NCBI GenBank assembly: GCA_019694755.1
Contig: JAIBBI010000038.1
Coordinates: 1-37,387 of the forward strand
Length of the DNA stretch: 37,387 nt
Direction of reading: 5' to 3'
From: Gemmataceae bacterium
GTDB lineage: Bacteria > Planctomycetota > Planctomycetia > Gemmatales > Gemmataceae
The notes beneath the pieces were generated by a model. That model was not told where the DNA came from. It saw nothing but the letters and a program-made list of their open reading frames with translations, and searched no databases. How positions within the stretch are numbered: position 1 is the first letter of the stretch; every line of letters begins with the position of its first letter. The position numbers and the translations under genes are program-made. Shown piece after piece: positions 1 to 37,387 of the stretch.

Positions 1-14
1 CGTAAACCGCCTGC

Positions 15-884
15 ATGAGCACGCACTTCGCCGACCGGCTCACCGAAGCCGTCTTGTGGAAGAACACCGCCCTCTGCGTCGGGCTTGATCCGCGCTGGGA
101 TTCCCTGCCCCGGCAGATCCGCGAACGGTACACCACCGACCTGATCGGCGCCGCGGCCGCCTGCGAGGTCTTCTGTCTCCGCGTGCTCGAATTGGTCGCA
201 CCGTTCTGCGGCGTCGTCAAACCGCAGAGCGCGTTCTTCGAGGCGTGCGGCCCGACCGGCTTTGCCGCCCAGCAGAAAGTCCTGGCCCGCGCCCGTGAAC
301 TCGGGCTGCTGACCATCCTCGACGCCAAGCGCGGCGACATCGCCAGCACGGCGACGGCATATGCCGATGCGGCCTTCGGCATCTGGGATGCCGACGCGCT
401 CACCGTGAACCCCTACCTCGGACGGGATGCCGTCGAGCCGTTTCTCTCTGTGGCCCGCAAGTCGGACCGCGGCCTGTTCGTGCTTGTCCGCACCAGCAAC
501 CCGGGGGCCGGGCTGTTTCAGGATGTGAAGAGCGGCGAGCGAACCCTTTACGAAATCGTCGGCGATGCGGTCGCAAACTGGAGCGGTGAGAATCCGGGCA
601 AGTGCGGCTACGGCGATGTCGGCGCAGTTGTCGGTGCGACGCATCCGAAGGAACTCCAGTCGCTGCGTCAGCGGTTGCCCGGCGTGTGGTTCCTCGTGCC
701 GGGCTACGGTGCCCAGGGCGGCTCGGCGGCCGACGTGCGTGCCGCGTTTCGGGCCGACGGCTTGGGGGCGATCGTCAACTCTTCCCGCGGCATCACGTTC
801 CCGTTCCAACCCGACGACGACGACTGGGAATCGAAGATCATCGCCGCCGCCAAGAAGAGTGCGGCCGAGCTGGCGATCAAATGA
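15..884 (+). CDS. pyrF: Orotidine 5'-phosphate decarboxylase (type 2)
   Basis: This cytosolic enzyme decarboxylates OMP to UMP, the last step of de novo pyrimidine synthesis. The 289-residue product has the long form typical of the type 2 PyrF subfamily. The catalytic D-x-K-x-x-D signature is visible as DAKRGD at residues 103-108, followed by IAST as in the family. An N-terminal CVGLDPRWDSLP segment matches the first substrate-binding strand, and the VPGYGAQGG segment matches the phosphate-binding loop. The ATG at 15 gives the expected N-terminus. The gene ends in an ATGA overlap with the downstream flavoprotein gene, so the two are probably co-translated. Nothing is truncated. The assignment is by family motifs and is considered firm. 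Confidence 0.96.
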   Translation: MSTHFADRLTEAVLWKNTALCVGLDPRWDSLPRQIRERYTTDLIGAAAACEVFCLRVLELVAPFCGVVKPQSAFFEACGPTGFAAQQKVLARARELGLLTILDAKRGDIASTATAYADAAFGIWDADALTVNPYLGRDAVEPFLSVARKSDRGLFVLVRTSNPGAGLFQDVKSGERTLYEIVGDAVANWSGENPGKCGYGDVGAVVGATHPKELQSLRQRLPGVWFLVPGYGAQGGSAADVRAAFRADGLGAIVNSSRGITFPFQPDDDDWESKIIAAAKKSAAELAIK

Positions 885-2161
885 CCTCCCCGGCCGATTG
901 GGATGTCGTCGTGCTCGGCGCGGGCGCGGCCGGGCTGATGGCCGGGCTCCGCGCCGCCCAATGCGGCGCACGCACGCTCGTGCTGGAAAAGAACGCCCGG
1001 CCCGGCGTAAAGATCCTCATGTCCGGCGGCACCCGCTGCAACATCACGCACGACTGCGACAATCGCGGTATCATCGATGCCTACGGCACGTCGGGGAAGT
1101 TCCTCCACTCGGCCCTGGCCGCGTTCGGAGTGCAGGACACACTCGATTTCTTTCACGCGGCCGGAGTGGCCACCAAGATCGAGGGACCCGGCAAGATCTT
1201 CCCCGTGAGCGATCGCGCGACCGATGTCCTCGCCGCACTCGTCGCGGGTCTGCATCATTCCGGCGCGACGCTGACACTCGGCGAACCCGCGACGGACTTG
1301 ATCAAGACGGATGGCGGCTTCGAGGTGGTCACGCCGAGCCGGAGGATTACCTGTCGGAGAGTCATCGTCACGACCGGCGGCCGGAGCTACCCCGGCAGTG
1401 GCACCACCGGCGATGGTTACACGCTCGCGGCGAAGTTCGGCCACTCGATCATCCCGCCCCGGCCCGCGCTCACTCCGATCGTGTCGCCCGCGCCGTGGGT
1501 CACCTCGCTGCGCGGTATCACGCTCCCCGATGTCGTTCTTACGTTGACCGGGGCGACGCCGAGGCCGACCGTATGTCGGGGTGCGCTGTTGTTCGCCCAC
1601 TTCGGCCTGACTGGCCCGGTCGCTTTGGACTTGAGCCGATGGGTCAGCGGTAGCCCGACGCCGTCGCAACTGACGCTGGCCGTCGATTTCCTGCCGGAGG
1701 TGCGCGAGGCGGAACTGGATGCCTGGTTGCAGGCGGAGTCGCTCGCGTCCGGAAGGAAACTGCTGGCAACGGTCCTGGCAGATCGTCTTCCGAATCGCAT
1801 CGCGACGACATTGCTCGCGTTGTGCGGGTTGGCCGAGGATCGACGGGCGGCGGGGCTATCGAAGGCCGACCGCCAGCGACTGGCCCGGGCCATCAAACAG
1901 ACGGTCATTCCCGTGTCGGGCACGCTCGGCTTCGCCAAAGCGGAGGTGACGGCCGGGGGCGTGCCGCTCGACGAGGTCCACAGCAAGTCGATGGAGAGCA
2001 AGCGCCAGCCGGGTTTGCATTTCGCCGGCGAGGTGCTCGACCTCGACGGCCCGATCGGCGGCTACAACTTCCAGGCGGCGTGGAGCACAGGATGGCTCGC
2101 AGGGCAGAGCGCGGCGTCGCTGGCCCTCGACGAGTCTCGAACGCTTGGCCTGACCCGATAA
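881..2161 (+). CDS. HI0933-family FAD-dependent oxidoreductase (BaiN/YhiN-like)
   Basis: This 426-residue flavoprotein belongs to the HI0933 (YhiN/BaiN) family of NAD(P)/FAD-dependent oxidoreductases, whose substrate is unknown in most bacteria. A Rossmann FAD-binding motif GAGAAG lies at residues 13-18, directly after the N-terminus. It is followed by LEKN and the family signature SGGTRCNIT near residues 48-56 (usually SGGGRCN). The C-terminus carries the second family signature, GEVLDLDGPIGGYNFQAAW. The start at 881 is chosen because it overlaps the pyrF stop as ATGA and places the FAD motif at the usual distance from the N-terminus. An in-frame extension back to 602 would lie inside pyrF and has no family support. 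The family is clear, the physiological reaction is not. Confidence 0.93.
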   Translation: MTSPADWDVVVLGAGAAGLMAGLRAAQCGARTLVLEKNARPGVKILMSGGTRCNITHDCDNRGIIDAYGTSGKFLHSALAAFGVQDTLDFFHAAGVATKIEGPGKIFPVSDRATDVLAALVAGLHHSGATLTLGEPATDLIKTDGGFEVVTPSRRITCRRVIVTTGGRSYPGSGTTGDGYTLAAKFGHSIIPPRPALTPIVSPAPWVTSLRGITLPDVVLTLTGATPRPTVCRGALLFAHFGLTGPVALDLSRWVSGSPTPSQLTLAVDFLPEVREAELDAWLQAESLASGRKLLATVLADRLPNRIATTLLALCGLAEDRRAAGLSKADRQRLARAIKQTVIPVSGTLGFAKAEVTAGGVPLDEVHSKSMESKRQPGLHFAGEVLDLDGPIGGYNFQAAWSTGWLAGQSAASLALDESRTLGLTR

Positions 2162-2207
2162 GTCGGCTAAGGTAAGTACTCCGCTTCTTGCATTCGGAGG
2201 TGCCACC

Positions 2208-5200
2208 ATGGCGCCGCGATCCACTTCTCGAAAGCGACTGCGCCTGACTCCGCTCGAACCGCGGGTGACACCGGCTGTCAGTTACCTGACGCCCAACAGC
2301 GTCTATTCGCAGAACTTCAACGGACTGCCCGCGTCCGGCACGATCGCACTAGCTGATGTTGCGACACCCATTGACCTGTCGACCTCGCCGATCAGCGCGA
2401 CGGGAATGGCCACCGGCGACTGGTTCCTCCTTCGTACGGCCGGCACGACGATGTTTGCGATCGACGACGGCAACGCGACCGCCGGCGGCGCTCTGTCGTA
2501 CGGGCCCAGCGCGACTGCGGAGCGGTCACTCGGGCTGCTCGCGTCCGGCGCCGGCGTCGCGTCGGTCGGCGCAATGTTCACGAACAACACCGGCGACTCG
2601 CTCAGCCAGTTCACGATCACATTTGTCGGCGAGCAATGGCGACGGGGCGACGGGGCGGCCAACAAACTGTCGTTCAGTTATTCGCTCGGCGCGACCAGCA
2701 TCGCCGCGGGCACGTTCACGCCCGCCCCGAGTCTCGACTTCACCGCCCCCGTGACGACGGGAGCCAATCTCGCACTCGACGGCAACGCGATTGCCAATCA
2801 GTCGGCGGTGTCGGCCACCGTGTCGGGCATCACGTGGGCCAAGGGGCAGACGCTGGCCATCCGCTGGGACGACGTCGACGATGCGGGCCAGGACGACGGA
2901 TTGGCGATCGACGCACTCACCTTTACGGCCAGCCGCGAGTCGCAGGTCAACACCACGACTGCCGGCGCGCAGAGGACCACGCAGGGCGGCCGATCGGTCG
3001 CGATGGACGGTGCCGGCAACACTCTGGTCGTCTGGCAGAGCAACGGGCAGGACGGCAGCGGCTACGGAATCTATGGCCAGCGGTTCAACGCGTCCGGGGC
3101 CAAGGTCGATAGTGAGTTCCTCGTCAACACCTACACGACGAATGCCCAGATCAATCCGACCGTCGCGATGAACGCGGCCGGGCAGGCCATCGTGACCTGG
3201 CAAAGCTTCGGGCAGGACGGCGCGAACTACGGCATTTACGCCCAGCGGTACGACGCAGCCGGTAACAAGTCGGGCGGCGAAATAGCTGTCAACACGGGGA
3301 CCGCGAGTATCGAATCCAACCCGTCCGTGGCTATCGATGGCGACGGCGATGCGGTCGTGACCTGGATGAGCTTTTTTCAGGACGGCAGCAGTTGGGGCGT
3401 GTACGGCCAGCGATTCGATAACACCGGCGCGAAAGTTGGCAGCGAGTTTTTGGTGAACACCTCAACGGCGCTGGAACAAAGCTACCCGGCCGTCGCCATG
3501 GACCTCGACGGCGATTTCGTCACCGTCTGGCAGGCCAGCGGACAAGATGGAAACCAGTACGGCATCTTCGGCCAACGCTTCGACAAAGTGGGAGCCAAGC
3601 TCGGCGGCGAGTTCCCGGTGAACTCCACGACCAACGGCAATCAGTACCGTGCGAGCATCAGCATGACGGCGGCCGGGGACTTCGCCGTTGTCTGGACCAG
3701 TAACGAAGGCGATGGCAGCGTCGACGGTGTTTTCGGCCAGCGATTGAATGCGAATGGTGCAAAGCTCGGTGGCGAATTCGCCGTCAACACTTTTACCACC
3801 AACCACCAGTCGTTTCCCTCCGTGGCCATGACCGCCCAGGGCGATGCAATTGTCACGTGGATGAGCTTGGGGCAGGACGGCAGCGGGCACGGCATCTTCG
3901 CCCAGCGATTCGGGCTGAACGGGTCCAAGGTCGGCGACGAGTTCGCAGTGAACTCATTCACGACCGGCACCCAGGCCTATTCCTCCGTCGCCATCAACGC
4001 GCTGGGCGACGCCGTCGTCGTCTGGCAGAGCGCGGGACAGGACGGCGACAGCTACGGAGTCTACGCCCGGCGTTACGCGCCGCCACCTCCGGTGCCGGGC
4101 GCGGAGTTTATTGTTAATACGACGACGAAAAGTTCTCAACGGAAGGACCTGACGCGGCAGGTTGCCCTAGATGGCCAGGGCCGTGCGTGGGCCGTCTGGC
4201 ACATGAGTGCCGGCGGGGGGACAATTCGCGCGCAGCAACTGAGTTTGTCCGGCCAAAGGATCGGTGGCGAACTGCAGTTCTCAACGAATGCGTTTGGGTA
4301 CGCCCCAGCTGTTGCGGCCAATGCGGCCGGCGACGCCGTGATCGTGTGGGCCAGTTCCAATGGAAGTTTGAAAGAAATCGTGGGACAACGACTCAGTCCT
4401 TCTGGAGCCCTTATCGGCAGTCCATTTACTGTCACCTCAACCTCGTCGGCGCTATTTCTCGACGACCCGTCGGTCGCCATTGACACGGCTGGAGGGTTCA
4501 CCGTCGTTTGGACTTACCGCGATTCTGCAGTACAGAGCGATGTTTACGGCCAGCGGTACGATGCGACCGGCTCCAAGGTAGGCGGTTCATTTATTGTCAA
4601 CACATTTACAAGCCACCTCCAACAACACGGCCAGATCGCGATGGATGCCGCTGGCGATTCGGTCATCGTCTGGGAAAGCGGCTATCAGGACGGGAGCGAA
4701 TTCGGCATCTACGGTCAGCGGTTCGAGGCTTCGGGAAGCAAAGTCGGCTCGGAATTCCGCGTCAACACGGATACGTTGGGCCAGCAATTGTACCCTTCAG
4801 TGGCGCTGGATGCCGACGGCGACGCAATAGTCGTCTGGGAGACGACATCGGACATCGTCAGTGTCGCCGAAATTCACGGCCAGCGTTTGAGTTCCCTGGG
4901 CCTGTTAACAGGCCCGGAGTTCACTGTTAATTCCTATTCGACTTCGAATCAGCAATACCCATCCGTTGCCATGGATGCCGTGGGCAACGCCATCGTCGTA
5001 TGGCAGAGCCAGGGACAGGACGACTACCTCGACCCGGTCGAACAGAACTCTGGTGTTTACGGTCAGCGATACGCGGCGGCCGGCAATCGGATCGGTACCG
5101 AGTTCCGGGTCAATAGATACTCCACGGGATATCAAGCCCTGCCATCCGTTGCCTCGGATGCAAGCGGCAATACGATCGCCGTCTGGGAGAGTTTCTTGCA

Positions 5201-5738
5201 GGATGGCGATTCGACAGGCATCATCGGCCGCTGGCTGATCGGCCCCACCGTCGAGTCCATCCGCGTCAACGACGGATCGGCCCAGCGGTCGCGCGTGACG
5301 AGCCTGACCGTCACGTTCAATACGACGGTGACACTGGCACCCGGCGCATTTCAGTTAGCACGGACCGGACCGGGCAGCCCCGCGACCGTAACGTGCAATG
5401 TCGACACATCGGCCAGCACACCGACGCAGACCATCGCCACGCTGACGTTCTCCGGTCCGCAGACGCAGTTCGGCTCCCTGATCGACGGGCTGTACACGTT
5501 GGCCATTACGGGTTTCGCCTTCACCGACGCCGCCGGCGTCGAGGGCCTCGATTCGATGCTGAGCTTTCACCGGCTGTTCGGGGATTCCGACGGCAACCGC
5601 ACTGTCGACAGCACCGACCTGCTCGCCTTCCGACTGGCGTTTCTCGGCACCGGCCCAACCTTCGATTTCGATGGGAACGGCACCGTCGACGCGACCGACT
5701 TCCTGCAGTTCCGGTTGCACTTCCTGCAGACGATATAA
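2208..5738 (+). CDS. Giant exported repeat protein: LEPR N-terminus, tandem propeller-like repeats, dockerin-like C-terminus
   Basis: A 1176-residue protein that I predict is exported. The N-terminus is basic and carries LTPLEPRVTPA, the LEPR-type motif common on planctomycete surface proteins. Residues about 20-243 resemble a beta-sandwich found in bacterial extracellular proteins (GEQWRRGD, then WDDVDDAGQDDGLAIDALT). Residues about 245-1015 hold 14 imperfect repeats of about 54 residues, each built as VAxDxxGxxVVxW, then QDGxxxGIxGQRF, then KxGxEFxVNTxT. A PPPPVP linker sits inside repeat 7. Residues about 1016-1120 form another beta-rich segment. Two dockerin-type calcium loops follow at about 1125-1174 (GDSDGNRTVDSTD and FDFDGNGTVDATD). 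A GGAGG Shine-Dalgarno at 2194-2198 supports the ATG. The ligand is unknown; a role in adhesion or extracellular matrix is inference. Confidence 0.88.
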   Translation: MAPRSTSRKRLRLTPLEPRVTPAVSYLTPNSVYSQNFNGLPASGTIALADVATPIDLSTSPISATGMATGDWFLLRTAGTTMFAIDDGNATAGGALSYGPSATAERSLGLLASGAGVASVGAMFTNNTGDSLSQFTITFVGEQWRRGDGAANKLSFSYSLGATSIAAGTFTPAPSLDFTAPVTTGANLALDGNAIANQSAVSATVSGITWAKGQTLAIRWDDVDDAGQDDGLAIDALTFTASRESQVNTTTAGAQRTTQGGRSVAMDGAGNTLVVWQSNGQDGSGYGIYGQRFNASGAKVDSEFLVNTYTTNAQINPTVAMNAAGQAIVTWQSFGQDGANYGIYAQRYDAAGNKSGGEIAVNTGTASIESNPSVAIDGDGDAVVTWMSFFQDGSSWGVYGQRFDNTGAKVGSEFLVNTSTALEQSYPAVAMDLDGDFVTVWQASGQDGNQYGIFGQRFDKVGAKLGGEFPVNSTTNGNQYRASISMTAAGDFAVVWTSNEGDGSVDGVFGQRLNANGAKLGGEFAVNTFTTNHQSFPSVAMTAQGDAIVTWMSLGQDGSGHGIFAQRFGLNGSKVGDEFAVNSFTTGTQAYSSVAINALGDAVVVWQSAGQDGDSYGVYARRYAPPPPVPGAEFIVNTTTKSSQRKDLTRQVALDGQGRAWAVWHMSAGGGTIRAQQLSLSGQRIGGELQFSTNAFGYAPAVAANAAGDAVIVWASSNGSLKEIVGQRLSPSGALIGSPFTVTSTSSALFLDDPSVAIDTAGGFTVVWTYRDSAVQSDVYGQRYDATGSKVGGSFIVNTFTSHLQQHGQIAMDAAGDSVIVWESGYQDGSEFGIYGQRFEASGSKVGSEFRVNTDTLGQQLYPSVALDADGDAIVVWETTSDIVSVAEIHGQRLSSLGLLTGPEFTVNSYSTSNQQYPSVAMDAVGNAIVVWQSQGQDDYLDPVEQNSGVYGQRYAAAGNRIGTEFRVNRYSTGYQALPSVASDASGNTIAVWESFLQDGDSTGIIGRWLIGPTVESIRVNDGSAQRSRVTSLTVTFNTTVTLAPGAFQLARTGPGSPATVTCNVDTSASTPTQTIATLTFSGPQTQFGSLIDGLYTLAITGFAFTDAAGVEGLDSMLSFHRLFGDSDGNRTVDSTDLLAFRLAFLGTGPTFDFDGNGTVDATDFLQFRLHFLQTI

Positions 5739-5771
5739 CGGCGCTGCAGTCCGCGGCCAATGATCCCGGCG

Positions 5772-6512
5772 TCAACCGGCGATAGTCTCCGTGCTGACGA
5801 TGTTGGTCGGCGTGAACTCCGGATGGCCGATAAAGAAACCCTGGCCGTAGTTGCAACCGAGTGCCTTACAGACTTGCATCTCACTGAGTGTTTCGATCCC
5901 CTCGGCTACGACGGCGACGCCGAGCTTACTGCACAGCTCACACAACGCATTGACCGTATCGGCCAGTCCGGGTGATTTGTCGATGCCCTGGACCAGTTGC
6001 ATATCCAGTTTGACGAAATCTGGCGGGACTTCCGCCAACTCGGCAAGCCTGGCCTGCCCCGCCCCGAAGTCGTCGTATGCCAGGCCGACTCCTCGATCGG
6101 CAAGTTCCTTGCGGAGCCAATGAAGAAACTTGATGTCCGCGACCGCATCTTCGTGTACCTCGAGTACGACCTTGCTGGCGTCGCGGAGTCGGGGCAGGCT
6201 GTGGATAAACTCAGCTACGTTATCCGGTCCGAGCCGGGAGATCTCGTCCGGGTGAATGTTGCAGAACATCATCGCCCCACCGGGCACATCACTGGCCGCG
6301 TGCCGGGCCGCGGCCCGTCGGAAAGCGTGACTCAATTCGACAGTCATACCGCAAATTTTGGCCAAGGTAAACAACTCGGCAGGCCGAGTGCTGAGTTGCG
6401 GAAAGCAGCCCCTCCCCAGTGCTTCATAAGCGACGACCTGCCCCCGATCCATTTCCACAATCGGCTGAAACACAACCCGCACGGAGTTCGACTGCAACAT
6501 TTGCTCGAGCAA
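5772..6512 (-). CDS. EAL-domain c-di-GMP phosphodiesterase (3' part of a frameshifted FHA-EAL gene)
   Basis: This part encodes a full EAL domain that would hydrolyse cyclic di-GMP. All main catalytic elements are visible in order: YEALGRG, the Asn of FCNIHP, the Glu of LEVHED, the tandem Asp of YDDFGAG, the Lys of VKLD, the Glu of AEGIE, and the Gln of YGQGF. The frame has no proper start here. Only a TTG at 6512 or an ATG at 6500 is available, and the same frame stays open upstream to about 6635. There it reads CEHCRDAGHIGVERE and PPSVLFGRPLLEQ, which looks like genuine linker protein. I therefore read it as the second half of one gene whose first half is the FHA ORF ending in another frame. 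Expression as it stands would need internal initiation. Confidence 0.85.
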   Translation of the reverse strand: MLEQMLQSNSVRVVFQPIVEMDRGQVVAYEALGRGCFPQLSTRPAELFTLAKICGMTVELSHAFRRAAARHAASDVPGGAMMFCNIHPDEISRLGPDNVAEFIHSLPRLRDASKVVLEVHEDAVADIKFLHWLRKELADRGVGLAYDDFGAGQARLAELAEVPPDFVKLDMQLVQGIDKSPGLADTVNALCELCSKLGVAVVAEGIETLSEMQVCKALGCNYGQGFFIGHPEFTPTNIVSTETIAG

Positions 6513-6892
6513 CGGTCGACCGAAAAGTACACTGGGGGGATCTTCTCGTTCAACACCAATGTGCCCGGCGTCGCGGCAATGTTCGCAACTGTCGCCGTTA
6601 CCTGCCCGAGCACGAACCGGAACTCCTGATTGGCAACGTGGATAATGTCACCGTCCGCCAGCTTGCACTCCGTGATCGGCCGGCCATTGACGTGCGTCCC
6701 ATTCCGACTGTTGAGGTCGCGGATCCAGAGTTCACCGGACCGGTCGAACAGCTCGGCATGCCTCCCGGATACGACCGGGCTCGAGACCACAAAATTGGCA
6801 TCCTCGGCGCGGCCGATCACGTACGGCACCGGCATCACTCGCACCCTTCGAGCGATTTGCCGGGGATCCCGCATGTATTCGAGGAAAGGCAT
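6344..6892 (-). CDS. FHA-domain N-terminal part of a frameshifted FHA-EAL signalling protein
   Basis: The first 90 or so residues form an FHA phosphothreonine-binding domain. It shows VIGRAEDANFVV, then VSGRHAEL, then NSRNGTHVNGRPI, then a final strand ending NQEFRF. After that the frame turns into sequence without family character (from about residue 94) and stops at 6344. From the same point the alternative frame runs into the linker and EAL domain of the neighbouring entry. Restoring one base near 6613-6616 would give a single protein of about 370 residues. The ATG at 6892 is the first in frame and no strong Shine-Dalgarno is seen. The tail beyond the break is probably an artefact of the shift. 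Whether the shift is a true mutation or a sequence error cannot be told here. Confidence 0.75.
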   Translation of the reverse strand: MPFLEYMRDPRQIARRVRVMPVPYVIGRAEDANFVVSSPVVSGRHAELFDRSGELWIRDLNSRNGTHVNGRPITECKLADGDIIHVANQEFRFVLGQVTATVANIAATPGTLVLNEKIPPVYFSVDRCSSKCCSRTPCGLCFSRLWKWIGGRSSLMKHWGGAAFRNSALGLPSCLPWPKFAV

Positions 6893-7010
6893 GCGTCTAT
6901 CTTACTTCGGCCGACAGAGTTGACACATACGTTTCGGGGTTGATTCACGAGAACACGGGAGGCCCCGCCGCAGCAGACTCTCCAAGAACGATCATCCCCG
7001 TCATGCCCCG

Positions 7011-7139
7011 GTGAGTTATATCGATCCGCACTTTCACCTTGTCAGACCGCCGACTTCGGTGCAACCGCAGACCGGATGCTGGGCGACAAGGGCGGCACCT
7101 GCTCGACGCCTTGACCCGCCGCTGTTGCCACCCTCTTGA
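7011..7139 (+). pseudogene. Possible decayed start of an EboB/TatD-like hydrolase gene
   Basis: A GTG at 7011 opens a 42-codon frame whose first residues read SYIDPHFHLV. This closely resembles the start of the intact hydrolase gene at 9902 (GYIDPHIHMI), including the HxH metal motif. Bases 7017-7045 match the corresponding part of that gene at most positions. One frame over, the next bases would read TADF, at the place where the intact gene reads VTDDY, suggesting a small deletion. Beyond that no similarity is evident and the frame stops. It may be the relic of a paralogue or a coincidence in a short motif. Confidence 0.25.
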
Positions 7140-7300
7140 CGGGCCTGCGGATACGGCTGATCGACGCGATGATCATGTCCGCCGCGTGGCTGCCAGGACC
7201 GATTCACTCGGGCCGAACGTGGATACCGGGCGCGGTGGGGAACGCTCATTGGCACCCGCCAACCTCATCACTAAGCTGTCATTCGTGATATGGGATGAGC

Positions 7301-7308
7301 GAGAGGGA
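7301..7308 (+). promoter_or_regulatory. Shine-Dalgarno deciding the start of the cNMP-binding gene
   Basis: GAGAGGGA lies seven bases before the ATG at 7316. The earlier in-frame ATG at 7295 has no such site at a useful distance, so initiation at 7316 is preferred. Confidence 0.5.
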
Positions 7309-7315
7309 ATGTGCC

Positions 7316-7798
7316 ATGACCGAGCCGATCTCGCCGTCGACGTTGCAGCATCTCAGTTTCCTTGCGGGCGCGCCGGAGGTGGAGGTTCGCCGGCTTGCAG
7401 AAGCCGCGAGTTGGGCAAATCACCCTGCCGGAACCGTTATCTTCCGCGAAGGGGATACGGTGAACCGGATGTGGATTGTGGTCGCTGGCAAAGTTGCAAT
7501 AGATATCGTGGGTGCCGAGCGGCGGCTCCATCACATTCAGACGATCGTTGAAGGTGAACTCCTGGGCTGGTCGCCGGTCCTTGGTACAGGGCCGATGACC
7601 GCTTCGGCCAGGGCCCTCACAGACGTCCGCTGCATTGCCATCGACTCCGACGCGTTGCTGGCCATGTGCGAGGCCGACCCCCGGTTCGGTTTTCAGATCA
7701 TGCGGCGTGTGGCGATCGCCATAGCCGGTCGGCTCCACTCGATGCGTCAGGAACTTCTTAAGTACTACGACTACGTGGCTCCCACGAGCCATTTGTGA
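7316..7798 (+). CDS. Cyclic-nucleotide-binding (Crp-type effector) domain protein
   Basis: A 160-residue single-domain protein with the Crp/cNMP-binding beta-barrel fold. It shows HPAGTVIFREGDTVNRMWIVVAGKV near the N-terminus, followed by GELLGWSPVLG and TASARALTDVRC, matching the phosphate-binding cassette region and following strands. A C-terminal helix (IMRRVAIAIAGRLHSMRQELL) resembles the dimerisation helix. No helix-turn-helix follows, so it is not a standard Crp/Fnr transcription factor and may act as a stand-alone sensor. The cassette reads GELLGWSPVLGTGPMTASA and lacks an obvious RxA pair, so true cAMP or cGMP binding is uncertain. Its stop overlaps a GTG as GTGA, joining it to the small ORF and ligase gene downstream. 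An alternative start is the ATG at 7295. Confidence 0.85.
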   Translation: MTEPISPSTLQHLSFLAGAPEVEVRRLAEAASWANHPAGTVIFREGDTVNRMWIVVAGKVAIDIVGAERRLHHIQTIVEGELLGWSPVLGTGPMTASARALTDVRCIAIDSDALLAMCEADPRFGFQIMRRVAIAIAGRLHSMRQELLKYYDYVAPTSHL

Positions 7799-8085
7799 TC
7801 GAGGCTGCAATTCCAACTTCGACGTTGGCGATTGCGATCTGTCCGATGATTCGCGAACGAACCCGTTGCCCGGGCTTCTGCGTGTTGACGGACGACGGAG
7901 CAAATACTTCGAAGCACGCGGCCGTGGCCATCCCCCTGGGCCATAACCCGCGTTCGATTCGGAGTGTCAGGCGGACAATCGAGCGGACAACCACCGATTG
8001 GACCTCTTCTTCAAGTGATGGCCGTGGACAGTACGAGCCTTTCACCAGGTTACTGTCCGCGCAACCGGCCGGGCCGAACCGATGA
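7795..8085 (+). CDS. Possible small protein between cNMP gene and PGM1-like ligase
   Basis: A 96-codon frame with a GTG start that overlaps the upstream stop (GTGA) and a stop that overlaps the ligase ATG (ATGA). This exact tiling at both ends is the main argument that it is translated. By hand count, about two thirds of third codon positions are G or C, which looks roughly similar to the neighbouring cNMP gene. The product is basic, with Cys at two CPG/TRC-like spots, many Thr, Ser and Arg residues, no signal peptide, no membrane segment and no recognisable domain. In GC-rich DNA an open frame of this length can arise by chance, and the opposite strand is also open here. If it is not a gene, this is a 283-base spacer carrying nothing else I can identify. 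Confidence 0.35.
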   Translation: MIEAAIPTSTLAIAICPMIRERTRCPGFCVLTDDGANTSKHAAVAIPLGHNPRSIRSVRRTIERTTTDWTSSSSDGRGQYEPFTRLLSAQPAGPNR

Positions 8086-9635
8086 ACGCTGAAACAATGC
8101 ACTCCGCAAAGCCAGAGGCGTTTCCGACGGATACTGCGGACACGCAACGGCGGTTCGACGAATTGCAATCCCGACTGGCCCCGCTGTTCGGAAACGTGTT
8201 TCCCGACCGACTGGCCGCACACACGATCATAGTCATACCCAGCCTGACGCTCGACGTCGACGAATTGGCCGCCCTCAGCGGCGCGACGCATTATGAAGAA
8301 CGAATGTTGTGCATGCTGATGTTGCTCCGCATGCCCAAGGCCAACGTCGTATACGTGACGAGCGAACCGATCTCGCCCACGATCATCGACTACTATTTGC
8401 ACCTGCTTCCCGGAGTTCCTGTCAATCATGCCCGTCGGCGGCTGACATTGCTTAGCTGCAATGACGGATCAAGCATGCCCCTCTCGCAAAAAATGCTTGC
8501 CCGGCCGCGACTTCTGGAGCGCATCAAGGCGGCGATTCCGAACCCGTCGGCGGCACACATTACGTGCTTCAACGCTACGGACTTGGAACGAGCACTCGCG
8601 TTGCGGCTCGACGTGCCACTCTACGCTTGCGACCCCGCCCTCAACAGTCTGAGCACAAAAAGTGGCGGGCGCGAGGTCTTTCGGCGTGCGGGCGTACCCA
8701 TGCCGCCGGGGTTCGAACATCTGCGCGATACGAAGGATCTGATTCCGGCCCTGACCGAATTGAAACGCCAACGGCCTCGGTTGCGAAAAGCAGTGGTCAA
8801 ACTGAACGAGGGATTCTCGGGCAAAGGCAACGCGGTGTTCTCGTACGAGACGGCCCCCGACGGTGCCGGTCTGGAGAATTGGGTCAGGATGAATCTGCCC
8901 CGAAACCTCTCGTTCGAGGCGGGCAATGAAACCTGGGAGCACTTTCAACACAAGTTTGCAGCCATGGGAGGGATCGCCGAGTTGTTCCTGGAAGGCGACA
9001 TGGTTCGTTCACCGTCGGTTCAATGCCGCATCGACCCGTTGGGACAGATCAACATCATATCGACCCATGATCAGGTGTTGGGGGGGCCGTCCGGTCAGGT
9101 TTTCCTCGGTTGTACTTTTCCCGCTGATACGGCCTACAGTCGGGAAATTCAGGTTGCCGCTCAAAGCGTGTCGGAAGTACTGCGTCAAGAGGGAGTTCTC
9201 GGCCGCTTCGGTGTCGACTTCATTTCCATCTGCACTGGCGGCAGGTGGGAGCACTCAGCCCTGGAAATCAACATCCGGAAAGGCGGCACGACCCACCCAT
9301 ACCTGATGCTCCAGTACCTGACGGACGGGACGTATGATCCCGCGACCGGGCTCTATCAGACGGCAACCGGGCAACAGCGATTCTACTACGCATCCGATAA
9401 CATCACGGATCCCGCCTACGTCGGTATCATTCCGGACGACCTGATCGATATCGCCGTGAATCATCAATTACATTTTGACGGCGCAACACAGCAGGGGGTC
9501 GTATTTCACATGATCGGGGCAATGTCCCAGTATGCAAAACTGGGAGCGCTGTGCGTCGGTGACAGCCACGCCCGGGCCCATAAGTACTATCGCGATGTGC
9601 TGGCCGTACTCGACCACGAAACCGGGCGCTGTTGA
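8082..9635 (+). CDS. PGM1-like ATP-grasp peptide (carboxylate-amine) ligase
   Basis: A 517-residue ATP-grasp enzyme resembling the peptide ligase PGM1 of pheganomycin biosynthesis, which forms amide bonds using ATP. A pre-ATP-grasp domain spans about residues 45-190 (TIIVIPSLTLDVDELAALSG, then ERMLCMLMLLRMP, then ACDPALNSLSTKSGGREVFR). The ATP-grasp fold follows, with the nucleotide-binding lysine region VVKLNEGFSGKGNAVF at about 238-253 and the metal-binding EINIRKGGTTHPY at about 394-406. The last 90 residues match the family's C-terminal domain (FHMIGAMSQYAKLGALCVGDSHARA). The natural substrate is unknown. No NRPS, RiPP precursor or transporter gene lies beside it. The ATG at 8082 overlaps the preceding small ORF's stop. 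Confidence 0.85.
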   Translation: MNAETMHSAKPEAFPTDTADTQRRFDELQSRLAPLFGNVFPDRLAAHTIIVIPSLTLDVDELAALSGATHYEERMLCMLMLLRMPKANVVYVTSEPISPTIIDYYLHLLPGVPVNHARRRLTLLSCNDGSSMPLSQKMLARPRLLERIKAAIPNPSAAHITCFNATDLERALALRLDVPLYACDPALNSLSTKSGGREVFRRAGVPMPPGFEHLRDTKDLIPALTELKRQRPRLRKAVVKLNEGFSGKGNAVFSYETAPDGAGLENWVRMNLPRNLSFEAGNETWEHFQHKFAAMGGIAELFLEGDMVRSPSVQCRIDPLGQINIISTHDQVLGGPSGQVFLGCTFPADTAYSREIQVAAQSVSEVLRQEGVLGRFGVDFISICTGGRWEHSALEINIRKGGTTHPYLMLQYLTDGTYDPATGLYQTATGQQRFYYASDNITDPAYVGIIPDDLIDIAVNHQLHFDGATQQGVVFHMIGAMSQYAKLGALCVGDSHARAHKYYRDVLAVLDHETGRC

Positions 9636-9901
9636 GCCAACCTCAGGGCGGCAGACGCCCTTTCGCCGGTGACGCCTGAATTCGCGACGTCCGGCTCCGC
9701 CCGGAGTTCGAACCGCTGGCAATCGCTTCCAGTCTGAAAAGATCCATTGTTTCCGACAGGCGAAATGTCATGGTGGCACTCGGCGTCGGCCGAAAACCCG
9801 AACGACCCGGTATCATATTTACGTTCTGGTGCGGCCTGAGCGTACCCGAACCGTCCCACCCGCTCGATGATAGTTCGGATTTCGTCAGGGAGTACTGAAT
9901 C

Positions 9902-10714
9902 GTGTTCGGCTACATCGACCCGCACATTCACATGATCAGCCGTGTTACAGACGATTACGAGCGGATGGCGATGGCCGGGTGCCGGGCGGTCAGTGAGCCG
10001 GCTTTCTGGGCGGGTTTCGATCGCGGCACCGTCCACGGGTTTCGCGACTATTTCCGGCACCTCACCGAGGTCGAGCCGAAGCGGGCGGCCCAGTTCCATA
10101 TCCGACATTACTGCTGGCTCTGTATCAACGCAAAGGAGGCCGAGAACGTCACGCTGTCGCGCGAGGTCATCGCGATGATCCCCGAATTCCTCGACCGGCC
10201 CGGCGTGCTCGGCATCGGCGAGATCGGCCTGAACAAGAACACTGCCAACGAGGCGACCGTGTTCCAGGAGCACGTCGACCTCGCGATGAAGACCAATGAG
10301 CTGATCCTCGTGCACACACCCCATCTGGAGGACAAGCTCAAAGGCACGCGGATGATTATCGACATGCTGAAGGGTGATTCGCGGGTGAATCCCGCGCGGG
10401 TGTGCATCGATCATGTCGAAGAGCACACGGTGCGGGCCGCGCTGGATGCCGGGTTTTGGTGCGGGATGACGCTGTACCCGACGACGAAGTGTACGCCGGC
10501 CCGCGCGGCCGACATTCTCGAACGGTTCGGAACCGGTCGAATCCTCGTCAACAGCGCGGGCGACTGGGGCAAGAGCGATCCGCTGGCCGTGCCGCAACTC
10601 GTCCAGGAATTACGACGCCGTGGCTGGGCCAATTGCGACATAGCCACCGTCGTTCACGACAATCCGCTGACCTTCTGGCGGCAGTCGCGGCGCTGGCAGG
10701 ATTGGCCGGCATGA
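9902..10714 (+). CDS. TatD-family metal-dependent hydrolase, EboB-like
   Basis: A 270-residue amidohydrolase-fold protein. The N-terminal DPHIHMISRVTDDYERMAMAG carries the HxH metal pair and the SR-x-TDDYExM sequence typical of EboB-type TatD relatives. Further motifs are AFWAGFDR, GIGEIGLN (metal-binding Glu), LVHTPH (His), IDHVEEHTV (His) and NSAGDWGKSDPLAVP (Asp). EboB belongs to the Ebo cluster linked to export of secondary metabolites in cyanobacteria and other bacteria, but no other ebo gene is present here, so the role is open. The GTG start is supported by AGGGAG at 9887-9892, nine bases upstream. The stop overlaps the next gene as ATGA. A possible degraded second copy of its start lies at 7011. 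Confidence 0.85.
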   Translation: MFGYIDPHIHMISRVTDDYERMAMAGCRAVSEPAFWAGFDRGTVHGFRDYFRHLTEVEPKRAAQFHIRHYCWLCINAKEAENVTLSREVIAMIPEFLDRPGVLGIGEIGLNKNTANEATVFQEHVDLAMKTNELILVHTPHLEDKLKGTRMIIDMLKGDSRVNPARVCIDHVEEHTVRAALDAGFWCGMTLYPTTKCTPARAADILERFGTGRILVNSAGDWGKSDPLAVPQLVQELRRRGWANCDIATVVHDNPLTFWRQSRRWQDWPA

Positions 10715-11463
10715 GTGGGTTTCACGATCACTTCTCCGGCCACGCGGCCGACTACCGACAATACCGGCCCGGTTACCCACCCGAATTGTTTTCCTGGCTG
10801 GCAGGTCTCGCCCCGGCCCGCGATCTCGCGTGGGACTGTGCCACGGGCAACGGGCAGGCCGCGACCGCGCTGGCCCCACTCTTCCGCCAAGTTGTCGCGA
10901 CAGACGCCAGCGCGGAGCAAATTGCCCTGGCAGAGCCGGTCAAAAATGTCCGGTATGCCGTCGCACCGGCCGAGCGATCGCCGCTCAACGACCGCTCCGT
11001 GAACCTGATCACGGTCGCTCAGGCATTGCATTGGCTGAATCACGAGCAATTCTTCGCCGAAGCCCGGCGCGTGGCCGGGTCAGGCGGGATCATGGCCGCG
11101 TGGGCCTACGACCTGCACCGCGTCGCGCCGGAAATCGACCGGGTCCTCGATCGTTTCCAATCAGAATTCGTCGGTAGCTACTGGCCCTACGAGCGCGGTC
11201 ATGTCGCGGCCGGGTATGCGACGATTCCGTGGCCATTCGAAGCGGTGCCCGCGCCGGTGTTCGACATGGTCTGCGAATGGGACCTCGGCGACATGCTGGC
11301 GTATATGTCCACGTGGTCGGCCACGAAGCGATTTGTCGCGGCCCGGCAATGCGACCCGATCGAGCAACTGCATGCTGAGTTCGCCCGCGCATGGGGCGAT
11401 CCGGAGACGGTGAGGCCGGTCCGCTGGACGCTACACGTCCGCGTCGGGAAGATGCCCGGATGA
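10711..11463 (+). CDS. Class I SAM-dependent methyltransferase
   Basis: A 250-residue methyltransferase of the type-11-like class, similar in architecture to trans-aconitate or TMT-type small-molecule methyltransferases. An N-terminal FSGHAADYRQYRPGYP segment is typical of this group. Motif I is LAWDCATGNGQAA at about residues 37-49, the acidic end of strand 2 is VVATDAS, and later motifs are ERSPLNDRSVNLITVAQALHW and ARRVAGSGGIMAAWAYD. The substrate cannot be told from sequence. The ATG at 10711 overlaps the hydrolase stop (ATGA), and the gene's own stop overlaps tsaD (ATGA), so it sits within a tightly coupled three-gene unit. An in-frame extension back to 10402 lies inside the hydrolase gene and is rejected. 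Confidence 0.9.
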   Translation: MSGFHDHFSGHAADYRQYRPGYPPELFSWLAGLAPARDLAWDCATGNGQAATALAPLFRQVVATDASAEQIALAEPVKNVRYAVAPAERSPLNDRSVNLITVAQALHWLNHEQFFAEARRVAGSGGIMAAWAYDLHRVAPEIDRVLDRFQSEFVGSYWPYERGHVAAGYATIPWPFEAVPAPVFDMVCEWDLGDMLAYMSTWSATKRFVAARQCDPIEQLHAEFARAWGDPETVRPVRWTLHVRVGKMPG

Positions 11464-12464
11464 ACTTCCTCGCGCTGGAGACATCGTGCGATGAGACCTC
11501 GGCGGCCGTGTTTACGGATGAGCTGAAGGTCCTCTCCAACGTCGTTGCATCGCAGACGTCGCTGCACGCGCGGTTTGGCGGCGTCGTGCCCGAGGTCGCC
11601 GCCCGCGAGCATTTGCGACAGATTCTGCCGGTCGTCGATGAAGCTCTGCGCCGTGCGGGCGTCGGCATCCACGAAATCGGCTGCATCGCCGTCCACAACA
11701 CGCCCGGTCTCGTCGGCGCGCTGTTGATCGGGCTGAGCGCAGCCAAAGGACTGGCGGCCGCACTGGATGTGCCGCTCATCGGCGTGAACCACATCCATGC
11801 CCACATCTACGCCGCTCGACTCGCCGCGGGCCGGGATATCTTCCCGTGCGTCGGCCTCGTCGTCAGCGGCGGGCACACCGCGCTGTTCGATTGCTCCGAC
11901 GCGGTGACGTACAAACTCATGGGCACGACCCGCGACGATGCGGCCGGCGAGGCCTTCGACAAGGTGGCTACGATCCTCGGCCTCGGCTTTCCCGGCGGCC
12001 CCGCGCTCGACCGGGCCGCCACCGGAAACCCGAAAGCTCACAAGTTTCCGCGCTCGTACCTCGAGGCCGGCTGCCTCGACTTCAGCTTTTCGGGCCTCAA
12101 GACGGCCGTGCTCTATGCCGTGCAGGGCCACGACCGCGCGAATACCACTCCGCCCACAGGCACCTCGCTCGCCGACTTTGCGGCGAGCTTTCAGGAGGCC
12201 GTTGTGGACGTGCTCGTCACGCGATGCGGGGAGGCGCTCGACCGGACCGGGACCATCCGACTCGCGGTTGGTGGTGGCGTGAGCGCGAATCGCCGACTGC
12301 GGACGGCCCTCCAGGCGATGTGCGAACGGCGCGGGGCCGAGTTGTTTCTGCCGCCGATGGAGTACTGCACCGACAACGCCGCGATGGCCGCCCTGGCAGT
12401 CGAGCATTATCGGCGCGGTCAGTTCGCGGGCGATGATCTCGACGCAATCCCGTACGTGATCTGA
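11460..12464 (+). CDS. tsaD: tRNA N6-threonylcarbamoyladenosine transferase TsaD
   Basis: TsaD transfers the threonylcarbamoyl group to A37 of ANN-decoding tRNAs, working with TsaB and TsaE. The 334-residue product begins LALETSCDETSAAV, as in the family. The metal-binding HxxxH appears as HIHAH at residues 111-115, SGGHTALF and the GEAFDK segment bind the nucleotide, and SGLKTAV and DNAAMAALA are conserved C-terminal signatures. Length and motifs are normal. The start overlaps the methyltransferase stop as ATGA. tsaB and tsaE are not in the window. The gene should be essential or near-essential, so the upstream hydrolase and methyltransferase are probably expressed with it. Confidence 0.97.
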   Translation: MNFLALETSCDETSAAVFTDELKVLSNVVASQTSLHARFGGVVPEVAAREHLRQILPVVDEALRRAGVGIHEIGCIAVHNTPGLVGALLIGLSAAKGLAAALDVPLIGVNHIHAHIYAARLAAGRDIFPCVGLVVSGGHTALFDCSDAVTYKLMGTTRDDAAGEAFDKVATILGLGFPGGPALDRAATGNPKAHKFPRSYLEAGCLDFSFSGLKTAVLYAVQGHDRANTTPPTGTSLADFAASFQEAVVDVLVTRCGEALDRTGTIRLAVGGGVSANRRLRTALQAMCERRGAELFLPPMEYCTDNAAMAALAVEHYRRGQFAGDDLDAIPYVI

Positions 12465-12612
12465 ACGGTCCGCCCGTCCGGCGATCAGTCGGGTGACAAA
12501 TCCGTCAGGATCGCGCGACCAGGTAGAATAATAGGAATGGCAGACCTTTTTCCCGCCGGATCAGCGGCGATCGTCGGTAGCACGCGGACCGCCGAACTGC
12601 AAAGATGATGAC

Positions 12613-15600
12613 ATGAGCCTCATCCGTCTGGCGCTGGGCAATGTCTACGGCGTCCTCGTGCTGGCATTGGCCACGCTCGTGCTGGGCGGGTTGGCGGCCG
12701 CTACGATCCCCGTCGACATCCTGCCCGCCTTCAAGACCCCGGCCGTTCAGGTCCTGACTTATTTCAACGGCATGCCGGCCGCGTCGGTCGAGAAGACCCT
12801 GACCAATCGCATCGAGCGCAACGTCAACCAGGCGCCCGGCGTCCGTCTGATCACATCACGGTCCCTGCCCGGCGTCAGCATCGTGCGCGTAATCTTCCGT
12901 GACGACACCGACCCCAATGCCGCCCTGACGCTCGCCAACACGCTGGCCCAGAACACTCTGCCGACGCTGCCGCCCAACACGCTGCCGCCGGTGGTGCTGC
13001 CGTACGACCCGACTGGATCGCTGCCGCTGGGCATCCTCACGGTCTCCAACCCCCGACTCGACGAGGCTCGCGTCAAGGATGTGGCCCGCATCGAAGTGCG
13101 GTCCGCGCTCGGAACATTGCCCGGGGTCGTCGCGCCGGTGGTGGTTGGTGGCAAGGATCGCACGGTGCTGGTGTATCTCGATCCGCTGCGACTCCGTGCC
13201 CGCAACCTCTCGTCCACCGACATCATCAAGGCATTAGCCGAGGGGAACCTGATGGTGTCGCCCGGCACGGCGTACTTCGGCGATAACCAGGTCCTGCTCG
13301 ATTCCAACTCGATGGTGGCAAAAGTCGCCGACCTGAACGATCTGCCGGTCCGTCTGCCGGGCGGCGATACGATCCTGCTCGGAGACGTGGGCCGGGCGGA
13401 AGACGCCGCCGCGATCCAGACATCGCGCGTTCGGATCAACGGCAAGCAGCAAGTGTACGTTCCTGTCTACCGCCAGGGCGGCGCGTCGAGCCTCGCCGTC
13501 GCCAATGCCGTGCGGAACAACATCCCGCTCATTGAGCAGACCGTTACCGAAGGGACTCGCCTGCAATACGTCATGGACCAGAGCGAGTACGTCCGCACTT
13601 CGATCGAGAGCCTGGTGAAAGAGGGCGGGATCGGCATCCTGCTCGTGGGTGTGATGATCTTCCTGTTCCTCGGCAACCCGCGGATGACGATCATTGCCGC
13701 GGTGACGCTGCCGCTCTCGATCCTGGCCGCGCTCATCGGCTTGCGGATGCTCGGCGAAACGGTCAACGTGATGACGCTGGGCGGCCTGTTCCTCGCGATC
13801 GGCCCGTTGATCGACGAAGCGATCGTCATGCTCGAGAATACGCACCGGCACATGGGCATGGGCAAGAACCCGGTGCGGGCCGCCTACGACGCGGTGAGCG
13901 AGTTGACGCTGCCTGCACTGGTGGCCGTGCTCGCGCTGGTGATCGTGCTGGCCGCCATCGCCCTGACGCCGGGGCTCGGCGGGTTCCTGTTCAAGCCGCT
14001 GGCGATCGCTGTCGCGCTCGCGATGGCCGCGTCGTGGTTCTTCGCCCTTACGCTGGTTCCCGCACTGTGCTCGGTGTTGTTGAAGGCCGACGACCACGGG
14101 ACCGGCTGGGTCGCTCGGATTCACGCCCCGATCGAGCGCGTGTTGCGGGCGATCGAAAATGTCTACGAGCGACTGCTCGGCGGCTTCGTGGCCCGGGGAA
14201 AGCTCGGCATCGCGATGGTGGCAATCGTATTCTTCGCGTCGCTGACGCTGGTTCTGGGCATCGGCCAGGAGTTCTTCCCGGCCGTCGACGCCGGGCAGAT
14301 CATCATTCAGGTGCGGACTCCGTCCTCCAATCGCCTCGACGCGACGGAGCGGCGCGTTGCCGAGTTGGAGGCCCTGATCGAGAAGAAAATCCCGGCAGCC
14401 GAGCGCGAGACGATCGTGTCGGAGATCGGGATCAACCCGGACTGGTCGGCCGCCTACACGCCGAACGCGGGCCAAATGGACGCGGTCGTCCGGGTTCAGC
14501 TTTCGCACCACCGCCGGTTCAGCGCTCAGCAATATGCGGTCAAGCTCCGGCGGGCGGTCCGCGAGGAGCCGGGCCTGTCGGACCTGCGGGTGAACTTCGA
14601 TACCGGCGGCATGGTGGCTGCCGCGCTGAATTTCGGATCCAGTTCACCGATCATCGTCCGGCTCGAGGGCGGCCGGGGGAATCAGGCCGCCGACCTGGCC
14701 GAGGAAATCCGGACCCGGGCACAGACCGTCCGCGGGGCGGCCGACGTCCGCGTCCACCAGCGCGACGACGCGCCGTACCTCATCATCGAAGTGAAGCGAC
14801 AGAAGGCCGCGGAAGTCGGGCTGAGCACCCGCGACGTGCTGCTTCAGGTCGTCACGGCGATGAACTCGTCGGCATCAATCAATCGAAACTTCTGGATCGA
14901 TCAGGAGTCCGGCAACCAGTACTTCGTAGCCGTGCAGTACCCGGAAGACCCGGACCGCAAACTCGAAGACCTGCAGACCGTGTATGCAACCGGCACGAGT
15001 CAGTCGACGCCGGTCCCGCTCGGATCGCTGGTCGACATCCGCGACGCCCGCTCGGCGGTGGAACTGAATCACGCCAATCTGCGCCGCGTGACCGAAGTTC
15101 TGGTGAACACCGAAAACCGCGACACGGGTTCGGTCGCCCGCGACATCAGGGCCAAGCTCGCCGACCTGCAACTGCCGCCGGGGATGCGGATGGTGTTCGA
15201 GGGCGAATACGCCCGGATGATGGAGTCGTTCCAGTCGCTGGGGTTCGGCCTGACGATGGCCGCCCTGCTCGTGTATCTGATGATGGTGCCGCTGTTCCGC
15301 TCGTTCCTCGGCCCGCTGGTCGTGATGTCGTCGCTGCCGCTGGGGCTGATCGGAGTGCTGGCCATTCTGTTCCTGACGAAGACGACGCTCAATGTGCAAT
15401 CGGCGATGGGAGTCATCTTCCTCGTGGGCATCGCGGTCGCGCAGGGCGTGCTGCTCATCGACTTCGCCAACAAGCTCCGCGCCGAGGGCATGCACCCGCG
15501 CGAGGCCGCGATCAAGGCGGCCGCGATCCGACTGCGGCCCATTCTGATGACGTTCCTGGCAACGTTTCTCGATCTTTTGCCGCTCGCGTTGGGTCTGGAG

Positions 15601-15780
15601 CGCGGCAGCGAGGCGATCACGCCACTCGCGCGGGCCGTCGTCGGCGGGCTGCTCACGTCGACGGTTCTGACGCTCTTTGTCGTCCCGACCCTGTACTCGT
15701 GGGCGTTCCGCCCTTCGGTGCCGGGCCCGGACCTCGACACGCTGCTGACCGAACCCGCAACCGGGGGGACACATGGCTAA
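12613..15780 (+). CDS. RND-family efflux permease (AcrB/MdtB-like)
   Basis: A 1055-residue inner-membrane proton-driven pump subunit of the RND superfamily. One N-terminal helix (residues about 10-32) is followed by a porter domain, helices 2-7 from about residue 330 (GIGILLVGVMIFLFLGN onward), a second porter domain, and helices 8-12 near the C-terminus (LTMAALLVYLMMVPLF, then FLVGIAVAQGVLLIDFANKLR). The helix 4 acidic pair is present as PLIDEAIVMLEN, with Asp401 and Glu402 where drug pumps usually have two Asp. It lacks the DFG-x3-DGA pattern of heavy-metal pumps. The substrate is unknown; drug, lipid or metabolite export is possible. The adaptor gene starts inside the last codons (8-base overlap). 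The 148-base gap upstream should hold the promoter; a TAGAAT at 12524-12529 is seen, but no well-spaced -35. Confidence 0.95.
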   Translation: MSLIRLALGNVYGVLVLALATLVLGGLAAATIPVDILPAFKTPAVQVLTYFNGMPAASVEKTLTNRIERNVNQAPGVRLITSRSLPGVSIVRVIFRDDTDPNAALTLANTLAQNTLPTLPPNTLPPVVLPYDPTGSLPLGILTVSNPRLDEARVKDVARIEVRSALGTLPGVVAPVVVGGKDRTVLVYLDPLRLRARNLSSTDIIKALAEGNLMVSPGTAYFGDNQVLLDSNSMVAKVADLNDLPVRLPGGDTILLGDVGRAEDAAAIQTSRVRINGKQQVYVPVYRQGGASSLAVANAVRNNIPLIEQTVTEGTRLQYVMDQSEYVRTSIESLVKEGGIGILLVGVMIFLFLGNPRMTIIAAVTLPLSILAALIGLRMLGETVNVMTLGGLFLAIGPLIDEAIVMLENTHRHMGMGKNPVRAAYDAVSELTLPALVAVLALVIVLAAIALTPGLGGFLFKPLAIAVALAMAASWFFALTLVPALCSVLLKADDHGTGWVARIHAPIERVLRAIENVYERLLGGFVARGKLGIAMVAIVFFASLTLVLGIGQEFFPAVDAGQIIIQVRTPSSNRLDATERRVAELEALIEKKIPAAERETIVSEIGINPDWSAAYTPNAGQMDAVVRVQLSHHRRFSAQQYAVKLRRAVREEPGLSDLRVNFDTGGMVAAALNFGSSSPIIVRLEGGRGNQAADLAEEIRTRAQTVRGAADVRVHQRDDAPYLIIEVKRQKAAEVGLSTRDVLLQVVTAMNSSASINRNFWIDQESGNQYFVAVQYPEDPDRKLEDLQTVYATGTSQSTPVPLGSLVDIRDARSAVELNHANLRRVTEVLVNTENRDTGSVARDIRAKLADLQLPPGMRMVFEGEYARMMESFQSLGFGLTMAALLVYLMMVPLFRSFLGPLVVMSSLPLGLIGVLAILFLTKTTLNVQSAMGVIFLVGIAVAQGVLLIDFANKLRAEGMHPREAAIKAAAIRLRPILMTFLATFLDLLPLALGLERGSEAITPLARAVVGGLLTSTVLTLFVVPTLYSWAFRPSVPGPDLDTLLTEPATGGTHG

Positions 15781-17392
15781 CGCACGCGTGCTGTTCGGAC
15801 TGGTCGCCGTCGCGGCCGTCTCCGTGACCGCGGGGCTGGTCGGCGGCCGCTGGCTGTCGCCGAAGCCGGCCCCCATCCCTCATCACGTCGCGGACACGAC
15901 GGGCGAGTCGTCGCTCGATGCCGAGTCGGAGCCGGGCGATGCAATCCCCGTCGCGACGACCATCCGGCCCAAGTGCGATCCGAATCTCACCGTCACCGTT
16001 CACAACATTGCGGGCGTCGAGGCGTTCTTTCAATCGGAGATGCGGGCCCGGGCGTCCGGCATTGTCCGTGCCGTGCCTAAGAACATCGGCGATCATGTGG
16101 AGGCGGGCGAACTTCTACTTTCGCTCGACGTGCCGGACCTCGAGCAGGACGTTTCGCAGCGGGAGTCGCTGATCGCACAGCGGCGCGAGGAAGTGCGGGT
16201 CGCGGAATCGAAACTGGGCGACGTGCAGGCGGCCCGCGAAGTGGTCGCCGCCACAATTCGCATGCGAAAGACGGAAGTAGAATCGGCACGGGCCACGGCC
16301 GACCTCCGGCGCAAGCGACTCGACCGGTTCCGCACGCTGGCCGGCCGGGAGGCCGTCACGCCCGATGTCGTCGAGGAGCAGGAACGCGACTATCAGGCCA
16401 GTGCGGCCACGCTTGCCGGCGCGCTCGTCGCCGTTGAGAAAGCCGAAGCCGACGCTCGCAGCGCGGACGCGGCCATCGCAACCGCCCGCGCGGACATCGC
16501 GCTGAAGCAATCGATGGTCCGGGTTGCGGAGCGGGACTACGACCGTGCCGTCGCGCTGGCCGACTACGCCCGGATCCGTGCCCCGTTTACGGGCATCATT
16601 GTGCGCCGGAACGTCGACCCCGGCGACTTCGTCCAGAATGCAACGACCGGAGCAAGCGAGACCTTGATCAGCATCGCGCGGACCGATCTGGTGACAGTCG
16701 TCGCCAAGCTGCCGGAGAACATTGCCGCGTTCGTCTCGCGGGATACCGACGTGACGATGGAATTCGATGATCTGCCGGGCGTCACCTTTTCCGCCCGCGT
16801 GTCGCGGTTCTCCCCGGCCGTGCAGACGAGCGACCGCACGATCCGGGTCGAAGTGGACCTCTTCAATGGCTCATCTGCGGACCACCAGAAGTTTGTCGGG
16901 CGGTCGATCGCGGCGTCGGTGGCGACGCTGGCGACCCACGGGCCGATGACGCTGACGAATCTGCTCGCGGCCAGCGACAGCCTGACCCGCGTGAACCGGA
17001 AAAGCGTTTCAGACCGATTCCCCAGCAAGCCGATAATCTCGGGGAATGTCAACCGCGAGCCCCGGTTGATTCCGGGGATGGTCGGCTCGGTGACGCTGCA
17101 CCTTCAGCGGTTTGCCGAGGCCTTTGTAGTGCCGGCCACCGCGGTTTACAGCCGGGGTGGGAAGAACTACCTGCTCGAAGTCCGGGCCGGCGTGGCACAT
17201 CAGGTCCCCGTCGTGGTGCAACTCACTGACGGCAAGACCGCCAAAGTGGCCGTGGTGACCAAAGTCCCGGACAGTCGGGGTGGCTCCCGCGAGGTCCTGC
17301 GGGACCTGACGGGAAACGAGGAACTGGTCGCCAATCGGCAACTGGAGTTCCCGCCGGGTAAGCCGCTCAAGACCGCCCCGAAGGACTGGTGA
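15773..17392 (+). CDS. RND efflux periplasmic adaptor (HlyD/MFP family)
   Basis: A 539-residue membrane fusion protein that would link the RND permease to the outer-membrane channel. An N-terminal anchor (VLFGLVAVAAVSVTAGLVGG) comes first. The first lipoyl half is at about 89-115 (SGIVRAVPKNIGDHVEAGELLLSLD). A long coiled-coil hairpin rich in Arg, Glu and Ala covers about 118-262. The second lipoyl half is at about 264-290 (IRAPFTGIIVRRNVDPGDFV). Beta-barrel and membrane-proximal parts follow (SARVSRFSPAVQTSDRTIRVEV). It is longer than many adaptors (350-420 residues) because of an insert around 390-430 and the long hairpin. Start and permease stop overlap by eight bases. Confidence 0.93.
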   Translation: MANARVLFGLVAVAAVSVTAGLVGGRWLSPKPAPIPHHVADTTGESSLDAESEPGDAIPVATTIRPKCDPNLTVTVHNIAGVEAFFQSEMRARASGIVRAVPKNIGDHVEAGELLLSLDVPDLEQDVSQRESLIAQRREEVRVAESKLGDVQAAREVVAATIRMRKTEVESARATADLRRKRLDRFRTLAGREAVTPDVVEEQERDYQASAATLAGALVAVEKAEADARSADAAIATARADIALKQSMVRVAERDYDRAVALADYARIRAPFTGIIVRRNVDPGDFVQNATTGASETLISIARTDLVTVVAKLPENIAAFVSRDTDVTMEFDDLPGVTFSARVSRFSPAVQTSDRTIRVEVDLFNGSSADHQKFVGRSIAASVATLATHGPMTLTNLLAASDSLTRVNRKSVSDRFPSKPIISGNVNREPRLIPGMVGSVTLHLQRFAEAFVVPATAVYSRGGKNYLLEVRAGVAHQVPVVVQLTDGKTAKVAVVTKVPDSRGGSREVLRDLTGNEELVANRQLEFPPGKPLKTAPKDW

Positions 17393-17396
17393 TGCG

Positions 17397-18806
17397 ATGT
17401 CGGCGATCTGGCTTCTGATGACCGCGAGCCTGGCCGCCGACCCCGCCTTCCCGCCGGCAACCCCGGCCGAGTCCACCGCCTACGGCATATCGCTTACTCC
17501 TACTCAGGCGGCGACCACACCCATCGATCTGGCGACCGCGCTGCGCCTGGCTGGGGCGCAGAATCCCGCGATCGCTCTGGCGCAGGCCCGATATCGCGAA
17601 GCGCTCGCCGTCGAACAGCAGAACGATTTGCTCTGGCTGCCGAACGTCGCGGTGGGGACAAACTACTTCCGGCGGGACGGCGTTACCCAGAATCAGGCCG
17701 GTCTGGTTTTCCAGAACTCGCGGTCGAACCTGTTTGCCGGCTCGGGCGTTGCGCTGCGGGTCGACACGGCCGACGCCTATTACCTTCCGCTGGTCAGCCG
17801 GCAGGTCACGCGGGCCCGGGCGTACGACAATCGGGCCGCGCAATTGGCGGTCTCGTTCGAATCCGCGTCGGCCTACCTCGATCTGCTGCACGCCCACGTC
17901 GCCCGCGGCATCGTAGCCGGCACGATCGAGCGGGCCGAGCAGATGCGCGACCGGGCCGAATCCGCCATTGCGGCAGGGATCAGCAAGACGGCCGGCGACG
18001 CCAACCGGGCCCGGGCGGAGGTCGCCTTGCGCCGGCAGGAAGACCTCGATTTCCGGGCCAAGTGCGGTGCGGCCTCGGCCCGATTGGCCCGTGTTCTGGC
18101 TGTCGAGCAGAACAGCGAACTCGTCCCCGCCGACCTCGCGGCCGTCCCGCTCACGCTGGTGCCACGCGACAAGTCGATGGACGAGTTGATCCTGACGGCT
18201 TGGACCGCCCGGCCCGAACTCGCGGCCCAGCAGAGCCTGATTGCCGCGGCTCACGAGCGGCTGCGTCAGGCCAAGTACGGGCCACTCTTTCCCAAGATCC
18301 AGACGGTGTACACCGGCGGCACCTTCGGCGGCGGACGCAACGACTTCCTCGGCGACTTCGGCGGGCAGGGCGATGTTGTCGCATCCGCGTTCTGGGAGCT
18401 GAAGAATCTCGGGTTCGGCAATCGGGCCCAGGCTCGCGAACGGCAGGCGCAACTCGATCAGGTGGGCCAGGCGGAGCGGGCGGTCCGGCTCCAGGTGGCG
18501 ACGGAAGTCGCCGAATCCGCGAGGATTGCCGCCGCCCGGATTGCCGCGGTTCTGCCCGCCCAGAAGGCGGTGACGGAAGCCACTGAGTTGTACCGAAAGC
18601 TGCTCGATTCCTCGTTCGGCATGGCGGCTCCGGTGCCGAAATACGACCCCCTCGAGCCGCTCCTGGCCATTCAGGCTCTGCACCAGGCGCAGCTTCAACT
18701 GCTCGCGCAGATCATCGAGCACAACCGCGCGCAGTTCCGGCTGTACACCGCGTTGGGGCAGCCGGCCGAATGTGCGGTCCCGGTCGAGGTGCCGGCCGTA
18801 AAATAG
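17397..18806 (+). CDS. TolC-like outer-membrane efflux protein
   Basis: A 469-residue outer-membrane channel of the TolC/OEP family that completes the tripartite pump with the two preceding genes. A short signal peptide (WLLMTASLAADP) is followed by two repeated OEP halves. The first begins TPIDLATALRLAGAQNPAIALAQARYREA and the second centres on ARPELAAQQSLIAAAHERLRQAKYGPLFPKIQTVY. Long amphipathic helices with many Ala, Gln and Arg residues, and the final alpha segment HQAQLQLLAQIIEHNRAQ, fit the family. No lipobox Cys is seen. The ATG at 17397 lies four bases after the adaptor stop; an ATG at 17392 is out of frame. Confidence 0.92.
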   Translation: MSAIWLLMTASLAADPAFPPATPAESTAYGISLTPTQAATTPIDLATALRLAGAQNPAIALAQARYREALAVEQQNDLLWLPNVAVGTNYFRRDGVTQNQAGLVFQNSRSNLFAGSGVALRVDTADAYYLPLVSRQVTRARAYDNRAAQLAVSFESASAYLDLLHAHVARGIVAGTIERAEQMRDRAESAIAAGISKTAGDANRARAEVALRRQEDLDFRAKCGAASARLARVLAVEQNSELVPADLAAVPLTLVPRDKSMDELILTAWTARPELAAQQSLIAAAHERLRQAKYGPLFPKIQTVYTGGTFGGGRNDFLGDFGGQGDVVASAFWELKNLGFGNRAQARERQAQLDQVGQAERAVRLQVATEVAESARIAAARIAAVLPAQKAVTEATELYRKLLDSSFGMAAPVPKYDPLEPLLAIQALHQAQLQLLAQIIEHNRAQFRLYTALGQPAECAVPVEVPAVK

Positions 18807-18811
18807 TCGGC

Positions 18812-19093
18812 ATGTCGAATCCTGCACCGCGGCGCAACTGGTTCTTTGCGCTTCTCATCCCCGCGAGCGTTCTGTTCGTGGCTACCGCATTGGCCGTGGC
18901 GGTAATGCCCGCACTCGAAAATCAGGCGATGGATGCCGGGGCGGCGGTGCCTCCGTCGGCATTCCGCACGGCCCTGCGGGAAGACGGCGTGTGGTGGCTG
19001 CTCGGCGAGGTGATCGTGGTTGTCGGGCTTTCCATCGCGGCGATGGTGTTCGACGACCGTGGAACGTCCTCCCAGATTCCGCCCACGACGTGA
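18812..19093 (+). CDS. Small two-helix membrane protein of unknown function
   Basis: A 93-residue protein with two predicted membrane helices: FFALLIPASVLFVATALAVAVM at about residues 10-31, and WWLLGEVIVVVGLSIAAMVF near residue 62-82. A soluble loop of about 30 residues lies between them. No domain is recognised. It begins five bases after the TolC-like gene, on the same strand, so it is probably part of the efflux operon and may be an accessory subunit; this is inference from position. The ATG at 18812 is chosen because it starts just before the first helix. The in-frame extension to 18770 would overlap the preceding gene and adds only basic residues. Confidence 0.7.
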   Translation: MSNPAPRRNWFFALLIPASVLFVATALAVAVMPALENQAMDAGAAVPPSAFRTALREDGVWWLLGEVIVVVGLSIAAMVFDDRGTSSQIPPTT

Positions 19094-19238
19094 CTTTTCC
19101 GGTTGTTCGGGTTCGCCCGGATGTTTTGGTAAAGCTGAGGGTACCGAAAACGCCGATATTACCCCCGACAACGGGATACCGTCCCGGTGCGCCGCTATCG
19201 GCCGCCCGAGACGCCCGGTGTTTGTCGGGGGACGGGCC

Positions 19239-21737
19239 ATGGCTCATTGGCGGATAGCAACGTTCGGAATTACCTTGGCGATCGGCACGGGGCTGGTGTT
19301 TGCCGCCGACCCCGGTTCCGACCGCGCCAAGGCCGACGACAAATCACCGGAAATCATCCAGGTGAAAAAGCAGCCGATCGAGACACCCCAGCCTCTGGAG
19401 CGTGCGCCCGAGGCACCGCAACCCCAGACGCCCCAGGCGGCGGCTGCCGCCAATGACGCGCCGAGCCAGGCTCCCTCGACGCCTCCGGCCGACAAGGGCC
19501 CAGCGGCCGGCGAACTCACGGCCGGCAACCTCGCCACCAAGCCGAATGCCGACCTGGGTGCCGCGTTGAACGCTGCGTCGAGTTCTACCGGCGTCGAGAT
19601 CCAGCGGCGTAACGCCGTCATCGCCGACGCCCGCATCCGCGGCTACCATTTCGGCCAAGCCGTGACCTACGGCGACCACGGGTTGTTCTTCCCCGCCCGG
19701 CTCGACCTCGATACTGCCATCAGCAAGTTCGACACGGAGTCGATTCGCGACCTGTATGTGATCAAAGGCCCGTACTCGGTCCGCTACGGCCCCGGATTCG
19801 CGTTTCTCGATATCGTGACCTTCGATTCGCCCCGCGCCACCGGTTGCAGGGACTGGGAGTTGCACGGCCGGACGACGCTCGGCTACCAGACCAACGGCCA
19901 GCGGTGGGCGGGCCTGCAATCGGTCGAGTACGGGGCCAAGGACTTCGGTTTCCGCGCCACTTACAACATCCTGGCCGGTAACGATTACTACGCGCCGGGT
20001 TATACCTCGCCGATCGAAGGCTCCAACCGCGTGCCGTCGAGCTACAACTCGAACAACTTCAACTTCGCCGTCGGCGTCGACCTGACGCCGAACTCGAGCA
20101 TCGAGTTCAAAGGCTTGCGGATCCACCAGCAAGATCTCGAGTTCCCCGGCTTGTACTTCGACATCGACCGTCTCGACACGGAGGCCTACAGCCTACGTTG
20201 GACGCTCCGCAACAACCCGTACTTCGACCTGCTGACCGTGGACGCGTGGTACAACACCACGGTCGTCGACGGCAGCACGACGCAGGGCTACAAGCAGAAC
20301 TTCCTGTCGCAATTCCTGCCCGGGCCGAACGGGTTCGGCCTGACCCCGACGCGCAACCAGCCGCAGTATCCGAACTTTGTTTCCTCGCGCGACGCCCAGG
20401 GGAACCCGACCGGCTATCTGCCACTCTTCACCGACAGCTCGACCACGCACATCGCCCAGTCGACCGAAGGCATCCGGGCCGCCTTCACGTGGGGCCCGAA
20501 GGAATCCGTCAACTTCACGCTCGGTGCCGACTTCACGCGGATCAACAACAGCCTGACGGAAAACATCAACGTCCTCGACCCGTCCGGCCAGGTGCCGACC
20601 ACGCCGGTCTCTACGCCCGGTCAGCCGACGCTCCTCCAGCAGCAGCTCGGCATTCCGGAATCGAACTACCTGAATCCTGGAATCTTCGCCGACATGAGCA
20701 TTCCCGTCGGCGACCAGTTCCTGTTCCGCGCCGGCGGCCGGGTCGACTACGTCCGCACGTCGACCGGCAACCGGATCATCACCGGCAACATCGACCTGTT
20801 CGGCGGTGCTCAGGCACCTGGCGTGATCGTCGACCGGGCAACAGTGAACCCGGTGATCTTCTCGCAGGCCCCGTGGGACAACGAGACCACCCGCAACTTC
20901 GGCCTGTTCGCCAGCTACCTGAGCGGCGAGTACAAGATCGACGAGTGCCTGACCGGGCTCATGGGCTTCGGCTACAGCATGCGGGCCCCGACCATCACCG
21001 AGCTTTATGCCGACGGCCCGTTCGTCGGCATTCTGCAGCCGGGCTTCAACCGCCTGATCGGCGAGCCGCGGCTCGACCCGGAAAAGCTCACGCAGTTCGA
21101 TATCGGCCTGCGGGGCGACTACGGCTGGTTCAAGGGCAACGTGAACGCCTTCTACGCCTGGATCCACGACTACATCACCTTCGACCGCAACAAGTCGGGC
21201 GAGGGCATCACGCAGGTGATCTTCACGAACACTGACCTGGCGACGCTGGCCGGCGGCGAAATCTACGGGCAGATCGAGGCGACCCGCTGGCTCACGCCGT
21301 TCGGCTCGGCTACCTACGTGCAGGGCCGCGACCTGACCCACCGCTCCAACAACCGGCCGGATTACCTCGTCAGCAGCCGGCGCGACGGCACCGACACCGA
21401 GCCGCTGCCGGGCATCCCGCCGCTCGAACTGCGGTCCGGCCTCCGGGTCCACGAGTCGGTCGACAACAACCAGTCGCCGAAGTACTCGGTCGAGTGCGTC
21501 GTGCGGTCGGTGTTTACGCAGGGCCTGTACGCCGCCAGCCTGCAGGAGCAGCGCACCGGTGGATTTACGATTGTCGACATCCGGGCCTACTGGCAGGTGA
21601 ACTCGTCGCTGCTGGTGACCGCGGGCGTGGAAAACGTCGGCGACCGGCTCTACCGCGAACACCTCGACCCGCGGGCGGGCGACCTGCTGTTCCGGCCGGG
21701 CACGAACTACTACCTGACGACGCAGTGGAAGTACTGA
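19239..21737 (+). CDS. TonB-dependent outer-membrane receptor
   Basis: An 832-residue receptor for energised uptake across the outer membrane. The N-terminus is a signal peptide (ATFGITLAIGTGLVFA, cleavage likely before ADPG). A Pro/Ala/Gln-rich linker follows to about residue 100. The plug domain is at about 115-215, with IRDLYVIKGPYSVRYGPGFAFLDI corresponding to the family's IExVxGPxSxxYG signature. The 22-strand barrel follows, with many alternating aromatic strands and a FTRINNSL/GLRGDYGWFKGNVNAFYAW pattern, ending in FRPGTNYYLTTQWKY with the terminal aromatic expected for outer-membrane insertion. The substrate is unknown. GGGGGA at 19226-19232 supports the ATG at 19239. An extension to 19020 overlaps the small membrane protein and is rejected. 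No TonB/ExbBD genes are nearby. Confidence 0.9.
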   Translation: MAHWRIATFGITLAIGTGLVFAADPGSDRAKADDKSPEIIQVKKQPIETPQPLERAPEAPQPQTPQAAAAANDAPSQAPSTPPADKGPAAGELTAGNLATKPNADLGAALNAASSSTGVEIQRRNAVIADARIRGYHFGQAVTYGDHGLFFPARLDLDTAISKFDTESIRDLYVIKGPYSVRYGPGFAFLDIVTFDSPRATGCRDWELHGRTTLGYQTNGQRWAGLQSVEYGAKDFGFRATYNILAGNDYYAPGYTSPIEGSNRVPSSYNSNNFNFAVGVDLTPNSSIEFKGLRIHQQDLEFPGLYFDIDRLDTEAYSLRWTLRNNPYFDLLTVDAWYNTTVVDGSTTQGYKQNFLSQFLPGPNGFGLTPTRNQPQYPNFVSSRDAQGNPTGYLPLFTDSSTTHIAQSTEGIRAAFTWGPKESVNFTLGADFTRINNSLTENINVLDPSGQVPTTPVSTPGQPTLLQQQLGIPESNYLNPGIFADMSIPVGDQFLFRAGGRVDYVRTSTGNRIITGNIDLFGGAQAPGVIVDRATVNPVIFSQAPWDNETTRNFGLFASYLSGEYKIDECLTGLMGFGYSMRAPTITELYADGPFVGILQPGFNRLIGEPRLDPEKLTQFDIGLRGDYGWFKGNVNAFYAWIHDYITFDRNKSGEGITQVIFTNTDLATLAGGEIYGQIEATRWLTPFGSATYVQGRDLTHRSNNRPDYLVSSRRDGTDTEPLPGIPPLELRSGLRVHESVDNNQSPKYSVECVVRSVFTQGLYAASLQEQRTGGFTIVDIRAYWQVNSSLLVTAGVENVGDRLYREHLDPRAGDLLFRPGTNYYLTTQWKY

Positions 21738-21757
21738 TCCGCGATCAGTCGCGCATC
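21736..21757. terminator. Hairpin between convergent TonB receptor and cpaF-like genes
   Basis: An inverted repeat pairs GAT-C-CGCGA with TCGCG-C-ATC around a TCAG loop, giving a nine-pair stem with one C/C mismatch. It spans the stop codon of the plus-strand receptor and the stop of the minus-strand ATPase. There is no T tract on either side, so it could act as a Rho-assisted or bidirectional stop signal, or only as mRNA 3'-end structure. Confidence 0.35.
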
Positions 21758-23109
21758 ATCACGCGTTCCTGGAACAGGTTGCTGGGGAGCTTGATTCCCT
21801 TCTGTTCCAGCCGCGGGACGAACGTCGGGCGGACGCCGGTGGCCTCGAACTGGCCGAACGCCCGGCCGTTCTGGTCGATGCCGAGCTGCTTGTACTTGAA
21901 GATGTCCTGCATGATGATGACATCCTGCTCCATGTTCAGCACTTCGGTGATGTAAGTCACCTTACGCGGGCCGCCCTGCAGACGGTTGGCCTGGATGATC
22001 ACGTCGACCGCGCTGGCAATCTGCTGGCGCATCGCCTTCACGGGCAGTTCGAAGCCGCCCATCATGATCATCGTCTCGAGTCGGCTCAGGCCTTCGCGCG
22101 GGGCGTTGGCGTGGAGCGTGGTCATGGAGCCCGAGTGGCCGGTGTTCATGGCCTGGAGCATGTCGAGCGCCTCGGAGCCACGACATTCGCCGATGATGAT
22201 GCGCTCGGGGCGCATACGCAGGGCGTTCTTCACGAGGTCGCGGGTGGTCACCGCGCCTTTGCCTTCGATGTTCGGCGGACGGGTCTCGAGGCGGACGACG
22301 TGTTCCTGCTGGAGTTGGAGTTCGGCCGCGTCTTCGATTGTGATCACGCGCTCGTCGTTCGGGATGAAACTCGACAGCGTATTGAGCAGTGTCGTCTTAC
22401 CGCAACCGGTACCACCCGAGATCAGTACGTTCATGCGGGCCTTGATGCAGGCCTCCATGAGCATCGCCATCTCGGGGGAGAACGCCTTGTAGTTCAACAG
22501 GTCTTCCAGTTTGAGCGGCGTCGCCCCGAACCGGCGAATGGAAACCGTCGGCCCGTCGAGGGCCAGAGGCGGGATGATCGCGTTTACACGCGAGCCGTCC
22601 GGCAGGCGGGCGTCGACCATCGGGCTGGTTTCGTCGACGCGCCGGCCGATCTTCGACACGATGCGGTCGATGATCTGCAGCAGGTGTTCGTTGTCGCGGA
22701 ACTTGATGTCCGACTTTTCGATCTTGCCCCGCCGCTCGACGTACACCATGTGCGGCCCGTTGACCATGATGTCGGAGATCGTGGGGTCTTTGAGCAGCGC
22801 CTCGAGCGGGCCGAAGCCGAGCGTCTCGTCCAGAATTTCGTCGATGAGCCGCTCTCGCTCCATGCGGTTGAGCAGCGGGTTCTCGGTGTCGCACAGGTGC
22901 TCGATGACCCGGCGGATGTCCTTCCTCAGGGCGTCGGATTGCAGGTCTTTGACGCGGGAGAAGTCGAGCTTCTCCACGAGCTTCCCGTGGATGTGCCGTT
23001 TGAGGTCGTCGAACGACTTGTTCTGGCCGCCGCCCATCTGGCCGGGCAGCGCGAAGCCGGGCTTGCTGTTGCTGTTGAGCCGGGACAGACCCTGAGAAAG
23101 TCGTGACAT
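21745..23109 (-). CDS. cpaF: CpaF/TadA-type secretion ATPase
   Basis: A 454-residue ATPase of the type II/IV secretion family, closest to CpaF (TadA) that powers Flp/Tad pilus assembly. The N-terminal domain includes [43 protein letters not shown] and the SDIMVNGP signature. The Walker A motif is [10 protein letters not shown] at 231-240 (Lys238). The Asp box is [11 protein letters not shown] and Walker B is [12 protein letters not shown] at about 303-313, followed by the His box [11 protein letters not shown]. The ATG at 23109 has AAGGA about ten bases upstream; a longer frame to 23247 adds a low-complexity basic leader with no family match. No other tad/cpa gene lies in the window, so partners must be elsewhere. 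Confidence 0.92.
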
Positions 23110-23294
23110 GGCGCAATGATCCTTCAAGCCGACGGGCGCGGTTCGGGTGCTGTACAACCTGTAGCTTTTTTTTCGGCGCGAGGTCGGCCCGGCCCGCGAA
23201 TTCGCCCCGGCTTCGGCCCCGGTCCGCCCACCGATCCGGGTAGTCAAGGAGGAGAAAATCGGCTAAATACCGGGTCCAACGTCGGAGAGCGTGC
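23110..23294. promoter_or_regulatory. Divergent promoter region of cpaF-like and PMT-like genes
   Basis: This spacer separates two divergently transcribed genes and so should contain both promoters. An eight-base T run lies near 23166-23173. The CpaF ribosome site (AAGGA on the minus strand) is at the left, and GGAGAG for the GTG at 23295 is at the right. No consensus promoter boxes could be named with confidence. Confidence 0.4.
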
Positions 23295-24554
23295 GTGGTC
23301 ACCCGGGATTACTTTTTCGCCATGGTGGGGCTCTGGATCGCGCTGGCGGCCGTGGCGGCGTTGCGGCGCGCCTGGCCCGGCGACATGGAGTACAAGGGCG
23401 ACGAAATCTACTCGTACCAGAAGTCGCAGGCCGTGGGCGTCTCCGAGCCCTGGCCTTGGACCGGCATGAACAACTCGGCCGACGTGCCCCATCCCGGCCT
23501 CAGCGTCTGGGCCTTCGTCGGCCTTCAGCGGCTCACCGGCGTCGACTCGCCCGAGGGGCTCAACCGGGTCTGCATGGGTGTCAACGTCGCCGCCCTCCTC
23601 GGCCTCGCGATCTTTATCGCGCTCATCGTCCCGCCCGGCGATCAGGAGGCGTGGCGCTGGGGGCTCGCGCTTCTGTGCGTCAACCCGATCGCCGTGCTGT
23701 TTCACCGCAAGATCTGGCCGCCCTCGCTGATGCCACTCGCACTCGTGTTCCTGCTCGTGGCCTGGTGGTTCCGCCGTCAACGGGCCGGGTCGTTTGCGTG
23801 GGGCTGCCTCGCGCTGCTCGCGGCACAGGTCCACCCGGGCACCTTCTTTTTTGCGGCCGGGATCACGCTCTGGACCGCCCTCCTCGATCGCGGATCGTTC
23901 CGCTGGCTCTGGGGGGCGGCCGGGGCGGCCCTCGGCTCGCTGCCGGCCTGGCCGTGGATCTGGCACCTCGCGTTCGTCGCCGAGCGCGGCGCGGTGGCCA
24001 AGTCGAAGTGGTGGCGGGCCCTCGAATTCCGCTTCTGGAACTTCGCCAGCACCGAGCCGTTCGGGATCGGACTGCAGTACTCGCTGGGCAAGGATTTCGT
24101 CGAGTTTCTGAAGTGGCCCGTGATCGCCGGCCAGCCGACCTTCCTCGTGGCCCTGCTGCACGTCGCACTCGGGCTCGCACTGTTCCTGTTTGCCGTGAAG
24201 TCGCTCGTGCAGGGCTGGCGGTCGTGGGCCATTGACCGCTCGGAGACGGGGCTACTGATCGGCGGGGTCATCATCGCCTACGGGCTGCTGTTGACACTGA
24301 CGGGCATGCCTGTGTATCGCCATTACCTGATCATCGCGGCCCCGCTGCTGCTGGTGGCCGTGGCCCGGCAGTCGCTGCGGATCTGGCCCGCGGACTTCGC
24401 CCGAAAGTACCTCGCGGGTCTCGCGGTCGCTCAGGCCGCCGTCAGCGTGCTGTTTCTCTGTTACATCCACGGGCTCGATCGGCCCGTCCGCGGCGACTAC
24501 GGTGCGCCGCTGCGTGTTCAGAACGCGAACTGGGGTGGCACAGCCCGCCGCTGA
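23295..24554 (+). CDS. Polytopic membrane glycosyltransferase (GT39/PMT/ArnT-like)
   Basis: A 419-residue integral membrane protein resembling the dolichyl- or undecaprenyl-phosphate-sugar transferases (GT-C fold). An N-terminal helix is followed by GDMEYKGDEIYSYQKSQ, which places the acidic DE pair (residues 36-37) in the first extracytoplasmic loop, where these enzymes have the catalytic Asp. About nine to eleven hydrophobic segments follow, with VLFHRKIWPPSLMPLAL and AAQVHPGTFFFAAGI resembling conserved loops. The C-terminus lacks the large soluble domain of ArnT. Sugar donor and acceptor are unknown. The GTG start has GGAGAG five bases upstream. It is followed after 25 bases by a small GT2-like gene. 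Confidence 0.75.
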   Translation: MVTRDYFFAMVGLWIALAAVAALRRAWPGDMEYKGDEIYSYQKSQAVGVSEPWPWTGMNNSADVPHPGLSVWAFVGLQRLTGVDSPEGLNRVCMGVNVAALLGLAIFIALIVPPGDQEAWRWGLALLCVNPIAVLFHRKIWPPSLMPLALVFLLVAWWFRRQRAGSFAWGCLALLAAQVHPGTFFFAAGITLWTALLDRGSFRWLWGAAGAALGSLPAWPWIWHLAFVAERGAVAKSKWWRALEFRFWNFASTEPFGIGLQYSLGKDFVEFLKWPVIAGQPTFLVALLHVALGLALFLFAVKSLVQGWRSWAIDRSETGLLIGGVIIAYGLLLTLTGMPVYRHYLIIAAPLLLVAVARQSLRIWPADFARKYLAGLAVAQAAVSVLFLCYIHGLDRPVRGDYGAPLRVQNANWGGTARR

Positions 24555-24579
24555 CCCGCCCCTCCTTCAGGGCACACTC

Positions 24580-25056
24580 ATGATACCGTCGCTGTCGCTG
24601 GTGCTGTCCCCGGGCACCGACCTGGAGTCGGCCGAGAGCGTGGTCCGCTCGATCACCACCCGGTTCGAGTTGCTGGTCTGGGGCTGCGACCGGTACTCGC
24701 TGGCCGAGAACACGCCGTCGCAATGGCTTTGGACCGTGACGGATATCCGCACCGCTTTGATGATGGCAACGGGTGACCTCGTGGCCGTGGTCGATGCCGG
24801 GGCCGACCTGTCGGAGTTAGGCTGGCTGATGACCTGGGCGGCCGAGTGTCCGGTCGTCCACTCGGGCGACCGTCCCCGCGGCTGGCTCGGGATCTTCCGC
24901 GGCCGGGCCCCGGGCATTACCCTGATTCGTCGGGCGGAGTTGCGAAGACTGCTGGCCAATACTTCGGGCCGATGCGACCCGACCGGCCTGATGGACGCCG
25001 CCCGGCGGGCCGGCCTGGCCATCGCCGACCCGCGGCCGGCTGCCGTCGCGGCCTGA
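24580..25056 (+). CDS. Small hypothetical protein with GT2-like core
   Basis: A 158-residue protein without a clear family. The segment IRTALMMATGDLVAVVDAGADLSELGWL resembles the part of GT2 glycosyltransferases that leads into the DxD region, with DAGAD at that position, but the usual N-terminal nucleotide-binding strand and C-terminal catalytic base region are not recognisable. It may be a shortened relative that has lost activity. It follows the membrane glycosyltransferase by 25 bases. The ATG at 24580 has an AGGG a few bases upstream. Its TGA lies directly against the stop of the convergent dehydrogenase gene, with no base between. An upstream in-frame start at 24502 would lie inside the previous gene. 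Confidence 0.6.
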   Translation: MIPSLSLVLSPGTDLESAESVVRSITTRFELLVWGCDRYSLAENTPSQWLWTVTDIRTALMMATGDLVAVVDAGADLSELGWLMTWAAECPVVHSGDRPRGWLGIFRGRAPGITLIRRAELRRLLANTSGRCDPTGLMDAARRAGLAIADPRPAAVAA

Positions 25057-26649
25057 TTACTCGACGTAGAGATTGGCGAACTGCATCGAATAGTGCCGTT
25101 CGCACCAATCCTTGATCCCCGGCAGCTCGCCCCGATCGAACTCGGGCGCGTGACACAGTCGCGGGCCGAACACGCTCTGGCGTAGCTCACCATTTTCAAC
25201 CACCAGTTCACCGCGCTTCAGTAAGTAGCGCGGCAACGTGAACATCGCTCGGCGGTCGTCGCCCGGTGTGTAGACGGCGACATCCGCATCCGCCCCGATT
25301 CCGAGGTGCCCTTTCGCGCGCAATCCGAGGATGCGGGCCGGCGCGGCTCGGGTGATGATCGCGATTTCATCAAGCGTATACTCCCGCGATAGGTCGCCGA
25401 GCACGGTCCGCTCGCGCACCGCAGCCGGCAACCGCTCCAGCGCCTCACGCCGGGCGTCGCGACTCATCAGTAGTTGAATGATCTCCGGATACGCCTCGAA
25501 CGATGCACCGTTCGGATGGTCCGTCGTCAGCGCGATCCGCCAGGGGTCGTTGACGAGCAGAAACCACTCGAGCCCCGCCGCCCACTGCACGGCATTGACG
25601 AGGCTGGCCTCGCGGTAGCTGACGGGAACGATGCCGCAACCGGCTTCGCACTCGGAATCGTGATCGACCCACCTCCGGCCTGTCGCCCGAGCCAGGAAGT
25701 AGCCCACCGCGCTGTCGCCGGTCATCGCCGTCGTTTCGCCGAACAGGACCTGCCCGACATCGACAGTGATGTTGGGATGACTATTCACGTACTCGGCGAG
25801 GTCGCGCGCCCTGCTGCAGAACGGCTCATCCGGCCCCCCGCCATAGCTGTGAAACTGGACGTGGGTGAAATGGGCCCGCCGGCCTTCGACCGCCTGCATG
25901 CTGGCCAGCGTCGTGCGCCAGTTGCCGGGACGGCCGAGGTCGGCACAGTGGATGTGGGCCGGGTGCGGCAGGTTCAATTCATCGACCGCAGCGGCCATTG
26001 CGGCCAGCACCTGCCGCGGCGTCAGATCGAAGGGCGCGACCGGCTGATCCAGCCCGCACTGGTTAACGCCGCACTTGTACGCTTCGACGCCGCCGGGGTT
26101 CACGAGTTTCACGCCATATCCGCGCGTCGCCCCGAGCACCCAGCCGATGAAGTGCCGGAGTCGCTCCGTCTCCCTGGCCGCGATCTGCTCCAATGCGTAG
26201 AGATGATCGCCGAGCGTGAGCAGCATCCCGGCGTCGACCACAGGCGTGTCGGCAAACTCGAAGTGGGCGTGTCGCGCACCGGTCGGCGGCACGGCGGCGT
26301 CGACGGCCGTCGTGTATCCGAGCCCGGCATACAGTGCGCCGGTGGCGAACGTGCTGGGCACGCTGCCGGCCGTGCCGGATCGGCGCGACTCCGTGCGGCG
26401 CACGGGCCGGGCTGCCCGCCGATCGTCCGGGCGCAGGCCGCGGGCCGCGTTCACCTTCGGCCCCGCGATGTGCGTGTGCATGTCCACGCCGCCGGCCATC
26501 ACGACCAGACCGCTGGCATCAATGAGGCGATCGGGCGGGTCGTCGGTGGGGCCGACGACCTTGCCGTGGCGCAGCCAGACATCCCGGATCCCGCCCGAAT
26601 TGGCATGGGCCGGGTCGACGACGGTGCCACTCTGAATCTTCACGAGCAT
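25057..26649 (-). CDS. fhcA: Formylmethanofuran dehydrogenase/hydrolase subunit A
   Basis: A 530-residue amidohydrolase-fold subunit of the formyltransferase/hydrolase (Fhc) or formylmethanofuran dehydrogenase (Fmd/Fwd) complex. It handles formyl groups on methanofuran-type carriers in tetrahydromethanopterin-dependent C1 metabolism, known from methanogens, methylotrophs and planctomycetes. Metal ligands are visible: GGVDMHTHIAG with His58 and His60, VEAYKCGVNQCG with the likely carboxylated Lys192, HIHCADLG (His232/234), HFTHVQFHSYGG, and the catalytic Asp in TTDHPNGASFEAYPEI (about Asp377). The ATG at 26649 gives the expected N-terminus; no strong Shine-Dalgarno is seen. Upstream in-frame extension to 26829 lacks similarity. 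No fhcB, C or D gene is in the window, so the complex is encoded at scattered loci. Confidence 0.92.
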   Translation of the reverse strand: MLVKIQSGTVVDPAHANSGGIRDVWLRHGKVVGPTDDPPDRLIDASGLVVMAGGVDMHTHIAGPKVNAARGLRPDDRRAARPVRRTESRRSGTAGSVPSTFATGALYAGLGYTTAVDAAVPPTGARHAHFEFADTPVVDAGMLLTLGDHLYALEQIAARETERLRHFIGWVLGATRGYGVKLVNPGGVEAYKCGVNQCGLDQPVAPFDLTPRQVLAAMAAAVDELNLPHPAHIHCADLGRPGNWRTTLASMQAVEGRRAHFTHVQFHSYGGGPDEPFCSRARDLAEYVNSHPNITVDVGQVLFGETTAMTGDSAVGYFLARATGRRWVDHDSECEAGCGIVPVSYREASLVNAVQWAAGLEWFLLVNDPWRIALTTDHPNGASFEAYPEIIQLLMSRDARREALERLPAAVRERTVLGDLSREYTLDEIAIITRAAPARILGLRAKGHLGIGADADVAVYTPGDDRRAMFTLPRYLLKRGELVVENGELRQSVFGPRLCHAPEFDRGELPGIKDWCERHYSMQFANLYVE

Positions 26650-26840
26650 GGGGTGATTGTGTACGAATCCCGGCCGGGAGCAACCCGTGGGCTTGACTGA
26701 CGTTTGCCGCGCCTCTAACCTGCGGCTAGCGGGATATCCCTCTTCGCCCCCTGTCTTGTCTGCCTCGATGGCCTTCGCGGTCGCCGATCCAACTACCCCC
26801 GATCGGACGCAGGGCCTGACGATAGCCACCGGCGATTCCC

Positions 26841-29621
26841 ATGGCCTCCGACCCGGCGAAACTGGTAGTAGTGGACGCGCACGGCCTGATTTTTCAGGTC
26901 TTCCACGCCTTGCGCGATCCGATGAGTGCGCCCGACGGCCGGCCGACGAATGCCGTCTTCGGCTTTACCCGCGACGTCTTCACAATCCGCGACGAGTTGA
27001 AGCCCGATTACCTCGTTTTCGCGTTCGACCGGCCCGGGCCGACCTTTCGCAGCAAGATCTCGCCGGACTACAAAGCCCACCGCCCGCCGCCGCCCGACGA
27101 CCTGATCGTCCAAGTGCCGATGATCGAGCGCGTAGTCTCTGCGTTCGGCCTGCCGGTGGTCGCCCACGACGACTTCGAAGCTGACGACGTGATGGCCACG
27201 CTGGCGCGCGCCGGTGCGGAGAAGGGTTATGACGTCACCCTTTGCACCAGCGACAAGGACTGCCGGCAACTGCTGAGCGACCGCGTCCGCATGTACAATC
27301 TGCGCAAACGCATCTACCTCGACCCGGCCGGCCTGCTGGCCGACTGGGGCATCGCGCCGGAGCAGGTCATCGACTTCCAGTCGCTCGTCGGCGACTCCAC
27401 CGACAACATCCCGGGCGTCCCCGGTATCGGTCCCAAGACCGCCGAGAAACTGCTGAAGCAGTTCGGCTCCGTGGCCAACATGCTGGCCCACCTCGACGAA
27501 GTGAAGCCCGACAAGACTCGCGAATCGATCCGCAATAACGTCGACAAGCTGCACATAAGCCGGGATCTCGCCGCCCTGCGGACCGACATGCCGATCGATC
27601 TGGAGTGGGACCAATGGAAGCCCGGCCCGCTCGACCCGGCCAAGCTGCTGCCCGTGTTCGAGGAATTCGGCTTCCGCGGCTTTGCTCAAAAGGTCCGCAC
27701 CGCGCAACCCGTCGCGCCGGTGACCACGACGGCCACCGCCCCCGCGCCCAAGGCCAAGCCGACGACTCTTTTCGAGGAACCCGAGGAAGAGCCGGTCACG
27801 CCGCCGGCCCCCTGGGATGCGACTTACACTCTGATTGACTCGGTGGAAAAGTTCGAGGACTTCGTCAGCGAACTAGTCGGGCAGAAGCGGATCGCGTTTG
27901 ACCTGGAGACCTGCGGGCTGAACCCGATGCTCGATCCGATCGTCGGGATCGCGCTGACGTGGAAGGAAGCGCACGGGTGGTATGTCGCGGTCCGCGGCCC
28001 GGCCGCCGCCGCCGTGGTGCCGCCCGAGACGTGCTGGGCCGCGCTCAAGCCGATCCTCGAAGACCCCCAAGTGGAGAAGGTCAACCAGAACATCAAGTTC
28101 GACATGCTGGCCCTCCGCGCGGCCGGGATCAACGTGCAGGGCGTTGCCGGCGACTCGATGCTGGCCGACTACCTGCTCCGCGCCGGTGAGCGCAGCCACA
28201 ATCTCGACGATCTCGCCCGCCGGCACCTCAACCACGAGAACATCTCGATCGAGTCGTTGATCGGCAAAGGCAAGAAACAGCTTCGAATGGATCAGGTCGC
28301 CCCGGCCCGGGTTGCCGACTACGCCGGGGAGGATGTCGATGTCGCTTTCCGCTTGGCCGAGAAGCTCGAAGCGGAATTGGTGACGGAGAACCTCAAGAAG
28401 CTGTACGACGAAGTCGAAATCCCGCTCATCAGCGTGCTGGCCGACATGGAGTACACGGGCATCCGGCTCGATGTGCCGTTTCTGCAAAAGCTCGGCGGCG
28501 AGATGGCCGAGCAGCTGAAGATCACGGAGCAGGAGATTCACGAGATCGCCGGCCGGCCGTTCAACGTCGCCTCGCCGGTCCAACTTCGCAAGATCCTCTT
28601 CGACGAACTCGGCCTGCCGGTCCAGAAGACGACCAACATCTCGGGCGCGTCCAGCACCGATCAGGAGACCTTGGAGGCACTGGCCGCCCTGCACCCGCTG
28701 CCGCGGAAGATCGTCGAGTACCGGCAGATCGCGAAGCTCAAGGGCACCTACGTCGACGCGCTGCCCGAATTGCTGAACCCCGTGACGAAGCGGATTCACA
28801 CATCGTTCAATCAGACCGTGGCATCCACGGGCCGGCTCAGCTCCAGCGACCCGAACCTGCAGAACATCCCCGCCCGCACAGACATGGGCAAGCAGATTCG
28901 CCAGGCGTTCCTCCCGGCCGAGGGCTGGCAACTCCTCGCGGCCGACTATTCGCAGATCGAGTTGCGTCTGCTTGCCCACTGCTCCGACGACGCCAACCTC
29001 AAGCAGGCGTTCGTCGACGGGCAGGACATTCACGCCGCGGTCGCCGCGCGAATTTTCGGTGTTGAACCGGATGCCGTGTCGGGCGAACAGCGGCGCATGG
29101 CCAAGACCGTGAACTTCGGCGTGATCTACGGCATCAGCGCGATGGGACTGGCCGCCCGGCTGGGCATCGACCGCGGCGTCGCGTCCAAATTCATCGACGA
29201 CTACTTCGCCCGCTACCCGGCCGTGCAGGAGTACCAGGCCCGCCTCCTGCACAAGTGCCATGAGACCGGCTCGGCAAGCACGCTGCTCGGCCGGCGGCGC
29301 AAAATCGTCGGCGTGCGCTCGCGAACCACGTACAAGGGCCTGAACCAGCCCGAGCGCGAAGCCGTCAACATGGAGATTCAGGGCTCCGCGGCCGACATGA
29401 TGAAGTTGGCGATGCTGCGGGTCCACGAGCGGCTCGCCCAGCGGAAGATGGCCGCCCGAATGCTTCTGACTGTCCACGACGAACTAGTCTTCGAGGCCCC
29501 GCCTGCGGAGATCGCCGACCTGACCGAACTCGTCCGCCAGGAAATGATCACCGCACTTCCGATCTCGGTTCCCATCGAGGTGGATGTGGGCGTCGGGCCG
29601 AACTGGCTCGATGTGGAATAG
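26841..29621 (+). CDS. polA: DNA polymerase I
   Basis: A 926-residue family A polymerase for Okazaki fragment maturation and repair, with all three domains. The 5'-3' nuclease is at about 8-290 (DAHGLIFQVFHAL, EADDVMATLA, TSDKDCRQLL, then GVPGIGPKTAEKLL). A Pro/Ala-rich linker follows near 295-325. The 3'-5' exonuclease starts at about 335 and keeps its catalytic residues: FDLETCG (Asp354, Glu356), NQNIKFDML and YAGEDVDVA. Polymerase motif A is DYSQIELRLL (Asp702), the O-helix is RRMAKTVNFGVIYG near 751, and motif C is VHDE (Asp880). So proofreading appears intact, unlike some polymerase I enzymes. The ATG at 26841 fits the family. The 191-base gap upstream is shared with the divergent fhcA. 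Confidence 0.97.
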   Translation: MASDPAKLVVVDAHGLIFQVFHALRDPMSAPDGRPTNAVFGFTRDVFTIRDELKPDYLVFAFDRPGPTFRSKISPDYKAHRPPPPDDLIVQVPMIERVVSAFGLPVVAHDDFEADDVMATLARAGAEKGYDVTLCTSDKDCRQLLSDRVRMYNLRKRIYLDPAGLLADWGIAPEQVIDFQSLVGDSTDNIPGVPGIGPKTAEKLLKQFGSVANMLAHLDEVKPDKTRESIRNNVDKLHISRDLAALRTDMPIDLEWDQWKPGPLDPAKLLPVFEEFGFRGFAQKVRTAQPVAPVTTTATAPAPKAKPTTLFEEPEEEPVTPPAPWDATYTLIDSVEKFEDFVSELVGQKRIAFDLETCGLNPMLDPIVGIALTWKEAHGWYVAVRGPAAAAVVPPETCWAALKPILEDPQVEKVNQNIKFDMLALRAAGINVQGVAGDSMLADYLLRAGERSHNLDDLARRHLNHENISIESLIGKGKKQLRMDQVAPARVADYAGEDVDVAFRLAEKLEAELVTENLKKLYDEVEIPLISVLADMEYTGIRLDVPFLQKLGGEMAEQLKITEQEIHEIAGRPFNVASPVQLRKILFDELGLPVQKTTNISGASSTDQETLEALAALHPLPRKIVEYRQIAKLKGTYVDALPELLNPVTKRIHTSFNQTVASTGRLSSSDPNLQNIPARTDMGKQIRQAFLPAEGWQLLAADYSQIELRLLAHCSDDANLKQAFVDGQDIHAAVAARIFGVEPDAVSGEQRRMAKTVNFGVIYGISAMGLAARLGIDRGVASKFIDDYFARYPAVQEYQARLLHKCHETGSASTLLGRRRKIVGVRSRTTYKGLNQPEREAVNMEIQGSAADMMKLAMLRVHERLAQRKMAARMLLTVHDELVFEAPPAEIADLTELVRQEMITALPISVPIEVDVGVGPNWLDVE

Positions 29622-29647
29622 CGCCGTTATGCGGGAAGGATGATCCG

Positions 29648-30298
29648 GTGTCCGCCGTTATGATGCCGAGCTTCGACAAGAATTGGACCGTGGGCCGGAA
29701 GCCGGTCATCGGCCTGGTCGGCGGCATCGGCGCGGGCAAAAGTGCGGCGGCCGACGCGCTCGCCCGGCACGGCGGGCGGGTCATCGCGGCCGACCCCGTG
29801 GGGCATGCCGCCCTCCTCGATCCCGAAATCCGCCGGCGCGTGGCAGGTCGCTGGCCCGCGTCGGTCGGGGCGGATGGGCAGATCGACCGGAAATTGCTCG
29901 GCCGGGCCGTCTTCGCGGACCCGGACCAGCGTAAGGAACTCGAGGCCATCGTGTTCCCGTGGATTCACGAAGAGCTTCAATCGCAAATTGCCGCGGCCCG
30001 GAAGGACTCCGCCGTCCGCTATGTCATCCTCGACGCGGCCGTGATCCTGGAGTCGGGCTGGACGGACATCTGCGATCGGATGATCTTCGTCGACACGCCC
30101 CGTGCCCTACGCCTGGCCCGCGTCGCGAATCGTGGGTGGAGCGCGGCCGAACTCGACCGCCGGGAGCAGGCCCAGTGGTCGCTCGACCGGAAGCGGGCCG
30201 TCTGCGATGCGGTCCTGCCCAATGCCGGCACCCTCGACTACCTGCAACAGGCCGCCGACGAACTCCTGAACCGCTGGGGGCTGCCCGGCCAATCATGA
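29648..30298 (+). CDS. coaE: Dephospho-CoA kinase
   Basis: This enzyme phosphorylates dephospho-CoA at the ribose 3'-OH, the last step of CoA synthesis. The 216-residue product has the P-loop GGIGAGKS at residues 25-32, followed by a DPVGH segment (the usual DAD/DxxAR region), then [30 protein letters not shown], which is a strong CoaE signature. [14 protein letters not shown] and the RNRxxWSxxE-like [17 protein letters not shown] complete the pattern. The GTG at 29648 has AAGGA at a suitable distance. A leader of about 20 residues precedes the P-loop strand. The stop overlaps rho as ATGA. Pairing of polA and coaE is common across bacteria. Confidence 0.94.
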
Positions 30299-31632
30299 GC
30301 GACCACGCTGCCGATCTGCGGACCGATGCCCCGGCCAACCCCTTCGAGGTCGCCGAGCGGGAGAGCGTCGCGCTCGGCGCGTTGCAACAGATGACAGTCG
30401 GCCAACTCCAGCAGCAGGCCGGCAGTGAAGGGCTTTCGCAGGACCAGATTGCCGGGTTGGGCAAGCAGGACCTCGTCTTCCAGATCCTCAAAGGGCGGGC
30501 CCACGCTGCCGGGCTGACGTTTGCCGAGGGCACGTTGGAGACGCTGCCGGACGGGTTCGGGTTCCTGCGCAGCCCCGACTACAACTACCTGCCTTGCGCC
30601 GACGACATTTATATCTCGCCCAGCCAGATCCGGCGGTTCGGCCTGCGCAAGGGCTCGATCGTCGCGGGACAGGTCCGCCCGCCGAAGGAGAACGAGCGAT
30701 ACTTCGCACTGCTCCGCGTGCAGGCGGTCAACCACCGCGACCCGGCCACACTGACGACCCGGGCCGTCTTCGAAGACCTGACACCGCTGCACCCCGACAA
30801 GCGACTGCACCTGGAGACCGACGGCAGCAATCTGTCAATGCGGGTCGTCGACCTCGTCACGCCCGTGGGCAAGGGCCAGCGCGGGCTTATCGTCGCGCCG
30901 CCGCGGACGGGCAAGACCGTGCTGCTGCAGCAATTCGCCAGGTCGATCATCAAGAACCACCCCGAGTGTTACGTCATCGTCCTGCTCATCGACGAGCGGC
31001 CCGAAGAAGTCACCGAGATGGAGCGGTCGGTGAAGGGGCCGCGGGTTGAGGTGATCAGCAGCACTTTTGACGAGGCGGCCTCCCGGCACATCCAGGTCGC
31101 CGAGATGGTCATCGAGAAGGCGAAGCGACTCGTCGAATTCGGCGAAGACGTGGTGATCCTGCTCGACTCCATCACCCGGCTGGCCCGGGCGTACAACACC
31201 GAAATCCCGGCTTCGGGCAAGATCCTCTCGGGCGGTGTCGACGCGGCCGCGCTGCACAAGCCCAAGCGGTTTTTCGGGGCGGCCCGAAACGTCCTCGAGG
31301 GCGGCAGCCTGACGATCCTTGCCACCGCGCTCATCGAGACCGGCAGCAAGATGGACGACGTGATCTTTGAGGAGTTCAAAGGCACCGGCAACATGGAGCT
31401 GCACCTCGACCGCCGGCTCGTCGACAAACGCGTCTGGCCGGCGGTGGACGTGGCCCGTAGCGGTACTCGGAAGGAAGAACTCCTGCTCGATCCGGAAGAG
31501 CTCCGCCGTATCTACGTGCTCCGCAAGGTGCTGGCCGACATGCACCCGGTAGAGGCGATGGAGCTGCTCACCGGCCGGATGACTCGGACGAAGACGAATG
31601 CCGAGTTCCTGCTCAGCATGAACATGGGGTAA
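30295..31632 (+). CDS. rho: Transcription termination factor Rho
   Basis: A 445-residue hexameric RNA helicase that ends transcription. The N-terminal Rho_N helical segment ([27 protein letters not shown]) is followed by the cold-shock-like RNA-binding domain ([38 protein letters not shown]). The Walker A motif is APPRTGKT at 201-208, Walker B is [16 protein letters not shown], the Q-loop and R-loop regions lie around [26 protein letters not shown], and the C-terminus is [16 protein letters not shown] to LLSMNMG. Length is typical and the large N-terminal insertions seen in some lineages are absent. The ATG at 30295 overlaps the coaE stop. The much longer frame from 29959 is a shadow inside coaE. 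Confidence 0.97.
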
Positions 31633-31636
31633 GAAC

Positions 31637-32143
31637 GTGACGATTCCGCCAGACGCGATCCAGAAGGCCAAACCCTGGCCGGAAAAACGCCAGGAACTGT
31701 TTCCGAAGCTCCCGCCCCACCAGCGTTATCAGGGCTCCCTCGAGGGCGTCCCGCGCGTCTACTTCAACGCGAAGTTCAACGCGGCCACGCAGATGCCCGA
31801 AGACGTGATCCGCAGCTACCTCGCCGACCCGTACATGTACAACGACTGGGTCTGGTGTACGGGCATGGACGACAACGCCCGGCAGGCCGACCTCGTCTGG
31901 GTCGAGACCGGCGAACCGCTCAACGTGTATTTCGACAAGCTCCGGGCCCAAGCCCGCCCCGCCGAGAACCGGACGCTCGTGTACTTCGCCCCGATCACCC
32001 TCGCCGTGATCGGCGCGGCCGTCGGCTGGTTCAAGCCAATGTTCGGCAGCACGCCGGCCCAGGAAGCCGGGATCATCGGCTGCATGGGTCTGGCTACGGG
32101 CATGCTGATCGTTGTGCTGGCCCGGCAATTCGGCTGGAGATAA
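31637..32143 (+). CDS. Conserved-looking membrane protein of unknown function
   Basis: A 168-residue protein without a recognised domain. The first 110 residues are soluble, rich in Pro, Trp, Tyr and Asp (HQRYQGSLEGVPRVYFNAKF, PYMYNDWVWCTGMDDNARQ). Two hydrophobic helices follow: YFAPITLAVIGAAVGWF and AGIIGCMGLATGMLIVVLA. The GTG start lies four bases after the rho stop. The ribH start follows three bases after its own stop, so it is probably co-expressed with both. Base composition resembles its neighbours. Function is unknown; a membrane-anchored protein with a cytoplasmic N-terminal domain is the simplest reading. Confidence 0.75.
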   Translation: MTIPPDAIQKAKPWPEKRQELFPKLPPHQRYQGSLEGVPRVYFNAKFNAATQMPEDVIRSYLADPYMYNDWVWCTGMDDNARQADLVWVETGEPLNVYFDKLRAQARPAENRTLVYFAPITLAVIGAAVGWFKPMFGSTPAQEAGIIGCMGLATGMLIVVLARQFGWR

Positions 32144-32146
32144 CCC

Positions 32147-32584
32147 GTGTCCGATCGCTACGCCATCGTCGCCGCCCGCTTCAATGCCGAGGTCGTCGAT
32201 AAGCTCCTCTCCGGGGCCCGGGAGGCCTTCGCCCAGTTGAATGTTCCCGAATCCCACGTGGATGTCCGCCGCGTGCCCGGCGCGTTCGAGTTGCCGCTGG
32301 TGGCCAAGGTTCTGGCGGAGACGGGCCGGTATGCCGCCGTTGTCTGCCTCGGGGCCGTCATTCGCGGCGACACCGACCATTACGATTACGTGTGCCAGGC
32401 GGCGACGCAGGGGATTCTGCGCGTCGGCCTTGATACCGGCATCCCGGTGATCTTCGGCGTGCTCACGTGCGACACCGACGAGCAGGCCGCCGCCCGCACC
32501 GGCGGCGCGCACGGAAACAAGGGCGCGGACGCTGCCCGGGCGGCCTTTGATACCGTCGCCGTCATTCGCCAGATCGAAGTGTAG
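32147..32584 (+). CDS. ribH: 6,7-dimethyl-8-ribityllumazine synthase
   Basis: Lumazine synthase condenses a ribityl-aminouracil with dihydroxybutanone phosphate, the penultimate step of riboflavin synthesis. The 145-residue product has the family signatures in order: IVAARFNAEVVDKLLSGA, VPGAFELPLVAK, CLGAVIRGDTDHYDYVC (with the active-site His; usually GETxHFDYV), PVIFGVLTCDTDEQA, and the GGAHGNKGADAARAA C-terminus. It is slightly short at the N-terminus compared with many homologues. The start is a GTG three bases after the previous stop. No other riboflavin gene and no FMN riboswitch-like leader is visible here. Confidence 0.96.
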   Translation: MSDRYAIVAARFNAEVVDKLLSGAREAFAQLNVPESHVDVRRVPGAFELPLVAKVLAETGRYAAVVCLGAVIRGDTDHYDYVCQAATQGILRVGLDTGIPVIFGVLTCDTDEQAAARTGGAHGNKGADAARAAFDTVAVIRQIEV

Positions 32585-32606
32585 CTGTCCGTCACTCATC
32601 CGACCC

Positions 32607-32614
32607 GGGGGGGA
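32607..32614 (+). promoter_or_regulatory. Shine-Dalgarno deciding the TTG start of the kinase gene
   Basis: A run of seven G followed by A lies seven bases before the TTG at 32622. No other start in the frame has such a site outside ribH, so this site decides the start. The G run is also a spot where length errors in sequencing would be easy. Confidence 0.5.
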
Positions 32615-32621
32615 TAACGCC

Positions 32622-34484
32622 TTGTCCGGCCCGCCCGACGATTCCGTTCCCGGTACATACGCCAGTACCCGCGTGGCGACCGCCGGCCCCGCGCCTACGC
32701 CAGTAAATCCGTCGTGGCCCGAAGCGGGCGAATTGATCGACGATTTCGAGCTTCAGCAACTCCTCGGCCAGGGCGCGTTCGGCCGGGTGTTCCTCGCACG
32801 CCAGATCTCTCTAGGCCGGGAGGTCGCGCTCAAAGTCACCCGCCGGGCGTGCGCGGAGGCGCGGACGCTCGCCCACCTCGAACACGATCACATCGTCCGC
32901 GTTTTCAGCGAGGTGGCCGTTCCGGACCGTGGCTGGTGGCTCCTCTGCATGCAGTACGTCTCGGGGACCACTCTGCAACAGATCATCGAATCGTTCGAGA
33001 AAGAGGACCCGACGTTCGGCAGCGGCCAGGAAGTCCTCGTTGCCGTGGATACGCTAAGTCAGGGCCCCGCACTGTTCGACCCCGTCGCGCTCCGCGAACG
33101 CGAAGCGCTGGAGACCGCGGACTACGCCGATGCCGCGTGCCGGATCGGCGAGCGGCTCGCCGTCGCGCTGGCCTACGCCCACCACCGCGGCATCTTCCAC
33201 CGCGACATCAAACCCGCAAACATTCTCGTGAGTCGGTACGGCCGGCCGATGCTCGTCGATTTCAACGTCGCCAGCGACCTGCGGGCCGAGCGGGCGGGCG
33301 TCGGCGGCACCGTCCACTACATGGCCCCGGAACACATCGACGCGCTGAATCCGTGCTGTGACACCCCCGCTCAGGCGGTGGATGCCCGCTCGGATGTGTA
33401 TTCGCTCGGCCTTGTGCTCTTTGAACTGATCGCCGGTCAGCCAGCCTTCGACCGCACGTTGCGCGGCGAAGACGCCATCGACACCTATGACAAGATGGCA
33501 GCCCAACGTCGCGGCCCCGCGCCCTTCCTGGCCGACGTCCGGCCGGGCACGCCCGTGATCCTGGATCGAACGATCCGCAGGGCGCTCGCGGGCAACCCGA
33601 ACGAGCGATACCCCACGGCGGGGGACTTCGCCCATGCCCTGGCCGGTGCCCGGCTGCTCCATCAGGTCGATCGTCGGGTACCGATGCCGTGGTTCATCGA
33701 GTGGACGGTCATCCGCCATCCGGTCCTGACTCTGCTGGCGATGGCGTTCGTCCCGCATCTGATCGGCAGCGCGGTCAACATCGCCTACAACGCGCAGCGC
33801 ATCGTCGCCGGTCTGACTGAGGAGCAGCAGACGGCCTTCCTCCAAGTCGCCGGGATATACAACCTAATCGTCTATTCCGCGAGCTTGTGCGTGGTCGTTT
33901 GCTGGGTCCGGCCCGTGGCCCGGACCTGGCGACGCATCAACCAGGGAGCGGATGTGACTCCGGCCGAATCGGCGGCCGCGCGCTGCCGGGCGCTCCGCTG
34001 GCCCAAAGCCGCAGGCTGGCTCGCCACGCTCGGCTGGCTGCCCGGTGGCATCCTGTTTCCGTTAATGATCCACCTGCTCCGCGGCCCGATCCCGATGTCC
34101 ACCGCGGGGCACTTCATCGTGTCGTTCGCATTGTCAGGGTTGGTGGCACTCACCTACAGCATGCTGGGAGTGCAATACGCCGTCGTCCGGGGCTTGTACC
34201 GCAACCTCTGGCCCGACGGGCGGGGTGCGCCGCAGGCCGTGCCCGCCGAGTTGCAGGGCATAGACCGCCGGCTGGCCTGGCTTCAGGTCCTGGCCGGGTC
34301 GATCCCGCTGGTCGGGGCCGCGCTGCTGCTCAGCGTCGGCCCGGAGACGCAGATCACTTTCGGATTCCGGATGCTCGTGGTCGGGCTGATCGCCCTGGGA
34401 ATGGCTGGATTCTCGGCCGCCATCGCCGTGCGCGACCGCCTCTCGGCCGTGCTCGATGCACTGCGGGGTAACACCCGGACCTGA
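32622..34484 (+). CDS. Membrane Ser/Thr protein kinase (PknB-like catalytic domain)
   Basis: A 620-residue protein with an N-terminal Hanks-type kinase and a C-terminal membrane region. A Pro/Thr-rich leader is followed by the glycine loop LGQGAFGRVF (Gly49, Gly51), VALK with Lys71, HRDIKPAN with catalytic Asp195, and DFNVASD with Asp213, where the usual Gly of DFG is Asn. APE is present as MAPEH, then DVYSLGLVLFELIAG. The Lys71-to-helix-C stretch is very short (VTRRACAEARTLAHLEHDHI). After residue about 350 there are around five to six membrane helices (LTLLAMAFVPHLIG, LIVYSASLCVVVCWV, FIVSFALSGLVALTY, VLAGSIPLVGAALLLSV, MLVVGLIALGMAGF). The TTG start is inferred from the G-rich ribosome site; an extension to 32547 would overlap ribH. 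No extracellular sensor domain is seen. Confidence 0.85.
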   Translation: MSGPPDDSVPGTYASTRVATAGPAPTPVNPSWPEAGELIDDFELQQLLGQGAFGRVFLARQISLGREVALKVTRRACAEARTLAHLEHDHIVRVFSEVAVPDRGWWLLCMQYVSGTTLQQIIESFEKEDPTFGSGQEVLVAVDTLSQGPALFDPVALREREALETADYADAACRIGERLAVALAYAHHRGIFHRDIKPANILVSRYGRPMLVDFNVASDLRAERAGVGGTVHYMAPEHIDALNPCCDTPAQAVDARSDVYSLGLVLFELIAGQPAFDRTLRGEDAIDTYDKMAAQRRGPAPFLADVRPGTPVILDRTIRRALAGNPNERYPTAGDFAHALAGARLLHQVDRRVPMPWFIEWTVIRHPVLTLLAMAFVPHLIGSAVNIAYNAQRIVAGLTEEQQTAFLQVAGIYNLIVYSASLCVVVCWVRPVARTWRRINQGADVTPAESAAARCRALRWPKAAGWLATLGWLPGGILFPLMIHLLRGPIPMSTAGHFIVSFALSGLVALTYSMLGVQYAVVRGLYRNLWPDGRGAPQAVPAELQGIDRRLAWLQVLAGSIPLVGAALLLSVGPETQITFGFRMLVVGLIALGMAGFSAAIAVRDRLSAVLDALRGNTRT

Positions 34485-34486
34485 GC

Positions 34487-34499
34487 CGGCGTCACGCCG
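34487..34499. terminator. Short hairpin between convergent kinase and glycosyltransferase genes
   Basis: CGGCG and CGCCG form a perfect five-pair stem around a TCA loop that is itself the stop codon of the minus-strand gene. No T tract follows on either side. It is a weak candidate for a bidirectional end signal. Confidence 0.25.
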
Positions 34500-37386
34500 C
34501 CCGGCGAATCTGCTGCTGCCCGGCCACGGGGTCCATCGTCGCCCGCAGGAAGTCGCCGAGTTTCTCCATCACGGCCGGCGGAAACGCCTCGTCCCAAGTC
34601 TGGGCCCAGTTCACGTCCGCACCCACGGCCCGGGCTTCATAGTCCTTCGTGCGGGCGCAGGCGTTAAACAGGCCGCGGGTCACGCCTTCGACGCTCGACG
34701 GCGTCGGGATGAAATTGGTCGAGATGTCCAGGAGTCGCTCGGCTGTCTTGTTCGCGAAGCCGTTCGTCACCGTCGTCATGCCCGCCTTCGCCATTTCCAG
34801 CGGTACTAGGCTCGGGTGCGGCGAGCACATCAGGCTCAGCCCCACGTCGTAATCCTTCAGGATCTTGCGGTACTGCTCCTGATCCAGCCGCGGCAGGAGG
34901 GTCATGTAGACGTCGTTGGCCAGCTTGATCTTGGCCGAGGAGCCCATCGAGCCGATGCCGTGAAACTCCCAGCCGTGAAACGCTCCGGCCTGCACGGCCG
35001 CCCGCAGCGCCATGACCCCGGTATCGAACATGTTGCGCAGCGCGTGGGCCTCGGGTCGGCAGTAGAAGAGCAGCTTGCGCGTCCGCTTGTTGCGAAGCTC
35101 CTCGACCGTGACCGGCCCGACCGAGGTGATCGCGTTCTCGAACGACACGCTGTTCGCATCGCCGGTCGGACTCGTGAACACTCCGTACCCGCTGAGCTTG
35201 AAGTACTCGCGGAGGATTTCCGTCGAAAACAGCGCGCGGTGCGGGAAGGTGTAACTTTCGGTCGCGGCGGCCGCGAGCGTGCCGAACGGGTAGAAACCCG
35301 GCTCGTACTCCTGGATCAGGTACACGAACTCGTCCTTGCCGATCGCCTTCATCGCCTGATGAGCAACGTGGGCGGTCCACCAGCTCGTCGCGAGGAAGGT
35401 GTCGCGCGGGCTCACGGGCACGACCGTCCTGCGGTCGAAGCAGTACAGCAGCTCGATCCGGTCGAGGAAGTCTTCGAGGCCGGGGAACCGGCGGAAGCTA
35501 TCGGCCCAGGTCACCGGGCGGAAGTCGCACTCGTCGGTGACGATCAGCCGGACGCGGAAGCCGTCGAGCGTCAGCTTCCGGCAAAGCTGAAACACGGTGA
35601 TGTAGCCGCCGAAGACGTACTTGAAGTCGATCATGCTGATCACGACGTTGACGCGGGCCGGCCCGTCGGGCTGCACGGCCAAGGTCAGCGGTGCGGTGAT
35701 CCGCTCGAGGGCCGCCACCGAATCGATGTGATCGATGACCCGCGGGCGGGGCAGTCGCTGCTTCGCCAGCGTGTTTTTCAGGATGCCGCGGGCGGTGAGC
35801 CGGGTGCCCCACCACGCCTTGATCTTGAGATGGAAGCGCCAGACCAGCGCGTGGAGCAGGTGCGTCTCGACACCGACCGTCCGCCGCCAGGAGTCGCGGT
35901 AGCGGAGGGGCCGGAGGGCCAGCCACAGTTTGCCAGACACCGTGTCCGCCATCGTCAGTACGCGGTTGAGTGCGGCAATCTTGTCCGGGGTCGCCTCGGC
36001 CGCACACCGCTGCATTACGTTGCGCGCGGTGTGCTGAATCCGGACCAGATCCGCGAAATAGAAGCCCCGGCCGTGACGGATGAACGCGTTCAGGTTCCGG
36101 CTGAACTTTGTCGGCAGGAAGAACGCCAGCATGCGGTACACCGTGCCGGCCCAGCTCCCCGGCTTCGGTGCGACGTGGCCCACGACGTTACCCGAGTGCT
36201 GCGTGTAACCGTACAGCGGGCGATCGACGTACTTGATCGACCCGACCGCCATCGCCGTGCAGGCCAGCCAGTGGTCGTGATAGGCGTCGCCGAGCCGCTC
36301 CGGGAACGGCAGCAGGTAGCCGAGCAGGTTCCGCCGGAACATGGAGGCCGCCCCGGTGATCGTGTTGGCCAGGAGCAGTGTCGGGAAGTGCGTGTAGTTG
36401 TTGTCGCGCGTGGTCCAATAGGTGTCGGCCTTCACCCGGCCCGTTTCGTCGATGATGTTCATGTCGCTGTAGGCCAGCGTCGTGCCCGGCGTGAACGCCT
36501 TGATCAGCGATTCCAGCTTGTCGGCATGCCAGAGGTCGTCCTGGTCGGCGAGCGCGACGAAATCGAACTCGGCCGGCACGTCGGCCAGCACGGCCTCGAA
36601 GTTCTTGTAAAAACCGAGGTTCTTCTCGTTGCGGTGGAACACGAACCGCGGATCGTCGCCGAGGACCTCCCGGATCATCTTGATGGCTGCCGGCTTCGAG
36701 CCGTCGTCGCGGATAAAACAGACCCAACGGGTGTGCGTCTGGGCCCGGATCGAATCGACCTGCTTGCGGAATAGCTCCGGCGGCGGGTTGTACGTGGTCA
36801 TGCACACGGCCACGAGCGGTTGCGTCCCTTCGGGCAGATTCGCGATCGGTTGGGGCTCGGGCATCGCGGCGTGGACGCTGAACCGGCCCAGCGGCACGGA
36901 CTCCACCGTCCCGTTGTCCAAGTACGCACGGACGATCAGTTGCGCCCGGCCCGGATTGGTCTGCGCGGGGATCTGGACGAGCGCCTGATACCCGCTCCAG
37001 AAGCTGTTGCCGAACTTGTCCTTCTCGGGGAAGTGATCGGTGAGCACCTGCCGGTTGGGGATATTGCGAATAGTCACGGGCACGAGTCGGTCGGCGAACT
37101 CCACCTGCCTGTCGGAAGGCAGGGCATGGGTCAGCGGGATGTCGTCCCATTCGCTGTCGAGCGGGCCGGTGCCTTTGGCCTCCGGGCGGGCGAGGAGCAG
37201 CCGAAGTTCGAGGTGCGTAATTCGCTTGCTCGGGTGATACGCCCAGCCCCCGACCAGAAAGCTGTTGCCCTTGGCCGCGACGACCGATTCGGGGAGCGGG
37301 TCGGTCAAGCCGACGCGCACCCGGCACAGGTGCGGCTCGACCTCGATGATGTTCTTCCGGCCAATTCCCACCATCCGCAGCAGCAT
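34492..37386 (-). CDS. Two-domain glycosyltransferase: GT2 plus WsaF-like GT-B (start at window edge)
   Basis: At least 964 residues. An N-terminal beta-rich domain (about 15-175) is followed by a GT2 domain at about 189-400, with LVAVCMTTYNPPPELFRKQV, IRDDGS, the metal-binding ALADQDDLWHADK (about 279-290), and AYHDHWLACTAMA. After a helical linker, a second transferase unit begins near 575 (RVNVVISMIDFKYVFGGYITV). It includes YLIQEYEPGFYPFG, KLLFYCRPEAHALRNMFD and GLSLMCSPHPSLVPLEMAKAGM, which resemble the WsaF family of rhamnosyltransferases (GT4-like, nucleotide-binding Glu near the end). So one polypeptide probably adds two sugars to a surface polymer. The ATG at 37386 lies one base from the window edge, so the true start may be outside. 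Confidence 0.88.
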   Translation of the reverse strand: MLLRMVGIGRKNIIEVEPHLCRVRVGLTDPLPESVVAAKGNSFLVGGWAYHPSKRITHLELRLLLARPEAKGTGPLDSEWDDIPLTHALPSDRQVEFADRLVPVTIRNIPNRQVLTDHFPEKDKFGNSFWSGYQALVQIPAQTNPGRAQLIVRAYLDNGTVESVPLGRFSVHAAMPEPQPIANLPEGTQPLVAVCMTTYNPPPELFRKQVDSIRAQTHTRWVCFIRDDGSKPAAIKMIREVLGDDPRFVFHRNEKNLGFYKNFEAVLADVPAEFDFVALADQDDLWHADKLESLIKAFTPGTTLAYSDMNIIDETGRVKADTYWTTRDNNYTHFPTLLLANTITGAASMFRRNLLGYLLPFPERLGDAYHDHWLACTAMAVGSIKYVDRPLYGYTQHSGNVVGHVAPKPGSWAGTVYRMLAFFLPTKFSRNLNAFIRHGRGFYFADLVRIQHTARNVMQRCAAEATPDKIAALNRVLTMADTVSGKLWLALRPLRYRDSWRRTVGVETHLLHALVWRFHLKIKAWWGTRLTARGILKNTLAKQRLPRPRVIDHIDSVAALERITAPLTLAVQPDGPARVNVVISMIDFKYVFGGYITVFQLCRKLTLDGFRVRLIVTDECDFRPVTWADSFRRFPGLEDFLDRIELLYCFDRRTVVPVSPRDTFLATSWWTAHVAHQAMKAIGKDEFVYLIQEYEPGFYPFGTLAAAATESYTFPHRALFSTEILREYFKLSGYGVFTSPTGDANSVSFENAITSVGPVTVEELRNKRTRKLLFYCRPEAHALRNMFDTGVMALRAAVQAGAFHGWEFHGIGSMGSSAKIKLANDVYMTLLPRLDQEQYRKILKDYDVGLSLMCSPHPSLVPLEMAKAGMTTVTNGFANKTAERLLDISTNFIPTPSSVEGVTRGLFNACARTKDYEARAVGADVNWAQTWDEAFPPAVMEKLGDFLRATMDPVAGQQQIRRAA

Positions 37387-37387
37387 G

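Follow-up and report, generated by a model that had tools for sequence, protein, structure and literature searches.

Closest described propellers

The nearest solved fold to the protein analysed here, far above the other entries listed, is that of CylK from Cylindospermum licheniforme (PDB 7FH6, 7RON, 7ROO), an alkylating enzyme with the catalytic residues Arg105 and Tyr473. Its propeller (residues 250-654) is composed of seven blades of about 58 residues, with long internal loops over the outside and calcium at every blade junction, features that were called unique (PMC8916777), and catalysis also requires Arg105 of the N-terminal beta-roll domain (PMC8916777). For the phasing of one CylK structure, its authors found no suitable model. 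Bacterial propellers of the integrin-type FG-GAP group are also seven-bladed, sometimes occur in two tandem copies and carry one calcium motif per repeat (PMC3192720). In highly repetitive propellers, which arose by amplification of a single blade (WD40/WRAP, VCBS; PMC9218822), one chain contains similar blades, and blade counts in the WD40 group peak at 7 and 14 (PMC9218822).

Here we describe a protein of a Gemmataceae bacterium, encoded in a stretch of 37,387 nucleotides that was analysed as a whole (the window). As predicted from models of its repeat region, the core of the protein very probably consists of two closed seven-bladed beta-propeller rings in tandem. As a tandem seven-bladed propeller it is of a known kind; its blade family is unmodelled by Pfam and NCBIfam at their cut-offs, and neither gave a valid name for the blade repeat. 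While CylK combines one ring with an N-terminal calcium beta-roll, the window protein has two rings and an Ig/dockerin-like tail, with blades of 55 residues. Integrin chains align to the window rings at Z 26-28, but the blade sequence differs from that of the FG-GAP propellers, and no FG-GAP match was found in the window protein by a Pfam scan at E 1; likewise, Pfam gave no WD40 or VCBS match. Blade identity between the two window rings is about 44%, under the 60% limit of the PMC9218822 study. NCBIfam NF053835 (PDIAV motif-containing lipoprotein) matched the repeats partially, with 58.4 bits over three stretches (cut-off 90), and our literature search found no paper on this family. Both PDIAV_lipo, as a name for the repeat, and dockerin_GC were rejected for scores under the cut-off.

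Gene organisation and repeat array

The gene is flanked by a gene for a HI0933-like flavoprotein on one side and by an EAL-domain gene of the other strand on the other, and nothing in these surroundings points to a dedicated operon. The features of the gene are the following:

2208-5738, + strand: whole gene, product of 1176 aa (open reading frame listing)
2244-2276, + strand: N-terminal LExR motif LTPLEPRVTPA, aa 13-23 (sequence)
2277-2927, + strand: N-terminal region, aa 24-240 (Pfam scan and own-genome search)
2940-2960, + strand: lone SQVNTTT strand, aa 245-251, predicted outer strand closing ring 1 as a velcro (sequence)
2940-4076, + strand: ring 1, units 1-7, aa 245-623, predicted closed seven-bladed propeller (units, ring profile, AlphaFold2, CylK alignment)
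4077-4103, + strand: proline-rich linker APPPPVPGA between ring 1 and ring 2 (sequence)
4104-5237, + strand: ring 2, units 8-14, aa 633-1010, predicted closed seven-bladed propeller (units, ring profile, AlphaFold2, CylK alignment)
5256-5735, + strand: C-terminal 160-aa module, aa 1017-1176, Ig-like plus two-loop dockerin-like, reaching up to the stop codon (own-genome matches)
5580-5708, + strand: dockerin-like calcium-type loop pair, GDSDGNRTVDSTD and DFDGNGTVDATD (Pfam PF00404)

Fourteen units were counted in the product, starting at aa 245, 303, 358, 413, 468, 523 and 578 in ring 1 and at aa 633, 688, 739, 794, 849, 904 and 965 in ring 2, with a modal length of 55 residues (range 51-61). 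The preliminary description of the sequence had given 14 units of about 54 residues; the number stands and the length has to be corrected to the mode of 55. The landmarks that it had named were recovered, i.e. a lone QVNTTT strand ahead of unit 1 (as SQVNTTT, aa 245-251), a PPPPVP linker within unit 7 (aa 625-630) and a last unit lacking a clean EFxVN strand, since unit 14 passes into IGPTV with no closing EFxVN. Units 8, 9 and 12 had been proposed as the most diverged. The lowest profile scores indeed belong to units 8 (29.5 bits) and 9 (31.2 bits), but they are followed by unit 10 (38.9 bits) and only then by unit 12 (47.4 bits). The match of the ring profile to ring 1 starts slightly upstream of the SQVNTTT strand.

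The repeat pattern is not a product of chance, because with the repeat region as query more than 20 stretches were found in the own genome (best paralogue E 7.6e-97), together with relatives in other phyla. At the DNA level the units are too diverged for Tandem Repeats Finder, which did not detect the array.

Predicted rings and comparison with CylK

AlphaFold2 modelling of aa 241-1021, using an alignment with 29 relatives that also bear ring pairs, yielded two rings of seven blades for the 14-unit region (pLDDT 88, pTM 0.63). At this modest pTM for the pair, how the rings are placed relative to each other is uncertain; the value would be in keeping with a loose hinge between two rigid bodies. 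Ring 2 modelled alone, the more diverged half (61 rows), reached a pLDDT of 92.4 and a pTM of 0.92. VIA-align placed ring 1 (residues 2..387 of the joint model) on the CylK propeller with Z 44.6 and rmsd 2.1 over 361 aligned residues, and ring 2 (4..386 of its own model) with Z 42.0 and rmsd 2.5 over 355; overall, the CylK alignments had Z 42-45, rmsd 2.1-2.5 and 352-362 residues. The next structure for both rings was YncE (Z 29.5), among candidates ranked by Foldseek, which may have missed a closer fold. The top Foldseek matches of the joint model (LRP2, IFT-A etc.) are long multi-propeller chains with rmsd >19 and were not used. Structure prediction of the repeat region had been proposed as the check on a reading of two seven-bladed propellers (7 + 7), and this reading is borne out by the two modelled rings, each aligning over its full length with a solved seven-bladed propeller, and by the array lengths in sevens reported below.

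Searches of solved structures by single sequence, ring profile and blade profile gave nothing convincing for the repeats, so the likeness to CylK is one of fold only. As the ring and blade profiles fail to reach CylK at E 10, common descent is unsupported and we do not class the protein as CylK.

The nearest solved fold being an enzyme domain, the propellers might catalyse a reaction, as do CylK, sialidases and polysaccharide lyases, which would make the protein a cell-surface enzyme. Foldseek ranks lyases, sialidases and glycoside hydrolases beside lectins, and Pfam GH43 scores 37.4 bits across the repeats. However, no single stretch passes the GH43 cut-off, so the whole-protein score is a sum over the repeats, and a GH43 domain was rejected as the identity of the repeat. 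Moreover, CylK needs Arg105 of its beta-roll (PMC8916777), whereas Pfam found no N-terminal RTX-like domain in the window protein. A catalytic role is thus unlikely, and binding, either of a glycan or of a protein, would be the more probable function.

Ring boundaries and array lengths in relatives

The border between the two predicted seven-bladed rings is marked in the protein itself. The proline linker lies exactly behind the strands of unit 7. In units 1 and 8 alike, the opening VNTTT is followed by additional residues (QRTTQGGRSVAMDG and QRKDLTRQVALDG), which might be the mark of a blade that opens a ring; a paralogue on contig 302 begins its two rings in a similar way. An outer-type strand precedes units 1 and 8 and is absent after units 7 and 14, and a velcro arrangement, read from these strand positions, holds for both rings, with the first EFIVN strand of ring 2 taking the closing role there. 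That the 14 blades form one larger ring or are divided otherwise (e.g. 6+8) could be argued from the modest pTM of the joint model and from the 7+8 division predicted for another repetitive propeller (PMC9218822). Against it stand the linker position and the insertion shared by units 1 and 8, the full-length alignment of ring 2 alone to seven-bladed rings and the two separate spans matched by the ring profile (2922-4076 and 4098-5234), which make such a division highly improbable.

To the two-ring reading, array lengths in other proteins add evidence that is independent of any model. A blade profile was built from the 14 units and refined on relatives from the own genome, from related genomes and from a genome collection. 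Matches were obtained in 16 of the 59 related genomes searched, the own genome included, and the collection relatives belong, by record name, to Planctomycetota, Alpha- and Betaproteobacteria, Deltaproteobacteria, Chloracidobacterium and Saprospiraceae. Within the phylum, 40 of 149 genomes had a match at E 1e-20, the strongest of them spanning the ring profile almost end to end. Blades were counted in 47 open frames, which gave 81 complete arrays, i.e. arrays with no cut by a contig end, in 44 proteins. Exactly 7, 14 or 28 units were present in 69 of the 81 arrays, and multiples of seven rise to 73 if one missed blade is assumed for each gap of 100-150 residues, while multiples of five or eight did not occur (0/81); most of the remaining arrays had 6 units or were short fragments. 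Only multiple-of-seven arrays were found in 35 of the 44 proteins, for which the chance probability under random length modulo 7 and independent proteins is near 5e-22, a guide figure only, as some of the proteins are related, though relatives span phyla. In several relatives the seven-unit blocks are separated by spacers: in L064, PKD-type spacers lie between six seven-unit rings. L068 also has six rings, and the Caulobacter proteins L011 and L012 have three pairs of rings each. A total of 42 blades is reached by these differently built proteins (L064 and L068; L011 and L012), which may be chance.

Lengths in sevens are expected for a closed seven-blade ring and not for an open solenoid. Long, imperfect repeats in tandem, each with three or four short strands, are found in solenoids too, but an elongated beta-solenoid or fibre-like stalk of 14 stacked units is the least probable reading of all in view of these lengths, the spacer-separated seven-unit blocks of relatives, the strands that close the rings at either end and the confident ring models. 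With such strict sevens, ring closure can be tested simply and without a structure, an approach that is applicable to other repeat families.

Ring copying and blade conservation

Rings were compared blade by blade at all seven possible offsets. For rings of the same protein, offset 0 was best in 75 of 110 pairs, with a mean identity of 45% versus 38-39% at the other offsets; between proteins, offset 0 was also the commonest, but weakly. In the window protein it was best by a small margin (48% versus 43-47%). Whole rings have been copied in register in the blade family, in contrast to the single-blade amplification of the propellers in PMC9218822, a conclusion for which the window pair would not suffice by itself.

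The blade-connecting loop VNTxTxGxQxxP is one of the most strongly conserved segments of the blade (N 84%, Q 90%, P 73% in 616 blades), and its conserved N and Q are compatible with a CylK-like calcium at the blade junctions. Because of this conservation and the calcium at the CylK blade junctions, we infer by analogy that the loops of the window protein could carry a calcium staple, to which we give slightly less than an even chance. More tentatively, and with some doubt, we suggest that the blade family may represent a large, unmodelled lineage of calcium-stapled propellers of bacterial surface proteins, in which whole seven-blade blocks are copied and from which CylK/BrtB would have recruited its propeller. 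A widespread repeat family predicted to share the CylK shape offers a possible origin for the enzyme fold, and many unannotated surface proteins would gain a fold from the blade family.

Proposed role of the protein

We favour, with moderate confidence, a putative role as an exported binding scaffold, probably at the cell surface. In relatives, the repeats are accompanied by PKD, Ig, subtilase, RTX and autotransporter repeat domains, which are secreted or surface types, and the Ig, PKD, RTX, autotransporter and dockerin partners point to a surface location. Each blade would most likely consist, from inside to outside, of strands VAMD (a), VVVWQS (b), GIYGQRF (c) and EFxVN (d), and the conserved loop NTxTxGxQxxP would lead from strand d into strand a of the following blade. 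In each ring the EFxVN-type strand before the first unit would supply the missing outer strand of the last blade as a velcro. By analogy with CylK, the blade-connecting loops may hold calcium that staples neighbouring blades, and stapling of this kind would make the ring stable in the extracellular environment. A pair of stiff, adjacent rings could present a repeated face for binding of a glycan or a protein, while the Ig-like and dockerin-like tail would keep the protein at the surface.

N-terminal motif and C-terminal module

Most planctomycete members of the family carry an LExR motif close to the N-terminus (LEPRVTPA, LEDRTVLS, LESRINPA); all proteobacterial members inspected lacked it. 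In aa 1-60 we found no clear hydrophobic core of a Sec-type signal, and the Pfam scan gave no match in aa 24-240. In a genome that reuses its modules freely, the segment of aa 1-241 (2208-2930) is single-copy, as the own-genome search returned only the segment itself.

The C-terminal 160-aa module, on the other hand, had 132 matches in the own genome, 96 of them near full length. All 40 sampled modules were situated at the C-terminal end of their protein: in 38 the stop codon comes directly after the module, in one a single residue intervenes, and another is the leading copy of a tandem pair. Twenty relatives of the same family, order and class had 0-2 matches each (E 1e-10). The module represents a lineage-specific expansion of a C-terminal tag. 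Dockerin_1 scored 20.7 bits in the whole protein and 24.3 bits when the module was scanned alone (cut-off 22.9). No match to cohesin (PF00963) was found in the own genome, which is 97% complete, so that a cohesin-dockerin mechanism is unsupported here, and text searches on planctomycete dockerin-type modules gave nothing specific to this module. The module probably tethers or sorts the propeller protein, as seems to be the case for about 100 other proteins of the genome. It is also contained in open frames of 8146 and 8395 aa (L054; own-genome contigs C44 and C75), which are very large surface-type proteins.
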